From positions 1 to 64,000 of the forward strand of contig NZ_FOQF01000018.1 of assembly GCF_900113655.1 (NCBI RefSeq): a DNA stretch of 64,000 bases, given 5' to 3'. Under the pieces are notes generated by a model that worked only from the letters and a program-made list of their open reading frames with translations, was not told the DNA's origin and searched no databases. The position numbers were made by a program, and so were the translations under genes. This document shows positions 1 to 64,000 of this stretch, piece by piece (within the stretch, counting starts at the first letter, position 1; each line of letters starts with the position of its first letter). The stretch is from Pseudobutyrivibrio sp. OR37. Lineage in GTDB: Bacteria > Bacillota > Clostridia > Lachnospirales > Lachnospiraceae.

Positions 1-12
1 GTGTATTGGTGA

Positions 13-275
13 ATCAATCGGTTTGGTAATGCCCATGATCGCGGAGCATCAACAACCTCGCATAAAAGAATTCAGTTAGAGATGATTTGTTGCGACCCAA
101 CTGCCAATGGGAAACCATGAACTCTAACAAACAGCTAGTGGGTTTGAAGTTAACTTCCGTGCCAGGGGAACTGACTATTAATGAAGTAACCATTAAGGCT
201 CAACAAGGAGTGAAAGAACTATTACCTGATTGACTCAAGGTCAATAATATCATGAGCATAACCAAACCGATTGAT
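13..275 (+). ncRNA. Candidate structured non-coding RNA with long closing stem
   Basis: No open reading frame of useful size covers this stretch, yet it is full of complementary segments. Bases 13-38 pair with 250-275 at 24 of 26 positions, forming a closing stem. Inside are a perfect 7-bp helix (75-81 with 122-128) enclosing a hairpin with a GAAA tetraloop (107-118), a 6-bp hairpin (178-183/191-196, loop 7) and a 6-bp hairpin (229-234/240-245, loop 5). This looks like a folded RNA with a multibranched core. I do not recognise the class. RNase P, tmRNA and 6S signatures were looked for and not seen. The raiA motif, a ~200-nt Firmicutes RNA, is the first class to test by size, but I did not match its sequence. 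The strand is assumed from the downstream gene and could be reversed. The RNA may begin left of the window. Confidence 0.6.
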
Positions 276-333
276 GGAGTTGTATAAATGTAAAAACTTA
301 GTAACAAAATATATATTACGAGGAGTATGTTAT

Positions 334-1107
334 ATGGACAATTATGATGCTTTCAAGAAAGAAGTTTATGACTTGACAAAGATTGATTTAAGCTCATACA
401 AGGAAAAGCAGATGCGTCGACGTATCGACTCTTTGGTAACCAAGCATAAATGCAAGGAATACCATGAGTATGTAGGCTTATTAAAGAAGGATAAAGAAGT
501 CTTTGATGAATTTGTAAACTTCCTAACTATTAATGTATCAGAATTTTATCGTAATCCTGAGCAGTGGGAGCTTATGTCTAAGGAATTTATTCCTGAACTT
601 ATGAAGCATTCAGGTCAGAATCTTAAGATTTGGAGTGCTGCTTGCTCTACAGGTGATGAGCCATATTCTCTTGTAATGGCCTTGTCTCAGCATATTCCTT
701 TAAATAAAATTAAGATTTATGCCACTGATATTGATAAACAGGTTATTGCTACTGCAAAGGTAGGCTTATATAACGCTAAAAGCATTGCTGGTGTTCCTGC
801 AGATTTGAAAAAGAAGTTCTTTACTCCTGTGGGAAGCTCTTTCCAGATAAGCGAAGATGTAAAAAAATGTGTTGAATTTAAAGAACACAATCTTTTAAGG
901 GATTCTTATCCTACAAACTATGACATGATAGTTTGTAGAAATGTACTTATTTATTTCACCGATGAAGCTAAGGATGAGGTTTATGCAAAATTTGCAAAAT
1001 CCTTGCGACAGGGCGGAATCCTCTTTATTGGCTCTACCGAGCAGGTTATTAATTATAAGGAGCTTGGTTATAAGAGACGTTATTCCTTCTATTATGAGAA
1101 GGTTTAA
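334..1107 (+). CDS. cheR: CheR-type protein-glutamate O-methyltransferase
   Basis: Transfers methyl groups from S-adenosylmethionine to glutamates of chemoreceptor signalling domains in the cytoplasm. The protein has 257 residues, the normal size for CheR. A helical N-domain carries the MRRRID motif (about residues 30-35). The methyltransferase fold follows, with the SAM loop AACSTGDEPYS at about 105-115, YATDID at about 131, and the CRNVLIYF segment at about 205. The ATG at 334 is chosen because AGGAG lies 8 nt upstream; an in-frame ATG at 271 would run into the closing stem of the upstream RNA candidate. No other chemotaxis gene is nearby, so it acts with partners encoded elsewhere. The 3' end overlaps the convergent exonuclease gene by 4 bp. 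Confidence 0.9.
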   Translation: MDNYDAFKKEVYDLTKIDLSSYKEKQMRRRIDSLVTKHKCKEYHEYVGLLKKDKEVFDEFVNFLTINVSEFYRNPEQWELMSKEFIPELMKHSGQNLKIWSAACSTGDEPYSLVMALSQHIPLNKIKIYATDIDKQVIATAKVGLYNAKSIAGVPADLKKKFFTPVGSSFQISEDVKKCVEFKEHNLLRDSYPTNYDMIVCRNVLIYFTDEAKDEVYAKFAKSLRQGGILFIGSTEQVINYKELGYKRRYSFYYEKV

Positions 1108-2162
1108 TGCTTAAGCATATATCGGCATATTTTAACAAGCAAGGTAGCATTGATGTCTGCTACATCCACGTAGGTTTCCTTTGATTCGAAGGAAGGCTTG
1201 AAGGTGCGAAGGGTACCTATATCGAGTTTTTCAGGAAGGGCAAGGAATTGTCCTTCCTTTTTAACTTTGCAGTCAGCGCGTTTTGCTGGCCTGCGTAACG
1301 CTTTGTCCATACTTTCGCCGATAGCTTTTGGAATAATGATATCCTCGTTTATCAGATAGTAATAATTTTTAAAATCTGGTAGGAAGGTGTAAAGCTGTCC
1401 CTCGAAAAGCTTTAAGGTAACATAGATATGATTATCTTTTACAATATATAATCCATAATCGCGTTGCTTGTTTATCGGCTTAGGAAGAGTTAAATCTATT
1501 TCGATTTCAAATCGAACCTTATCTCCATCGATTTCGTGATTAATATATCGCAAATCTGTAATGAGAAGCTCTGGGTATGCCAGGATATCGGTTATATAAA
1601 TCATGCCCTGAACATCTTCGTAATTATGAAGTAGTATTAGCTGTTTTGCTTCTTCATCGCCTGTTAAAGAATAGTGCTGATATACAGGAATTAGCTCTCC
1701 ACCGTTGTATTTATCGTCACGATGGAGCCCTAAAAACTCTTCAATTGTCTTTTGTTTATAGTTTGGTAGATCAAGCAAGCATCTTGCTTTTGTGGAACGA
1801 AGATACATATCGATGTGATGCTTTGATTTTATTTTGGTGGTAAAGTTATATTTTCTACATCTTTCCACAATAAAAGATTCGTCAAAGCGGGTAGAATTAA
1901 AGCCCAGGAGATTGTCGAAATTCTCCATAACCCTTTCAAATTCTGTAATTATTTCAATTTCTTCAGCTTCATTTTTAGCTAAAAGCTGGGTGATAGTTAC
2001 AGTGGTGCCTTTTCTTGAAGCATATCCTATTAAATATATAAAAGATTTTCTTGGAGAAAGGCCCGTACATTCGATATCGAAGAATAATGTATTTTCATTA
2101 AAATACATTTCATATATACGGTTTGCTTGTTCTAACTCATAATTTTTATAAATGATTTCCAT
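1104..2162 (-). CDS. YprB-like RNase H-fold 3'-5' exonuclease domain protein
   Basis: A 352-residue protein with a DEDD-type nuclease fold. The FFDIECTGL motif at about residues 27-35 carries the first Asp and Glu. GFNSTRFDESF at about 87-97 carries the second Asp, and HNYEDVQGM at about 179-187 carries the last conserved segment. This fits the YprB/RNase_H_2 family of Firmicutes. The substrate is not known; an exonuclease acting on DNA or RNA ends is inferred. The C-terminal ~150 residues resemble the uncharacterised tail found in many family members. The gene is convergent with cheR, and the two stop codons overlap in a shared TTAA. Confidence 0.75.
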   Translation of the reverse strand: MEIIYKNYELEQANRIYEMYFNENTLFFDIECTGLSPRKSFIYLIGYASRKGTTVTITQLLAKNEAEEIEIITEFERVMENFDNLLGFNSTRFDESFIVERCRKYNFTTKIKSKHHIDMYLRSTKARCLLDLPNYKQKTIEEFLGLHRDDKYNGGELIPVYQHYSLTGDEEAKQLILLHNYEDVQGMIYITDILAYPELLITDLRYINHEIDGDKVRFEIEIDLTLPKPINKQRDYGLYIVKDNHIYVTLKLFEGQLYTFLPDFKNYYYLINEDIIIPKAIGESMDKALRRPAKRADCKVKKEGQFLALPEKLDIGTLRTFKPSFESKETYVDVADINATLLVKICRYMLKH

Positions 2163-2278
2163 AACTAACTATTTTCCAATCCTATCTTTTGTCAATTTTA
2201 ACACTAAGTGTAACAGTTTGGTATTCAAAAATATACAAAACAAATGATAAAATTTCTCTATTAGTTATGTATAAATGT

Positions 2279-2316
2279 TATAATTTAATTAAATATACGA
2301 AAAAAGAAAGAGGGGG
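2279..2316 (+). promoter_or_regulatory. Likely -10 element and strong RBS of the rnf operon
   Basis: TATAAT at 2279-2284 lies 40 nt before the rnfC start and a GGGGG Shine-Dalgarno core is at 2312-2316. The -35 region (about 2256-2261) is a poor match, so the promoter is only moderately supported. The divergent yprB-like gene starts at 2162, so this gap must hold the rnf promoter. Confidence 0.4.
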
Positions 2317-2323
2317 TAAAAAA

Positions 2324-3643
2324 ATGAGCCTTAGAACATTTAAAGGTGGTGTACATCCTTATGAAGGCAAAGACCTTACAAAAGATAAGCCAATTAAGGA
2401 ATACTTACCACAGGGCGATTTAGTTTTTCCTCTGTCTCAGCATATCGGCGCACCGGCAGTTGCATGTGTTGCTGTAGGCGACACTGTGCTTAGAGGTCAG
2501 AAGATTGCTGACGCAGGAGGATTCGTTTCTGCTCCAATTTTTTCTAGTGTTTCCGGTACCGTAAAGGCAATCGAACCTAGACGAGTTGCTACTGGAGATA
2601 TGGTCGATTCCATCATAATCGAAAGTGATGGTAAATTCATTGAAACTGGTTTTGAACATTGTGACGATTTCACCAAGCTTTCCAATGAAGATATTCTTAA
2701 GAAGATTCAGGAGGCTGGTGTAGTAGGCATGGGCGGTGCAGGTTTCCCAACTCATGTTAAATTGTCACCTAAGAATCCAGAACAAATTGAATATATCATT
2801 GCTAACTGTGCAGAATGTGAGCCATATCTTACATCTGACTACAGGAGTATGGTTGAAAATCCAGATAAACTCATTCTTGGTATGAAAATTATTCTCAAGC
2901 TTTTCCCTAAAGCCAAGGGCCTTTTAGCTGTTGAGGATAACAAGAGCGATGTTATTACATCTCTCCAAAGACTTACACAAAGTGAGTCTAGAATTGAGGT
3001 TGTGCCACTTCTTACAAAATATCCACAGGGTGGTGAACGTCAGATTATTAAAGCTTGTACGGATCGAGAAATTAATTCCAAGATGCTTCCAGCTGATGTG
3101 GGATGTATCGTTGATAATGTTGCTACCATCAACGCAATCTACACAGCAGTTGTAGAAGGAAAGCCTGTTATGGATCGAATCTTTACAGTTACAGGCGATG
3201 CTGTTATGGAGCCACGCAATTATCGAATTTGCATAGGCACAAGTTGTAAAGAAATTTTAGAAGCAGCTGAGGGATTTGTTAAAGAGCCAGCTAAAATCAT
3301 TTCAGGTGGCCCTATGATGGGATTTGCTGTTATGGATACAGATTTCCCTACAACAAAAACATCAGGAGCAATACTTTGCTTGTCTGAGGATGAGGTTTCT
3401 AAATATGAGACTACAGCTTGCATCAATTGTGGAAGATGCGTAGAAGCTTGCCCAGAGAACCTGATTCCTTCAAGACTTTCTAAATTCTCTGAACATAATG
3501 ACAAAGAACAATTCGAAAAATGGTACGGACTTGAGTGTATTGAATGCGGTAGCTGTAGCTATGCTTGCCCTGCAAGAAAGCCATTGGCTCAGGCAATCAA
3601 GACAATGAAAAAACAAATTCTTGCTGATAAGAGAAAAAAGTAG
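2324..3643 (+). CDS. rnfC: Rnf ion-translocating oxidoreductase subunit C
   Basis: Cytosolic NADH/FMN-binding subunit of the Rnf complex, which exchanges electrons between reduced ferredoxin and NAD+ while moving Na+ or H+. It has 439 residues. The glycine-rich GMGGAGFPTHVK motif at about 133-144 belongs to the NADH/FMN site. Two [4Fe-4S] motifs lie near the C-terminus: CINCGRCVEACP at about 365 and CIECGSCSYACP at about 404. The ATG at 2324 follows a strong GGGGG ribosome site; an upstream in-frame ATG at 2189 has none. First gene of rnfCDGEAB. Confidence 0.95.
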   Translation: MSLRTFKGGVHPYEGKDLTKDKPIKEYLPQGDLVFPLSQHIGAPAVACVAVGDTVLRGQKIADAGGFVSAPIFSSVSGTVKAIEPRRVATGDMVDSIIIESDGKFIETGFEHCDDFTKLSNEDILKKIQEAGVVGMGGAGFPTHVKLSPKNPEQIEYIIANCAECEPYLTSDYRSMVENPDKLILGMKIILKLFPKAKGLLAVEDNKSDVITSLQRLTQSESRIEVVPLLTKYPQGGERQIIKACTDREINSKMLPADVGCIVDNVATINAIYTAVVEGKPVMDRIFTVTGDAVMEPRNYRICIGTSCKEILEAAEGFVKEPAKIISGGPMMGFAVMDTDFPTTKTSGAILCLSEDEVSKYETTACINCGRCVEACPENLIPSRLSKFSEHNDKEQFEKWYGLECIECGSCSYACPARKPLAQAIKTMKKQILADKRKK

Positions 3644-3659
3644 AAAGGAAGGGTAGAAC

Positions 3660-4598
3660 GTGAGTAATTTATTAAAAGTTTCTTCATCTCCACATGTTAG
3701 AGCGAAGGACGATAGCAGTATTATCATGTTATATGTGATAATTGCACTTATGCCAACTACACTTTTTGGCATAATCAATTTTGGAGTTCGCGCATTATTA
3801 CTTGTGTCTGTATGTATCGCTAGCTGTGTTTTATCTGAATTCTTATTTGAAAAGGCTGTTGGAAAGAAGAGTACTATCGGTGATTTAAGCGCCGCTGTTA
3901 CAGGACTTCTTCTTGCACTCAATTTGCCACATACACTTCCTGTTTGGCAGGCAGTTTTAGGTAGCGTTTTCGCTATTGTTGTTGTAAAAATGCTTTTTGG
4001 CGGTTTAGGTCAGAACTTCATGAACCCAGCTCTTGGAGGTCGTGTATTCTTACTTATTTCTTTTGCAGGAACAATGACTCATTTTGAGTATGACGGACTT
4101 GCTGGACCTACTCCACTTGCTTCAATCGGCGGTGGTAACGTTAATACACTTGATATGTTGATTGGACGTACAGCTGGAACAATCGGTGAAACAAGTACAA
4201 TTTGTATTCTAATCGGTGCTATTATCCTTATTTTATTAGGAGTTATCGATTTAGTAATTCCTGGTGTTTACATTCTTACATTCTCCATTTTTGTTATTTT
4301 ATTTGGAGGACATGGATTTGATACATCATTCCTTGTTGCTCACCTTTGTGGTGGTGGATTAATGCTTGGTGCGTTCTTTATGGCAACAGATTATGTAACG
4401 TCACCGATCACACCTCTTGGTAAGGTTATTTTTGGTATCTGCCTTGGTATTTTAACAGGTATCTTTAGATTCTTTGGAAACAGTGCAGAGGGTGTTAGCT
4501 ACGCTATTATTTTCTGTAACCTCTTGGTTCCACTTATCGAAAAGATTACTGTACCTAGAGCCTTCGGAATCTCAAGGGAGGTGAAGTCTAATGAATAA
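3660..4598 (+). CDS. rnfD: Rnf complex subunit D
   Basis: Membrane subunit homologous to NqrB, 312 residues with about ten hydrophobic segments. Family members carry a covalent FMN on the Thr of an (S/T)GAT-like motif. Here the segment reads GLAGPTPLAS with Thr151, so the usual Ala before Thr is Pro. The start is GTG at 3660 with GGAAGGG upstream. The 3' end overlaps rnfG by 8 nt (ATGAATAA), implying translational coupling. Confidence 0.93.
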   Translation: MSNLLKVSSSPHVRAKDDSSIIMLYVIIALMPTTLFGIINFGVRALLLVSVCIASCVLSEFLFEKAVGKKSTIGDLSAAVTGLLLALNLPHTLPVWQAVLGSVFAIVVVKMLFGGLGQNFMNPALGGRVFLLISFAGTMTHFEYDGLAGPTPLASIGGGNVNTLDMLIGRTAGTIGETSTICILIGAIILILLGVIDLVIPGVYILTFSIFVILFGGHGFDTSFLVAHLCGGGLMLGAFFMATDYVTSPITPLGKVIFGICLGILTGIFRFFGNSAEGVSYAIIFCNLLVPLIEKITVPRAFGISREVKSNE

Positions 4599-5214
4599 AC
4601 TAGTAAAAGATGCACTAGTACTTACATGTATTACTCTTATTGCAGGCTTCGCTTTGGGACTTGTTTATGAAATCACAAAGGCTCCAATCGAAAGAGCACA
4701 TCAGGCTGCTATGAAAGAAGCTTATTCTTCAGTTTTTGCTGATGCTGCTTCCTTTGCAGAAATAGAGGATTTTGAATCTTCAGCTGCTACAGACTATGTT
4801 CACGAAGCAGGCTATGGCACAGAAACAATTGATAATTGTGTAGAAGCTATTGATGGTTCAAACAATGTAATTGGTTATGTACTTACAGTTACAACATCAG
4901 CTGGTTATGGCGGAGATATTACATTTTCCGTTGGAATAACAAATGACGGCACAATCAATGGTTATTCAATTACTTCAATTTCTGAGACTGCTGGTCTTGG
5001 TATGAAGGCTAAAGATACAGGTGATGGCACATTTTCTTCTCAGTTTATAGATAGAAAAGCAGAAATATTTACAGTTACAAAGACTGGTGCTTCTTCTTCT
5101 AGTGAAGTAGATGCTATTTCAGCAGCAACTGTAACTTCTCGTGCTATGACAGGTGGAATTAATGCTTGTATCACCTACTTTGAATCTATCGTAGGAGGTG
5201 CTGCAAATGAATAA
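4591..5214 (+). CDS. rnfG: Rnf complex subunit G (FMN-binding)
   Basis: Single-span membrane subunit whose extracytoplasmic FMN_bind domain carries covalently attached FMN. It has 207 residues. A hydrophobic N-terminal helix lies at about 8-28, and SAATVTS at 177-183 provides Thr180 as the predicted flavinylation site. The attaching enzyme ApbE is not encoded in this window. GGGAGG precedes the start. It overlaps both neighbours by 8 nt with the same ATGAATAA sequence. Confidence 0.93.
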   Translation: MNKLVKDALVLTCITLIAGFALGLVYEITKAPIERAHQAAMKEAYSSVFADAASFAEIEDFESSAATDYVHEAGYGTETIDNCVEAIDGSNNVIGYVLTVTTSAGYGGDITFSVGITNDGTINGYSITSISETAGLGMKAKDTGDGTFSSQFIDRKAEIFTVTKTGASSSSEVDAISAATVTSRAMTGGINACITYFESIVGGAANE

Positions 5215-5935
5215 GAACCTAGAAAGAGTATATAATGGACTTTGGAAGGAAAATCCTACCTTTGTATTAATGCTTGGTATGTGTCCAACTCTTGCTGTTA
5301 CCACATCAGCAATTAATGGTATTGGTATGGGACTTTCTACAACTGTAGTTCTTGTTTTATCAAATATGCTTATTTCTGCTCTTAGAAATATCATTCCGGA
5401 TAGAGTAAGAATGCCAGCTTTTATCGTTGTAGTTGCTTCATTCGTTACAATTGTTCAGTTTTTAATGGAAGGTTTTACTCCTTCATTATATGAATCCCTT
5501 GGAATTTATATTCCTCTTATAGTAGTTAACTGTATCATCTTAGGTCGTGCTGAAAGCTACGCAAGCAAGAATCCTGTTATTCCATCTATGTTTGATGGTA
5601 TTGGTATGGGACTTGGTTTCACAATTGGTCTTACACTTATTGGTATAGTTCGTGAAATCCTTGCAAACGGTTCAATATTCGGCGCTACAATCACACCACT
5701 TAACGACTATCACATCACTTTGTTTGGTCTTGCACCTGGTGCTTTCTTAGTACTTGGTTGTTTAGTGGCAATTATGAATGTAGTTCGTCGCAATATGGAA
5801 GCTAAGGGTAAACCGCTTCCAGCAGTTCAGGGATGTCTTGGTGGAGATTGCTCAGGATGTACTTTATCCTCAGCCTGCACTGGAAAGACTTCGACTAATA
5901 AGGCTGATGATAATATAGGAAAGGAGGAGGAATAA
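5207..5935 (+). CDS. rnfE: Rnf complex subunit E with Cys-rich C-terminal tail
   Basis: Integral membrane subunit, paralogous to RnfA, with about six helices. Conserved cysteines in GMCPTLAV (about residue 26) and VVNCIILG (about 108) are those expected to share an intramembrane iron-sulfur centre with RnfA. ATG 5207 is preferred over one 9 nt upstream because AGGAGG lies 8 nt before it. At 242 residues it is longer than the membrane core. The last ~40 residues hold four cysteines in the pattern C-x4-C-x2-C-x5-C followed by a charged end. The function of that tail is unknown. Confidence 0.93.
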   Translation: MNKNLERVYNGLWKENPTFVLMLGMCPTLAVTTSAINGIGMGLSTTVVLVLSNMLISALRNIIPDRVRMPAFIVVVASFVTIVQFLMEGFTPSLYESLGIYIPLIVVNCIILGRAESYASKNPVIPSMFDGIGMGLGFTIGLTLIGIVREILANGSIFGATITPLNDYHITLFGLAPGAFLVLGCLVAIMNVVRRNMEAKGKPLPAVQGCLGGDCSGCTLSSACTGKTSTNKADDNIGKEEE

Positions 5936-6519
5936 TGAGTTACGTTACAGGTCTAATTCTTTTATTAGTAGCTTCGGCTATTGTAAATAATGTTGTTCTT
6001 TCTCAGTTCCTTGGACTTTGCCCATTTCTTGGAGTTTCTAAGAGAGTTGAGACTGCGGCAGGTATGGGTGGAGCAGTAATCTTCGTAATTACTATTGCAT
6101 CCTTTGTAACATCTCTTATTTATAAATTTATTTTAAAGCCTACCGGATTCGAATACATGCAGACAATCGTGTTCATTCTTGTTATTGCTGCACTTGTTCA
6201 GTTCGTAGAGATGTTCCTAAAGAAGAGCGTACCTGCACTTTATAAGTCACTTGGTGTTTACCTTCCACTTATCACAACAAACTGTGCAGTGCTTGGTACA
6301 GCTATCAATAATGTTACTAAAGAATATGACATTCTCGAGTCAGTTATTAATGGTTTTGGTGTAGCTGTTGGTTTTACAATTGCTATCGTTATCATGGCTG
6401 GTATTAGAGAAAAGATTGAATACAACGATTTTCCACAGGCCTTCAAGGGCTCAGCTATCGTTCTTGTTACAGCAGGACTTATGGCTATGGCTTTCATGGG
6501 CTTTGCTGGAGTGATTTAA
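5935..6519 (+). CDS. rnfA: Rnf complex subunit A
   Basis: Integral membrane subunit of 194 residues, the usual length, with six hydrophobic helices. Conserved cysteines occur in LGLCPFLGV (about residue 30) and TTNCAVLG (about 114), the counterparts of those in RnfE. Start and stop codons of rnfE and rnfA share one base (TAATG), after AGGAGGAGG. Confidence 0.95.
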   Translation: MSYVTGLILLLVASAIVNNVVLSQFLGLCPFLGVSKRVETAAGMGGAVIFVITIASFVTSLIYKFILKPTGFEYMQTIVFILVIAALVQFVEMFLKKSVPALYKSLGVYLPLITTNCAVLGTAINNVTKEYDILESVINGFGVAVGFTIAIVIMAGIREKIEYNDFPQAFKGSAIVLVTAGLMAMAFMGFAGVI

Positions 6520-6532
6520 GGAGGGCTGACAA

Positions 6533-7324
6533 ATGAGTATAGCAGGAATTTTACTGGCAGCTGTTATAGTTGGCGCTACCGGTTGTATTATTGGATTTTT
6601 CCTTTGCTTCGCATCTGAGAAGTTTAAGGTAGAGGTTGACCCTAGAGAAGAAGCCATCCTTGGTGTTCTTCCTGGAAATAATTGTGGTGGTTGTGGTTAT
6701 GCTGGATGTTCTGGTTTAGCTGCAGCTATTGCAAAGGGTGAGGCACCTGTTAATCAGTGCCCAGTTGGTGGAGCACCTGTTGCGGCTCAGATTTCTGATA
6801 TTATGGGTGTTGCTGCTGAAGAAGGCGTTCGCAAGGTCGCATTCGTTATGTGTAATGGCACATGTGAAAATGCTAAACAACTTTATGATTACACTGGTGT
6901 TGAGGATTGTCAGGCAATGGCTTATGTTCCTGGCGGCGGTCCTAAGGCTTGTTCTTATGGCTGTATGGGATTCGGGTCATGTGTTAAGACTTGTCCTTTT
7001 GACGCTATTCATATTGTTGATGGTGTGGCTCTTGTTGACAGAGACGCATGTAAGGCTTGTGGTAAATGTGTTGCTGTATGTCCAAATCATCTTATTGAGC
7101 TTATTCCTTACGATTTTGGTCACGCTGTCAGATGCCATAACAATGATAAGGGAAAAGATGTTATGAGTGTTTGTAAGGTCGGCTGTATTGGCTGCCATAA
7201 GTGTGAAAAGGTTTGTGAAAGCGATGCAATCCATGTTGATGGATTCTTTGCCCACATAGATCAAAGTAAGTGTACAAGCTGCGGTAAATGTGCTGAAGCT
7301 TGTCCAAGGAAGATTATTTTGTAA
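6533..7324 (+). CDS. rnfB: Rnf complex subunit B, ferredoxin-type electron entry subunit
   Basis: Accepts electrons from reduced ferredoxin on the cytoplasmic side. It has 263 residues with an N-terminal membrane helix (about 3-25). A CGGCGYAGC-type [4Fe-4S] domain lies at about 47-80. Four further ferredoxin-like cysteine clusters follow at about 143-155, 173-184, 209-223 and 245-256. The number of clusters is typical of clostridial RnfB, which is richer in Fe-S centres than the proteobacterial form. GGAGGG is the ribosome site. Confidence 0.95.
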   Translation: MSIAGILLAAVIVGATGCIIGFFLCFASEKFKVEVDPREEAILGVLPGNNCGGCGYAGCSGLAAAIAKGEAPVNQCPVGGAPVAAQISDIMGVAAEEGVRKVAFVMCNGTCENAKQLYDYTGVEDCQAMAYVPGGGPKACSYGCMGFGSCVKTCPFDAIHIVDGVALVDRDACKACGKCVAVCPNHLIELIPYDFGHAVRCHNNDKGKDVMSVCKVGCIGCHKCEKVCESDAIHVDGFFAHIDQSKCTSCGKCAEACPRKIIL

Positions 7325-7333
7325 GGAGGTAGC

Positions 7334-9100
7334 ATGCAAAATAGTACAAAAAAAATTGTAGGAATCACTGTATGTATTTTACTAGCTGTATTTTGCGCCT
7401 TTGCGCCACTTCTTAAGAAGGGAGCATCAGGCAAGTCTTATGTTGGAAATGCACAGGGCTTTGGAGGAAACATAGAAGTAACTGTATTTGTTGATGGAAA
7501 TACTATTACAGATATTACTTACAATGCTCCTGACGAGACACCTTCAGTAGGTGGAGTTGCAATGGAAAACTTAAAGGCTCAGATTATTGCTGAACAGAAC
7601 AGCAATATCGATGGTGTTTCAGGAGCTACTTACAGCTCTAATGGATTTTTACAGGCTGTAAACATGGCTCTTGATGAAGCCGGCATAGTTGCAGATGGTT
7701 CTAATGGTTCTAAGGCAGTTGCTGAAGACTATGAAGGAACTACTGATATCGTTATCGTCGGCGGTGGTGGTGCTGGTATGACAGCTGCCATCAAAGCTGC
7801 TGAGGCAGGCAAGAAGGTTGTTCTTATCGAAAAGAACACAATTCTTGGTGGCAACACAGCACGTGCAAGTTCTGGTATGAACGCTGCTGAAACTCATTAC
7901 GAGGAAGAGCAGGGTGTTGAAGATTCAGTTCAGTCTTTCATTGATGATACAATGAAGAGTGGAAAGAATATTAACGATCCAGAGCTTGTTAAGGTTTTAG
8001 CTGAAAACACATCTGAAGCTATTGATTGGCTTGATTCAGAAGACATCAAATTAGATGGACCTCTTGCAACTATGGGTGGTTTAAGTGCAAATCGTACTCA
8101 CAGACCTGTAGATGCAGATGGAAACATTATTCCTGTAGGTTCTTTCCTTGTAGATAAACTTTCTGCAAGAATGGAAGAGCTTGGCGTTGAAGTTCACACT
8201 GGTACTGCTGTAAACGAAATTATCATGGAAGATGGTAAGGCAACTGGTGTTAAGGCTACAGGAAGCTCAGGAAATAACGTAGTAGTTCATGCTGGAGCTG
8301 TTATTGTTGCTACAGGTGGATTTGGTGGAAATATGGATAGAGTGGAAGAACTTCGTCCTGATTTAAAGGGATATATTTCTACAAACGTTACTACTGCAAG
8401 CGGTGACGCATTAGATTTCTTGGCAGATGTTAATGCTGACTTCATAGATCTTGATCAAATTCAGCTTCATCCTACAGTTGTTCCAACTGATGGTACATTG
8501 GTTGGTGAGGCACTTCGTGGTGACGGTGCTATTCTTGTAAACAAAGAAGGCCACAGATTCTTTAACGAGACAGGAACTCGTGATGAAGTATCTGCAGCTG
8601 AAGTTGAGCAGCCTACTGGTAATGTATGGCTTATCGTTAACCAGGATATGTATGAAGGATCTGCTGTTATTTCTAAGCTTGAAAAGGGTGGTTACCTTGT
8701 AAATGGTGATACACTTGATGATCTTGCAAAGGCAATGGATTTCAATGCTGATGCAACTGCAGCTTTAAAGGAAACAGTTGAGACCTGGTCTGGCTATGTA
8801 GCAAAAGGTGTTGATGAGGATTTTGGTCGTGAAATAGGTGCAGTTAAGACTGACCTTTCATCTGGTCCTTACTACGCAGTAAATGTAGGCCCTGGTATCC
8901 ACCATTGTATGGGTGGTGTTAAGATTAACACAGACGCTCAGGTTATAGACAAAGATGGCAATCCAATCGAAGGTCTATATGCTTGTGGCGAAGTTACTGG
9001 TGGTATCCACGGCGCTAACCGTTTAGGTGGTAACGCTGTTGCTGATATCGTGGTCTTTGGTAATATTGCCGCAGAAAATGCTATCGATTACGTTAAATAA
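7334..9100 (+). CDS. Membrane-anchored FMN/FAD flavoprotein reductase, fumarate reductase-like
   Basis: A 588-residue protein with an N-terminal signal or anchor helix (about 8-26). An FMN_bind domain follows (about 34-115), whose SGAT motif puts Thr99 at the covalent FMN position. The FAD_binding_2 domain (about 130-585) has the dinucleotide motif VIVGGGGAG at about 139. Residues typical of the soluble fumarate reductase active site are present: QLHPT (about 378), the Arg of GTRDEVSAA (about 415), HHCMGG (about 523) and GANRLGG (about 560). Urocanate reductases change two of these positions. It starts 10 nt after rnfB with AAGGAGG, so it is the last gene of the rnf operon. Electron supply from RnfG/RnfD is inferred. 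Fumarate is the best guess for substrate; acrylate-type acceptors are possible. Confidence 0.8.
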   Translation: MQNSTKKIVGITVCILLAVFCAFAPLLKKGASGKSYVGNAQGFGGNIEVTVFVDGNTITDITYNAPDETPSVGGVAMENLKAQIIAEQNSNIDGVSGATYSSNGFLQAVNMALDEAGIVADGSNGSKAVAEDYEGTTDIVIVGGGGAGMTAAIKAAEAGKKVVLIEKNTILGGNTARASSGMNAAETHYEEEQGVEDSVQSFIDDTMKSGKNINDPELVKVLAENTSEAIDWLDSEDIKLDGPLATMGGLSANRTHRPVDADGNIIPVGSFLVDKLSARMEELGVEVHTGTAVNEIIMEDGKATGVKATGSSGNNVVVHAGAVIVATGGFGGNMDRVEELRPDLKGYISTNVTTASGDALDFLADVNADFIDLDQIQLHPTVVPTDGTLVGEALRGDGAILVNKEGHRFFNETGTRDEVSAAEVEQPTGNVWLIVNQDMYEGSAVISKLEKGGYLVNGDTLDDLAKAMDFNADATAALKETVETWSGYVAKGVDEDFGREIGAVKTDLSSGPYYAVNVGPGIHHCMGGVKINTDAQVIDKDGNPIEGLYACGEVTGGIHGANRLGGNAVADIVVFGNIAAENAIDYVK

Positions 9101-9126
9101 TTAAAAAATTCATCGTAGATGATATG

Positions 9127-9165
9127 TACCCTCTTTACTGGTGAACCAGTAAGGAGGGTATTTTT
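9127..9165 (+). terminator. Intrinsic terminator of the rnf operon
   Basis: A 15-bp stem (9127-9141 with 9146-9160, one G-U pair), tetraloop TGAA, and a T run at 9161-9165. Confidence 0.92.
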
Positions 9166-9210
9166 ATGTAAAATCAAGTTGACAATAGTAACAGTAATTT
9201 TACTTAAGCC

Positions 9211-9240
9211 TTGCACCATTTGGTGTGTTAGTGGTATCAT
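9211..9240 (+). promoter_or_regulatory. Promoter of the proB operon
   Basis: TTGCAC (9211-9216), an 18-bp spacer and TATCAT (9235-9240), 29 nt before the proB start. A TTGACA at 9179-9184 is a second possible -35, but no good -10 lies at the right distance from it. Confidence 0.6.
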
Positions 9241-9268
9241 ATATCGGATAATATACGGGAGAGAAGCT

Positions 9269-10102
9269 ATGTACGGACGAGATTTTACGGAAAAAAAGCG
9301 AGTTATTGTAAAGGTTGGTTCTTCCACCATTACACATGAAGCCACAGGTAATATTGACTATACCAAGCTTGAGCGTTTGGTCCGTCAGCTGTGCGATTTA
9401 AGAGCACAGGGTAAGGATGTTTGCCTTGTTTCTTCAGGTGCGATTGCTGTAGGACGATATGCCATCGGCCTTAAGGAACGCCCTAAGGATTTGGCTACAA
9501 AGCAGGCTTGTGCATCTATTGGACAGGCTTATTTGATGTCAGTATATCAAAAGCTTTTTTCTGAATATAATCAGCGAGCAGGTCAGATTCTAATGACTAA
9601 AAAGACTATGACTGATCCCGAGTCCAGAGAAAATGCCCGTAATACCTTTGAGCAGCTTTTTGCTCTTGGTGTTATTCCTGTTGTTAATGAGAACGATACA
9701 GTTGCTACACATGAAATTCAGTTTGGCGATAACGATTCTTTGTCAGCTATAGTTGCTGCATTGGTAAAGGCTGATGCTCTTATCTTGTTATCAGATATAG
9801 ATGGCCTTTACACAGATAACCCAAACACCAATCCTGAGGCCCAGTTTGTTCCTGTTGTTGAGGATATTGATGCTGTGGTAGATATGGCAAGCGAGGATAG
9901 CACTTCAAATGTTGGTACAGGCGGCATGACTGCAAAGCTTCGCGCAGCTCAGATTGCTACATATTCTGGAGCTGATATGGTTATTACTAATGGAAAACAT
10001 ATAGGAAATATTCACCGTATTTTCGAAAATAAGGATAAGGGCACACTATTTGTTTCAAACAAAAGGGATGATGTTCATGTATTAGATTTGTTAGAGGATT
10101 AA
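9269..10102 (+). CDS. proB: Glutamate 5-kinase, PUA-less form
   Basis: Phosphorylates L-glutamate to gamma-glutamyl phosphate, the first step of proline synthesis. It has 277 residues: VIVKVGSST (about 12-20), LVSSGAIAVG (about 52-61), NENDTVA (about 149-155) and GTGGMTAKL (about 217-225) mark an amino-acid kinase fold. The C-terminal PUA domain of the ~370-residue enterobacterial enzyme is absent. ATG 9269 with GGGAGAG upstream is chosen; a 50-codon extension would cross the promoter. Two unrelated genes separate it from proA. Confidence 0.93.
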   Translation: MYGRDFTEKKRVIVKVGSSTITHEATGNIDYTKLERLVRQLCDLRAQGKDVCLVSSGAIAVGRYAIGLKERPKDLATKQACASIGQAYLMSVYQKLFSEYNQRAGQILMTKKTMTDPESRENARNTFEQLFALGVIPVVNENDTVATHEIQFGDNDSLSAIVAALVKADALILLSDIDGLYTDNPNTNPEAQFVPVVEDIDAVVDMASEDSTSNVGTGGMTAKLRAAQIATYSGADMVITNGKHIGNIHRIFENKDKGTLFVSNKRDDVHVLDLLED

Positions 10103-10104
10103 TT

Positions 10105-10326
10105 ATGATTACAGAGAAAGATATTGCAAGAATTAACGAGTTATACCACAAAAGTAAGGCAGAAGGCCTTTCAGATGCTGAAAAGGAAGAGCAGGCTGCT
10201 CTTAGAAAAGCATATATTGCTGCCATTAGAGGTAACATTAGAGCGCAGCTTAACAATATTGACCTAGTTGATGAAAAAGGTAATGTAGAAAATCTTGGCG
10301 AAAAATATGGAAAGGTATCAAAGTAG
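10105..10326 (+). CDS. DUF896 (YnzC-like) small protein
   Basis: A 73-residue protein matching the DUF896/UPF0291 family by its helical N-terminus (EKDIARINELYHK), the AALRKAYIAAIRGN segment and the short charged C-terminus. B. subtilis YnzC is the reference member; its biochemical role is unclear. It starts 2 nt after proB and its end overlaps the 5-FCL gene by 20 nt in another frame. Confidence 0.8.
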   Translation: MITEKDIARINELYHKSKAEGLSDAEKEEQAALRKAYIAAIRGNIRAQLNNIDLVDEKGNVENLGEKYGKVSK

Positions 10327-10903
10327 TAAAGAACTTAGATTAACATATAAACAGCTTAGAGATGAAGCTCCAATAGATTTACGAAATTGTAAATCAAAGG
10401 CTATCGTATCAAATGTTTTGGCTCTTTTAGAATCTGATTTTAAAGGAGCTAATATTTTTTTATGTTATTATCCCTTTGGTTCAGAAATAAATCTGCTTCC
10501 TCTTTATGAGAAGCTATTAGCTGAGGGAAGGTTACTATATTTTCCTGTTTCTGATGCAAAAAATCACAGGCTATATTTTTATAAAATATCCGATTTGAAA
10601 AAGGATTTTCATGTAGGCGCCTATAATATTATGGAGCCTAATGATACCTTAAAGGTTTTTGAATACGATATAAATCAAAATATCATTTGTATCACCCCAG
10701 GATTAATTTTTGATAGAGCTTTTAATAGAATAGGCTACGGTGCTGGCTTTTACGATAGATTTTTATCTGATAAGCCAAATATTATAAAACTTGCACCATG
10801 TTTTGAAAGTCAGCTTTTGGCTTCCATCCCATCTCAGGCCCATGATATTAAAATGGATATAATTATTACTGAAAATGAAGTTTTGAAAGGAGATAAGCTA
10901 TGA
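10307..10903 (+). CDS. fau: 5-formyltetrahydrofolate cyclo-ligase
   Basis: ATP-dependent conversion of 5-formyl-THF to 5,10-methenyl-THF. It has 198 residues. The C-terminal signature [11 protein letters not shown] at about 145-155 is the ATP/folate motif, and an N-terminal basic helix ([11 protein letters not shown]) is usual. ATG 10307 is chosen; a TTG at 10295 is possible. Neither has a clear ribosome site, so coupling to DUF896 translation is likely. It overlaps proA by 4 nt (ATGA). Confidence 0.88.
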
Positions 10904-12144
10904 CACTAATCGAACTTGCTACAAAGGCTAAAGACGCAAAATACAAGGTTGCTTTACTTCCCACAGATATTAAAAACAAAGCCATACTTGCTGTTGCCGA
11001 TGCCCTGGTTTCAAATAGTAGCACCATTATTTCTGCTAATTCTATTGATATGGAAAATGGCACTAAAAAGGGCTTATCTCAAGGCTTACTTGATAGATTA
11101 AAGCTAGATGAAGACCGTATCAAAGGTATGGCGGAAGGACTTCGTCAGGTAGTTGAATTAGATGACCCAATCGGTAAAATCACTGAAAATTGGGAACGCC
11201 CTAACGGCCTTAAGATTTCCAAAAGATTAGTTCCAATAGGTGTTGTAGGTGTTATCTACGAAGCCAGACCAAATGTTACAGCTGATGTTTTTGGCCTTTG
11301 CTTTAAAACAGGTAATTCTGTTATTTTAAAGGGTGGTAGCGATGCTTTAGAATCAAATAAGGCCATCGTTAAAGTTATAAAAGATGCTCTTATAAAGGAA
11401 AATGTTCCTGTAGATGCAATTACTCTTATAGAAGATACTACCAGAGAATCTACTAATCAGCTTATGCGAATGAATGATTATGTAGATGTGCTGATTCCTC
11501 GTGGCGGCGCTGGTCTTATTAAATCAGTTGTAGAGAATGCATCAGTTCCAGTAATTGAAACAGGCTCCGGCAATTGTCACATCTATGTAGATCATGTTGC
11601 TGATATTGATATGGCAATAAATATTATCGTAAATGCGAAGACGCAGCGTATTGGTGTTTGTAATGCTTGCGAGTCTTTAGTTATTCATGAAGATATTGCC
11701 TCAGAGCTTCTTCCAAAGCTTACATTGGCATTAAAGGAACACGGTGTTCAGATTTTTGCTGATGAAAAAGCAAAGTCTCTTATGGAAGGCGCAGCGCCTG
11801 CAACAGAACAGGATTTTGCTACTGAATATTTAGATTACATTATTTCAGTAAAAACAGTTTCATCTGTAGAAGAAGCAATTGAACATATCAACAAATACAA
11901 TACAGGCCATTCAGAGTCAATCATCACAAAGGATGATGTTAATGCAAACAAGTTTTTAGATGGTATTGATGCTGCTTGCGTATATGTTAATGCATCTACT
12001 AGATTTACAGATGGCTTTGAGTTTGGCTTTGGTGCTGAAATAGGTATTAGCACTCAAAAGCTACATGCTAGAGGCCCTATGGGACTTCTTGCTCTTACAA
12101 GCTACAAATACACAATCCATGGAAATGGACAGGTTAGAAAATAA
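10900..12144 (+). CDS. proA: Gamma-glutamyl phosphate reductase
   Basis: NADPH-dependent reduction of gamma-glutamyl phosphate to glutamate semialdehyde, the second step of proline synthesis. At 414 residues it is full length. The aldehyde-dehydrogenase-fold catalytic Cys lies in [10 protein letters not shown] (about 251-260), and [10 protein letters not shown] (about 120) and [18 protein letters not shown] (about 376-393) are conserved. AAGGAGAT precedes the ATG. Confidence 0.96.
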
Positions 12145-12163
12145 AAGATAGATAGGAATTAAA

Positions 12164-13597
12164 ATGAGTATTACAGATTTATTAAACAATGCTCCAACTC
12201 AGGAGCCAGAGCGTCAGTATTATTTTATAGCTGAGGCAAAGAAGATTATCGAAAAGAAGGAGCAGGAGCTTGGTAGAAAGCTTACTTGCTGCGTAACAAC
12301 CTTTGGTTGCCAGATGAACGCCAGAGATTCTGAAAAGCTTCTTGGTGTTTTAAAGGAAATCGGATATGTAGAAACTGAAAGCGAGAACGCAGATTTTGTA
12401 ATCTACAACACCTGTACTGTTAGAGAAAATGCCAACAACAAGGTTTATGGTCATCTTGGTATTCTTCATGGCTACAAGAAAAAGAACAAGGATATGATGA
12501 TTGGTCTTTGTGGTTGCATGATGCAGGAACCTTCTGTTATCGAGCATCTTCAAAGCAATTATAAGTTTGTAGATTTGATTTTCGGTACTCATAATCTATA
12601 TAAGTTTGCTGAATTATTTACAACAGCACTTCTTAACAAGAAGGGCATGATTATCGATATTTGGAAGGATACAGACAAAATCGTTGAAAATCTTCCAATT
12701 TCACGTAAGTACCCATTCAAGTCTGGTGTAAATATCAGTTTTGGCTGCAACAACTTCTGTACATATTGCATCGTTCCTTATGTACGTGGTCGTGAGCGTT
12801 CTAGAAAGCCAGAGGATATTGTAAACGAAATCAAGGCTTTGGTAGCAGATGGTGTAGTTGAAATCATGCTACTTGGTCAGAATGTTAACTCTTACGGCGT
12901 AGGACTTGAAGAAAAGGTTACCTTTGCAGATTTACTTCGCATGGTAAACGATATTGAGGGACTTAAGCGAATCCGCTTTATGACACCTCATCCAAAGGAT
13001 TTATCAGATGATTTAATCGAGGCTATGGCTACACTTCCAAAGGTTTGCCATCACATGCATCTACCACTTCAGTCTGGTAGCACAGAAATCCTTAAGAAGA
13101 TGAACCGTCGTTATACTAAGGAGCACTACCTCGGTCTTGTAGAAAAGCTTAGAGCGCGCATCCCAGATGTTGCAATCACAACAGATATTATCGTAGGTTT
13201 CCCTGGTGAAACAGAAGAGGATTTCCTTGAGACAATGGATGTTGTAGATAAGGTTCATTACGATAGTGCATTTACATTTATCTATTCTAAGCGTACAGGT
13301 ACACCAGCTGCTACAATGGATAATCAGGTACCAGAGGATGTGGTTAAGGATAGATTTGACCGTCTTCTTGCTCTTGTTCAAAAGCATGGCCATGAAAAGG
13401 TTCAGTCACTAGAAGGTACTATCCAGGAAGTACTTGTAGAAGAGGTAAATGAGCAGGATTCTTCACTTGTTTCTGGTAAGCTTGCCAACAATGTTACAGT
13501 ACATTTCCCAGGTGATGAATCTATGATTGGCAAATTAGTTAATGTTAGGTTAAACTGTTGTAAAGGATTCTATTTTATTGGAGAAGTTTGCCAGTAA
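12164..13597 (+). CDS. miaB: tRNA-2-methylthio-N6-dimethylallyladenosine synthase
   Basis: Radical SAM methylthiotransferase acting on A37 of tRNAs reading UNN codons. It has 477 residues. The N-terminal UPF0004 domain holds CCVTTFGCQMNARDSE (about 42-58) and further cluster cysteines. The radical SAM CxxxCxxC lies in GCNNFCTYCIVPYVRGRE at about 194-211, and a TRAM domain occupies the last ~65 residues. GATAGGA is the ribosome site; it follows proA by 19 nt. Confidence 0.95.
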   Translation: MSITDLLNNAPTQEPERQYYFIAEAKKIIEKKEQELGRKLTCCVTTFGCQMNARDSEKLLGVLKEIGYVETESENADFVIYNTCTVRENANNKVYGHLGILHGYKKKNKDMMIGLCGCMMQEPSVIEHLQSNYKFVDLIFGTHNLYKFAELFTTALLNKKGMIIDIWKDTDKIVENLPISRKYPFKSGVNISFGCNNFCTYCIVPYVRGRERSRKPEDIVNEIKALVADGVVEIMLLGQNVNSYGVGLEEKVTFADLLRMVNDIEGLKRIRFMTPHPKDLSDDLIEAMATLPKVCHHMHLPLQSGSTEILKKMNRRYTKEHYLGLVEKLRARIPDVAITTDIIVGFPGETEEDFLETMDVVDKVHYDSAFTFIYSKRTGTPAATMDNQVPEDVVKDRFDRLLALVQKHGHEKVQSLEGTIQEVLVEEVNEQDSSLVSGKLANNVTVHFPGDESMIGKLVNVRLNCCKGFYFIGEVCQ

Positions 13598-13630
13598 AAT
13601 CATCTAATACATTTAATCGGGAGAATAACT

Positions 13631-14248
13631 ATGTTTAGCTACATTAGAGGAACACTTGCTGACATTGATGATAATGTTGTTACTGTTGAGAACAATGGAA
13701 TAGGCTATGGTATTAGCACATCCATGAACACAATCAGGCAGCTGCCTGCCATTGGTTCAGAGGTAAAGCTTAATACCAAGCTCATTCCAAAGGAAGATTC
13801 TCTTACTTTATATGGATTTTTTGAAAAGGAGGAGCTTAAGATGTTTGAGCTTCTTCTTTGTGTTAGTGGAATTGGTCCAAAGGGAGCACTTGCAATCCTT
13901 GGCAATATGACTGTTTCCGATATTCAGTTTGCAGTTGCTGGAGGCGATGCAAAGGCCTTTGCTGCTGCACCAGGCGTTGGTAAAAAGACAGCTGAAAGAA
14001 TAATCATTGACCTAAAGGACAAGGTAGATATAATAGGTGCCTTCGAAGCTAAAATCACATCAGATTTATCGGGCTCTAAAAAGGCTGCTCCTTCCACATC
14101 TGTTAAGGAAGAGGTTCTTGAAGCGCTTGTTGCTTTAGGATATTCACCAAGCAATGCTGCACGAGCCCTTGATAAGATGACTATCACAGAATCCACTACC
14201 ACAGAACAGCTGCTAAGCGATACATTAAAGCAGATGTCATTCTTATAA
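13631..14248 (+). CDS. ruvA: Holliday junction branch migration subunit RuvA
   Basis: Tetramer that binds four-way junctions and loads RuvB. It has 205 residues: an OB-fold N-terminal domain, two helix-hairpin-helix motifs (VSGIGPKGALAIL at about 78-90; APGVGKKTAERIIIDL at about 113-128), and a C-terminal RuvB-contact domain. Sixteen nt separate it from ruvB. No ruvC is present; RecU, encoded at 35886, is the likely resolvase. Confidence 0.96.
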   Translation: MFSYIRGTLADIDDNVVTVENNGIGYGISTSMNTIRQLPAIGSEVKLNTKLIPKEDSLTLYGFFEKEELKMFELLLCVSGIGPKGALAILGNMTVSDIQFAVAGGDAKAFAAAPGVGKKTAERIIIDLKDKVDIIGAFEAKITSDLSGSKKAAPSTSVKEEVLEALVALGYSPSNAARALDKMTITESTTTEQLLSDTLKQMSFL

Positions 14249-14263
14249 AAATCGGGGGATATA

Positions 14264-15277
14264 ATGCTTACTAACAAACAGATTACATCTACAATAGCAA
14301 GTCATGAAGATCTTGTTAACGACAATGCTCTTAGACCAAAATCCTTTGACGGCTACATCGGACAAAGCAAGGTCAAGGAGAATATGAAAATATATATAGA
14401 GGCTGCTAAAAATCGTGGCGATGCATTGGATCACGTGCTTTTATACGGCCCTCCAGGTCTAGGTAAGACCACACTTGCTGGAATCGTAGCAAGCGAAATG
14501 GGCTCAAATATAAAGGTTACTTCAGGCCCGGCCATTACAATTCCAGGAGAAATCGTGGCTGTTCTTATGACACTTAAGGATGGTGACATTTTATTTATTG
14601 ATGAGATTCATCGCCTTTCAAAGCCTGTTGAAGAAACCTTGTATTCAGCAATGGAGGATTTTGCTGTAGATATTGTTATGGGAAAGGATACAACAGCCCG
14701 TTCCATCCACACAAAGCTTCCTAGGTTCACCCTTATAGGTGCAACCACTCGTCCAGGTCTTCTTTCAGCACCACTTCGAGACAGATTTGGAATTATAGGC
14801 CATATGGATTATTACACTCCAGAGGAGCTTTCTACAATTGTTACTGCATCAGCAGGTAAATTAAACGCCCCTATTGATTATGAGGGCGCTTATCAGATTG
14901 CTCTTAGGTCACGAGGAACTCCACGTCTTGCAAACAGATATTTAAAGCGTGTTCGTGATTATGCAGAAGTAAGATATGATGGAAGAATTTCCAAGGAGGT
15001 TGCCGCTGCAACACTGGATTCTTTAGAGGTAGATACTTTAGGCCTTGATAACAATGATAGAAACATTCTGCTTGCAATTATAGAGCGTTTTGGAGGCGGC
15101 CCTGTAGGCCTTGATAATCTTGCTGCCACTGTAGGTGAGGACTCAGGTACAATCGAGGATGTGTACGAACCATACCTGCTTCAGCATGGACTTATAATCA
15201 GAACACCAAAGGGAAGAGTGGCTACCAAGGAAGCCTATGAACATTTTGGTATGCCAGTTCCAGAAAATATCATTTAA
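14264..15277 (+). CDS. ruvB: Holliday junction branch migration ATPase RuvB
   Basis: Hexameric AAA+ motor that drives branch migration with RuvA. It has 337 residues: Walker A in [11 protein letters not shown] (about 65-75), Walker B in LFIDEIHRL (about 109-117), sensor 1 in LIGATTRPG (about 157-165), and a C-terminal winged helix. The start follows CGGGGGAT. Confidence 0.97.
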
Positions 15278-15291
15278 ACTAAGAAGAAATC

Positions 15292-15320
15292 TTGTTTTTA
15301 TGCTTGAAGAAAGTTATAAT
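15292..15320 (+). promoter_or_regulatory. Promoter of zapA
   Basis: TTGTTT (15292-15297), a 17-bp spacer and TATAAT (15315-15320), 32 nt upstream of the zapA start. Confidence 0.7.
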
Positions 15321-15351
15321 TATATTTGAATTTCTGACGGGAGGATAGTAT

Positions 15352-15777
15352 ATGGTTTCCGAAAAGAGCGCAAAGGTGCTTATAGGCGGAAAAGTTTATA
15401 CATTAAGCGGTTACGAGGAGGAGGAGTATCTCCAAAAGGTAGCCAATTACATCAATTCTAAACTAGAAGAGTTTAATGCAATTGATGATTATAAGCGTAT
15501 TTCAGCAGATTTAAAGGCTACATTGCTTGAACTTAATATAGCTGATGACTATTTCAAAGCAAAAGCGAAGGTTGAATCACTTGAGTCAGATTTAGATATT
15601 CGTGATAAAGAGATTTATAATCTTAAGCATGATTTGATTTCAGCACAGCTTAAAACTCAAACCTTAGAAGAGACTATCGAAAAGCTTGAACGGGAAAACA
15701 AGGAGCTCCTACTTAACAAGACAAAGCTTGAGGCTTCCCTGGAGGATGCTCTTTTAGGTTCAATATCAGATAACTAA
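15352..15777 (+). CDS. zapA: Cell division protein ZapA
   Basis: Small FtsZ-associated protein that bundles protofilaments at the Z ring. It has 141 residues: a globular N-domain with KVLIGGKVYTLSG (about 8-20) and the following helix, then a long coiled coil (about 60-135) rich in Glu, Lys and Leu. It has its own promoter and is followed by a terminator, with GGGAGG as ribosome site. Confidence 0.88.
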   Translation: MVSEKSAKVLIGGKVYTLSGYEEEEYLQKVANYINSKLEEFNAIDDYKRISADLKATLLELNIADDYFKAKAKVESLESDLDIRDKEIYNLKHDLISAQLKTQTLEETIEKLERENKELLLNKTKLEASLEDALLGSISDN

Positions 15778-15781
15778 TTAC

Positions 15782-15809
15782 GGGGTCCCTAAAGGGGCCT
15801 CTATTTTTT
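15782..15809 (+). terminator. Intrinsic terminator after zapA
   Basis: An 8-bp GC-rich stem (15782-15789 with 15794-15801, two G-U pairs), loop TAAA and a T-rich tail to 15809. Only 14 nt separate it from the next start codon, and no separate promoter is evident for the downstream operon, so partial read-through is likely. Confidence 0.75.
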
Positions 15810-15823
15810 GTAAGAGAGGTTTT

Positions 15824-17932
15824 ATGAATCAATTAGAATTACTTTCGCCAGCAGGCGATTTAAAAATATATAAGGCGGTTGTAAACGCAGGGGCAGACGC
15901 TGTTTATTTTGGAGGCGATTTATTTGGTGCCAGAGCCTACGCCAAAAACTTTACAGTAGACGAAGCTAAAGAAGCCATCGAATACGGACATTTACATGGG
16001 GTGAAATCTTACCTGACAGTTAACACCCTCCTTAAAAATCCTGAAATCGAGGGCAAGCTTTATGATTATTTAAAGGCTTACGTAGAAAATGGTATAGATG
16101 CATTTATTGTGCAGGATTTCGGTGTTTTCAATTTTATCAGAGAATATTTTCCTGATACCCATGTACATGTTAGTACACAGGCTAGCTTATGTACTAAATA
16201 TGGGGCTGATTTTTTCCAGAATTTAGGAGCTACCAGAATAGTAACAGCCAGAGAAATATCTATTGATGAAATTTCAAAAATCCACGCTAAGTGCCCAGAG
16301 CTTGAAATAGAAAGCTTTATTCATGGCGCACTTTGTGTCTGCTATTCAGGCCAATGCCTCATGTCATCAATTTTAGGTGGTAGATCAGGAAATAGGGGTC
16401 GCTGTGCACAGCCTTGCCGTTTGCCTTATGAAGCCTTTGATGAAAATGGCAAAAAGCTTAATAAAAAAGGCGAATATATTTTATCACCAAAGGATTTTTG
16501 CACTATCGAATACCTGCCTCAGATGATAGAGGCTGGCGTGACATCCTTCAAAATCGAAGGAAGAATGAAGCAGCTAGAATATGCAACAGGTGTAGTTAGT
16601 GTTTATAGACATTACATAGACGAATATCTATATAAGGGTGCCAAGAACTATTCTGTTAAGGAAGAGGATATTAAAAAACTTCTTGATTTTGGTAACAGAA
16701 GTGGTTTCACTTCCCTTTATTTAACAAAGCACAATGGTCCAGATATGATTACCTTTGAAGCGCCTTCCCACACAAAGGCGTCTGAGACTATAGCTGAATT
16801 CCCTGAAAAGAAGATTGGACTTTCTTGCAAGGTTAGCGCTCTATTAGGAAAAGAATTTAAAGTTACTTTCACAGATGATAAAGGAAATGTTGGTGAGGCA
16901 ACATCTAATATTATAGAGGCGGCCTCAAATCGCAGCGCCACAAAAGAAGATATAGCAAAAGCAGTTTCAGGCCTTGGAAACACATGCTTTGCAATTGACA
17001 ATCTAAACATTGACTATGATGATGGGATTTTTCTTCCTGTATCAGTTATCAAAAATGCAAGACGTGCTGCTATAGATGATTTAACGGCTAAGCTTGTTGG
17101 AAGTGTAGAAAAGACTATACTTCCTTTTGAAAAGCTAAAGGAGGGCAGTCATCCATCAACAAAGCCTTCTACCTTTGTTACAGCCACTAGCCTAGAGCAG
17201 GTAAGGACCATTGCCGCCTTTGATTTTGTACAGGCTTTGGCAGTTCCAACCTATCTATTTAAAGAGGCTAGAGAAATCTTTACAGGTAAGCTATATATAT
17301 ATTTGCCTGCTATTTTAAGAGATGAATATGCCTCAAAATTAGAGCTATGTGAAGCTGCTGATGGTGTTATAGCTGCTTCCTTTGATGAGCTTGGACTTCT
17401 AATGGATATGAATTATCCAAAGGATAAAATCATCTTAGATCATAGACTTTATACATTTAATAACCGAAGCTTAAAGGGCTTTTTGAAGGCAGGCTTTTCA
17501 CGTAATTGCATCCCTTACGAGCTATCCTTAAAGGAGCTTAAGCATCGTGACAACGACGCCTCTCAGATGATTATTTACAGCAGAATTCCAATGATGGTTA
17601 CTGCTAATTGTACCGTTAAAAACACTATGGGCTGCACTAAATCAAATAAACAAATTACTATGGTAGATAGAAAAAACGAGAATCTAAAGGTGGTATGCAA
17701 CTGCGAATATTGCTACAACACCATCTACAATAGTAAAAAATATATGGCCTTCGATTTAAAGGATGAAATCCTCGGACTTAATCCAGCGGAGCTTAGAATC
17801 GATTTTACGGTTGAGGATGCAAAAGAGGTGTCCGAGATTCTTCAGCTCTATAATGATGTTTTCAATCAAAACAAACCATTTAAATATCTTCATGACTTTA
17901 CAAAGGGACATTTGAAAAGAGGAGTTGAATAG
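15824..17932 (+). CDS. U32 peptidase-family protein, RlhA/TrhP-like RNA hydroxylation enzyme
   Basis: A 702-residue U32-family protein. The N-terminal barrel begins with LLSPAGDLKIYKAVVNAGAD (about 5-24). A cluster-binding region follows with CVCYSGQCLMSS (about 171-182), GNRGRCAQPCR (about 189-199) and a later cysteine group near residue 620. U32 proteins were annotated as collagenases, but characterised members hydroxylate tRNA uridine-34 or 23S rRNA cytidine and bind Fe-S. The DUF3656-like insert and the length favour an RlhA-like type. The exact substrate is not decided by sequence. Confidence 0.8.
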   Translation: MNQLELLSPAGDLKIYKAVVNAGADAVYFGGDLFGARAYAKNFTVDEAKEAIEYGHLHGVKSYLTVNTLLKNPEIEGKLYDYLKAYVENGIDAFIVQDFGVFNFIREYFPDTHVHVSTQASLCTKYGADFFQNLGATRIVTAREISIDEISKIHAKCPELEIESFIHGALCVCYSGQCLMSSILGGRSGNRGRCAQPCRLPYEAFDENGKKLNKKGEYILSPKDFCTIEYLPQMIEAGVTSFKIEGRMKQLEYATGVVSVYRHYIDEYLYKGAKNYSVKEEDIKKLLDFGNRSGFTSLYLTKHNGPDMITFEAPSHTKASETIAEFPEKKIGLSCKVSALLGKEFKVTFTDDKGNVGEATSNIIEAASNRSATKEDIAKAVSGLGNTCFAIDNLNIDYDDGIFLPVSVIKNARRAAIDDLTAKLVGSVEKTILPFEKLKEGSHPSTKPSTFVTATSLEQVRTIAAFDFVQALAVPTYLFKEAREIFTGKLYIYLPAILRDEYASKLELCEAADGVIAASFDELGLLMDMNYPKDKIILDHRLYTFNNRSLKGFLKAGFSRNCIPYELSLKELKHRDNDASQMIIYSRIPMMVTANCTVKNTMGCTKSNKQITMVDRKNENLKVVCNCEYCYNTIYNSKKYMAFDLKDEILGLNPAELRIDFTVEDAKEVSEILQLYNDVFNQNKPFKYLHDFTKGHLKRGVE

Positions 17933-17934
17933 TT

Positions 17935-19248
17935 TTGATTAACGTACTTATATCATTTTCCAGAATTACAATATTAGCCTTTGCGCTGGTCTTTACCTTA
18001 ATTGATATTATTCAGATATTCGAATATAGGTTTAGCGAAGTAGCAGATAGCATCTTTTCTACCATACAGGCTTTAATGGTGGTACTTTATTTATCCAATA
18101 CATCATTATTACTGTTTTTAGTAAATGAGGATGTTAACTACCTACTGTTGTTGGCAGGCCAGCTTCTATTATTTGCACTGATAGGTATATCTCTTAACAA
18201 GCTTACTTACCCAGCCTCAAAGGCTCTTATAAACAATATGTTATTCTTCCTTGCCCTGAGTTTTTCTTTTCTGGAAAGACTTAGCAGTGGAAGAGCAATC
18301 AGGCAGTTCGTATTTGCGATAGTTTCTTTTGTCATAGGAATTCTTGTTGTTATGATAATAAGAAAAATTAAAAATATAGAAAGCTTAATGTTTGTTTTTG
18401 CAGGACTTGGAATCCTTTTGCTTATACTTGTTAGCTTGATAGGCAGGGTGGAATATGGCGCAAAGCTTTCCCTTTCCTTTGGAAATATCAGTATCCAGCC
18501 TAGTGAATTTGTCAAGCTATTATACCTGTTCTTTATAAGCGGCTGTATTGTTACCTACAAGGATTTCAGGGGCTTTTTGTTTGCCTCTATTGGTTCCGCA
18601 ATTCATGTGCTAATACTTGTATTTTCAAGGGATTTAGGTACTGCCTTGATTTTTCTTGTTGCCTACGTGTTTTTGATTTTCATAGCATACAAAAATTATA
18701 TTGTATTAATACTTGAGATTGCCCTTGCAAGTATAGGCGGGGTACTTGCCTATAGCCTGTTCCCGCACATTCAGGCTCGATTTATCGCCTGGTCGGATCC
18801 GCTGTCAGTGGTTGATGACAAGGGCTATCAGATTTCACAATCTCTTTTTGCAATAGGTACAGGCTCCTGGGTGGGTTCTGGCTTCACGGCCGGGCAGCCA
18901 GCCAAAATACCTGTAGTAAGCAAGGATTTTATATTTGCCGCTATAGCAGAGGAGTTGGGAACAATTGCAGCTATTTGCATTATTCTATGCTTAATGTGCA
19001 CCTGTATTCAGCTTTTTAATGTGGCATTTAATTGTCAGGACAGCTTTTTCATGCTTGTGGTAAATGGAATAGCTATTATTTTTTCAATACAAACTATTCT
19101 AAATATCGGCGGTGTTATAAAGTTTATTCCCTCTACAGGTGTAACACTTCCTTTTGTAAGCTATGGTGGTAGCTCCCTACTATCCATGTTTATATGTTTT
19201 TACCTTGCAGAATGTTCTAACGATTTATATTACATAGAAGATAATTAA
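17935..19248 (+). CDS. SEDS-family peptidoglycan polymerase (FtsW/RodA)
   Basis: Integral membrane glycan-strand polymerase of 437 residues with about ten to eleven helices. Conserved stretches are FSRDLGTALIFL (about 225-236) and the C-terminal STGVTLPFVSYGGSSLLS (about 400-417). It starts with TTG at 17935, supported by GAGGAG about 10 nt upstream. The adjoining transpeptidase gene makes a SEDS-bPBP pair. Whether it serves elongation, division or sporulation cannot be told from sequence; zapA nearby hints at division. Confidence 0.88.
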   Translation: MINVLISFSRITILAFALVFTLIDIIQIFEYRFSEVADSIFSTIQALMVVLYLSNTSLLLFLVNEDVNYLLLLAGQLLLFALIGISLNKLTYPASKALINNMLFFLALSFSFLERLSSGRAIRQFVFAIVSFVIGILVVMIIRKIKNIESLMFVFAGLGILLLILVSLIGRVEYGAKLSLSFGNISIQPSEFVKLLYLFFISGCIVTYKDFRGFLFASIGSAIHVLILVFSRDLGTALIFLVAYVFLIFIAYKNYIVLILEIALASIGGVLAYSLFPHIQARFIAWSDPLSVVDDKGYQISQSLFAIGTGSWVGSGFTAGQPAKIPVVSKDFIFAAIAEELGTIAAICIILCLMCTCIQLFNVAFNCQDSFFMLVVNGIAIIFSIQTILNIGGVIKFIPSTGVTLPFVSYGGSSLLSMFICFYLAECSNDLYYIEDN

Positions 19249-19266
19249 GCTAAAAAGGCTAAAGAT

Positions 19267-20703
19267 ATGACTAGACATAAAAATTCAAAAAAAGTAATAC
19301 GTAAAGAAATATATGTGGTTGCAGTGATGTTTTCATTAATTTTTGTGGCCATGGCGGTCTATCTTGGACATTTTGTTGCCATAGACTCAAGAGATTTTAT
19401 TTACAATTCCTACAATTCCAGATTTTCTGTATTTGCGGATGATGTAAAAAGAGGCTCAATCTATACTGCTGATGGCCATGTGATTGCTAAAACAGCCACA
19501 GATGATGAGAATAAGGAATATAGAGATTATCCTGATGAAAGACTATTTAGCCATGCTGTAGGCTATGTTGGAAAGGGTATGGCTGGACTTGAGGCCAATT
19601 ATTCCTTTGATTTACTAAAAAGCCATATATCCCTTGATGAACAGATTAACAACACTTTAAGTGGCATCAAAAATCCAGGTGACAGTTTGTACACTACCTT
19701 CGATTACGAGGCGCAAAAAGCCGCTTATGAGGGCCTTAACATGTTTGACGGAGCCGTAATTGCTATAGAACCTGAAACAGGTAAGGTTGTTGCTATGGTT
19801 TCAAAGCCGGATTATGACCCTAATACAATTGCAAAATATTGGGATGATATTACAGACGACACTAAAAATAATTCTGCCCTTTTAAATAGGGCAATAGCCG
19901 GCGCCTATCCGCCGGGCTCTACCTTTAAAATCATTACCACCATTGCCTATTTAAGAGATAACAATGGCAATGATGATTTCGAATACAATTGTAAGGGTTC
20001 TATTACTGTAGATGATTATAAGATTCACTGTAGCTCAAAAAAGTCTCACGGAAATGAAAATATGCTACAGGCATTTTCTAATTCATGCAATAGCGCCTAT
20101 GCTTATATGGGAATAAATCTTGATAGACAGGCTTTTTCCAGCGCTGCAGATAATCTTTTGTTTAATAAGGATTTACCGGCAGCTTTAGGAAATACCAAGC
20201 AGTCTAAATTCTATATTGATACAGATACACCAGAATCCATAGTGGCTCAAACCGCAATAGGGCAGGGCCAGACTACAGTTTCACCACTACACATGTGTAT
20301 GCTTGTAGCTGCAATCGCAAATAATGGAGAGCTCATGGAGCCATATATGGCAGATAAGCTTGTAAGCGAAGAGGGTGATATAGTTAGTGAAACTGCACCA
20401 AAGAGCTATGGCAGAATCATTTCTGATTCCGAAGCAAGGCTTCTAAATCAATATATGGAAGCCGTTGTAATGGATGGAACAGCAGATAGTGTAGATTTTG
20501 GAGATTTATCGGTTTATGGAAAGACAGGAACAGCAGAATATTCCACTAATAAAAATATGACTCATTCCTGGTTTGTAGGCTATGCAAAGGATTCTAGTGG
20601 AAAGAAGCTTGCCATTGCTGTAATAATGGAAGGAGCAGGCTATGGCAGTAAATATGCCGCACCACTTGCCGCAAAAGTCTTTAACGCATACTTTGACAAG
20701 TAG
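19267..20703 (+). CDS. Class B penicillin-binding protein (transpeptidase)
   Basis: Cross-links peptidoglycan outside the membrane. It has 478 residues with an N-terminal anchor helix (about 15-37). The active-site serine is in PPGSTFKI (about 216-223), the SxN triad in SNSCNSA (about 275), and the KTG box in YGKTGTAE (about 418-425). The short N-terminal module resembles PbpA-type proteins paired with FtsW/RodA rather than full PBP2. Partner of the preceding SEDS protein. Confidence 0.9.
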   Translation: MTRHKNSKKVIRKEIYVVAVMFSLIFVAMAVYLGHFVAIDSRDFIYNSYNSRFSVFADDVKRGSIYTADGHVIAKTATDDENKEYRDYPDERLFSHAVGYVGKGMAGLEANYSFDLLKSHISLDEQINNTLSGIKNPGDSLYTTFDYEAQKAAYEGLNMFDGAVIAIEPETGKVVAMVSKPDYDPNTIAKYWDDITDDTKNNSALLNRAIAGAYPPGSTFKIITTIAYLRDNNGNDDFEYNCKGSITVDDYKIHCSSKKSHGNENMLQAFSNSCNSAYAYMGINLDRQAFSSAADNLLFNKDLPAALGNTKQSKFYIDTDTPESIVAQTAIGQGQTTVSPLHMCMLVAAIANNGELMEPYMADKLVSEEGDIVSETAPKSYGRIISDSEARLLNQYMEAVVMDGTADSVDFGDLSVYGKTGTAEYSTNKNMTHSWFVGYAKDSSGKKLAIAVIMEGAGYGSKYAAPLAAKVFNAYFDK

Positions 20704-20739
20704 GAATATAATTTATTTTTATATTTCGGCAAAAAAACA

Positions 20740-20768
20740 TTGCAATTTCTCAATTGCTTTGCTATAAT
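20740..20768 (+). promoter_or_regulatory. Strong promoter of rpmB
   Basis: TTGCAA (20740-20745), a 17-bp spacer and a perfect TATAAT (20763-20768). Confidence 0.85.
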
Positions 20769-20773
20769 TTCAT

Positions 20774-20793
20774 CGTTGCGTAAATACGCAGCG
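20774..20793 (+). promoter_or_regulatory. 5'-proximal stem-loop in the rpmB leader
   Basis: Bases 20774-20781 pair with 20786-20793 (8 bp, one G-U) around an AAAT loop, directly at the expected transcription start. There is no T run after it, so it is not a terminator. It may stabilise the mRNA or serve in ribosomal-protein feedback; neither is shown. Confidence 0.5.
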
Positions 20794-20828
20794 TTGTGTT
20801 TTGAAAATAATTACAAGGAGGTGCAATC

Positions 20829-21014
20829 ATGGCAAAATGTGCAGTTTGTGGAAAAGGCGCTCATTTCGGTAACAATGTGAGCCATTCTCATAGAAGATCC
20901 AATCATATGTGGAAGTCTAATGTGAAGTCCGTTAAGTGTAGTGTGAATGGAACACCTAAGAAGTTATATGTATGTACTTCTTGTTTACGTTCTGGCAAGG
21001 TTGAGCGTGCTTAA
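20829..21014 (+). CDS. rpmB: 50S ribosomal protein L28
   Basis: Ribosomal protein of 61 residues, rich in Lys, Arg and His, starting MAKCAVCGKG with paired cysteines (CAVC at 4-7; CTSC near 49-52) that make a zinc-ribbon type L28. It is a single-gene transcript: own promoter, AAGGAGGT ribosome site and terminator. Confidence 0.97.
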   Translation: MAKCAVCGKGAHFGNNVSHSHRRSNHMWKSNVKSVKCSVNGTPKKLYVCTSCLRSGKVERA

Positions 21015-21034
21015 TCTTACATGACACGATATTG

Positions 21035-21066
21035 AAAGTCACTCGAAAGGGTGGCTTTTATTTTTG
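21035..21066 (+). terminator. Intrinsic terminator after rpmB
   Basis: A 10-bp stem (21035-21044 with 21049-21058, two G-T/U pairs) capped by a GAAA tetraloop, followed by a T-rich tail. Confidence 0.88.
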
Positions 21067-21074
21067 CTTTAGTA

Positions 21075-21080
21075 TATAAT
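21075..21080 (+). promoter_or_regulatory. -10 element of the asp23-fakA-recG operon
   Basis: TATAAT between the rpmB terminator and the asp23 start. The matching -35 region falls in the terminator arm and is poor. Confidence 0.4.
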
Positions 21081-21123
21081 GGTTGCATAATATGACTAAA
21101 TATGCGAAATTTGGAGGTACGTT

Positions 21124-21483
21124 ATGCAAGGTCAAATGGAAACAGAGCTTGGTAAAATTGTTATAGACACAGACGTAATTGCGACCTATGCAGGTTCAGT
21201 TGCAGTAGAGTGCTTCGGCATTGTAGGCATGGCAGCTGTCAATATGAAGGACGGCTTGGTCAAGCTTCTTAAAAAAGATTATTTAAATCATGGAATTAGT
21301 GTTAACATCGCAGAAGATAACACGATTTCTTTAGATTTTCATGTTATTGTTTCATACGGTATTAGTATTGCTACTGTGGCAGAGAACCTCATTGAAACAG
21401 TAAAATACAAGGTATCCTCTTTCACTGGATTAACCGTAGACACAGTTAATATCTACGTTGAAGGTGTTAGAGTTATTGACTAA
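21124..21483 (+). CDS. Asp23/Gls24 family envelope stress protein
   Basis: A 119-residue Asp23 (DUF322) protein: ELGKIVIDTDVIATYAG at about 8-24, a central GIVGMAAV segment, and a C-terminal strand TVNIYVEGVRV. The B. subtilis YloU family sits next to the FakA homologue YloV, as here. Roles in envelope homeostasis are reported for the family; no enzymatic activity is known. TTGGAGGT is the ribosome site. Confidence 0.9.
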   Translation: MQGQMETELGKIVIDTDVIATYAGSVAVECFGIVGMAAVNMKDGLVKLLKKDYLNHGISVNIAEDNTISLDFHVIVSYGISIATVAENLIETVKYKVSSFTGLTVDTVNIYVEGVRVID

Positions 21484-21496
21484 GGAGGAATTATAC

Positions 21497-23029
21497 GTGG
21501 AGATCCAAACAATCGATGCATCTTTGTTATCGAAGATGTTTCTTTCAGGAGCAATGAATCTTGAATCTAAAAAAGAATGGATAAATGAGTTAAATGTTTT
21601 CCCTGTACCAGATGGTGATACAGGTACTAACATGACAATGACAATCATGTCTGCAGCTAATGCTGTTAGAGAGCTTAACAACCCAGACATGAAGACATTA
21701 TCAAAGGCTATTTCATCTGGTTCACTTAGAGGCGCCAGAGGTAATTCCGGTGTTATTTTATCTCAGTTATTCAGAGGCTTTACAAAGGTTATTTCAAGCC
21801 ATGATGAGGTTGATGTAGCTCTTTTAAATGAAGCTTTCGAAAAGGCTGTTCAGACAGCTTATAAGGCGGTTATGCAGCCTAAGGAAGGTACTATCCTTAC
21901 AGTTGCTCGTGCTGCTGCTGATAAGGCCGCAGAAATGGCTACAAAGACTGATGATGTTGTTGAATTTGCAGAGGCAGTTATTGCTGAAGCTGAAGATACA
22001 CTTGCTCGTACACCTGATATGCTTCCTGTTTTAAAGCAGGCAGGCGTTGTTGATTCAGGCGGACAGGGTCTTGTACAGGTTCTTAAGGGCGCTTATGATG
22101 CTCTTATTGGTAAGGAAGTTGATTATTCAGCAGAAGAAGTACCAGCAGCTAAGGCTCAGCCAGCTATTTCAAAGTATGCTGTTGAATTTGTTATTGAATC
22201 TGAAAAGCCACTTGCTTCATATCAGATTAAAGAACTTAAAGCAAAGCTTGAAAAGCTTGCTTCAGGTAAGGTTTCAGATTTAACTATCACAGAGACAAAT
22301 TCTGATGAAGTTGTATTCTCTAGTGATAAGGAAGATGGCAAGGAAGCACCTAAGTTTACAGAGCCTGCAAAGGAAATGGGCTTCGTTTCTATCGCTACAG
22401 GTGATGGACTTACATCTATCTTTAAGGAGCTTGGATGTGATTACATGATTCCAGGCGGTCAGACAATGAACCCTAGTACAGATGATATTCTTAGCGCTGT
22501 AGAAAAGGTTAATGCAAAGACTGTATTTGTTTTACCAAACAACAAAAACATTATCCTTGCTGCTAATCAGGCAGCTGCTATTTGCGAGGACAAGAAAATT
22601 GTAGTTATCCCTACAAAGACTATTCCACAGGGTATCACAGCACTTATTTCTTTTGCTGCAGATGCTAGTGTTGAAGATAATCAGACAGCAATGACAGAAG
22701 AAATTGCTAACGTTAAGACAGGTCAGGTTACTTACGCTGTACGTGATACAATCATTGATGATAAAGAAATCAAGAAAAATGATTGGATGGGTATGGGTGA
22801 TTCAGGACTTCTTTCTGTAAATGCTGATATTAATGTGGCATTTAAAGAAATGATAGATGAAATGGTTACAGATGATTCTGCTGTAGTTTCTATTTATTGG
22901 GGCGAGGGCAGTGATCAGGCTAAGACAGAGGCACTTGGTGCAGAGATTCAGGATAAATACCCAGATCTTGAGGTAGAGATTTCTGAAGGTGGCCAGGCAG
23001 TATACGCATACATCGTTTCAGTGGAGTAA
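21497..23029 (+). CDS. fakA: Fatty acid kinase subunit FakA (DhaL/DegV-like)
   Basis: ATP-binding kinase that phosphorylates fatty acids presented by FakB proteins, feeding exogenous fatty acids into lipid synthesis. It has 510 residues. The N-terminal DhaL domain has NVFPVPDGDTGTNM (about 33-46) and SLRGARGNSGVILSQ (about 78-92), where Asp residues bind Mg-ATP. A C-terminal domain follows. The start is GTG 21497 after AAGGAGGA; the in-frame ATG further up overlaps asp23 and has no site. No fakB is in the window. Confidence 0.9.
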   Translation: MEIQTIDASLLSKMFLSGAMNLESKKEWINELNVFPVPDGDTGTNMTMTIMSAANAVRELNNPDMKTLSKAISSGSLRGARGNSGVILSQLFRGFTKVISSHDEVDVALLNEAFEKAVQTAYKAVMQPKEGTILTVARAAADKAAEMATKTDDVVEFAEAVIAEAEDTLARTPDMLPVLKQAGVVDSGGQGLVQVLKGAYDALIGKEVDYSAEEVPAAKAQPAISKYAVEFVIESEKPLASYQIKELKAKLEKLASGKVSDLTITETNSDEVVFSSDKEDGKEAPKFTEPAKEMGFVSIATGDGLTSIFKELGCDYMIPGGQTMNPSTDDILSAVEKVNAKTVFVLPNNKNIILAANQAAAICEDKKIVVIPTKTIPQGITALISFAADASVEDNQTAMTEEIANVKTGQVTYAVRDTIIDDKEIKKNDWMGMGDSGLLSVNADINVAFKEMIDEMVTDDSAVVSIYWGEGSDQAKTEALGAEIQDKYPDLEVEISEGGQAVYAYIVSVE

Positions 23030-23032
23030 AAA

Positions 23033-25081
23033 ATGGAGTTGTTATCATCTATAGACACTATTAAAGGTGTGGGAGAAAAGACAACTAAATTAATGAATAA
23101 GTTAGGAGTATATACCATAGAGGATATACTCCTTTTTTTTCCGCGCACCTATTTAATATATCCCGAACCATCAGAACCAAATAAGGATTCGGTGGATTCT
23201 TTAATCAGTATTGCCGGTAGAATGAAAAACAGCCCAAAGGTTTTTAAATCAAGAAACCACATGGATATACTTTCTGCCACAGTTTATGTAGGGGAAATGC
23301 CTGTAGATTTGGTTTGGTTTAATTCAAATTATCTGCGGGGCACCTTTGAACCAGGTAAGGTTTATATTTTCTACGGGCGATTAACCTTTGATAAAGGAAG
23401 ATATAAGCTATCCCAGCCGCTTGTTTTTACACCAGACAAATATGATGAAATAAAAAAGCAGCTTCTGCCTATTTATCATCTTACAAAGGGATTAAGTAAC
23501 AATCTTGTAACTAAGACCGTTAAGGCGGCTTTAGATGGCTGTAGAATATCTGATGACAGATTGCCAGCGGAAATAGAAGCTAAGAATGGTTTTATGCCAT
23601 ATAGTAAGGCTATAGCCACTTATCATTTTCCGGAAAGCTATGATGAGCTTGTTAAGGCTAGAAAAAGATTAGCTTATGAAGAAATGTTTTTCTTTATTCT
23701 AAATTCCAGATTGCAGGAAAATAATATTGCAGCTATCCCAAATCCTTTCAAAATCAGCCATCACGAGCTTACAGATAATTTTATGGATTCTTTATCCTTC
23801 AAGCTTACAGAAGACCAGCTAAAGGTGCTTATGGAGGTTAGAGAGGATTTGAAGGGCGATTATGTCACTCAACGTTTGATTCAGGGTGATGTTGGTAGCG
23901 GAAAAACTATAGTTGCCTTTCTTGCCATGTTAGATGTTGCTTTGTCAGGATATCAATGTGCAATCATGGCTCCTACAGAAGTGCTTGCCAAGCAGCATTA
24001 CATATCCTTTACCAAATGGTGTCAGGATTTTGGAATTGATATACCTGTGGTGCTTTTTACAGGCTCTATGAAGATATCAGAGAAAAAGCAGATGCAGCGC
24101 ATCGTAGATGAAAATGAAAGCTGCTTTATTATTGGTACTCATGCGCTTATTTCTGAAGGAAGAGAGTTCAATAATCTTGCTCTTGTTATCACCGATGAAC
24201 AACATAGATTCGGTGTCCAGCAAAGAGATAAGCTGTCGTCAAAGGGGAACAATCCTCATATCATCGTTATGTCTGCAACACCTATTCCAAGAACACTTGC
24301 TATGATTCTTTATGGAAATATGCACGTGTCGGTTATAAAGACCTTGCCAGGAGGTAGACTTCCAATCAAAACCTGTGTAATTAAAGAAGGCATGAGAAGC
24401 ACAGCTTATAAATTTGTAGCAGATGAAATTGAAAAGGGGCATCAGGTTTATATTATCTGCCCACTTGTAGAGGCCTCCGAAACTACAGAAGCACAGAATG
24501 TCACAGACTACAGCAAAAAGTTAGAAGCAAAATTTGGAAATAAATATCGCATTGGTGTATTGCATGGCAAAATGAAGCCTGCTGAAAAAAATCAAGTAAT
24601 GGATGATTTTGCAAATCACGAAACAGATATTTTGGTTTCAACTACCGTTGTTGAGGTAGGCGTAAATGTTCCAAATGCAACAGTTATGATGATTGAAAAT
24701 GCTAATAGATTTGGTCTTGCAGCCTTGCATCAGCTTAGAGGTCGAGTAGGTCGAGGGGATGCACAAAGCTACTGTATTCTTATGAACGAAAGCCGAGATG
24801 ATAAACAGTCGGAAAGACTAAATATCATGCTTAAATCTAATGATGGATTTTTTATTGCCAGAGAAGACCTTAAGCTTAGAGGCCCAGGAGATATGTTTGG
24901 AGTAAGGCAAAGCGGTGAATTCAGCTTTAGAGTTGCTGATATTTATCAGGATGCAGATGAGCTTGAAATGGCGTCCGCTGATGTAGAGCATATAATAAAT
25001 GAGGACCCAAGCTTAGAAAATCATCCTAAACTTAGGTCCACTCTTAACTCATTCCTGGCTGACCAGTTTTACGTGCTCTAG
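23033..25081 (+). CDS. recG: ATP-dependent DNA helicase RecG
   Basis: Monomeric helicase that reverses stalled forks and processes junctions. It has 682 residues: N-terminal wedge (OB) domain, Walker A in GDVGSGKTI (about 286), DEQHRFGV (about 388), VMSATPIPRTLA (about 412-423) and helicase domain 2 with LHQLRGRVGRG (about 564-574). It starts 3 nt after fakA. Its last 33 bp overlap the 3' end of the convergent rqcH gene. Confidence 0.96.
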   Translation: MELLSSIDTIKGVGEKTTKLMNKLGVYTIEDILLFFPRTYLIYPEPSEPNKDSVDSLISIAGRMKNSPKVFKSRNHMDILSATVYVGEMPVDLVWFNSNYLRGTFEPGKVYIFYGRLTFDKGRYKLSQPLVFTPDKYDEIKKQLLPIYHLTKGLSNNLVTKTVKAALDGCRISDDRLPAEIEAKNGFMPYSKAIATYHFPESYDELVKARKRLAYEEMFFFILNSRLQENNIAAIPNPFKISHHELTDNFMDSLSFKLTEDQLKVLMEVREDLKGDYVTQRLIQGDVGSGKTIVAFLAMLDVALSGYQCAIMAPTEVLAKQHYISFTKWCQDFGIDIPVVLFTGSMKISEKKQMQRIVDENESCFIIGTHALISEGREFNNLALVITDEQHRFGVQQRDKLSSKGNNPHIIVMSATPIPRTLAMILYGNMHVSVIKTLPGGRLPIKTCVIKEGMRSTAYKFVADEIEKGHQVYIICPLVEASETTEAQNVTDYSKKLEAKFGNKYRIGVLHGKMKPAEKNQVMDDFANHETDILVSTTVVEVGVNVPNATVMMIENANRFGLAALHQLRGRVGRGDAQSYCILMNESRDDKQSERLNIMLKSNDGFFIAREDLKLRGPGDMFGVRQSGEFSFRVADIYQDADELEMASADVEHIINEDPSLENHPKLRSTLNSFLADQFYVL

Positions 25082-26800
25082 TGTTGGAGTTGCCATTAAT
25101 GAATAGTTAGTATAATAAACTACAAAGCCTGCTACTGAGCTAGCGGGCTTTTTTACGTTTTTCTTTTGCAGGTAATCGATTTCTACCTTATCGGAATCTC
25201 TACCAGAAGAATAGTACGCTGCAAGCTCTGCAGCATATTCATAGGTGCTATCAGGAAGCTCCTTACCGTTTGTTTTAACAATAACATGGCTTCCGTGAAT
25301 TTTTTTAGTGTGAAACCACCAATCATTTCCAGTGGCGAACTTAAAGGTAAGCTCGTCATTTTGGTAGTTGTTTTTACCAACATAAATATCAAAGCCGTTG
25401 TCGTCAATGAAATGAAGTGGCTTGCTTTTTTTAGATTTTTCTTTTTTGTTGCCATTGTGCTTTTTGATGAAGCCATGGTCTACAAGCTCTCTTCTAATAT
25501 CAGCTAAATCAGTTTCATTCTCTGCAATGTTTAAAGCGGCTTCGATGGATTTTAAAAGCTCCAATTCTTGCTTAGACTGCTCAACATAGGTTTCAAGTGC
25601 TTCGGCAGTGCGCTTAAGCTTTGCGTATTTGTCAAAATATTTTTTTGCGTTTTCAGATGCAGTTAAATCAGGATCAAGTGGGATAGTAAGCTCCTCGTTG
25701 TTATAATAATTGATTACTGTAATTGATTTATCGTTTGGAGCGGCACTGTATCCGTAGGTATGAAGCATTTCTCCGTATATACGATATTTTTCTCTTTTTT
25801 CTGTATCCTTTGCCTGCTTAAGCTGAAGATCAAGCTTTTTAGCTGCTCGCTCTATGTGATTAGAAATAATTTTTCTTAAATCAGCTGATTTCTGATGAAT
25901 GTTTGTGTAAGCGTTTCTTTTGGCATAAAACTCAACAAGAACTTGAGAGAAGCTTTCATATTCTCTGGCTTCCATATCAGCGTACATATTAAGCTTAATA
26001 GGAGCGTACTCAACAGGCTTATTATTGGCAGGATCTATAATAATATTGTAATCATATCTATTAGCTCTTACGTCCTCTATAATACTGTTAAATTCTGTAT
26101 AAAGCTTATCCTTGTGCTCATCAAAAAGCGAGGCATTGCTGACGTCAGAATCTATACCTGCTCTATAGCAAAATTCATTTGCAATAGTAGGGCTTATTCC
26201 AATGTAAGAGGACATTATTGCCTTGAATACAGATTCACTTTTCTTTAACACCTTTGTTTTAAAATAATCTTCAGTAGCTTCAAGAGGATTGATTTTGCCC
26301 TCCTGGGAAGGAATGAAATAATCTCTTCCAGGAAGCACCTCTCTAACAGAGCTTACAGAAGAAGGTATGTGCTTAATGGAATCAAGTATCATATTATCCT
26401 CGTTGCAGAAGATAATATTAGAGTGCTTGCCCATGATTTCCACATACAGATATTTGAAGGTTATATCACCCATTTCGTTAAGATGCTGGATTTTAAATCT
26501 GACTGCACGCTCAAGGCCCATTTGAGAAATCTCAATAATGCGGCCGGCACCAATATGCTTTCTTAAAAGCATACAAAAGCCTGGGGCCTGAGCGGGAGCA
26601 GGCTTGTTTTCAGCTGTTAGATACATAAATGGAAGAGAAGCGTTTGCAGAAATGAGAAGACGCTTGTTTCCCTCTGAAGTATTTACTGTGATGAGCAATT
26701 CCTCACGTTCAGGCTGAGAAATTTTATTGATTTTACTGTTTAATATATTATTATTAAATTCATGTACAAGAGCATGAATTGATATTCCATCTAATGCCAT
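25049..26800 (-). CDS. rqcH: RqcH/NFACT family ribosome quality control protein
   Basis: Bacterial Rqc2 homologue that binds obstructed 50S subunits and recruits tRNA-Ala to add C-terminal alanine tails. It has 583 residues. The NFACT-N domain starts MALDGISIHALVHEF, a long coiled-coil region lies at about 280-450, and the NFACT-R domain with DIYVGKNNYQNDELTF and NDWWFHTK follows (about 468-505). Older names are fibronectin-binding protein or FbpA. Convergent with recG; ATG 26800. Confidence 0.92.
   Translation of the reverse strand: MALDGISIHALVHEFNNNILNSKINKISQPEREELLITVNTSEGNKRLLISANASLPFMYLTAENKPAPAQAPGFCMLLRKHIGAGRIIEISQMGLERAVRFKIQHLNEMGDITFKYLYVEIMGKHSNIIFCNEDNMILDSIKHIPSSVSSVREVLPGRDYFIPSQEGKINPLEATEDYFKTKVLKKSESVFKAIMSSYIGISPTIANEFCYRAGIDSDVSNASLFDEHKDKLYTEFNSIIEDVRANRYDYNIIIDPANNKPVEYAPIKLNMYADMEAREYESFSQVLVEFYAKRNAYTNIHQKSADLRKIISNHIERAAKKLDLQLKQAKDTEKREKYRIYGEMLHTYGYSAAPNDKSITVINYYNNEELTIPLDPDLTASENAKKYFDKYAKLKRTAEALETYVEQSKQELELLKSIEAALNIAENETDLADIRRELVDHGFIKKHNGNKKEKSKKSKPLHFIDDNGFDIYVGKNNYQNDELTFKFATGNDWWFHTKKIHGSHVIVKTNGKELPDSTYEYAAELAAYYSSGRDSDKVEIDYLQKKNVKKPASSVAGFVVYYTNYSLMATPTLEHVKLVSQE
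25124..25154 (+). terminator. Terminator of recG, located inside rqcH coding sequence
   Basis: An 11-bp stem (25124-25134 with 25141-25151, one G-U pair) with a 6-nt loop and T run 25149-25154 in + orientation. It lies within codons near the 3' end of rqcH on the other strand. Confidence 0.8.
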
Positions 26801-26827
26801 ATTTTATCTAGCCTTTCTTCATTCTTA

Positions 26828-26856
26828 TTGACTATAATCATACATTTATTTATAAT
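26828..26856 (+). promoter_or_regulatory. Promoter of the yicC-remA-gmk operon
   Basis: TTGACT (26828-26833), a 17-bp spacer and TATAAT (26851-26856), the best promoter match in the window; the start codon is 48 nt downstream. Confidence 0.85.
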
Positions 26857-26867
26857 TAATTACAACT

Positions 26868-26885
26868 GTGTTCTGGAGTGAACAC
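26868..26885 (+). promoter_or_regulatory. Perfect dyad at the 5' end of the yicC operon
   Basis: GTGTTC (26868-26873), six bases, GAACAC (26880-26885), just downstream of the expected transcription start. It could be an operator or an mRNA 5' stem-loop. It is not a LexA box, whose half-sites have the opposite order. Confidence 0.5.
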
Positions 26886-26903
26886 TATAATAAGGAGACT
26901 CAC

Positions 26904-27782
26904 ATGGTTCGTAGTATGACAGGTTACGGCAAGGGCTTCGCAGAGAACGAAAGTGCCCGTGTCACAATCGAAATGAAATCTGTTAATCACAGATATTTAG
27001 ATTTAAATATCAAACTTCCAAAGAAGCTTAATTTCTTAGAAAGTCAAATTCGAAACAAAATCAGCGAAAGTATTTTTAGAGGAAAAGTGGATGTTTACAT
27101 CACACTTAACGAGCATTCTGACGCTTGTTATAAGGTATCTATTAACGATATCATAGCGAAGGAATACTATGATTCTATCGCCTCTATGGCAGACAAGCTT
27201 GGCATCGATAATGATATGAAGGCTAGCAATATCGTTCGTCTTCCAGATGTAATTGAGCTTGAAGAAACAGATTCAGACGAAGATGTATTAAAGGAACTTG
27301 TTCTTAGTGCACTTTCCGATTGTATCGATCAGTTTGTTGCTTCAAGAATTGCTGAAGGAGCTCGTCTTGAAGCAGATTTAATTGCTAAGATGGACGAAAT
27401 GCTTGCACTTGTTGACAAGCTAGAAAAACGTAGCCCAGTTATAATTGAAGAATACAAGAATCGACTTACTACAAAGATTCATGAGCTTTTAGAGGATAAT
27501 AACATCGATGAAAGCCGTATAGCTCAAGAAGTCACTATGTATGCAGATAAAGTTTGCATAGATGAAGAAATGGTTCGTTTAAAGAGCCATGTTACAGAGA
27601 CTCGTTCCGTATTTGAGCTTGATAAGGAAGTGGGAAGAAAGCTTGATTTCCTTGCTCAGGAATTAAATCGTGAAGCCAATACAATCCTTTCAAAGTCAAC
27701 TGATGTAGAGATTGCCGATATAGGCATCACCCTTAAGACACTTATAGAAAAAGTTAGAGAGCAGATTCAGAATATAGAATAA
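26904..27782 (+). CDS. YicC family endoribonuclease
   Basis: A 292-residue YicC protein: N-terminal MVRSMTGYGKG and EMKSVNHRYLDL (about 30-41), and a C-terminal DUF1732 with KLDFLAQELNREANTI (about 249-264). E. coli YicC is reported to be an endoribonuclease affecting small RNAs; the role here is inferred from family. ATG 26904 with AAGGAG is preferred to the upstream ATG at 26868, which lies in the leader dyad. Confidence 0.9.
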   Translation: MVRSMTGYGKGFAENESARVTIEMKSVNHRYLDLNIKLPKKLNFLESQIRNKISESIFRGKVDVYITLNEHSDACYKVSINDIIAKEYYDSIASMADKLGIDNDMKASNIVRLPDVIELEETDSDEDVLKELVLSALSDCIDQFVASRIAEGARLEADLIAKMDEMLALVDKLEKRSPVIIEEYKNRLTTKIHELLEDNNIDESRIAQEVTMYADKVCIDEEMVRLKSHVTETRSVFELDKEVGRKLDFLAQELNREANTILSKSTDVEIADIGITLKTLIEKVREQIQNIE

Positions 27783-27783
27783 T

Positions 27784-28035
27784 ATGTCATTTGTTAATAT
27801 TGGTTTTGGAAATATTGTTAATAGTAATAAGATTGTATCTATGATTACCTCCGATTCGGCTCCTGCCAAAAGGATAGTTGCCGGTGCTAAAGAATCAGGG
27901 AATATTATTGATGCTACCCAGGGGCGTCGCACTAGATGCGTGATAATTTGTGACGATTACGTTGTATTATCAGCTCTTATGCCTGATACAATTGCTAATA
28001 GAATTAATGGTAACCCACCAAAGGAGGAAATATAA
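27784..28035 (+). CDS. remA: RemA-like DNA-binding regulator (DUF370)
   Basis: An 83-residue protein beginning MSFVNIGFGNIVN, the RemA/DUF370 signature. In B. subtilis RemA activates matrix and osmoprotection genes as a ring-shaped DNA-binding protein, and its gene (ylzA) also lies between yicC (yloC) and gmk. The order is conserved here. One base separates it from yicC, and gmk starts immediately after its stop. Confidence 0.92.
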   Translation: MSFVNIGFGNIVNSNKIVSMITSDSAPAKRIVAGAKESGNIIDATQGRRTRCVIICDDYVVLSALMPDTIANRINGNPPKEEI

Positions 28036-28674
28036 ATGGTAAGCGATAAGGGTCTTGTCATTGTCCTTTCTGGTTTTTCAGGGGCTGGCAAGGGAACAAT
28101 TATGAAGCATTTATTGGAGGCTCATCCCAACGATTACAATCTATCTATTTCTGCTACAACACGTGGTATGCGTGCTGGCGAAAAGGATGGAAGAGAATAC
28201 TTCTTCAAGACTAGAGAAGAATTCGATAAAATGATTGAAAACAATGAGCTTTTAGAGTATGCCACATTTAATGGTAATTCCTACGGAACACCAAGAGCTT
28301 ATGTTGAGCAGCTCATTGAGCGTAAAAAGGATGTTATCCTTGAAATTGAAATCCAGGGAGCACTTCAGGTTAAGAAGATGTATCCAGATGCGCTCTTGTT
28401 ATTCACTATGCCACCAAGCGCTAAAGAGCTTGAAAACAGATTGGTTGGCAGAGGCACTGAGACAGAGGCTGTAATTTCACAGCGCCTTGCAATATCTTGT
28501 AGGGAATCTCAGTACATGGAAGAGTATGATTACCTGATTGTAAATGATTCTTTAGAAAAAGCTGTAGATCAGGTTCATAATATAATACAGGCTGAGCACT
28601 ATAAAGTTGAAAGAAATAGCTCGTCTATAAAAGAAATGCAAAAACAATTAAAGATGTTTGAAAGGAGTAATTAA
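28036..28674 (+). CDS. gmk: Guanylate kinase
   Basis: Phosphorylates GMP to GDP with ATP. It has 212 residues: P-loop GFSGAGKGTIMK (about 13-24), the TTRGMRAGEKDGREYFF GMP-binding stretch (about 41-57) and the lid with RLVGRGTETE. GGAGG lies before the start. Confidence 0.96.
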   Translation: MVSDKGLVIVLSGFSGAGKGTIMKHLLEAHPNDYNLSISATTRGMRAGEKDGREYFFKTREEFDKMIENNELLEYATFNGNSYGTPRAYVEQLIERKKDVILEIEIQGALQVKKMYPDALLLFTMPPSAKELENRLVGRGTETEAVISQRLAISCRESQYMEEYDYLIVNDSLEKAVDQVHNIIQAEHYKVERNSSSIKEMQKQLKMFERSN

Positions 28675-28676
28675 TT

Positions 28677-28919
28677 ATGATACATCCATCTTATGTAGAA
28701 CTTATGGAAAAGGTAAATGAAAACGTTGAGGTAGGTGAGGAGCCAGTTGTAAACAGCCGTTATACTATCGTTGCTGCTACAGCAAAGCGTGCACGTCAGA
28801 TTATTGATGGAGCAGAGCCTCTTATCGATTATCATAAGGGTGACAAGCCTCTTTCAGTTGCTGTTAACGAACTTAACGAAGGCGCTATCAAAATAATTAA
28901 TGAGGATACAAATAACTAA
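28677..28919 (+). CDS. rpoZ: RNA polymerase omega subunit
   Basis: Small RNA polymerase assembly subunit of 80 residues. NSRYTIVAATAKRARQII at about 26-43 is the omega signature. It follows gmk by 2 nt with AAGGAG upstream; gmk-rpoZ is a common order. Confidence 0.93.
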   Translation: MIHPSYVELMEKVNENVEVGEEPVVNSRYTIVAATAKRARQIIDGAEPLIDYHKGDKPLSVAVNELNEGAIKIINEDTNN

Positions 28920-28922
28920 AAT

Positions 28923-30251
28923 ATGAAGGTCTTATTTGTTTCTTTGGGCTGCGATAAAAACCTCGTAGATTCTGAACACATGCTTGGTGATTTAATGGAT
29001 AATGGCTTTAGCATTTGTGACAGTGAGGAAGAAGCAGACATTATTGTTGTAAATACATGTTCCTTTATTGCTGATGCAATGGAGGAAAGCATCCAAACTA
29101 TTATTGATTTAGGTGCTTATAAAGAAAATGGTCATCTACAGGGATTAATCGTAACAGGCTGTTTAGCTGAACGTTTTTCTGATGAAATTCTTTCAGATTT
29201 ACCAGAGGTTGATGCCATCATCGGAACTAATTCTTACGATGAATTAGTATCAGCTATAAATGTAGTCCTTGAGAAAAATGGTCAAAAGCCAGTTATCAAA
29301 AAAGAGTTGGTTGGCTTACCTCGAGATGGTCGTAGAGTCCTTACCACAGGCGGTCACTATGCATATCTTAAGATTGCAGAGGGTTGTAATAAGAGATGTA
29401 CTTATTGTGCCATCCCTTATATTCGTGGTAATTACCGCTCAGTTCCTATGGAACAGCTTATAGCAGAGACTAAGGAGTTGGCTGAAGGTGGTGTTAAGGA
29501 GCTTATATTAGTAGCTCAGGAGACTACTGTATATGGAATCGATATCTACGGTCAGAAATCCCTCACAAAGCTTCTTGATAAGCTTAGTGAAATCGACGGC
29601 ATAGAATGGATTAGAATCCTTTATGCTTATCCAGAGGAAATCACTGATGAATTGATTTCTTACATGGCGTCTAATCCTAAGATTTGTCACTACATCGATA
29701 TGCCTATCCAGCATTGTAATGATGATATCCTTAAGAAAATGGGCCGTAAAACTAACAAGGCAGATATCATGGAAATTGCTAGAAAGCTTAGAGCTGCTAT
29801 GCCTGATATTTCACTTAGAACTACACTTATCTGTGGTTTCCCTGGTGAAACAGAAGAAATGCACAAAGAGCTTCTTCAATTTATTAAGGATATGTCCTTT
29901 GATAGACTTGGCGCATTTGCTTATTCAAGGGAAGATGGCACTGTTGCTGCTAAAATGGATGATCAAGTAGATGATGAGCTTAAGCTTAAATGGCAGGATG
30001 AAGTTATGCTTTGCCAAAAGGATATTTCACTTGCTAATAATGAAAAATATATTGGTCGTACACTAAAGGTATTCATTGAAGGAAAGCTTCCTGAGGATGG
30101 AGTCTTTATCGGCCGTACATACAGAGATACACCTGGCGTTGACGGTTTTATTTTTGTTAATAGCGAGGATGAGCTTGTCAGCGGACAATTTGTTGATGTT
30201 TTAGTAACAGGCTATGATGAATATGATTTGATAGGAGATGTAAAGTTATGA
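28923..30251 (+). CDS. rimO: Ribosomal protein S12 methylthiotransferase RimO
   Basis: Radical SAM enzyme that methylthiolates the conserved Asp of ribosomal protein S12. It has 442 residues. It starts MKVLFVSLGCDKNLVDSE (UPF0004 domain), with the radical SAM CxxxCxxC in EGCNKRCTYCAIPYIRGN (about 152-169) and a TRAM domain at the C-terminus. It differs from the MiaB encoded at 12164 by the GCDKN motif. It overlaps pgsA by 4 nt. Confidence 0.94.
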   Translation: MKVLFVSLGCDKNLVDSEHMLGDLMDNGFSICDSEEEADIIVVNTCSFIADAMEESIQTIIDLGAYKENGHLQGLIVTGCLAERFSDEILSDLPEVDAIIGTNSYDELVSAINVVLEKNGQKPVIKKELVGLPRDGRRVLTTGGHYAYLKIAEGCNKRCTYCAIPYIRGNYRSVPMEQLIAETKELAEGGVKELILVAQETTVYGIDIYGQKSLTKLLDKLSEIDGIEWIRILYAYPEEITDELISYMASNPKICHYIDMPIQHCNDDILKKMGRKTNKADIMEIARKLRAAMPDISLRTTLICGFPGETEEMHKELLQFIKDMSFDRLGAFAYSREDGTVAAKMDDQVDDELKLKWQDEVMLCQKDISLANNEKYIGRTLKVFIEGKLPEDGVFIGRTYRDTPGVDGFIFVNSEDELVSGQFVDVLVTGYDEYDLIGDVKL

Positions 30252-30805
30252 ATTTAAAAGAGATGAATTTACCTAACAAACTTACATTATTCAGAGTTGT
30301 ACTTATTCCATTTTTTGTATTATTTTTACTTATCAACCCTGATAACCAGGCATTTAGAATTATTGCTGATTTAATCTTTATCGTGGCATCTCTCACAGAT
30401 ATGTTAGATGGCAAGATTGCACGTAAGTATAATCTTGTGACAAACTTTGGAAAGTTTATGGACCCACTTGCAGATAAGCTTTTAGTTTGTTCAGCGATGA
30501 TTTGTTTAATCCAGACAAAGCAGCTTGCAGCATGGTTTGTAATTATCATTGTTGCACGTGAATTTATTATTTCAGGTTTCCGTCTTATTGCCGCTGAAAA
30601 TGGTGTTGTTATTGCTGCTAATATTTTTGGTAAGCTTAAGACTGTTTCCCAGATGATTATGATTATTATCCTTGTTGCTAACCTTCCATTTGGTTGGTTA
30701 CAGATTTTAGGACAGCTTTTAATCTGGGTATCACTTATTCTTACAGTACTTTCACTTGTTATTTACATTTACCAGAACAGTGATGTACTTAAGGAGCAGA
30801 ACTAA
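30248..30805 (+). CDS. pgsA: CDP-diacylglycerol-glycerol-3-phosphate 3-phosphatidyltransferase
   Basis: Makes phosphatidylglycerol phosphate in the membrane. It has 185 residues with about five helices. The CDP-alcohol phosphotransferase motif DMLDGKIARKYN followed by GKFMDPLADK (about 55-80) contains the metal-binding aspartates. It overlaps rimO (ATGA). Confidence 0.93.
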   Translation: MNLKEMNLPNKLTLFRVVLIPFFVLFLLINPDNQAFRIIADLIFIVASLTDMLDGKIARKYNLVTNFGKFMDPLADKLLVCSAMICLIQTKQLAAWFVIIIVAREFIISGFRLIAAENGVVIAANIFGKLKTVSQMIMIIILVANLPFGWLQILGQLLIWVSLILTVLSLVIYIYQNSDVLKEQN

Positions 30806-30807
30806 AT

Positions 30808-31293
30808 ATGGATACACTTGAACTTATCAATGAGCTTTGCGAAAAGCATTTTACTGTAGCCACTGCCGAATCTTGTACTGGAGGGCTTATTGCCAGCTCC
30901 ATTGTTGATATTTCTGGTGCATCAGCTTGCTTCAATGAAGGATATGTTACCTATTCAAATGAAGCAAAGATGAAAAATCTTGGAGTATCAAGTGAGACAC
31001 TAAATTCTCATGGTGCAGTTAGTAGTCAAACAGCTACAGAAATGGCACTTGGAGTTAGATCTAAAGCAGATGCTACATTTGGCTTGTCCTCTACAGGTAT
31101 TGCTGGTCCTACCGGTGGCACAGCTACCAAGCCTGTTGGGCTTGTATATATAGGATGTGCTTATGGGGATGATAAGTGCCTTGTTAAGGAGCTACATCTC
31201 AAAGGAACCAGAGGAGAGGTTAGAGCTGCTGCCGCAACTGAAGCCTTAAAGCTCTTATCCGAATGCATAAATAAGATAGAGGTAATGGCATGA
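30808..31293 (+). CDS. pncC: Nicotinamide-nucleotide amidase (CinA C-terminal domain)
   Basis: Deamidates NMN to nicotinate mononucleotide. The 161-residue stand-alone CinA domain carries TVATAESCTGGLIAS (about 16-30) and STGIAGPTGGTATKPVG (about 94-110). The N-terminal MoCF domain of full-length CinA is absent, as in the short PncC form. It overlaps rsmD by 4 nt. Confidence 0.9.
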   Translation: MDTLELINELCEKHFTVATAESCTGGLIASSIVDISGASACFNEGYVTYSNEAKMKNLGVSSETLNSHGAVSSQTATEMALGVRSKADATFGLSSTGIAGPTGGTATKPVGLVYIGCAYGDDKCLVKELHLKGTRGEVRAAAATEALKLLSECINKIEVMA

Positions 31294-31841
31294 GAGTAAT
31301 AGCTGGAAATAATCGTGGTTTAAATCTAATTGCCCCAGAAGGCATGGATACACGACCTACTACTGATAGAATTAAAGAAACACTTTTTAATATGATTGCC
31401 TTCGATTTACCAGATGCATATTTTCTGGATTTATTTTCAGGAAGTGGGCAAATGGGAATTGAAGCTCTTAGCCGTGGAGCGTTAGAAGCAGTTTTTGTTG
31501 AAAAGGATAAAAATGCTTATAGTTGCATTGATAAGAATTTAGCCAAGGCTAAATTAGAAGACAAATCCACTGTTTATAAAACAGATTTTACAGCAGCTCT
31601 TAGCAGCTTAAACAATCATCCTGTTTTTGATATTGTTTTTATGGATCCTCCATATAACAAGCTTATTGAAAAGCAGGTTTTAGAACAGTTAAAAAGTAAA
31701 TCCTACATTAGCGATGATACAATTATCATTGTAGAAGCCAGCCTTGAAACAAGCTTCGATTATGTAGAAGAATTAGGCTACAAAATTACAAAAGAAAAGA
31801 TATATAAAACAAATAAACATATTTTCTTAAAGAAGGCGTGA
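31290..31841 (+). CDS. rsmD: 16S rRNA (guanine966-N2)-methyltransferase
   Basis: SAM-dependent methylation of G966 in 16S rRNA. It has 183 residues: [11 protein letters not shown]-terminus, [14 protein letters not shown] (about 22-35), SAM loop [15 protein letters not shown] (about 47-61) and catalytic DPPY (about 117-120). rsmD followed by coaD is a widespread pair. Confidence 0.94.
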
Positions 31842-31842
31842 A

Positions 31843-32331
31843 ATGAAACGAGCAATTTATCCCGGGAGCTTTGATCCAATTACTTTTGGCCACTTAGATA
31901 TTATTACTAGAGCGAGCAAGCTTTGTGATGAGTTGATAGTCGGTGTTTTAAATAACAAGCAAAAAAATCCGTTGTTTTCCATTGATGAACGTGTTAGTAT
32001 GATAAGTGAATTGACTGAAAATTTAGACAACGTTCGAGTGGAGAGCTTCGAAGGTTTATTAGTTGATTTTGCAAAAGAAAAAGATGCACAAGTTATAATT
32101 AGAGGTTTACGTGCTGTTACTGATTACGAGAATGAAATTCAATTAGCACATGCCAATCGAGTTCAATACCCTGAGCTTGAGACTTTATTTATGACAACAT
32201 CCTTAAAATATTCTTATTTAAGTTCTACTGTTGCCAAGGAATTTGCATCATATGGAGGAGATATCAGCCTATTTGTTCCAGCGCAGGTTATACCTCTCAT
32301 AGAAGACAAAATAAATAATAAGGAGAAGTAG
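31843..32331 (+). CDS. coaD: Phosphopantetheine adenylyltransferase
   Basis: Transfers AMP to 4'-phosphopantetheine, the fourth step of CoA synthesis. It has 162 residues: [16 protein letters not shown] (about 5-20) and the C-terminal [17 protein letters not shown] (about 125-141) are the two nucleotidyltransferase motifs. One base separates it from rsmD. Confidence 0.96.
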
Positions 32332-32335
32332 TAAC

Positions 32336-33043
32336 ATGGCAAGCACAAGTAAAATTGAAGATATCATTGATGAGATTGAAGCATATATTGATGATTGTAA
32401 GCCATCTGCATTTTCAACAAATAAAATTGTTGTTAACAGGGATGAATTAGAGTCATTGATTCAGGAGCTTAGAACAAAGACTCCAGATGAAATTAAAAAA
32501 TACCAAAGAATGATTGCTAATCGTGAGCAGATTCTTGCAGATGCTAGAGCTAAGGCGGATGAAATTATCAGCCAGGCTCAGATTCAGACTAACGAGCTTG
32601 TATCAGAACATCAGATTATGCAGCAAGCATACGCTCAGGCAAATGAAGTTATATTAATTGCGCAGAAGAATGCACAGGAAAAAATCGATAGAGCAACAGA
32701 GGATGCTAATAACATTCGAATGGGTGCTATTGCTTATACTGATGAGCTTCTTGCTAATATTCAGACAATCCTTGCAAATTCTATAGAGACAACAAGAGCA
32801 CGTGACGAGGCTTTCCTTGGCACAATGCAGGTTTATCTTGATACTGTTAATGGAAACAGAGCAGCTCTTGTTCCTGATTCACTTAATGATGGTGATTCAG
32901 ACCCTGCTTCAAGTCTTGATTCAACAGGCGAAGCAGTTGCTACAGAGCAGGTAGCTAACACAGCAGAGGTACCATCATCAAATACAGATGAAGATGATGT
33001 ACCAGCTCTTGATATACCAGAGCAGTTTTTTAATAAAGAGTAG
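32336..33043 (+). CDS. Coiled-coil protein of unknown function (DivIVA/V-ATPase subunit H-like)
   Basis: A 235-residue protein without membrane helix or signal peptide. Residues about 40-165 are a continuous Ala/Gln/Glu-rich coiled coil. The ~65 C-terminal residues are acidic, low-complexity and Ser/Asp rich, ending in a short hydrophobic motif (ALDIPEQFF). The coiled coil recalls DivIVA or the stalk-type subunits that automatic annotation calls ATPase subunit H. Its place after coaD suggests a housekeeping or division-scaffold role, but the function is not known. Confidence 0.7.
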   Translation: MASTSKIEDIIDEIEAYIDDCKPSAFSTNKIVVNRDELESLIQELRTKTPDEIKKYQRMIANREQILADARAKADEIISQAQIQTNELVSEHQIMQQAYAQANEVILIAQKNAQEKIDRATEDANNIRMGAIAYTDELLANIQTILANSIETTRARDEAFLGTMQVYLDTVNGNRAALVPDSLNDGDSDPASSLDSTGEAVATEQVANTAEVPSSNTDEDDVPALDIPEQFFNKE

Positions 33044-33051
33044 ATTTTAGT

Positions 33052-34995
33052 ATGCAGAAATTTTTACCAGTTTGTAAAAAAGATATGGATGAGCGTGGCA
33101 TTAGCCAACTAGATTTTGTCTATGTTTGTGGTGATGCTTACGTAGATCATCCTTCGTTTGGGGCGGCAATTATTTGCCGCCTTCTTGAATTACATGGATA
33201 TTCCGTAGGAATTATAGCTCAGCCTGATTGGAAGGATGATAATTCCATAAATATTTTGGGTGAGCCACGACTTGGCTTTTTTGTCAGTGCCGGCAATATG
33301 GATTCCATGGTAAACCATTATAGTGTTTCAAAGCACAGAAGAGATTACGATAATTATTCACCAGGCGGAAAAATTGGTCTTAGACCGGATTACGCCACAG
33401 TGGTTTATTGTAATCTTATCAGACATACTTATAAGAAAAAGCCAATCATTATAGGAGGAATCGAAGCATCTCTTAGACGTCTCGCCCACTATGATTATTG
33501 GTCTAATAAGGTGCGTCGCTCCATCCTTCTAGATTCCGGTGCAGATTTAATTTCTTACGGAATGGGTGAGCGTTCCGTTATTGAAATCGCTGATTGCCTT
33601 GCATCAGGAATGGATGTTAAGGATATTACTTATATTGATGGTACCGTCTTTAAGACTAGAGATAAATCCTTTATCGAGGATGGCTTAATTCTTCCTAGCT
33701 TTGAGGAAATAAAAGCTGATAAAGCAACCTATGCTAAGAGCTTTTACACTCAATACGTAAATACGGATGCATTTACTGCGAAAAAACTTGTTGAAACATA
33801 CGATGGGGCTATGTACGTTGTGCAGAATCCACCTCAGAAGCCATTAACCAGACAGGAAATGGATGATGTTTATGCTATCGAATATATGCGCACTTATCAT
33901 CCTATGTATGAAAAGGACGGTGGTATTCCTGCTATCAAAGAAGTTAAATTCTCCTTGATTAGTAATAGAGGCTGCTTTGGTGGTTGTAATTTCTGTGCCC
34001 TGACCTTCCATCAGGGAAGAATTATACAATCCAGAAGCCATGAATCTATTATCAATGAGGCTAAGCTTATTACTCAGGACCCTGAATTTAAGGGTTATAT
34101 TCATGATGTTGGTGGTCCTACTGCCAATTTTAGAAATCCATCTTGTAAGAAGCAGCTCACAAAGGGTGTTTGTACAAATAGACAGTGTCTATTCCCAACA
34201 AAATGTCCTAACTTAGAGGTTGATCACAAGGATTACGTAGCTCTTCTAACAAAGCTTAGAAAGCTTCCAAAGGTAAAGAAGGTATTTGTTCGTTCCGGAG
34301 TAAGATTCGATTATGTTATGTATGACAAGGACGATACTTTCCTTCGTGACCTATGTAAATATCATGTTAGCGGACAGCTCAAGGTTGCTCCAGAGCATAT
34401 TTCAAATAATGTATTAAGCTACCTTGGAAAGCCAGATATCTCTGTTTACAATAGCTTCTGCGATAAATATGCCAAAATTAACAAAGAGCTTGGTCTAAAG
34501 CAATATTTAGTACCATATCTTATGAGCTCTCATCCAGGTAGCACTCTTGATGATGCTATAGCCTTGGCAGAATATTTACGTGATCATCATTTATCGCCAG
34601 AGCAGGTACAGGATTTCTATCCAACACCTAGCACAATTTCTACTACTATGTACTACACAGAAATTGATCCTAGAGATATGAAGCCTGTATATATCTGCAA
34701 AAATCCTCATGAAAAGGCAATGCAGCGTGCACTTATTCAATACAAGAGACCAGAAAACTATGATTTGGTTAAGGAAGCATTAATAAAAGCTGGTCGTGAG
34801 GATTTAATAGGATTTGGAGAAGAATGCCTAATTCCACCTAGAAAGCTTAAGGGCAAGGATTTTAAGAAAAACGATTCAAAAAAGAATGACTCTAGAAAAT
34901 CTGATTCTATAAAGAATAATAAAAATACCAGAAATAAGAATTCTGGAAAGCAAAGTAGAACAAATGAAAGAACTAAGAATAGAAGAAAACGATAG
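33052..34995 (+). CDS. ygiQ: YgiQ family radical SAM protein
   Basis: A 647-residue radical SAM enzyme of the YgiQ/UPF0313 family. The N-terminal domain includes VCGDAYVDHPSFG (about 24-36). The CxxxCxxC cluster site is in GCFGGCNFCALTFHQGR (about 306-322). The last ~45 residues are a Lys/Asn/Ser/Arg-rich tail with near-repeats of KKNDS, likely to bind nucleic acid or be disordered. The substrate is not established. The tail overlaps the next gene by 32 nt. Confidence 0.88.
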   Translation: MQKFLPVCKKDMDERGISQLDFVYVCGDAYVDHPSFGAAIICRLLELHGYSVGIIAQPDWKDDNSINILGEPRLGFFVSAGNMDSMVNHYSVSKHRRDYDNYSPGGKIGLRPDYATVVYCNLIRHTYKKKPIIIGGIEASLRRLAHYDYWSNKVRRSILLDSGADLISYGMGERSVIEIADCLASGMDVKDITYIDGTVFKTRDKSFIEDGLILPSFEEIKADKATYAKSFYTQYVNTDAFTAKKLVETYDGAMYVVQNPPQKPLTRQEMDDVYAIEYMRTYHPMYEKDGGIPAIKEVKFSLISNRGCFGGCNFCALTFHQGRIIQSRSHESIINEAKLITQDPEFKGYIHDVGGPTANFRNPSCKKQLTKGVCTNRQCLFPTKCPNLEVDHKDYVALLTKLRKLPKVKKVFVRSGVRFDYVMYDKDDTFLRDLCKYHVSGQLKVAPEHISNNVLSYLGKPDISVYNSFCDKYAKINKELGLKQYLVPYLMSSHPGSTLDDAIALAEYLRDHHLSPEQVQDFYPTPSTISTTMYYTEIDPRDMKPVYICKNPHEKAMQRALIQYKRPENYDLVKEALIKAGREDLIGFGEECLIPPRKLKGKDFKKNDSKKNDSRKSDSIKNNKNTRNKNSGKQSRTNERTKNRRKR

Positions 34996-35899
34996 TAATC
35001 AGCGTTTTGATAAATATTTAAAGCGTGTGCTGACAGAAGCCAGCACTAGCTTTATTTACAAAATGCTTCGTAAGAAAAATATCACTCTTAACGATAAAAA
35101 GGCTGATGGTACTGAAAAACTTAATACAGGCGATGTTGTTAAGATTTGGTTTTCTGATGAAACCTATGCCAAAATGACAGGAGCAGGTGAGCGAGACGAG
35201 CTTTATTATTCTTTAAAGGAAGTTTCCCATGATATCAACGTAGTTTTTGAAGATGATGATATGATTATCATTAATAAGCCTGCTGGTATCAAATCCCAAA
35301 AGGATTCACCATCAGATATTTCTATCAATGAAATGGCCATTTCATACATGATTGCTAAGGGTGAACTTAGTGAAGAAAGCTTCAAGCATTTTCATCCTAG
35401 CGTATGTAATAGACTTGATAGAAACACATCTGGCATTGTTTTATTTGCTAAAACTCTTAAGGCTGCCCAAACCCTTGGAGAAGCTTTAAAGGAACGAAGC
35501 TGTAAAAAGCTTTATAGGGCTGTAGTTTTAGGCAGAATAGATGATGAACAGCAGATAGATGGCTTTTTATCAAAGGATGAAGCTACTAACAAGGTTTCTA
35601 TTACTAAAAATGAAACAAAGGATTCTAAGCCTATTAAAACAGCCTACAAGCCTATATCTCACATAGGGGATGATTTTACATTATTAGAAATTCACCTAAT
35701 TACAGGACGTACCCATCAAATCAGAGCACATCTAGCTTCTATTGGTCATCCTATTTTAGGAGATAATAAATACGGAAATACGATAATTAATAAAAGGGAG
35801 AAGGTAAGGGGACAGCTTCTACATGCATATTCAATAGAATTTGCTGATGGTAGAAAATTTGTCTGCGATTTACCAGTAGAATTTAATGGCTACTTATAA
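34964..35899 (+). CDS. RluA-family pseudouridine synthase (RluC/RluD-like)
   Basis: Isomerises uridines in 23S rRNA. It has 311 residues: an N-terminal S4 domain (about 12-75) and the catalytic Asp in CNRLDRNTSGIVLFAKT (about 148-164), plus LITGRTHQIRAHLASIGHPI (about 244-263). ATG 34964 lies inside the ygiQ coding region. Which uridines are modified cannot be told. The 3' end overlaps recU by 14 nt. Confidence 0.9.
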   Translation: MKELRIEENDSNQRFDKYLKRVLTEASTSFIYKMLRKKNITLNDKKADGTEKLNTGDVVKIWFSDETYAKMTGAGERDELYYSLKEVSHDINVVFEDDDMIIINKPAGIKSQKDSPSDISINEMAISYMIAKGELSEESFKHFHPSVCNRLDRNTSGIVLFAKTLKAAQTLGEALKERSCKKLYRAVVLGRIDDEQQIDGFLSKDEATNKVSITKNETKDSKPIKTAYKPISHIGDDFTLLEIHLITGRTHQIRAHLASIGHPILGDNKYGNTIINKREKVRGQLLHAYSIEFADGRKFVCDLPVEFNGYL

Positions 35900-36419
35900 A
35901 TCTCGAGGTCTTCGTGGTTCCACATTCGAAGAATTCATAAATAAAACTAATGAGGTCTATGCCGAAAACGGCTTAGCCCTCATTCAAAAAATTCCAACAC
36001 CAATCACACCAATAGATATGGATAAAAAAGGGCATATTACACTTGCCTATTTTGATCAAAAATCAACAGTAGATTACGTTGGTGCCATTCAGGGCATCCC
36101 TGTTTGCTTCGATGCTAAAGAGTGTAATAAGGACACCTTCCCATTACAAAATATTCATGCCCATCAGATTGATTTCATGGGTAAATGGGAGGCTCAGGAT
36201 GGTCTGGCGTTTATTTTAATTTTCTTTAGCGAAAGAGATGTATATTACTATCTTACATTTGAAAAGCTTAAAGGCTTTTGGGATAGAATGCAGGAAGGTG
36301 GTAGAAAAAGCTTTCGTATTGAAGAATTAGATGAAGAATACTTTTTTACTACTAAACCTAATCTTTTAGTTCCTTATCTAGATATGATAAATGTTGATTT
36401 AGGTTCTAGAAATCTTTAA
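35886..36419 (+). CDS. recU: Holliday junction resolvase RecU
   Basis: Firmicutes counterpart of RuvC that cleaves four-way junctions. It has 177 residues: RGLRGSTFEEFI (about 7-18), STVDYVGAIQGIPVCFDAKE (about 59-78) with metal-binding Asp/Glu, and FPLQNIHAHQIDFM (about 84-97). Coupled by overlap to the pseudouridine synthase gene. With RuvAB (13631-15277) and RecG it completes the recombination set. Confidence 0.9.
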   Translation: MATYKSRGLRGSTFEEFINKTNEVYAENGLALIQKIPTPITPIDMDKKGHITLAYFDQKSTVDYVGAIQGIPVCFDAKECNKDTFPLQNIHAHQIDFMGKWEAQDGLAFILIFFSERDVYYYLTFEKLKGFWDRMQEGGRKSFRIEELDEEYFFTTKPNLLVPYLDMINVDLGSRNL

Positions 36420-36468
36420 AAAATAGACCTATAATACTGCCTATGAATTCAAAATAAATCATTAATTG

Positions 36469-37104
36469 TTAATGCTTTAAATAGAATATTGCAAGTTGAG
36501 TGCGATCTCTCAGATTTAGCTTTTCCAGGATGGTAGATAGATAGTTTCGAACAGTTCCTTCGGAAAGGAAAAGCTTCTGAGAGATTTCTTTATTTGAAAA
36601 ACCTTCAGCTACAAGCTGAATTACTTCATATTCTTTTTCAGAGATATCGTATTTACGATAATCAAAACCATTCTCGTTATTAACAGAAGACATAAGTGTA
36701 GGCAGCTTATCTACAACAGCACCACCAAATACACTTTGGCCATTAATTGCAGCGTGAAGGGCTGCAGGCAGGGATTTATAATCCTGCTTTAGAAGATAGC
36801 CCTTAACACCAAGCTTTAACGCCTTTACGATATATTCATCATCAGAAAAGGTTGTTAAGAATAGAATAGTAGCCTCCTTGTGCTTAGATAAAATTTCTTC
36901 AGCCGCCTCAAGTCCGTTCATATCCTCCATACGAATATCCATAAGTAGCAGGTCCGGATGAAGCTCTTCAAACAAAGCAACAGCTTCACGTCCACTGCAA
37001 CCTTTGCCTATAATTTCAAATTCTGGTTCTGCAGATATTATCATTTCCAAAGACATTGTTATTAATTCATCATCATCCACAAGTAATATTCGTTTCTTTT
37101 CCAT
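36469..37104 (-). CDS. NarL/LuxR-family response regulator
   Basis: A 211-residue transcription regulator: receiver domain with DDDE acidic pocket (about 9-12) and phospho-acceptor Asp in LLLMDIRM (about 57), then a LuxR-type helix-turn-helix (about 145-205) with EGFSNKEISQKLFLSEGTVRNY. Last gene of the minus-strand exporter operon, 5 nt after its sensor kinase. It probably controls that operon; a 14-bp palindrome at 41509-41522 upstream of the operon is a candidate site. Confidence 0.92.
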   Translation of the reverse strand: MEKKRILLVDDDELITMSLEMIISAEPEFEIIGKGCSGREAVALFEELHPDLLLMDIRMEDMNGLEAAEEILSKHKEATILFLTTFSDDEYIVKALKLGVKGYLLKQDYKSLPAALHAAINGQSVFGGAVVDKLPTLMSSVNNENGFDYRKYDISEKEYEVIQLVAEGFSNKEISQKLFLSEGTVRNYLSTILEKLNLRDRTQLAIFYLKH

Positions 37105-37109
37105 AATGT

Positions 37110-38123
37110 TTATCCTCGCATTGTATTTTTAAAGGGTAATCTGGTATAAACAGTAAATCCATCGTTTATATAAAAATATGCATCTCCGCCAAGTGAGCTT
37201 GCTCGATTTTTTATATTTGTAAGACCAATCCCCTCATAGCCTTCATTTAGAATTGTACTTTTTTGTTTATCAGTTAAGGTGCCATTATCTGTAATTGATA
37301 AGGTGCAAAAGCTGTTATTTTTATGAAGAATAACAGCCACAGTGTTTCCATTGGAGTGTTTGATAATATTTGTAGTAGCTTCTTTCAGAATTCCAATAAT
37401 AGTTAGCTTTAGTTCTGTTGGTAACACCTCATCCAAATCTAACTCTGCATTTACAGTAAAGCCCTTTAGTTCATTAAGAATATCAGTAATGTTTTTCTCT
37501 AAATCAATGGAGTCGTCATGCAAATCATGTACCGAGCTTCGCATTTTTTCCATAGATTCATCTAAAGTATCGGAAAGCATTTTTAACTGTGGGGCTATTT
37601 TTTCATCTGTATTAACCGTTGATATGGCTCCAAGCAATAAAATGGCACGGGATAGAAGATGACCCACGTTGTCATGAATATCTCTGGCTATGCGGTTTCG
37701 TTCTGCCAAAGTAGCTAAATGTACCTGCTGGTCCTGTTCCAATAAAAGGGCACGATTTTTATTTTTTAATGCTTCCTCTAATTCAATGCTGTCATCTCTG
37801 GTGCGATGTAATTGCTTTTTATAATCCGTCATCCTTTCGTACAGATGAATAGCAATACCTGTAAAGCCTGACAAAATGAGTGTTGCAACTATATAGATAG
37901 GATACTTTGATGGGGCCTCAAGTGATATATAGACAATTGAGATAAAAAATGGAATTAAGGTTAGAGTCCCACAGGATAACTTCGTATTTACGATAACACT
38001 TATTTCCATAAATAAAAAAACGCAAATAGACACTACCACCGATAAGGTGGTAATGCCATTTGCATTTATTATAATTGTTAATCCAGCGGCTGAAAGAAGC
38101 CTAATGATTATATCATACAGCAT
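37110..38123 (-). CDS. Sensor histidine kinase (HisKA_3 type)
   Basis: A 337-residue membrane kinase. About five hydrophobic segments lie within residues 1-95 with almost no extracellular loop, so the signal may be sensed in the membrane as in DesK/LiaS-type kinases. A coiled linker follows, then the phospho-acceptor His in RNRIARDIHDNVGHLL (about 146-161), and an HATPase domain ending with TDNGTL and GIGLTNIKNRA (about 278-310). Its 5' end overlaps the permease gene by 11 nt. Confidence 0.9.
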   Translation of the reverse strand: MLYDIIIRLLSAAGLTIIINANGITTLSVVVSICVFLFMEISVIVNTKLSCGTLTLIPFFISIVYISLEAPSKYPIYIVATLILSGFTGIAIHLYERMTDYKKQLHRTRDDSIELEEALKNKNRALLLEQDQQVHLATLAERNRIARDIHDNVGHLLSRAILLLGAISTVNTDEKIAPQLKMLSDTLDESMEKMRSSVHDLHDDSIDLEKNITDILNELKGFTVNAELDLDEVLPTELKLTIIGILKEATTNIIKHSNGNTVAVILHKNNSFCTLSITDNGTLTDKQKSTILNEGYEGIGLTNIKNRASSLGGDAYFYINDGFTVYTRLPFKNTMRG

Positions 38124-39276
38124 ATTGCTCCTTTTTCTTAGAGATAACTAGTCCAGCTGCGAAGAATATGCCAGCGAACAATACCTCTATAAGCAAATAT
38201 TCATAAAATGTCGTACCTAAAATCTTATCTGCAGGGGTGTCATTTATCAGTCTAATAACAGCTGTGTACCAGTAAAGTGGCAGGAAGTGTGCAAACTTTA
38301 CGATAGCAGGTGATAGGAACTGAAGGTCAATAAATACTCCACAGAAGAAGCTCATTGAAAGCACAAACATATTTGTAACCATGTTGATAATGTTTTCGTT
38401 GTTTGTGATGGCACTAATCATATATGCCATACCAATACCTATAAGCATCAGTGCAAATACATTAATGCAGTAAAATAGGAATTTTCCATTAGTATCAGAT
38501 AATCCCATCAAGCCGACTACAACGGTAATTGCAGCTGTGATAACTATGCCAATGCAAAATACAGCGGCTATAGTAGCAGCATTTTTAGTATTGAAATGCA
38601 TGCCGCTAACGTTTATACGATTCTTCACATCAGTATCCTTTGTAAAGCCTAGTACTGAACTGATGGAAACACAAAGAATCATAAGTAACGTATATCCGTT
38701 AAAGGTAAACATACCAGTGTAGAATGAACGATGGTTTTCATCAGCGGTGTCGATGACATTGGCTTTTGTTTCAGAAAGCTTAATCATGTTTTCTTTGGTC
38801 AGGGCAATTGCCTCTTCATCTGAATAACCACTATTTAAATATACCATAACATCCTGCATATAGGTACGTATTTTCTCGGTTAATAAAAACTGTGGAGCTG
38901 TGGCGCCAGGTGCAACATATTCAAGCAAATCTTCAGTCTCACCAGCCTTGGCACGCTCAGAAAAATCCTCTGGAATTATTAAAGCGTAATCATATATGAG
39001 AAAACGTACATTATCATTCATTTCTTTTATGGAAGTGGTTTGTGGGTCTACCACATTTTCAGTTTCCTTCAAATAATCTACAAGCCCTCGGCTTAAAGCA
39101 GAATTATCGTTATCGGTTATTGCCACTGTAACAACGGAGTCCTCAAACATTGTATCCTTTGTGGATGCAGTTGCCCTTGCTGAGATGTTTCCAAATAGTA
39201 CAAAAACTGAAAAGTAAACTATTATTGTTACAATGCAGGCCTTTGTGGATTTTAGTATTGCATTAAAGACTGACAT
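38113..39276 (-). CDS. ABC-2 type transporter permease (second subunit)
   Basis: A 387-residue permease: one N-terminal helix (about 12-32), a large extracytoplasmic domain (about 35-190) and five or six C-terminal helices. This YhgE/NatB-like topology is typical of ABC-2 exporters of drugs, peptides or lipids. It is not close enough to its neighbour permease to be a recent duplicate, but the two share topology and probably form a heterodimer. It overlaps that gene by 14 nt. Confidence 0.82.
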   Translation of the reverse strand: MSVFNAILKSTKACIVTIIVYFSVFVLFGNISARATASTKDTMFEDSVVTVAITDNDNSALSRGLVDYLKETENVVDPQTTSIKEMNDNVRFLIYDYALIIPEDFSERAKAGETEDLLEYVAPGATAPQFLLTEKIRTYMQDVMVYLNSGYSDEEAIALTKENMIKLSETKANVIDTADENHRSFYTGMFTFNGYTLLMILCVSISSVLGFTKDTDVKNRINVSGMHFNTKNAATIAAVFCIGIVITAAITVVVGLMGLSDTNGKFLFYCINVFALMLIGIGMAYMISAITNNENIINMVTNMFVLSMSFFCGVFIDLQFLSPAIVKFAHFLPLYWYTAVIRLINDTPADKILGTTFYEYLLIEVLFAGIFFAAGLVISKKKEQYAV

Positions 39277-40408
39277 ATTTTCTCCTCCTTAGGAATAATG
39301 TACTGACTATGAGACAACCTACAATCATTAAGCACATGATAAAAGTGTCCTGGTAAAATTCATCTGTTGGTCCGTAGGTTGATCGGATATACATAGCATC
39401 AGTAAGAAGTGCTGCAGGGTTTATTTTGTTGATGATTGGGCAGTTATATTGAAGCAGTTGCTTAATCTGTCCCCACATAAGTCCACTGAAGAATGAGCAG
39501 GTCATTGTGAAAAAAAGTGGAACTGTAACAAGTAGTCTTTCATTTCTAATCATTGAACCCATCAGGATTCCAGCGGAAATACCAAGTCCGCTACCTATAC
39601 TGCAAAGGACAATCATAGTTCCCATTGGAACTCCTAAATTTATTCTAAGTATGTATTGAATATAAATGACAACTATAATGTTGGATACTATCTGTAAAAG
39701 AGTTCCAGCCAAAATTCCAGCTGCTATGCTAACGAATTTGGAAGCAGGAGAGCACTCAACTCGTTTTCCTCGCTCTGACATGTTTGCGCACATACCCTCT
39801 AGCATTGTTGTGCTAATCCATGAACTGAAAAGGGAAGTCATGGCAAGCAGTGCGTAAAAATACTGTAAATACTGACTGGTGTTATTGCCAAAGTTATGTT
39901 CAGAGATGAACCCGTCCCTGGCACTGATTGCATCGATGGCATCTGCCACTTTTTCTGGATGATCTTTTGAAATGTCTGAAATTACATCAGTATAATTATT
40001 GTATTCACGAACGATTTCATTCATGATTGTTGAAACGTATCCATTAAATCGGATGACAGTCTCAATACCATCCTCACTTTCCACATAAAATCCATAGATT
40101 TCATCTGAATTCATATCTTCGATAGCTTTCTTCTTGGAAGAATAAGTATGAAGATTTAATAGGACAGTGCCTTCATCATTTTCCTCAGAAAGTTCTTCAA
40201 GCACCTGCTCAAATCCTGCTGATTCATCTAATTCATTTATATAGCCAACATCAAAGGTCTGAAGGGTGTCAGGATCTTCCTTTACCATATTTCCGAAGCC
40301 TAAGAAGAAGGCCGTGGCAAGTACTAGTGGAAATACAAAGTTCCAGCCTACCAACCAATATTTTCTAGATAATTCCTTTAGTTTATATACAAAAATTCTT
40401 AAAAACAT
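39263..40408 (-). CDS. ABC-2 type transporter permease (first subunit)
   Basis: A 381-residue permease with an N-terminal helix (about 18-38), an extracytoplasmic region (about 45-165) and about six helices toward the C-terminus. It shares a single base with the ATPase stop codon. The substrate is unknown; coupling with a two-component system suggests export of an antimicrobial or an envelope-stress response. Confidence 0.82.
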   Translation of the reverse strand: MFLRIFVYKLKELSRKYWLVGWNFVFPLVLATAFFLGFGNMVKEDPDTLQTFDVGYINELDESAGFEQVLEELSEENDEGTVLLNLHTYSSKKKAIEDMNSDEIYGFYVESEDGIETVIRFNGYVSTIMNEIVREYNNYTDVISDISKDHPEKVADAIDAISARDGFISEHNFGNNTSQYLQYFYALLAMTSLFSSWISTTMLEGMCANMSERGKRVECSPASKFVSIAAGILAGTLLQIVSNIIVVIYIQYILRINLGVPMGTMIVLCSIGSGLGISAGILMGSMIRNERLLVTVPLFFTMTCSFFSGLMWGQIKQLLQYNCPIINKINPAALLTDAMYIRSTYGPTDEFYQDTFIMCLMIVGCLIVSTLFLRRRKYVSL

Positions 40409-41349
40409 TAGTCTCTAAGCTCCTTTCCCGTAATCTCTAAGAACACATCATTAAGAGTTGGAAGTTCAGTAGTTACATGGCCGAATGGAATGTTGTTATC
40501 TGTAAGGTAACTAAGCACATGCACAAGATTATGCTCGCCGCCATCACATTTAATAATCACATCCTCGCCATCCTCCTTAACCTTATAAACATGATTGATT
40601 TCTTTTAGTCCAGCGAGAATCTCAGGTGATTTATTAGGAAGTCCAATGCGAATCTTTTCTCGGCTAATAAGTGAAGATTTAAGTTCATTTGCAGTACCAT
40701 TTGCAATGTTTTTGCCATGGTCCATAATCACCACTCTTGAGCAAAGCTCCTCAACCTCTTCCATATAATGTGAGGTGTAGATGATGGTTGCTCCAGCCTT
40801 ATTCATCTTTTTAATCCCCTCAAGGATTGAGTTTCGACTTTGAGGGTCAACAGCCACTGTAGGTTCGTCAAAAATGATTAGCTTTGGCTTGTGAGCAATT
40901 CCGCAGGCGATGTTAAGTCTTCGAAGAAGTCCACCGGAAAGCTTTTTTGGCTTTTGTTTTTTGTATTCAGTAAGACCTGTAAATTCCAAGGCTTCCTCTA
41001 CATATTGTTTTCTAAGCTTTTTATCATTTATATATAGTCCGCAGAAGAAATCTACATTTTCATATACATTTAAGGTTTCAATGACCGCTACATTTTGCAT
41101 AACCACGCCGATCTGGGATTTTATATCGTAGGCACTTGGACTCATTTCCTTGCCCCAGATTTTGATATTCCCCTTATCAAATGTTAGAAGAGAAAGTAGG
41201 CAGTTGATTGTAGTAGTCTTTCCGGAACCATTTGGTCCAAGTAAACCAAGTATTTCGCCTTCTTCAATGGAAAGTGAAAAATGATCCACCGCTACATTTT
41301 CTCCATAACGTTTTACTAAATTATCAATTGATACTACCTGTTGACTCAT
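40408..41349 (-). CDS. ABC transporter ATP-binding protein
   Basis: A 313-residue ATPase of the CcmA/DrrA/NatA type: Walker A GPNGSGKTTTI (about 38-48), signature KLSGGLLRRLNIA (about 139-151), Walker B LIIFDEPTVAVDP (about 159-171), and an extra C-terminal ~90-residue domain usual in drug-export ATPases. First gene of the five-gene minus-strand operon. Confidence 0.92.
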   Translation of the reverse strand: MSQQVVSIDNLVKRYGENVAVDHFSLSIEEGEILGLLGPNGSGKTTTINCLLSLLTFDKGNIKIWGKEMSPSAYDIKSQIGVVMQNVAVIETLNVYENVDFFCGLYINDKKLRKQYVEEALEFTGLTEYKKQKPKKLSGGLLRRLNIACGIAHKPKLIIFDEPTVAVDPQSRNSILEGIKKMNKAGATIIYTSHYMEEVEELCSRVVIMDHGKNIANGTANELKSSLISREKIRIGLPNKSPEILAGLKEINHVYKVKEDGEDVIIKCDGGEHNLVHVLSYLTDNNIPFGHVTTELPTLNDVFLEITGKELRD

Positions 41350-41381
41350 TGTATTTTCTCCTTTTCAAAATTTATAGATTC

Positions 41382-41411
41382 TTGCTGACAATAGCATTGT
41401 TTGGTCAGCAA
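41382..41411 (-). promoter_or_regulatory. Stem-loop in the leader of the ABC exporter operon
   Basis: TTGCTGAC (41382-41389) pairs perfectly with GTCAGCAA (41404-41411), loop 14 nt containing a smaller 4-bp hairpin. It lies about 32-62 nt upstream of the ATPase start codon, so it should be transcribed in the leader. A TATAAT on the minus strand (41455-41460) may be its -10. Confidence 0.45.
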
Positions 41412-41508
41412 AAAGTCATCTTTTATTATTCTGAACTTCTTTTGTTGTTCTGAGATTATAATACCTAAATAAAAGTCACATATGTAGTGAATCGTGTCAT
41501 AAAGTGAT

Positions 41509-41522
41509 ATGACATATGTCAT
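41509..41522. promoter_or_regulatory. 14-bp perfect palindrome, candidate operator
   Basis: ATGACATATGTCAT lies in the 265-bp divergent gap between the ABC operon and the FIST-GGDEF gene, with further TCAT/ATGA half-sites just upstream. Perfect twofold symmetry suits a dimeric regulator such as the LuxR-type response regulator of the operon. Confidence 0.5.
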
Positions 41523-41542
41523 GTGGTGAAATAATATTTCTA

Positions 41543-41572
41543 TAGACATTTTTATAACTAAACATTTATAAT
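41543..41572 (+). promoter_or_regulatory. Promoter of the FIST-GGDEF gene
   Basis: TAGACA (41543-41548), an 18-bp spacer and TATAAT (41567-41572), 43 nt before the start codon. Confidence 0.6.
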
Positions 41573-41614
41573 AATTAATAGAAATATTCAGTAAATAGCA
41601 CGGGAGTATTTAAA

Positions 41615-43360
41615 ATGAAACTTCTACAGACAACTTATAATAATCTCTTTATTCAGACAGTATCTCATTGGGATATCAAAGGACACAATGCTTTATTTCA
41701 TGTATTTGTTCCGTTTAATATGCAAAATAATATAGATGAAACAGATAAGGTTAGAGAAATATTAGGCTATTTTTATCCAGATATTCCTGTAATCGGTTGC
41801 AGCGCCACAGGAGAAATTTACGATGGTACAATGTGCGATAGGGAAATCGTGGTTTCGGCAATGATTTTCGAGGATCCACGCTCTAGAGTTGAGGTTTTTC
41901 CTTACTACGCAGAAAAAGACTATACAAACATGGAGGACCTTTTAGCTATTGCTGAAAGCACTCCAGATTTAAAGGGTATAGAAATTCTTACAGCAGCACC
42001 ATATCAGCCATTGGAGGCAGCTGGTGAAATAATGGATAGACTTCCAGAGGATGTAGAGATATTTGGTGGTGTTGCAGTAGGCGACGAGTTCCAAAAGTCA
42101 TTTATCTTTGCAAATGACTGTGAATATAGCAGGGATAGTTCTGCCTGCGTAATGTATATTGGTCCAGAGCTACATATCCAGACAGACCGAATGCTAGGAT
42201 GGAAATCTATCGGTTATCCTCTTACAGTTACTCGTTCTGAAGGGGCAGTAGTATATGAAATTAACGGCATGCCAGCCTATGATGTATATAATCATTATCT
42301 ACATATTCATAAGGATAATAATTTCTTCTATGATGCTCTGCAGTTCCCATGGGAGGTTCAGGTAGACGATGATACTACATATATCCGCCATGCTAAATCA
42401 GTTAATCCGGATGGCTCTATTTTGATGTCTACTAATATTCCAGAAGGTTCAACTATCCGTATTACATTTGGTGATCCTAGACGAATGATGAACCATACCA
42501 AGCAATCAGGTTCAGAATTGCTTAAATTTTCACCTCAGGTGGTATATGTAATCAATTGCTTCGGACGAAAGCTGTTTTGGAATGATAATGATGATGCCGA
42601 AGTATCAGAAATCTCTAGAAAGCTAGAAACAACAGGCTTTAGCGCATTAGGAGAGCTATTACGATATAACGGAACCACACTTTTGAACAACCTTTCCATT
42701 GTTTGTGTGGCAATGAGAGAGGGACCAATCAAAAAGAAAATAGACGTTGAAAAGGAAATCAAAATCAACGAATCAAACATCCCTGTAACACATCGTCTTG
42801 CTATTTTTATTAATACTATTACAGATGAGTTAATGGAGAAGAATAAGCAGTTAAACGAAATGCTTTACAAGGCTTCCCATGATGCTTTGACAGACCTTTT
42901 AAATCGCGGAGCAATAGAGCGAGAAATCTATGATACCTGTGATGTGAATTCTCCAGCTCATAATGAGCATTGGCATTTGATAATGCTTGATATTGACGAT
43001 TTTAAAGCCTTGAACGACCAATACGGCCATAGTGAAGGTGATAATGCTCTTAAAGCTTTAGCGGATTATCTCAAAACAGAAATTGGCAAAAAGCCTGCTG
43101 TAGAGGTTGGCCGCTGGGGTGGTGAGGAGTTCATGATTATTCTTACTGACTACGATGACAATAAGGTCCTTGAGCTTGCAGAAAAGATCAGAAAAGACAT
43201 AAATAATATTCCAAGTCCATCTGGCAAGCTGTCGGTTAGTATAGGTGTTACAAATCATCATGAATTTGAAGCAGCTCTTCGCACTATCGATCGTGTTGAC
43301 GGTTTATTATATGATGCTAAGAATAATGGTAAAAACAAAATTTGTAGTGATTTAAACTAG
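41615..43360 (+). CDS. FIST sensor domain diguanylate cyclase
   Basis: A 581-residue cytoplasmic protein without membrane helices. Residues about 1-380 form FIST_N plus FIST_C domains (PVIGCSATGEIYDG at about 55-68, FGGVAVGDEF at about 150-159), proposed to sense small ligands such as amino acids. A helical linker (about 385-425) leads to a GGDEF domain with the active-site variant GGEEF at about 502 in GRWGGEEFMIIL. It is predicted to make cyclic di-GMP in response to a ligand. Single-gene transcript with its own promoter and terminator. Confidence 0.9.
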   Translation: MKLLQTTYNNLFIQTVSHWDIKGHNALFHVFVPFNMQNNIDETDKVREILGYFYPDIPVIGCSATGEIYDGTMCDREIVVSAMIFEDPRSRVEVFPYYAEKDYTNMEDLLAIAESTPDLKGIEILTAAPYQPLEAAGEIMDRLPEDVEIFGGVAVGDEFQKSFIFANDCEYSRDSSACVMYIGPELHIQTDRMLGWKSIGYPLTVTRSEGAVVYEINGMPAYDVYNHYLHIHKDNNFFYDALQFPWEVQVDDDTTYIRHAKSVNPDGSILMSTNIPEGSTIRITFGDPRRMMNHTKQSGSELLKFSPQVVYVINCFGRKLFWNDNDDAEVSEISRKLETTGFSALGELLRYNGTTLLNNLSIVCVAMREGPIKKKIDVEKEIKINESNIPVTHRLAIFINTITDELMEKNKQLNEMLYKASHDALTDLLNRGAIEREIYDTCDVNSPAHNEHWHLIMLDIDDFKALNDQYGHSEGDNALKALADYLKTEIGKKPAVEVGRWGGEEFMIILTDYDDNKVLELAEKIRKDINNIPSPSGKLSVSIGVTNHHEFEAALRTIDRVDGLLYDAKNNGKNKICSDLN

Positions 43361-43399
43361 GTGATTGTTACTATTCACATAATATCTTTTAATTAACAG

Positions 43400-43436
43400 G
43401 CCCTGAAGCATATGTTGACTTCAGGGCTATTTATTA
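43400..43436 (+). terminator. Terminator after the FIST-GGDEF gene
   Basis: A 9-bp perfect stem (43400-43408 with 43419-43427), loop 10 nt, with an interrupted T-rich tail. The loop and right arm also hold the -35 element of the his promoter. Confidence 0.7.
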
Positions 43437-43443
43437 GTATAAT
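43415..43443 (+). promoter_or_regulatory. Promoter of the his operon
   Basis: TTGACT (43415-43420), a 17-bp spacer and TATAAT (43438-43443). The -35 sits in the hairpin of the upstream terminator. Confidence 0.8.
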
Positions 43444-43444
43444 G

Positions 43445-43470
43445 ACTTTAGTTCTTTATCACACTAAAGT
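43445..43470 (+). promoter_or_regulatory. Dyad overlapping the his transcription start, candidate operator
   Basis: ACTTTAGT (43445-43452) and ACTAAAGT (43463-43470) are perfect inverted repeats, 10 bp apart, starting 2 bp after the -10. The expected start site (about 43450) falls inside the left arm, which favours protein binding over an RNA hairpin. No histidine-rich leader peptide or T-box is visible. Confidence 0.5.
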
Positions 43471-43494
43471 ATATTTTGTATATGAGGGGCTAAT

Positions 43495-44511
43495 ATGAAA
43501 AATCTTACATTACACACTCCAGAAGGAGTAAGGGACATTTATAACAGTGAACACGAAAACAGGTTAGATGTGCTTTACAATCTTAGAAAATGCTTTAAGG
43601 ATGCAGGCTATTCACCTATATCTACACCTACCTTTGAATATTTTGATACTTTTTCAAAAGAGGTGGGAAGCTGCAAATCTAACGAAATGTTTAAATTCTT
43701 TGACCGAGATGGTAACACTTTAGTGCTTAGACCTGATATTACACCATCTGTTGCAAGAGCAGCTGCCATGTATTTTTCAGATACTGATGATGCAGTAAAG
43801 CTTTCCTACGAAGGCAATGTTTTTATTAACTACCACAGTCTTCAGGGACGTCTTAAGGAAAGTACACAGGCAGGATGCGAATTTATAGGGGATAGCTCTG
43901 TGGATGCAGATGCAGAGATTCTTACTATTGTAGTAAATGCTCTTAAAAAGATAGGCTTAAAGGAATTTGAAATAGGAGTTGGACACATTGATGTAGTCAG
44001 AGGATTGATTGAGGCGGCAAATCTTTCAGATAAGGATGAGGAAAAGCTTATTAATCTTATATCTAACAAGAACTTTTACGGCGCCAAGGAACTTCTAGAG
44101 CAATCAGGAGTCAGCCATGGCCTTGTAGATTTATTTGATATTACTGGAAAGATAATGAATTCTCCAAAGGAATGGGCTCCTTATTTGGAAAAGGCTAAGA
44201 AATATAAAAAAGTATATGATGCACTTGAATATCTGACCAAGCTATACGAGCTATTAAATAAGAATAAGGTTATGGATTATATTTCCTTCGAGCTTGGCAT
44301 GATTTCAGAATATAAATATTACACAGGCATCATTTTCACTGGATATTCCTATGGTGTTGGTGAACCACTTGTTAAAGGTGGCAGATACGATACTCTTTTA
44401 AGTCACTTTGGTAAGGAAGCACCAGCTATCGGCTTTGCCATTATAGTAGACCAATTAATGCTTGCTTTAAAACGAAAAGAGAAATCTCCTAGGATTTCTG
44501 AAGAGGTGTGA
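43495..44511 (+). CDS. hisZ: ATP phosphoribosyltransferase regulatory subunit HisZ
   Basis: HisRS-like paralogue that activates short-form HisG. It has 338 residues and class II synthetase-like motifs: [12 protein letters not shown] (about 8-19), [15 protein letters not shown] (about 80-94), and [21 protein letters not shown] (about 297-317). It lacks the anticodon-binding domain of true HisRS. Paired with the short hisG next to it. Confidence 0.93.
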
Positions 44512-44513
44512 TT

Positions 44514-45170
44514 ATGGAAAATAGATATTTGACCTTTGCTCTTGGAAAAGGGCGATTAGCAAAAAAGACCCTTGAGCTTTTTGAAAGTATCGGAATCACA
44601 TGCGAGGAAATGAAGGATCCTGATACAAGAAAGCTTATTTTTACAAACGAAGAGCTTAAGCTAAAGTTCTTTTTGGCAAAAGGGCCCGATGTTCCTACTT
44701 ATGTTGAATACGGAGCAGCAGATATAGGTGTTGTTGGTGAGGATACCATATTAGAGGAAAATCGAAACATTTACGAGGTACTTGATTTAGGCTTTGGCAA
44801 ATGCAGGATGTGCGTTTGTGGCCCAGCTGAAGCTGCTGATTTACTTAAGCATCACGAGCTTATCAGAGTTGCCAGCAAATATCCTCGCATTGCAAAGGAT
44901 TATTTTTATAACACTAAAAATCAGACTGTAGAAATCATCAAGCTAAACGGCTCAATAGAGCTGGCACCAATCGTTGGATTGTCTGAAGTCATTGTAGATA
45001 TTGTTGAGACTGGTTCCACGCTTAGAGAAAATGGACTTGTAGTTTTAGAAGAGGTTTGTCCACTTTCTGCCAGAATGGTTGTAAACCAGGTGTCAATGAA
45101 AATGGAAAACGAAAGAATTACAGATTTAATCGAAAAGCTAAAGGGAGCATTAGAAAATGAGAAAGCTTAA
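44514..45170 (+). CDS. hisG: ATP phosphoribosyltransferase, short form
   Basis: Joins ATP and PRPP, the first step of histidine synthesis. The 218 residues lack the C-terminal regulatory domain, so activity needs HisZ. Motifs: [14 protein letters not shown] (about 6-19), [11 protein letters not shown] (about 71-81) and the PRPP loop [12 protein letters not shown]-like segment (about 163-174). ATG 44514 is favoured over GTG 44508, which overlaps the hisZ stop; AAGAGGTG is the ribosome site. Confidence 0.94.
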
Positions 45171-46449
45171 CCTCACAAAGGATACTATTGATAATATTTT
45201 GGAATCACTTCTTAAGAGAAGCCCTAGTCAATACACTGAATACGAAAATACTGTAAGTGAAATCGTAAATACGGTAAGAGAAAAAGGCGATGAGGCAGTC
45301 TTTTCATATACGAAGAAATTTGACGGAGCCGATATTAACGCTTCTAATATCGTAGTTACAAAAGAAGAGCTTGAGGAAGCTTACAATGAAGTTCCAGATG
45401 AACTAATAGAGGTAATCAGAAAAGCTCTTGTAAATATTGAAAGCTTTCATGCAAAACAAAAGCAAAATAGCTGGTTTACATCTGAAGAAGGAATCATTCT
45501 TGGACAAAAAGTAACACCACTTGCAAAGGTAGGCGTATATGTACCTGGTGGCAAGGCTGTATATCCATCCTCAGTATTAATGAATGTAATGCCCGCAAAG
45601 GTTGCAGGTGTACCTAACATTTATATGACCACCCCATGCGACAAAAACGGTAAGGTAAATCCTAGCACACTTGTGGCAGCACATGAAGCTGGAGTAGATG
45701 TTATCTATAAATGTGGTGGCGCTCAGGCTATTGCAGCTCTTGCTTTCGGAACAGAATCTATTGAAAAGGTAGATAAGATAGTAGGACCTGGAAATATATT
45801 TGTAGCCTTGGCTAAAAAGGCTGTATTTGGATATGTATCTATCGATTCCATAGCCGGCCCTTCAGAGATTTTAGTTCTTGCTGATGAAACTGCCAATCCT
45901 ACATACGTAGCGGCAGATTTATTATCCCAGGCTGAGCATGATGAGTTGGCATCAGCAATACTTGTTACTACTTCTAAAAAGCTTGCAGATGAAGTGGAAA
46001 GTGAGATAGAGCGCTTTGTAAAGATTTTATCTAGAAAAGATATTATTCAAAAATCATTGGATAATTTCGGATATCTACTTATTGCAGAAAACAAAAAGGA
46101 TGCTATTGCTTGTGTTAATGCAATCGCCTCTGAGCATTTGGAAATCGTAACCGCTAATCCTTTTGAGGATATGACTTATGTAAAAAATGCTGGAGCAATA
46201 TTCCTAGGTCAGTATTCCTCTGAACCTTTAGGTGATTATTTTGCAGGTCCAAATCATGTGCTTCCTACAAATGGAACCGCTAGATTTTTCTCTGCTCTTT
46301 CAGTAGATGATTTTATTAAAAAATCCAGCATTATTTCTTATTCTAGGGAAGCACTTGAAAAGGTTTATCCTGATGTTGTTAAATTTGCAAATAACGAGCA
46401 GCTTACAGCTCATGCAAATTCTATCAAAGTAAGATTTGAGGATGTATAA
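45157..46449 (+). CDS. hisD: Histidinol dehydrogenase
   Basis: Two-step NAD-dependent oxidation of histidinol to histidine. It has 430 residues: [19 protein letters not shown] (about 126-144), the signature region [19 protein letters not shown] (about 229-247), [11 protein letters not shown] (about 260-270), and SEHLEIV (about 325). It overlaps hisG by 14 nt. Confidence 0.96.
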
Positions 46450-46498
46450 TCATCAATATCTTCGAACCGTGTGTAATTTAACTCATATTTTCTCACAA

Positions 46499-46527
46499 TT
46501 GCTTTGCTCGTGTAATAATGATAATAT
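46499..46527 (+). promoter_or_regulatory. Likely promoter of the surface protein gene
   Basis: TTGCTT (46499-46504), a 17-bp spacer and TAATAT (46522-46527); GATAAT at 46520-46525 is an alternative -10. It lies in the 129-bp gap after hisD. Confidence 0.5.
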
Positions 46528-46578
46528 ATCCTAGTGATTTTATTGCACAATTATTTATTTACTCGAGGAGGATATATT

Positions 46579-49500
46579 ATGAAAAAGTATATAAAGACTG
46601 TGGCACTTTCTTTTTTATGTGCCATCTTGGCTTTTAATATACTATTTAGCGATATTGCTTATGCAGCTGAAGCTTTATCACAAGAAAATACGACTTCTGA
46701 AGAACATATTATTTCAGAAGAGTCATCTGTTGATTACCAAAAGGATGCAACAGAACCACAAGAAGATAATAAGGAAGAAAATAAATCACAAGAGGAAAAT
46801 ACCGAGTTGATTTCAGAAGAAAATAATTCTTCAGAAGAAATAGAACCATCGGAAGATCTTCTTACTGATGATGAAGAAAATCTTATAACAGAGGAAGAAG
46901 ATGAGCAGGATTTATTAAATGAGCTTCCTACAAGTGGTAAAGCTGGTGATAATATTACATGGACTTATACAAAAGTAAAGGTTCCTAATCAATATCCAGA
47001 ATATGATTATGTATTAACATTAAGTGGCTATGGACCAATGTATGATTATAGTGAGCGTTTAAGTGTTCCTTGGTTAAAAATTTGTGAGAAAGAACATAAA
47101 TATATTGATAAAATTATTTTTGATAAACGTATAACTCACATTGGAGCGAATGCTTTTTCTTATACTACTATTGCTAATTATTCTTTGCCAGAAAACCTTG
47201 AGAGTATCGGAAATAATGCGTTTAATTCTGGTAGTGTTGGTAACACAAATAACAAATGCTCGTTAGTTTTACCTTCAAAACTTAAGTTAATTGATGAGGA
47301 AGCCTTTTTAGATTTTCAGAATGTAGATGAATTTCATTTTACTGGAGATATTCCAGAAGTACGAAAAGATGCTTTCAAGTATGTTGCTGCTGTGGTTTAC
47401 TATCCTGGCAATAATAAAACTTATACGAAAGCTGCGATGGATAAGGTTTCATCATGTTTTGAAGCAGTTAAATGGATACCAGAAAATGGTGATATCACTT
47501 CTGGTAAAGCAGGTGAAAATATCAATTGGACCTATGATTCATCTAAAAGACTGCTTACATTTACTGGAAGCGGTGCTATGTATAATTATTCTGCAACTAA
47601 TCTTCCAGAATGGTATCCTTATTTAAAACAAGATTGGGGTGCTTCTTTAGTATTTAGTCAGGGAATTACTAGCATTGGCGATTATGCCTTCTATTATGCT
47701 GATAGCATTCACGGAATATATAAAAATAATAAATATGAATCATTGATAATTCCTGAATCTGTAAAACGAATTGGAAAACATGCATTTGATCAATCCAGTC
47801 TAGGAGAAGTTACATTCCCTAAAACTATGGATATTATCGATGAATATGCCTTTAATAGAACAGGGGCTGAAACAAATACATTACCTAGTGGCATAAAAGA
47901 ATTAGGAAGTTATTCTTTATATGCTACCGATATTAGTTCTATTTTAGATGTTTCAAAACTAAAAAAAATCGGTGAAAATGCACTTTGTAAAAATGTTGCA
48001 TATAAATCAAATTATAAATTAGATTTTAATTTTCCGGCTTTAGAAACAGTAGGTCGTTGTGCTTTTTCAGGTGCAGAAAATATACGTAAAGATAAAAAAA
48101 TCATTTTAAATGATAATGTAAAATCTTTGGGCGAGTTTGCTTTTTCTAATGTTAAAAATGTTGAAGGTGAATTTGTTGTTCCAAAATCAATAACATCTTT
48201 CAACTTTGATAGCATATATAATTTGGCTCTTTCATCTGTTGTATTACATGAAAACATAAAGGAAATAGATTTTTACAATAGTGGTTATTTAAAGAATCTT
48301 GTGTCTATTAAATTTAATGGTGACCTTCCAAACGGTGCAGAAGATATTTATTATAATATAAATCCTATAAAGGTGTATTATCCTGCTAAATATGATAATT
48401 GGGACAAGTTCTTAAAAAGAAGTCATAGCACACCACATGGTGATGAAAAAACTAAAGCAGAATTTATTCCTACGGGAGCGAACCCTAAACCAGCTAATAG
48501 TCATAAAGTTACGTTTATTACAAACTATGAATCAAAGGGTATAAATATCCCTTCTCAATATGTTCAGGATGGCCAATGCGCAAAAGAACCTGATAAAAGT
48601 AAATTAAAAATAGCTAATTGGTCTTTTGTAGGTTGGGTTGATGAAAATAAAAATCATTATTTATTTAATACACCTGTTAAATCTGACATTACACTTTATG
48701 CTGAGTATACATATGGATATTCTGTAAAATTCCATCCTAATTTATCAAGTTATGAGGAAGATCACTTTTCAGAGTTGATAAGCTATGGTATAGGAAATGA
48801 TACATCCCAATATTCAAAAGGCTATGTAAGTAGTTCATCAGGACTTATAACTGTATACGCAGGTATTAATTATAATTTGTGTCGTAAAGGATATGATTTT
48901 TTAGGCTGGTATTATGATGAAGCCTTAACAAAACCTGTCAAAACTGGTGATAAACTATCTGATTCATGTGATTTTTACGCAAAATGGTCTGCACCTAAGA
49001 ATATAACGATTACTTATAAGCTCGACAACGGAAAGGCTGATGTGATTCAAACAGTAAAAGCTGGCACATGTACAAAACAACCTGCAGCACCTAAAAAGCA
49101 AAAAGTTTATTTTGCACGATGGGGGTTATTAGATAAAGATAGTAATATAAGTAATCAAGATTTTGATTTTGAAAATACACCTATTTTTGAAGATACGACT
49201 TTTAAAGCAATTTATAAAGATGATAAATTAAAGGTCACATATAAATACAACAATGATGTAGATGAAGATAAGACAATCGATGCAACTTTTAGTACTAAGC
49301 TAAAGCCTGAACCTGCTCCTAAAAGGGAAGGTTATAGATTTATTGGTTGGAAAGCACAGGACTCAACTACACTTTTTGATTTCACAACTAATATTGACCG
49401 TAAATATAATGAACTTATTCTTGAAGCAGTTTGGGAAAAGATATATGAATCTGATATTACATTAACTAACGGGATTCCAGATAAAACTTATACAGGAAAG

Positions 49501-51336
49501 CCTATTGTTATCAATAATATTTCCTTAAGTGATAATGGTCAAAGGATTCCAAGAGAGTACTATAAAGTGAGCTATGCAAATAACACAAATGTTGGTAAAG
49601 CTAAGATTATCGTTAATTTCAAAGCTCCTTACAGTGGAACTAAGGTATTTTACTTTAATATTGTACCAAAGGACATTAGTGACACAAATATAAGTCTTAA
49701 TAACAATAGAATAGAAGTTTCCCGTAACAATAAAGTTCAAAAAGCTAAAAATAAGCTAATATTCAACGGTAAAACACTTACTGAAAACAAAGATTATACC
49801 TTAATATTCCCTGGAACAAATCCAAAGGAAGCGGATTATAACTCTGAAGCTTTTAAGGCTAATGGAACATATACTGTTACCATAAAGGGTAAAGGTAATT
49901 TTACTGGAACAAGAAATTATACTGTAGTAATCAATGATTATTTTTCTGTCAACAATCTAACTGTTACTGGAGTACAGTCAACAGTAAACTATAAAAAAAT
50001 TCAACAGAATATTGTTGTTAAATATGGTCAAAAGGTTCTTTATGATAGAAGGAATTACACTGGAAATGAACTTGTAAGTGTATATTATACGTATGCAAAT
50101 TCATCAAGAACTAAGATGTATGTCCATATTTTACCAAATAAAAAAAGTACTCAGAAGTTTGTTGATAATAAAGGCGTAGAGAGAATTCTTATTGGACAGA
50201 AAAATATTCCATTCAATGTAAAAGGTTCTAATAATCTTTCGCAATGTTATGTTGAAGTGGTGAATCTAGACAAACTATCTTTTGATGGAAGATATAGATA
50301 TGATGATTTGATAAATAATCACGTCAATGTTTATACAGATAAAACAAAGACGAAAAAGCTTGAAAACTATGAAGATTACATAATTACTAATTCGGGTAGT
50401 ATTAAAAATCCTAAAAATGTTAAGCTTGAGATTATAGGATTAGATAAATATATTGGTAGTAAAGCGGTTAGATACATAAATTTACCAGCGCAAGATATTT
50501 CTAAGATTGATAATCTTGAATTTAAGTTATATGATCGCAGTTTCTATGTAGAGCCAAAAAACAATATATATACATTCCCTTATTGTAAAAATGGTGTTAA
50601 GCCTGAAATTAGAATTAAATTTTTGGAATCCAATGTTTCAGGACAAAATGATTATGTACGCTTTTTCTATCTAGAGAAGGATGTTGACTATGTTGTTAAA
50701 TATTATGATTTTAACAAGATTGGTAAAGCTAGAGTTGAAATTACTGGAAAAGGAATCTATTCAGGAGTAAAGATAATTGAATACGATATTGTAAAAGCAT
50801 CTTTCAATTCCACTGAAAATATTAATAAATCACTCTTTGCATCAACGGATTATTCTATTCCCTGGAGAAATGTTCCAGGAAATTATAAAATACCTGTAAC
50901 AGTAAAGGACAGTAGTGGCTCAAATCTTATATCTGGTAAGGATTACAAAGTAGAATATTATTACAATGGTAAAAAGCTTGGGGCAAAGGATAAAGTTAAT
51001 CCCAATTCACTAATAGAGGTAAAACTTGAAGCCATTGGTGGTGGTTACATAGGCAAAGAAACTCATCAGGCTTACGTAGTAGCTAAAAGTTTATCTCAAG
51101 CGAAGATAACTAAAAGAGCAAAGCTATATTATCAGTCAAGCACAAGCACTACTGTTAAGAGCACTGATTTTTCACTTAAGTATGGTAACATCACTCTTGT
51201 AAATAATAAGGATTACTATTTTTCTTATAACATTAATTCTTCTAAAAATATTGCTACTGTAACAATATATGGAAGAGGGGATTACGCAGGTAAAAAAACT
51301 ATCACTTTTAATGTTGTGCCAACAAAGGTAAAATAA
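46579..51336 (+). CDS. Giant secreted surface protein with LRR and InlB-type repeats
   Basis: A 1585-residue exported protein. The signal peptide is 1-29 (AYA before AEAL), followed by a Glu/Asp-rich linker (about 33-115). Two SGKAG(D/E)NI modules (about 118 and 308) are each followed by BspA-type leucine-rich repeats containing IGxxAF cores, to about 560. About 640-955 holds four Listeria-Bacteroides (InlB B-type) repeats ending in xxGWxx and YAxW-like strands. The rest, about 957-1585, is a series of Ig-like modules with YTGKPI and KDYxVxY motifs. There is no LPxTG anchor, SLH domain or C-terminal helix, so retention is unexplained. Adhesion or matrix binding is inferred. ATG 46579 follows GAGGAGG. 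The gene splits the his operon. Confidence 0.85.
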   Translation: MKKYIKTVALSFLCAILAFNILFSDIAYAAEALSQENTTSEEHIISEESSVDYQKDATEPQEDNKEENKSQEENTELISEENNSSEEIEPSEDLLTDDEENLITEEEDEQDLLNELPTSGKAGDNITWTYTKVKVPNQYPEYDYVLTLSGYGPMYDYSERLSVPWLKICEKEHKYIDKIIFDKRITHIGANAFSYTTIANYSLPENLESIGNNAFNSGSVGNTNNKCSLVLPSKLKLIDEEAFLDFQNVDEFHFTGDIPEVRKDAFKYVAAVVYYPGNNKTYTKAAMDKVSSCFEAVKWIPENGDITSGKAGENINWTYDSSKRLLTFTGSGAMYNYSATNLPEWYPYLKQDWGASLVFSQGITSIGDYAFYYADSIHGIYKNNKYESLIIPESVKRIGKHAFDQSSLGEVTFPKTMDIIDEYAFNRTGAETNTLPSGIKELGSYSLYATDISSILDVSKLKKIGENALCKNVAYKSNYKLDFNFPALETVGRCAFSGAENIRKDKKIILNDNVKSLGEFAFSNVKNVEGEFVVPKSITSFNFDSIYNLALSSVVLHENIKEIDFYNSGYLKNLVSIKFNGDLPNGAEDIYYNINPIKVYYPAKYDNWDKFLKRSHSTPHGDEKTKAEFIPTGANPKPANSHKVTFITNYESKGINIPSQYVQDGQCAKEPDKSKLKIANWSFVGWVDENKNHYLFNTPVKSDITLYAEYTYGYSVKFHPNLSSYEEDHFSELISYGIGNDTSQYSKGYVSSSSGLITVYAGINYNLCRKGYDFLGWYYDEALTKPVKTGDKLSDSCDFYAKWSAPKNITITYKLDNGKADVIQTVKAGTCTKQPAAPKKQKVYFARWGLLDKDSNISNQDFDFENTPIFEDTTFKAIYKDDKLKVTYKYNNDVDEDKTIDATFSTKLKPEPAPKREGYRFIGWKAQDSTTLFDFTTNIDRKYNELILEAVWEKIYESDITLTNGIPDKTYTGKPIVINNISLSDNGQRIPREYYKVSYANNTNVGKAKIIVNFKAPYSGTKVFYFNIVPKDISDTNISLNNNRIEVSRNNKVQKAKNKLIFNGKTLTENKDYTLIFPGTNPKEADYNSEAFKANGTYTVTIKGKGNFTGTRNYTVVINDYFSVNNLTVTGVQSTVNYKKIQQNIVVKYGQKVLYDRRNYTGNELVSVYYTYANSSRTKMYVHILPNKKSTQKFVDNKGVERILIGQKNIPFNVKGSNNLSQCYVEVVNLDKLSFDGRYRYDDLINNHVNVYTDKTKTKKLENYEDYIITNSGSIKNPKNVKLEIIGLDKYIGSKAVRYINLPAQDISKIDNLEFKLYDRSFYVEPKNNIYTFPYCKNGVKPEIRIKFLESNVSGQNDYVRFFYLEKDVDYVVKYYDFNKIGKARVEITGKGIYSGVKIIEYDIVKASFNSTENINKSLFASTDYSIPWRNVPGNYKIPVTVKDSSGSNLISGKDYKVEYYYNGKKLGAKDKVNPNSLIEVKLEAIGGGYIGKETHQAYVVAKSLSQAKITKRAKLYYQSSTSTTVKSTDFSLKYGNITLVNNKDYYFSYNINSSKNIATVTIYGRGDYAGKKTITFNVVPTKVK

Positions 51337-51351
51337 AAAAGGGGGTAATTT

Positions 51352-51945
51352 ATGTTTGAAGAAAGAAAAGCTAAAGTCTCTAGAAAAACAAAAGAAACTG
51401 ATATCACAATAGACTTTTCATTGGATGGAACAGGAAATTGCCAGGTCAATTCTGGTATTGGCTTTTTCGACCACATGATAGATGCCTTTACACGGCATGG
51501 TTTATTTGATTTATCAGCTTCTATCAAAGGAGATTTGCAGGTAGATTGTCATCATACAATCGAGGATACCGGAATAGTTCTTGGAAATGCCATAAAAAAG
51601 GCTTGTGGAAGCAAGCAAGGCATGAAGCGCTACGGGAGCTGCATTCTACCTATGGATGAGACTTTAGTAATGGTTGCCATTGATTTATCAGGCAGGCCAT
51701 ATCTTTCTTTTGAAGCAGATTTTCCTACCGAAAAAATCGGTTATATGGATACCGAAATGGTAAAGGAATTCTTTTATGCAATATCTTATTCCTCAGCTAT
51801 GAATTTACATATTAAGGTAATTACACCTGGAAATTCGCATCATATGTGTGAGGCAATCTTTAAAGCTTTCGCAAAAGCCTTAGATGAGGCAACATTGATT
51901 GACCCACGCATAAAAGATGCCATGACAACAAAGGGTACAATCTAG
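51352..51945 (+). CDS. hisB: Imidazoleglycerol-phosphate dehydratase
   Basis: Sixth step of histidine synthesis. The 197-residue stand-alone dehydratase lacks the phosphatase domain of the E. coli fusion. Metal-binding motifs DHMIDAFTRHG (about 40-50), DCHHTIEDTG (about 64-73) and the C-terminal HHMCEAIFKAFAKAL (about 163-177) are present. It starts 15 nt after the surface protein gene with no terminator between, so it should be on the same transcript. Confidence 0.96.
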   Translation: MFEERKAKVSRKTKETDITIDFSLDGTGNCQVNSGIGFFDHMIDAFTRHGLFDLSASIKGDLQVDCHHTIEDTGIVLGNAIKKACGSKQGMKRYGSCILPMDETLVMVAIDLSGRPYLSFEADFPTEKIGYMDTEMVKEFFYAISYSSAMNLHIKVITPGNSHHMCEAIFKAFAKALDEATLIDPRIKDAMTTKGTI

Positions 51946-51963
51946 ATATTAAGGAGCGCAATT

Positions 51964-53244
51964 ATGGAACAAAAAAATATTGTTGCCACCATCTACATTA
52001 AAGATGGAATGGCTGTAAAAAGTCCTACCGAATTAGAAGATAAGAAGGATGTACTCGAACTTGCATCCGTTTATGATGATAGCGGAATTGATAAAATCAT
52101 TTGCTATGATCTTTCATCAACAGACGAAGAGCATGATAAGAATATTTTAGCTATACGTGAAATTAATCGTAATGTTCAGGTTAAGACTGCAGGCGGAGGT
52201 AATATCAAGCGCTTAGAGGATGTTAAAAAGCTCTTATATGCTGGATGTGTTGAGGTTATTCTTAACGGTTCAAAGCCAGAAACTATTGATCTTATAAAGG
52301 AAGCCGCTGCTAGATTTGGCCCTAATAAAATGCTTGTAAGTCTTTCAACTGTAGATTTCCTTTTCAAAACAAAGGATTTTCTTCAGGATAATGTACATGA
52401 GCTTTTAATCATGAACCCAACCCTTTTAGAGGGACTCGAGAATATTACAAGCACACCTTATATCGTTCAGGTAGATGAATACGATTTTGATTATGTACTA
52501 AAGCTTTTAAAATCAGATCAAATTCGTGGCATTTCAGGTGCTTTCCTTAATAGCACTTCTTCAGATATTATGCAAATTAAAAGCGAATTATCTGATGCAG
52601 GCATCAAAATGGATAACTTTGAGCCAAAGCTCACCTGGAATGATTTACATCCAAATTCAGATGGACTTGTGCCTACTGTTGTTCAGGATTTTCAAACAGG
52701 AGAGGTTCTCATGGTTGCTTATATGAATGAGGAATCCTTAAATGCCACAATTCGTACAGGAAAAATGACTTATTTCTCTCGTTCACGTCAACAGCTTTGG
52801 GTAAAAGGGGAGACTAGTGGACATATTCAGTATGTCAAGTCATTGACTGCTGACTGTGATTTTGATACTATTTTGGCGAAAGTTTCTCAAGTTGGAGTGG
52901 CATGTCATACTGGCGCACCAAGCTGCTTCTTCAATGAGATTGTAAAAAAGGAGTATGTTGAGCGTAATCCGTTAAAGGTATTTGAGGATGTGTATGCAAT
53001 TATCATGGATAGAAAAGCACATCCAAAGGAAGGTTCTTACACCAATTATCTATTTGATAAGGGCCTTGACAAAATTCTTAAGAAGGTTGGTGAAGAGGCT
53101 ACAGAAATTGTTATTGCAGCCAAAAATCCAGATTCTGAAGAAACCAAATACGAGATATCAGATTTCTTATATCACCTTATGGTGCTAATGGCTGAAAAGG
53201 GTGTAACCTGGGAAGATATCACATCGGAGCTTGCTCAAAGATAG
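51964..53244 (+). CDS. hisIE: HisIE with an N-terminal degenerate HisF-like barrel
   Basis: A 426-residue fusion. Residues about 222-325 are phosphoribosyl-AMP cyclohydrolase (HisI), with Zn/Mg ligands in ADCDFDT (296-302) and CHTGAPSC (314-321). About 335-426 is phosphoribosyl-ATP pyrophosphatase (HisE), with [14 protein letters not shown] (374-387). Residues 1-215 align with the HisF/HisA (beta-alpha)8 barrel: IKDGMAVK at 12-19 and the phosphate loop TAGGGNIK at 75-82. At the two catalytic aspartates of HisF this protein has Tyr11 and Ser128, so the barrel should not be a cyclase. Together HisI and HisE perform steps 2 and 3 of the pathway. Confidence 0.9.
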
Positions 53245-53250
53245 GATTAT

Positions 53251-55119
53251 ATGAAAAAACTAGCTTTACCTGACGATATTTTGATGCAGATTGATAAGCC
53301 TGCACGTTATATCGGCAACGAATTTAATAGTGTAATCAAAAATCCAGCTGACGTAGACATCAGATTTGCCATGTGCTTCCCTGATGTCTACGAAGTTGGT
53401 ATGTCTCACCTTGGAATAGCTATTCTTTACGATATGCTAAACAAGCGTGAGGATACATATTGCGAAAGGGTATATTCGCCTTGGCCAGATTTACATAATC
53501 TGATGAAGGAAAGGAATATACCTCTTTTTGCGTTGGAATCACAGGACCCAATTAAGGATTTTGATTTCATCGGAATGACTCTTCAGTACGAAATGTGTTA
53601 TACAAATATCTTACAGATTCTAGATTTGGCTGGAGTTGCCCTTCTTACTAAGGATAGAGAAAACGATGACCCTATCGTAGTAGTTGGTGGTCCTTGCGCT
53701 ACAAATCCAGAGCCTATAGCAGATTTTGTAGATTTAGTATATGTTGGCGAAGGTGAGACCAGCTACCCAGCGCTTTTAGAGCTTTACAAAAAGCACAAGG
53801 CTGATGGCTTTGATAGAGCAGCATTTCTTCGTGATGCTTCAAAGATTCCTGGCATCTACGTTCCTTCTTTATACGGAGTTACATATAAGGAAAGCGATGG
53901 AACCATCGAAAGCTTCAAACCTATATATGATGATGTTCCAGCTACCATCGAAAGACAGGTTGTTAAGGACATGGATTCATCAAGCTATCCTACAAAGATG
54001 CTTATTCCATTTGTCCGTGCAATCCAGGATAGAGTTGTTCTTGAAATTCAGCGTGGTTGTATCAGAGGCTGTCGCTTCTGCCAGGCTGGAATGATTTATA
54101 GACCAAACCGTGAGAAATCAGTTGAAGTACTTAAGGCTCAGGCAAAGGAATTACTTGCAGCCACTGGTCATGAGGAGATTTCCCTTAGTTCACTTTCTTC
54201 AAGTGATTACCATGCTCTTGGAGAGCTTATGGATTTCCTTATTGATGATTGCCTATCAGAGGGTGTTAACGTATCACTTCCTTCACTTCGAATTGATGCA
54301 TTTTCACTTGATGTTATGTCAAAGGTGCAGGATGTTAGAAAATCTAGCATCACATTTGCGCCAGAGGCTGGTAGTCAGAGAATGCGTAACGTTATCAATA
54401 AGGGCCTTACTGTAGAAGACATCTTAGGCGGTGCTACACTTGCCTTTAAGGGCGGTTGGAATAAGGTTAAGCTTTATTTCATGCTTGGTCTTCCTTCTGA
54501 GACAGACGAAGATATGAAGGCTATTCCACAGCTTGCCAACGATATTGCTGCTGCCTACTATGAGACTGTTCCAAAGGATCAGCGTCAGGGAAGATGCCAG
54601 ATTACTATTTCCACATCTTTCTTTGTACCAAAGCCATTTACACCATTCCAGTGGGCTCCTATGTATGAGGCAGGAGAATACTTGCGTCGTGCCAAGGTAG
54701 TTAACGACGAGATGAAGGCACAGCTTAATCAAAAATCACTTAAGTACAACTGGCATCATTCAGATGTAACCGTACTTGAAGGCGTTTTTGCAAGAGGCGA
54801 TAGAAGACTTTGCCCTGCAATTTTAGATGCCTATAATAGTGGCTGCTTCTTTGATGCATGGGGCGAATATTTTGATTTAGATAAGTGGCTTGCCGCTTTT
54901 GAAAAGAACAATATTTCAATAGATTATTATGCTTACAGACAGCGTGATTTAGATGAAATTCTTCCATGGGATTTCATTGATTGTCATGTGTCTAAGAATT
55001 TCCTTAAGAAAGAATGGAATAACGCCATGGCAGGCAATGTTACTCCTAACTGTAAGATGGGCTGCAGCGGTTGTGGTTCAGCAAAAATCGGATCGGGGGT
55101 ATGTCACAATGCGCGTTAG
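53251..55119 (+). CDS. Radical SAM protein (TIGR03960-like) with B12-type N-domain
   Basis: A 622-residue enzyme. The N-terminal ~190 residues resemble a cobalamin-binding Rossmann domain (VYEVGMSHLGIAIL about 46-59; VVGGPCATNPEPIADF about 148-163). The radical SAM cluster motif is in RGCIRGCRFCQAGMIYRPNR (about 269-288), and the C-terminus ends in a Cys-rich stretch with CKMGCSGCG (about 605-613). Members are usually encoded next to a DUF2344 protein, as here. The natural substrate is not established; an RNA or ribosomal modification is a guess from neighbours. Confidence 0.85.
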   Translation: MKKLALPDDILMQIDKPARYIGNEFNSVIKNPADVDIRFAMCFPDVYEVGMSHLGIAILYDMLNKREDTYCERVYSPWPDLHNLMKERNIPLFALESQDPIKDFDFIGMTLQYEMCYTNILQILDLAGVALLTKDRENDDPIVVVGGPCATNPEPIADFVDLVYVGEGETSYPALLELYKKHKADGFDRAAFLRDASKIPGIYVPSLYGVTYKESDGTIESFKPIYDDVPATIERQVVKDMDSSSYPTKMLIPFVRAIQDRVVLEIQRGCIRGCRFCQAGMIYRPNREKSVEVLKAQAKELLAATGHEEISLSSLSSSDYHALGELMDFLIDDCLSEGVNVSLPSLRIDAFSLDVMSKVQDVRKSSITFAPEAGSQRMRNVINKGLTVEDILGGATLAFKGGWNKVKLYFMLGLPSETDEDMKAIPQLANDIAAAYYETVPKDQRQGRCQITISTSFFVPKPFTPFQWAPMYEAGEYLRRAKVVNDEMKAQLNQKSLKYNWHHSDVTVLEGVFARGDRRLCPAILDAYNSGCFFDAWGEYFDLDKWLAAFEKNNISIDYYAYRQRDLDEILPWDFIDCHVSKNFLKKEWNNAMAGNVTPNCKMGCSGCGSAKIGSGVCHNAR

Positions 55120-55825
55120 AATTAGATTTGAAAAAACAGGAATAATGAGATATGTAGGCCATTTGGATTTAATGCGTTTTTTCCAAAAGGCTGTTAAAAG
55201 ATCAGGCCTTCCAATCAGATATTCAGAAGGCTTTAATCCACATCAGATTATGTCCTTTGCATCACCTCTTGGTGTTGGACTTACATCTGAGGGCGAATAC
55301 ATGGATATCGATATTAAGGAAGAGGTTGCTTCTGCTAAGGGAATTGCTTCTCTTAACGAGAACATGGTAGAAGGTCTTGCTATCACAAGCTTCAAATATC
55401 TTCCAGATAATGCTGAAAAATGTATGAGCGCTGTTACAGGGGCAAGCTACATCGTTACCTATAAGGACAGCAAGGATGATGCCTGTTATATCGAAAATAT
55501 CTGTGACCTTAAAGAAAAATTCTTTGATGAGGCTGCAGCTATTAATATCGTAAAAAAGACTAAAAAGGGTGAGCGCGAAATTGATTTAAAGCCACTCATT
55601 TACAGATTTAACATTGAAGTAAAAGACGGCGTGCCTGTATACGATTTACTTCTTTCATCAGGAAGCACTGATAATATTAAGCCAGAGCTTGTTATTAAAG
55701 CCTTCCACGAATATCTTGGCTTGCCAGAATTTAATGAGCTTTCACTTGATATTCACCGTGTTGATATGTTTACAGGTGAATCTGACAGTTTTGTTTCTTT
55801 AGGAGACATAGGGGATGAGCATTAA
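55109..55825 (+). CDS. DUF2344 (TIGR03936) protein
   Basis: A 238-residue protein that opens with MRVRIRFEKTG and contains KAVKRSGLPIRYSEGFNPH (about 26-44), the DUF2344 signature. It overlaps the preceding radical SAM gene by 11 nt, and fusions of the two are common in the family, so they probably act together. ATG 55109 with CGGGGG upstream is chosen; a longer frame back to 54953 lies in the upstream gene. Confidence 0.85.
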   Translation: MRVRIRFEKTGIMRYVGHLDLMRFFQKAVKRSGLPIRYSEGFNPHQIMSFASPLGVGLTSEGEYMDIDIKEEVASAKGIASLNENMVEGLAITSFKYLPDNAEKCMSAVTGASYIVTYKDSKDDACYIENICDLKEKFFDEAAAINIVKKTKKGEREIDLKPLIYRFNIEVKDGVPVYDLLLSSGSTDNIKPELVIKAFHEYLGLPEFNELSLDIHRVDMFTGESDSFVSLGDIGDEH

Positions 55826-56702
55826 TAAAATTGTAATTACATCAGGTATATATCAGGACAGGGAGCTTAGGCTCCTTGTTTCTTTTGACGAAAATGATAA
55901 ACCTACAGACTTGATTAATCTTGATATAACCAAAGTTGGTGAAATCCATCTGGCTACCGTAGAAAAGGTTTTAACGGATATTGATGCTTGTATTATAAAA
56001 ATGGATTCTGGAGATAAAGGATTTATCGAAAATAAAAAGCTTAAGCCAGAGCATTTTGTACAGCGTCATTCTGAAAAAAAGCTAGTTTGCCAGGCAGATC
56101 AGTTTTATGTGCAAATTTCTCAGGATAGAAAAGGTGTTAAGCCTTATTCCTGCAATTTTCTAGAAAATTTTTCAGATAGTGATATAAATTATAGTTTTGT
56201 AGACTATTACGTAGAACATTATGTTGATATGGGCTGTGAAATCGTCTCTGATTTGGAAGAATATTTGGATTCAAATTTAAATATTCGTAGATACGAGGAT
56301 TCACAAATATCTCTTTGGAATCTATATGGCCTTACAGGTATTTTAGATAAAGTCTCTTCGAAGGTAGTTCATTTAAAATCAGGGGCAAATCTTGTTATTG
56401 AGCCAACAGAGGCCATGACAATAATTGACATCAATTCCTCCAAAAACTACGGTAAATCAACGCCAATGGAAACAAACCTAGAAGCTTTGGAAGAAATAGC
56501 AAGACAGCTACGCCTTCGTTCTGTTTCAGGCATTATAATTGTCGATTTATTAAAGGTCTCTAAGGAGGAAGAGCAAAAGCTTCTAGTCATTTCTAATAAT
56601 TATGCCCAAAAAGATATATCCATTGTAACAATTCATGGCTTTACAAATTTAGGACTTCTTGAAATTACAAGAAGCAGAAGCTTTGCGTCTTTTCAAATAT
56701 AA
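55815..56702 (+). CDS. rng: Short RNase E/G family endoribonuclease
   Basis: Single-strand-specific endoribonuclease. The 295 residues are well below the usual 400-500. An S1-like N-domain is visible (GEIHLATVEKVLTDIDACII about 37-56, then DKGFI). The DNase I-like catalytic site keeps both aspartates, in TIIDINSSK (about 203-211) and GIIIVDLLKV (about 240-249). The protein stops right after LGLLEITRSR, where longer members have the CPxC zinc-link and small domain. Dimer-to-tetramer assembly would be lost. It overlaps DUF2344 by 11 nt. Confidence 0.85.
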   Translation: MSINKIVITSGIYQDRELRLLVSFDENDKPTDLINLDITKVGEIHLATVEKVLTDIDACIIKMDSGDKGFIENKKLKPEHFVQRHSEKKLVCQADQFYVQISQDRKGVKPYSCNFLENFSDSDINYSFVDYYVEHYVDMGCEIVSDLEEYLDSNLNIRRYEDSQISLWNLYGLTGILDKVSSKVVHLKSGANLVIEPTEAMTIIDINSSKNYGKSTPMETNLEALEEIARQLRLRSVSGIIIVDLLKVSKEEEQKLLVISNNYAQKDISIVTIHGFTNLGLLEITRSRSFASFQI

Positions 56703-56743
56703 TATAAAATTTCCTGATGTGGCACAAATTGTACATATTCAGA

Positions 56744-56752
56744 TGTTATAAT
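56744..56752 (+). promoter_or_regulatory. Extended -10 promoter before the 122-residue unknown gene
   Basis: TG at 56744-56745, one base, then TATAAT (56747-56752): an extended -10 without a clear -35, 72 nt before the start codon. Confidence 0.5.
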
Positions 56753-56823
56753 AATCTTCGAGCTTTTGGTATCTATTGTTTCATTATCGGAAAGGAAGAA
56801 TCCTTATAGGATAGCTTAAGATT

Positions 56824-57192
56824 ATGGAATTGAATGATATTATTTCTGTAGTAGAAGACAAGGCAAAACAAATTGCTGATGAAGAGATTGTAAAGTATAA
56901 TAAAGCATTCCCTGAGCTTAACCTTACTGAGGAGGCCAGAGATTTAACCAGACAAAGAGCTCTTTCACAACTCACCTTACAGTTAAGCAAATTCCATTTT
57001 AAGGATGGAAGCGAATTAGACGAACAGTTTAATGAATGGTTTGCTTCAAATGAAGAGGAGGATTTGCGAAAAGCTTGTAAGCACTGTCTTGATTCCGAGG
57101 CTAAGAAAATCCGCGAGTCAGCATCAGGCAATCTAAGCTCGCTTGACGCCTATCTAAAAAAGCATTTAGGCAGTGCACATACAATTGATTAA
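56824..57192 (+). CDS. Hypothetical helical protein
   Basis: A 122-residue cytoplasmic protein that I do not recognise. It is strongly charged and predicted mostly helical, with no signal or membrane segment. It has one CKHC pair (about 86-89) and a C-terminal HxID end. The ribosome site is weak (the nearest purine run is GGAAAGGAAG about 32 nt up), so the start is uncertain. It sits between rng and the rplU promoter and has its own extended -10 promoter. Codon use looks like its neighbours, so I judge it real. Confidence 0.6.
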   Translation: MELNDIISVVEDKAKQIADEEIVKYNKAFPELNLTEEARDLTRQRALSQLTLQLSKFHFKDGSELDEQFNEWFASNEEEDLRKACKHCLDSEAKKIRESASGNLSSLDAYLKKHLGSAHTID

Positions 57193-57220
57193 ATTTAATG
57201 AAAATATTATTGCTTTATCA

Positions 57221-57249
57221 TTGACGAAGAATCAATCCTATGGTAATAT
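57221..57249 (+). promoter_or_regulatory. Promoter of the rplU operon
   Basis: TTGACG (57221-57226), a 17-bp spacer and TAATAT (57244-57249). Confidence 0.7.
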
Positions 57250-57255
57250 ACTTGA

Positions 57256-57342
57256 GTATGCCGCTCAGTGTGGTTATTTAAGTGTGTTTCATTCCGAAAC
57301 ACCACCGAAACTGGCGAGTAATGATAAAAAGGAGGAGCAACC
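57256..57342 (+). promoter_or_regulatory. Structured rplU leader, probably the L21 leader type
   Basis: The transcribed leader contains a perfect 7-bp hairpin (GTGTTTC 57284-57290, GAAACAC 57296-57302) inside an outer helix formed by CGCTcAGT (57262-57269) and ACTGGCG (57310-57316), with one bulged base. It is followed by the AAGGAGG ribosome site. Firmicutes L21 operons carry a known L21 leader thought to bind the protein for feedback; the assignment here rests on position and fold only. Confidence 0.6.
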
Positions 57343-57651
57343 ATGTACGCAATTATTGCAACAGGTGGTAAGCAGTACAAAGTTTCTGAAGGCGATATCA
57401 TTACCATTGAAAAGCTTGGTGTAGAAGCTGGTGAGAAGGTTACTTTTGATCAGGTTCTTGCTGTTAGCGACAAGGAACTCAAGGTTGGCGCACCTACAGT
57501 AGAAGGTGCTACAGTTGAGGCTTCTGTTGTTAAAGAAGGCAGAGGTAAGAAGGTAATCGTTTACAAGTACAAGAGAAAAACAGGTTACCACAAGAAGAAT
57601 GGCCACAGACAGGCTTTCACTCAGGTTAAGATTGAGAAGATTAACGGCTAA
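57343..57651 (+). CDS. rplU: 50S ribosomal protein L21
   Basis: A 102-residue ribosomal protein starting [18 protein letters not shown], with the family signature [17 protein letters not shown] at about 77-93. First gene of rplU-prp-rpmA, with AAGGAGGA as ribosome site. Confidence 0.98.
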
Positions 57652-57653
57652 TT

Positions 57654-57980
57654 ATGGTTTCCGTTATTATTACTAAATCAGGACCAGATTATAAACAAAT
57701 TTCTTTAGATGGTCATGCAGGCGATGCTGAGGCAGGACAAAATATTGTTTGCGCAGCAGTTTCAGTTCTAGCTATCAACACCTTTAACAGTATCGAACGT
57801 TTTACAGATGATGCTTTTTCTGTTGATGCTGCTGAAGATGGTGGTCATTTAGTTATGACTTTTCCAGAACAGCTTTCCGACAAATCTAAGCTTTTGTTAG
57901 ATTCTATGGTTCTTGGTTTAGACGAAATTAACAAACAATACGGTGATGAATATATTTCACTCACATACAAGGAGGTGTAA
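57654..57980 (+). CDS. prp: Ribosomal-processing cysteine protease Prp
   Basis: Cleaves the N-terminal extension from L27 precursor in Firmicutes. It has 108 residues. The catalytic His is in DGHAGDAEAGQNIVCAAVS (His about 21, Cys about 33). It lies between rplU and rpmA, as usual, and its substrate encoded just downstream has the expected extension. Confidence 0.95.
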   Translation: MVSVIITKSGPDYKQISLDGHAGDAEAGQNIVCAAVSVLAINTFNSIERFTDDAFSVDAAEDGGHLVMTFPEQLSDKSKLLLDSMVLGLDEINKQYGDEYISLTYKEV

Positions 57981-57983
57981 GAC

Positions 57984-58268
57984 ATGTTACAGATGAACCT
58001 TCAGTTCTTCGCTCATAAAAAGGGTGTTGGCTCTACAAAGAACGGTAGAGATTCAGAGTCTAAGAGATTAGGCGCAAAGAGAGCAGACGGTCAGTTCGTT
58101 AAGGCTGGCAATATTCTTTACAGACAGCGTGGTACAAAGATTCTTCCAGGCAACAATGTAGGTCTCGGTGGAGACGATACACTTTTTGCTTTAGTTGATG
58201 GAGTACTTCGTTTCGAAAGAAAAGGTAGAGACAAGAAGCAGGCTTCTGTCTATCCAGTAGAACAGTAA
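57984..58268 (+). CDS. rpmA: 50S ribosomal protein L27 precursor
   Basis: A 94-residue precursor. The first residues [14 protein letters not shown] include the Prp recognition sequence LQFF; cleavage after the second Phe would leave mature L27 starting AHKKGVGS. The rest ([17 protein letters not shown] and beyond) is standard L27. It starts 3 nt after prp with AGGAGGTG and ends before a strong terminator. Confidence 0.97.
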
Positions 58269-58274
58269 TTGATT

Positions 58275-58312
58275 GACCCGACTATGCGTATTACGTAGTC
58301 GGGTCGTTTTTT
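58275..58312 (+). terminator. Intrinsic terminator after rpmA
   Basis: A 10-bp GC-rich stem (58275-58284 with 58296-58305), a loop that can form extra pairs, and a T run 58307-58312. Confidence 0.92.
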
Positions 58313-58388
58313 AGGTAACAACGTAGTTAATCAATATAGTCGTTTTTAGCTGTTTTATATCTTAATAGAAATAAAATGGCATGGATAA

Positions 58389-59696
<1,308 letters not shown>

Positions 59697-59707
59697 GAGG
59701 TATTAAA

Positions 59708-59995
59708 ATGACTAATAAACAAAGAGCATATTTATCATCTCTAGCAGCCGATATCAGCCCAATTCTACAGATTGGTAAGGCCAGCCTTACACCTGAGCAC
59801 ACTCAGGCTGTAGATGAAGCTTTAGAGGCTAGAGAGCTAATAAAAATTAATGTACTTAAGAATTGCTTTGATGACCCACGTGAGATGGCTCAGATTCTTG
59901 CAGAGCGTACTCATTCAGAGGTTGTTAGAGTTATTGGAAAGAAAATCATCCTTTACAGGGCAGCTAAAAAGCCTGTTATCAAATTACCTAACTAA
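59708..59995 (+). CDS. yhbY: YhbY family RNA-binding protein (CRS1-YhbY domain)
   Basis: A 95-residue protein, the typical length, with QRAYLSSLAADISPILQIGKASLT (first half) and the conserved GKKIILYR near residues 79-86. It binds 23S rRNA or pre-50S particles in other bacteria. It follows obg by 11 nt, in line with a shared ribosome-assembly role. Confidence 0.9.
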   Translation: MTNKQRAYLSSLAADISPILQIGKASLTPEHTQAVDEALEARELIKINVLKNCFDDPREMAQILAERTHSEVVRVIGKKIILYRAAKKPVIKLPN

Positions 59996-60009
59996 CACAG
60001 GAGCTTAAA

Positions 60010-61203
60010 ATGGCTAGAATTGGCGTGTACGGAGGCACCTTCAATCCAATACATAACACACATATTGAGATTGCAAAGGCTGCTTTAGAGCAATACAAAC
60101 TTGATAAGGTTTATTTTCTTGTGGCAGGAACTCCTCCACATAAAAATACTGCTGAAACCATATCTGATATAAGCAGGCTTGAAATGGTAAAAATAGCAAT
60201 AGCTGATACCCCAGGTCTTGATGTTGATGAAAGAGAAATATACAGAGCTGGCAAAAGCTATTCGTATCTTACCTTTACTGAATATCATCAGGAATATCCT
60301 GATGACGAAATATTCTTTATTATGGGAAGCGACAGTCTTCTCAATTTCAAGAACTGGGTTAAGCCAGATATTATTTCGGAATACACAACAATTCTTGTTG
60401 CTCCTCGTTTAGGGGATGATATTAATGACATCGAACAGTCAATTTTTGAATGTAAAAATATGTTTGATGGTGATTTCATGCTTATAGATTATAAGGCGAA
60501 TGCAATCGCTTCCTCTGAAATTAGAGGTGCTTTTTATAAGGATACTGAAATAAAATCAGACGTTCCAAAGATTGTCGCAGATTACATCGTAGAGCATAAT
60601 CTTTATAGCCTATACACTTATACACCGGAGGATATTACAAGAATTGACTCCGAGATGAAAAAGGAGCTTAAGCCAGGCAGATATATTCATACCCTTGGTG
60701 TTGCCAATATGGCTTATTCACTTGCTATCAAGTGGAATTATCCAGCCGTTACAGCTCAAGTGGCAGGCATGCTTCACGATTGTGCCAAATGTATTTCAGA
60801 TGAAAAACGACTTAGTGTCTGTGAAAAAAATAATATTCCAGTAACAGATATTGAGCGTCAGTATCCACATCTTTTACATGGTAAGGTTGGAGCGTATTAT
60901 TGCAAAAGCAAATATGATGTTTATGATGAGCAGATTGCACACGCTATAGAGGTTCATACTACAGGCTGTCCAAATATGAATCTTCTTGATAAGATTATAT
61001 TTGTTGCCGATTATATTGAACCAGGTCGTGATAAACAACCAAGACTTGATGTTATCCGAGCTTGTGCGTTTAAGGATTTGGATTTATGCGTATACCTTAT
61101 TCTTGAGGATACAGTTAATTATCTGAATACTAATCCGGATATGGTAGATCCAACCACGATAGATACTTTTGAGTTTTATAAATCACTTATAGAAAAGAGG
61201 TAA
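60010..61203 (+). CDS. nadD: NadD-YqeK fusion: NaMN adenylyltransferase and HD-domain hydrolase
   Basis: A 397-residue two-domain protein. Residues 1-~197 are nicotinate-nucleotide adenylyltransferase, with GVYGGTFNPIHNTHIEIAK (about 5-23) and the ASSEIRGAF motif (about 168-176). Residues ~205-397 are a YqeK HD domain: HTLGVANMAYSLA (about 228-240), LHDCAKCIS (about 257-265) and HAIEVHTTG (about 312-320) carry the metal ligands. YqeK enzymes hydrolyse diadenosine tetraphosphate. In B. subtilis the two are separate adjacent genes; here one frame spans both without a stop. Confidence 0.93.
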   Translation: MARIGVYGGTFNPIHNTHIEIAKAALEQYKLDKVYFLVAGTPPHKNTAETISDISRLEMVKIAIADTPGLDVDEREIYRAGKSYSYLTFTEYHQEYPDDEIFFIMGSDSLLNFKNWVKPDIISEYTTILVAPRLGDDINDIEQSIFECKNMFDGDFMLIDYKANAIASSEIRGAFYKDTEIKSDVPKIVADYIVEHNLYSLYTYTPEDITRIDSEMKKELKPGRYIHTLGVANMAYSLAIKWNYPAVTAQVAGMLHDCAKCISDEKRLSVCEKNNIPVTDIERQYPHLLHGKVGAYYCKSKYDVYDEQIAHAIEVHTTGCPNMNLLDKIIFVADYIEPGRDKQPRLDVIRACAFKDLDLCVYLILEDTVNYLNTNPDMVDPTTIDTFEFYKSLIEKR

Positions 61204-61206
61204 AAA

Positions 61207-61554
61207 ATGGAAGCAAGAGAGATGGCAAAGCTTATTTGCAAAGCCCTTGATGATAAAAAGGCTATTGATGTTAAGGCTATCGATATTTCAGAAGTAAGCG
61301 TTATGGCTGATTTCTTTATCGTTGCATCAGCATCGAACCAGAGCCAGATGAATGCTATGCAGGATGAAGTAGATAGAGTACTTTACGAGCAGGGCATTCA
61401 TGCTAAATCAATCGAAGGTAACCGTTCAAGTACTTGGGTACTTATGGACTATGAAGATGTTATCGTTCACTTATTCTCCGAGGAAGATAGATTATTCTAT
61501 GACCTTGAAAGAATTTGGAAGGACGGAATCGTTATCGACGCAAATGAATTATAA
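61207..61554 (+). CDS. rsfS: Ribosomal silencing factor RsfS
   Basis: Binds L14 and blocks subunit joining under starvation. It has 115 residues: KAIDVKAIDISEVSVMADFFIVASASNQS spans about 18-46 and WVLMDYEDVIVHLFSEEDR about 77-95. Follows nadD-yqeK by 3 nt, the usual order. Confidence 0.95.
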   Translation: MEAREMAKLICKALDDKKAIDVKAIDISEVSVMADFFIVASASNQSQMNAMQDEVDRVLYEQGIHAKSIEGNRSSTWVLMDYEDVIVHLFSEEDRLFYDLERIWKDGIVIDANEL

Positions 61555-61587
61555 GAAAAAACGACCCATACGGGTCGTTTTTTTAAA
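61555..61587. terminator. Bidirectional terminator between rsfS and lexA
   Basis: A perfect stem (ACGACCC 61561-61567 with GGGTCGT 61572-61578, loop ATAC) flanked by an A run on the left and a T run on the right, so it works for both convergent genes. Confidence 0.9.
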
Positions 61588-62197
61588 AGAAGCGGAAAAC
61601 TCCGAATACTTTACCAAGGATTATGCAATTATCTACAATAATTGGATCCATATTATCGTTTTCTGGCTGGAGACGAATATGTCCGTTTTCTTTATAGAAT
61701 GTCTTAACTGTAGCGCTATCATCTACAAGAGCTACAACCATATCTCCATTATTAGCAGTATCCTGCTGTTGAACAATGATAGTATCACCATCAAGAATAC
61801 CAGCATTAATCATAGATTCCCCTTTAACACGAAGCATAAATACCTGACGATTAGGAACATGCTCTGCCGGAATAGGGAAGTATTCATCAATGTTCTGAAC
61901 TGCAAGAAGTGGCTGACCAGCAGCAACATTGCCTACTACAGGAACATTAACAACTTCACGACGAATCATATTGAAATTATCATCGATGATTTCAATAGCA
62001 CGAGGTTTAGATGGATCACGCTTTATATAACCGTTCTTTTCAAGTGTCTCAAGATGAGAGTGTACAGATGATGTAGAACGAAGATTACATGCATCACATA
62101 GTTCTCTAACAGTAGGAGGGTAACCCTTATTTAGAATAGCATCTTTTATAACTTCAAGGATCTCACGCTGTTTTGCAGAAATTTTTCCATATGCCAT
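61583..62197 (-). CDS. lexA: SOS repressor LexA
   Basis: Self-cleaving repressor of DNA-damage genes. It has 204 residues: a winged helix N-domain (YPPTVRELCDACNLRSTSSVHSHLE about 26-50), the Ala-Gly cleavage site in NVAAGQPLL (about 91-99), catalytic Ser in VKGESMINAG (about 124-133) and Lys in SATVKTFY (about 161-168). AAAGGAGAA is the ribosome site. It is divergent from a YneA-like gene, the classic Firmicutes arrangement. Confidence 0.96.
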   Translation of the reverse strand: MAYGKISAKQREILEVIKDAILNKGYPPTVRELCDACNLRSTSSVHSHLETLEKNGYIKRDPSKPRAIEIIDDNFNMIRREVVNVPVVGNVAAGQPLLAVQNIDEYFPIPAEHVPNRQVFMLRVKGESMINAGILDGDTIIVQQQDTANNGDMVVALVDDSATVKTFYKENGHIRLQPENDNMDPIIVDNCIILGKVFGVFRFF

Positions 62198-62230
62198 AGT
62201 GAAATTCTCCTTTCAATTTTGTCTAATATT

Positions 62231-62259
62231 ACAATATCATACGGAACATATTTTTGCAA
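62231..62259 (-). promoter_or_regulatory. Probable lexA promoter
   Basis: On the minus strand TTGCAA (62259-62254), a 17-bp spacer and TATTGT (62236-62231). Confidence 0.45.
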
Positions 62260-62269
62260 ACAAATTTTC

Positions 62270-62283
62270 CGAAATTTTGTTCG
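62270..62283. promoter_or_regulatory. LexA box 1 (one mismatch)
   Basis: CGAAATTTTGTTCG matches the Gram-positive SOS box core GAAC-N4-GTTC except at the fourth base of the left half. It lies between the lexA and yneA-like promoters. Confidence 0.6.
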
Positions 62284-62292
62284 GAAAACTAT

Positions 62293-62320
62293 TGACAAAA
62301 CGATTGTTCGGTATTATATT
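62293..62320 (+). promoter_or_regulatory. Promoter of the YneA-like gene
   Basis: TTGACA (62293-62298), a 16-bp spacer and TATATT (62315-62320). LexA boxes sit in its spacer and at its start site. Confidence 0.75.
62298..62309. promoter_or_regulatory. LexA box 2 (one mismatch)
   Basis: AAAC-GATT-GTTC differs from GAAC-N4-GTTC at the first base. It lies between the -35 and -10 of the yneA-like promoter. Confidence 0.5.
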
Positions 62321-62327
62321 GAAACCA

Positions 62328-62339
62328 GAACAAAGGTTC
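62328..62339. promoter_or_regulatory. LexA box 3 (perfect core)
   Basis: GAAC-AAAG-GTTC, a perfect match to the GAAC-N4-GTTC core, directly at the expected start of the yneA-like transcript. Confidence 0.75.
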
Positions 62340-62364
62340 CGAACACTTTTTTGGAGGCGTTGAT

Positions 62365-62694
62365 ATGAGAAGGTATAGTAAAGCTGAATTAATAGTAAGA
62401 AATAGAAAAATCATGGTGGGAGCAGTTGTTGTATTATCCTTATTATTAAGTATCATTTTATTCACTAATAGGGCAGCTGCAGAAGAAAACAGAACTGTAT
62501 ATACATATTATACCAGCTACGAAATCCAGTCTGGGGATACCCTTTGGAGCATCGCCGATCAGTTTATGGGGCCAGATTTTACTGATAAGGATGATTTTAT
62601 TGAAAATATTAAGACTATCAATCACCTAGGAGATGATAATATCACAGCAGGGAATTTCCTTGTTATAGAATATTCTTCTTACGATAAGCTATAG
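62365..62694 (+). CDS. yneA: YneA-like SOS cell division suppressor with LysM domain
   Basis: A 109-residue protein: a basic N-terminus, one membrane helix (about 16-34) and an extracytoplasmic LysM-like domain (about 50-104) with YEIQSGDTLWSIADQFMG and a final FLVIEY strand. Size, topology, position opposite lexA and SOS boxes all match B. subtilis YneA, which halts division after DNA damage. Sequence identity could not be measured, so orthology is inferred. TTGGAGGCG is the ribosome site. Confidence 0.85.
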   Translation: MRRYSKAELIVRNRKIMVGAVVVLSLLLSIILFTNRAAAEENRTVYTYYTSYEIQSGDTLWSIADQFMGPDFTDKDDFIENIKTINHLGDDNITAGNFLVIEYSSYDKL

Positions 62695-62698
62695 GTTA

Positions 62699-62728
62699 TT
62701 GTGGGCTTTTTCCTTAAGTAGCCCACAA
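62699..62728 (+). other. Stem-loop after the YneA-like gene
   Basis: TTGTGGGCT (62699-62707) pairs perfectly with AGCCCACAA (62720-62728), loop 12 nt. It is placed 5 nt after the stop codon, but no T run follows, so it may end or protect the transcript without being a standard terminator. Confidence 0.5.
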
Positions 62729-62749
62729 GAAGTCATAGTTATGTTACTA

Positions 62750-62778
62750 TTCAAACTCTCTTGCATATATGATAATAT
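62750..62778 (+). promoter_or_regulatory. Possible plsC promoter
   Basis: TTCAAA (62750-62755), a 17-bp spacer and TAATAT (62773-62778) with an upstream TG. A 6-bp hairpin (62803-62808/62813-62818) sits directly before the AGGAG ribosome site and could limit translation. Confidence 0.4.
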
Positions 62779-62830
62779 ATATACGAATTATATTTAGAAT
62801 TTACACAATATTTTGTGTTTAGGAGAGTTT

Positions 62831-63592
62831 ATGTTACGTTTTTTTATTGCAATCTTTTTTAATGCAAAGCGAGGGCCAAAGATTATCCCTACTATGCGTA
62901 AGATGATTAAACATAAAGATAAATACCCTGAAAAAACCAGATATGCCTATGCTTTACGTTTAATTCGATATCTTAAAAAGAGTGCCAGAATCACTACAGA
63001 AATATATGGAACTGAAAATCTTCCCGAAGAAGGCGGGTATGTTATGTACCCTAATCACCAGGGGAAATATGATGCTTTAGGCATCATGTATGCTCATAGA
63101 GAGCCTTGTACCTTTGTTATGGATAAGGCAAAGTCTTACGGCTTTCTAGTTCGTGAAATGGTAGATTTGCTTGGTGCTAAGCGCCTTGCACTTGACGATG
63201 TAAGACAGAACATCCGCATTATGGATCAGATTACAAAGGAAGTAGAACAAGGGAAGCGTTTTATCCTATTTTCAGAGGGTGGCTACGCTACTAATGGAAA
63301 TATTGTACAGCGCTTTAAGCCAGGTAGCTTTAAATGCGCCATGCGTGCAAAAGTGCCTATTATTCCAGTTACACTTATTGATTCATATCTTGCCTTTAAC
63401 AGCCTTAAACCTGGTCCTGTTACAACTAAAGTAATTTTCGGCAAGCCTATCACCTATGATACCTACAAGGATATGAAGACACATGAAGTGGCAGATATTG
63501 TTCGTTCCACTATTATCGCTACAATGGAGGAATTTGGTGTTTACGTCAACAATCCTGAGAACAATCCTGATATTTTAGATACTGATAATTAA
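62831..63592 (+). CDS. plsC: 1-acyl-sn-glycerol-3-phosphate acyltransferase (PlsC family)
   Basis: Adds an acyl chain to lysophosphatidate at the membrane. It has 253 residues. The HX4D catalytic motif is in PNHQGKYDALG (about 75-85), and the FSEGGYATNG segment (about 148-157) corresponds to the FPEGT acyl-acceptor motif. VPIIPVTLIDS (about 177-187) is also conserved. ATG 62831 with TTAGGAGAG is preferred to the in-frame ATG at 62813, which lies in a hairpin. Confidence 0.88.
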   Translation: MLRFFIAIFFNAKRGPKIIPTMRKMIKHKDKYPEKTRYAYALRLIRYLKKSARITTEIYGTENLPEEGGYVMYPNHQGKYDALGIMYAHREPCTFVMDKAKSYGFLVREMVDLLGAKRLALDDVRQNIRIMDQITKEVEQGKRFILFSEGGYATNGNIVQRFKPGSFKCAMRAKVPIIPVTLIDSYLAFNSLKPGPVTTKVIFGKPITYDTYKDMKTHEVADIVRSTIIATMEEFGVYVNNPENNPDILDTDN

Positions 63593-63624
63593 CATAAATT
63601 ATAATATTTTATATTTATACTCCT

Positions 63625-63665
63625 ATATGAAGCATTTGTAGCTAGCAATTGCTTCATATTATTTT
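63625..63665 (+). terminator. Terminator after plsC
   Basis: A 10-bp perfect stem (63625-63634 with 63650-63659), extended by 3 bp after a T-T mismatch, loop of 7, then a T-rich tail. Confidence 0.75.
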
Positions 63666-63686
63666 GCGTGAAAAAAGGAATTTGAA

Positions 63687-64000
63687 ATGGACGATTTATT
63701 TGATAAAAATATTAATATAGATACCTATAAACCAGAAAGCAAAGGCGTTCGAATTTATAAAGCTTTTGCTATGTTTAGATTCATATTTATTATTTATGCA
63801 TTATCATTTGAGTTTTTAGCATATTTTTGGTTACTAAAGAAAAATATATTTCAGAAATACTTAGAACCTCAAGCCTATCTATTGGTTGGCTTTTCAGTGC
63901 TATTTTTCTGCCTAATAGTATATGTAATAATTGATAATCTAGCATTTAGAAAGAAGCTTTTAGAGTCATCTCCAGAAGTAAATTTTGATTATTATTTCTA
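63687..64000 (+). CDS. Partial membrane protein, cut by the window end
   Basis: The frame is open from ATG 63687 (AAAAAGGAA upstream) to the last base, giving about 104 residues without a stop. After a hydrophilic N-terminus (MDDLFDKNINID) there are two membrane helices (about 30-50 and 68-88) with a short basic stretch between and an RKK loop after. I do not recognise the family from this fragment. Confidence 0.7.
   Translation, partial: MDDLFDKNINIDTYKPESKGVRIYKAFAMFRFIFIIYALSFEFLAYFWLLKKNIFQKYLEPQAYLLVGFSVLFFCLIVYVIIDNLAFRKKLLESSPEVNFDYYF

What the first reader, a model, noticed from the sequence alone, without database searches (positions are those of the whole stretch)
1..290. Unassigned structured RNA with a 26-position closing stem upstream of cheR
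Bases 13-38 and 250-275 pair at 24 of 26 positions and enclose at least three further perfect helices, one with a GAAA tetraloop. A 333-bp gene-free stretch is unusual in this dense window. The size and closed multibranch fold point to a functional RNA rather than a simple leader. Adjacency to cheR could mean regulation of chemotaxis, or be chance. The raiA motif class is the first known one to compare.
Basis: partly seen in the sequence, partly recalled or inferred. Interest (0 to 1): 0.75.

Follow-up and report, generated by a model that had tools for sequence, protein, structure and literature searches.

The report
Jumping gene's guide RNA beside cheR
The structured RNA beside the chemotaxis gene cheR is most likely the guide ("bridge") RNA of an IS110-type jumping gene, read from the opposite strand, and its guide resembles the ribosome's own start-site detector, which would explain why these elements land just in front of bacterial genes.

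Summary
The fold is real (24 of 26 closing pairs), but it is not an unassigned cheR leader. Window 1-320 is the left non-coding end of an IS110-family insertion sequence. Five left ends and five right ends lie in this genome, and relatives sit directly upstream of an IS110 transposase. The RNA reads from the minus strand: the joined element ends give a TTGACA-17-TATAAT-like promoter in 24 of 24 measurable junctions (patterns discussed in the report). Thirty-nine aligned sequences support a closing stem around two stem-loops (29 of 63 pairs with changes on both sides). Guides in the first loop match each element's own insertion flanks better than swapped flanks (0 of 10,000 permutations). Between two elements differing at 6 of 320 bases, 4 differences fall in these guides. 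The left guide is pyrimidine-rich, like an anti-Shine-Dalgarno sequence; 52 of 56 insertion sites have a gene start just beyond it, against 49 of 126 AGGAG control sites. At cheR the insertion is scarless, keeps AGGAG, and separates gene from upstream region. Known kind (bridge RNA/seekRNA), new variant; IS900 is a precedent for start-signal targeting.

The parts
1..320 (-). Left end (non-coding) of an IS110-family insertion sequence, up to the contig edge; 5' to 3' on the minus strand. The transposase start lies beyond base 1.
   Evidence: Repeat and homologues; 20 further bases with a ribosome-binding site on contig C41; junction by flank comparison
249..275 (-). Closing stem P1, 5' arm of the bridge RNA
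205..215 (-). Left target guide (UUUCACUCCUU), anti-Shine-Dalgarno-like
   Evidence: Permutation test on relatives; position; difference to G101 at 211-212
175..182 (-). Right target guide (AUUAAUAG)
   Evidence: Permutation test; position; difference to G101 at 179-180
132..142 (-). Proposed left donor guide
   Evidence: Similarity to the right tip, judged by eye
56..67 (-). Proposed right donor guide, pairing with a two-base interruption
   Evidence: Similarity to the left tip, judged by eye
12..39 (-). Closing stem P1, 3' arm of the bridge RNA
313..318 (-). -10-like hexamer TAATAT (TATAAT in most relatives), completed in the circle by TTGACA 17 nt upstream at the right tip
321..322 (+). Core dinucleotide AG (CT on the transposase strand)
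   Evidence: Both junctions and empty sites
321..325 (+). Shine-Dalgarno AGGAG of cheR, target of the insertion
334..1107 (+). cheR (257 aa), host gene downstream of the insertion

Best explanation
Window 1-320 is the left end of an IS110-group insertion sequence and encodes its bridge RNA on the minus strand. Inferred cycle: the element excises as a circle; the joined ends make a sigma-70-type promoter; the RNA (a 5' segment, closing stem P1, a target-binding loop, a donor-binding loop) is made and bound by the recombinase. The target loop pairs with a Shine-Dalgarno site (left guide ..CUCCU, right guide ..AUAG) and the donor loop with the circle junction. Recombination at a CT core inserts the element without a scar, transposase divergent from the gene. 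Here the site was the Shine-Dalgarno of cheR. Shown from sequence: element identity, structure, guide/target matching, scarless site, preference for Shine-Dalgarno sites; the strand is strongly indicated. Inferred: expression, recombinase binding, activity, donor pairing, and any effect on cheR.
For: Multicopy repeat at contig ends, 0 mismatches among the copies over the stretches available. IS110 transposase next to relatives. Junction promoter with constant 17-nt spacing, 24 of 24; -35 TTGACA in 25 of 26 right tips found without asking for it. Consensus structure with changes on both sides in 29 of 63 pairs, 0 of 500 shuffles. Guides match own flanks: 194 of 312 vs 159.4 swapped, and 76 of 105 vs 45.1 swapped, 0 of 10,000 each. 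Guide changes between sister elements with matching target changes. Empty cheR sites and paired flanks. Gene start beyond 52 of 56 sites.
Against: No RNA or protein experiment here. This genome's element is split by the assembly. The window's own -10 is TAATAT, not TATAAT. Right guide of the sister element matches the third target base in only 3 of 9 flanks. Donor pairing has misfits (L111, L113, L140) and was judged by eye. The plus strand also folds well. No Rfam model matches.
Confidence: 0.94

Rival explanations
1. A cis-acting 5' leader or riboswitch on the plus strand that regulates cheR.
For: The stretch lies upstream of cheR and the plus strand folds well.
Against: The same sequence lies at four other places in this genome before other sequences; 27 of 27 relatives lack it at cheR; homologues go with a transposase; no promoter-like site towards cheR in 1-330 by a simple scan.
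Confidence: 0.02
2. The stretch is a structured 5' UTR of the transposase mRNA that controls its translation, and site choice is made by protein alone.
For: It lies directly upstream of the transposase start in relatives; RNA control of an IS110-family transposase, ISPpu9, is described (PMC8450116, search listing only).
Against: Protein-only choice does not predict that each element's loop matches its own flanks or that most differences between sister elements lie in the guides. Both roles could coexist.
Confidence: 0.03
3. Arms are inverted repeats of a passive element (MITE) and no RNA is made.
For: Multicopy repeat with inverted arms.
Against: Arms are internal, not terminal; compensatory changes across 39 sequences; guide/target matching.
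Confidence: 0.01

Closest known systems
IS621 bridge RNA, IS110 group (PMC11208160; abstract, sections 4-7 and 12 and a word search seen)
   Same: Left-end RNA upstream of a DEDD recombinase; promoter made by the joined ends; target loop first, donor loop second; 5' side of a loop matches the left half, 3' side the right half; a core included in the guides; discontiguous right donor pairing.
   Different: Both loops sit inside a long closing stem; [quoted passage not shown] The RNA would be about 300 nt against 177. Targets are Shine-Dalgarno sites, not REP elements. Transposase about 410 aa against 328. Figures could not be seen, so a similar stem in another clade is not excluded.
ISEc21 and IS1111 seekRNAs (PMC11187229; abstract, sections 6, 12, 13 and a word search seen)
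   Same: Non-coding region guides target choice; upstream of tnp in the IS110 type; natural redirection between relatives by guide changes is described (ISMch6).
   Different: Target sequence and predicted RNA length (74-nt seekRNA there).
IS900 (IS110 family; Doran 1997, title seen in the reference list of PMC8141618)
   Same: Reported to target translation initiation signals.
   Different: Different lineage; its RNA and guides were not compared here.

Membership tests
IS110-family insertion sequence | DEDD transposase with PF01548 and PF02371 | tested here: met
   Relative's protein: PF01548 6.3e-27, PF02371 2.1e-25; NCBIfam NF033542 above cut-off in 3 of 3. In this genome only C-terminal parts were found.
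IS110-family insertion sequence | IS110 group: long non-coding end upstream of the transposase | tested here: met
   Left end 354-364 nt in three relatives measured; whole element 1,722-1,739 nt
IS110-family insertion sequence | Scarless insertion around a short core, no long terminal inverted repeats | tested here: met
   cheR flanks join at one AG and agree with empty sites
Bridge RNA / seekRNA | Promoter formed by joined right and left ends | tested here: met
   24 of 24 junctions with at least 10 of 12 consensus bases, 19 exact, all spaced 17 nt; search patterns were partly conditioned on the hexamers, check
Bridge RNA / seekRNA | Conserved structure with two loops | tested here: met
Bridge RNA / seekRNA | Target guides that covary with insertion flanks | tested here: met
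Bridge RNA / seekRNA | Donor guides that covary with element ends | tested here: inconclusive
   Both TG-tipped relatives (L109, L144) carry the matching loop change; L132, L134 and window fit; L111, L113, L140 do not; by eye, no statistic
Bridge RNA / seekRNA | RNA expressed, bound by recombinase, needed for recombination | not testable with these tools
   Needs experiment
raiA motif or another Rfam family | Match to an Rfam model | tested here: not met
   No match at E<=5 in 1-1500, both strands

The most novel reading that the evidence does not exclude
These elements are reversible gene switches addressed by RNA: by copying the ribosome's anti-Shine-Dalgarno sequence the guide directs scarless insertion between a gene's promoter and its ribosome-binding site, and scarless excision restores the gene, so that cheR and other genes could be phase-varied. 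The anti-Shine-Dalgarno loop, once expressed, might also touch mRNA translation in trans.
Probability: 0.12. Interest if true: 0.75.

Novelty: new variant of a known kind. Interest (0 to 1): 0.55.

Why it matters
It suggests how a mobile element can find a site that exists in front of very many genes: its guide imitates the anti-Shine-Dalgarno sequence. The lineage offers dozens of natural guide/target pairs and one natural retargeting between nearly identical elements, which is useful for bridge-RNA specificity. As no Rfam model matches, such RNAs may go on being reported as orphan structured RNAs.

Tried and rejected
Rfam at E<=5: nothing. blastn of 1-333 against phage and plasmid collections: no match. 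Early thoughts of a group I/II intron or an IS605-type RNA were dropped without a test of their own once the IS110 transposase appeared. Promoter scan 1-1200: two promoter-like sites, 4.0 expected by chance, none on plus within 1-330.

Limits of the counts; of 41 loci parsed (L108-L148; L149, 24% identity, left out), L109 had only 4 nt of left flank and L123 no left tip, so n = 39 for the left guide; n = 21 for the right guide, being those with at least 9 nt of right flank. Four loci with a left guide ending CCTT (L109, L126, L129, L146) call for a register one base off; L126, L129 and L146 were scored in the unshifted register, which works against the result. One tip (L118) was set by hand. 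L140's right guide was misparsed, but it had no right flank and was not used. One search parsed left guides wrongly and was replaced. For the window and G101 elements the shifted register was chosen after seeing the sequences. The loci are related, so permutations are not fully independent. One search has 57 rows with the cheR site twice: 56 distinct, 52 positive; failures L113, L122, L147, G171; C41 and C9 are weak positives (a 73-codon GTG frame opposite another gene; a TTG start in what looks like a broken gene). L109 and L123 were left out; end-finding patterns already asked for TTGAC[AT] and, at the left tip, for GTAT[AG][AG]T or GTTTTAG, so the hexamer counts are conditioned; the 17-nt spacing was not asked for. 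Without the -35 in the pattern, 26 of 41 loci gave a right tip, 25 with exact TTGACA; of the 15 without a tip, 11 have contigs ending within 98 nt of the usual gene end or before it. Alignment A2: 37 of the 41 loci (L110, L118, L123, L147 omitted for length or truncation), the window and one G101 copy. An identity check was out of register; one search replaced it.

Literature. That Shine-Dalgarno targeting by a bridge RNA was not found in print rests on searches of an open-access library and on word searches of two papers. PMC11208158: listing and abstract start only. PMC7823733 and PMC8141618: passages only. PMC8450116: listing only.

Full report
Observation. The arms pair at 24 of 26 positions, and the enclosed 265 nt fold better than shuffles on both strands (z -5.5 minus, -4.9 plus). 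No Rfam model matches 1-1500 at E<=5.

A mobile element. The window starts at a contig edge. This genome holds five left ends of the same sequence, each reaching or nearly reaching a contig end (within 20 bases), with 0 mismatches to the window over the 320, 320, 270 and 87 bases compared. Beyond the junction the host sequence differs each time: C74 and C61 run into reading frames, C41 lies at the 3' end of a gene on the other strand, C9 lies before what looks like a broken gene. The opposite end, next to the C-terminus of an IS110-type transposase, occurs five times. In a sample of 397 family genomes, 17 had a match at E<=1e-6, this genome included. Of ten relatives' loci printed with sequence to the left of the RNA, eight show a protein start (M-x-x-LYVGIDVSSK) on the other strand, G374 and G294 do not. 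One such protein matches PF01548 and PF02371, three of three tested match NCBIfam's IS110 RNA-guided transposase model, and the first matches the sequences of the solved IS621 and ISCro4 transposases. A scan of genome contigs gave 42 loci; 41 (L108-L148) were analysed.

Ends and strand. The left tip reads host..CT|CGTATAAT, the right tip ..TTGACA..CACCGCTGGA|CT..host; this genome's right tip has CTAGACT, as in all 14 copies shown. Joined as in a circle, 24 of 24 measurable junctions have at least 10 of 12 consensus bases, 19 exactly TTGACA-17-TATAAT, always 17 nt apart. The patterns used to find the ends partly required the hexamers but not the spacing; right tips found without asking for a -35 have TTGACA in 25 of 26. 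The window's own -10 is TAATAT. This promoter reads towards the transposase, the window's minus strand. The consensus fold leans the same way: -56.7 against -50.0 kcal/mol, and single sequences fold better in that sense in 30 of 39.

Structure. In 39 aligned left ends the consensus has a closing stem P1 around two stem-loops. With it 97.4% of cells pair, 29 of 63 pairs show changes on both sides, and 0 of 500 shuffles reach these values; sliding partners by 1-3 columns leaves 28-46% paired. Relatedness, and the fact that the structure was derived from this alignment, inflate such counts, but helices 1, 5, 7 and 8 have at least five pairs each with changes on both sides.

Target guides. The 5' variable segment of the first loop was compared with the 8 nt left of the core in the element's own flank: 194 of 312 identities in 39 loci against 159.4 +/- 6.7 for swapped flanks. 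The gain lies mainly at positions -2, -4 and -5; positions -6 and -8 to -12 show little or none. The 3' segment was compared with the right flank: 76 of 105 over five positions in 21 loci against 45.1 +/- 4.2, the gain mainly at +1 to +3; windows of 3, 4 and 7 gave similar results. No permutation of 10,000 reached the observed value. The elements of this genome and of another genus (G101) differ at 6 of 320 positions, four of them in the guides (179-180, 211-212). The base four left of the core follows the guide in 5 of 5 flanks here and 2 of 2 there; the third right base follows it in 5 of 5 here but only 3 of 9 there; one flank here (C41) departs at -1.

Donor guides. The second loop resembles the element's tips: both relatives with left tip TG carry the matching loop change (L109, L144), and unusual right tips of the window, L132 and L134 recur in the loop, while L111, L113 and L140 do not fit. 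This was judged by eye.

What is targeted. The left guide is pyrimidine-rich, so it reads as anti-AGGAG for the gene strand. Of 56 distinct left junctions, 52 have a start codon 5-17 nt on, opening at least 50 codons (20 if the sequence ends). Controls in this window, both strands: 49 of 126 AGGAG, and 273 of 1,910 AGRRD. So the element favours Shine-Dalgarno sites beyond what the motif alone gives, with its transposase divergent from the gene.

The cheR case. In 27 genus relatives with cheR the element tip is absent, and 22 have AGGAG within 20 nt before the start. The right-end flank on contig C57 matches the cheR upstream region in 26 of 27 (80-93% over 802-1,351 nt) and over 100 nt in the other (L155, with only 199 nt available); three other right-end contigs tested do not match, the fifth (C73) was not tested. 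Joined at one AG the flanks read ..GAATAGGAGTATGTTATATGG: scarless. The gene keeps its Shine-Dalgarno, but the conserved upstream region, presumably with the promoter, lies one element away (1,722-1,739 nt in three relatives). No promoter-like site towards cheR was found in 1-330. Lower cheR expression is a prediction.

Known or new. In kind this is an IS110 bridge RNA/seekRNA (PMC11208160, PMC11187229). It differs from the descriptions read in the closing stem around both loops, in length, and in a guide like the anti-Shine-Dalgarno sequence. IS900 is a precedent for start-signal targeting (Doran 1997, title only). The word 'Shine' does not occur in the main text of either bridge/seekRNA paper; the search IS110 + Shine-Dalgarno listed seven papers, none of which appears from the listing to treat this.

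Noticed in passing
L079 (G312 C28) end and L141 2119-2145: The left tip is repeated in tandem (21 nt in G312, 13 nt in L141), as if a second event had hit or left the element's own end.
   Followed up: no
Transposase start in L108-L148: By eye, the transposase's own ribosome-binding site is often GAAGGTG and not AGGAGG, which might help the element avoid inserting into itself; this genome's copy reads GGGAGGTG.
   Followed up: no
G000:C52:163-1332, G000:C66:511-1680, G000:C34 and C66:2121-2399: Other, distant IS110-type transposases (26-36% identity) in the same genome.
   Followed up: no
L066 transposase residues 249-381: Sub-threshold similarity of the C-terminal part to the TIGR-Tas endonuclease model NF052498, in line with the relation described between the two systems.
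   Followed up: no
window 2189-7324: An operon that looks like rnf electron-transport genes lies shortly after cheR (by eye).
   Followed up: no
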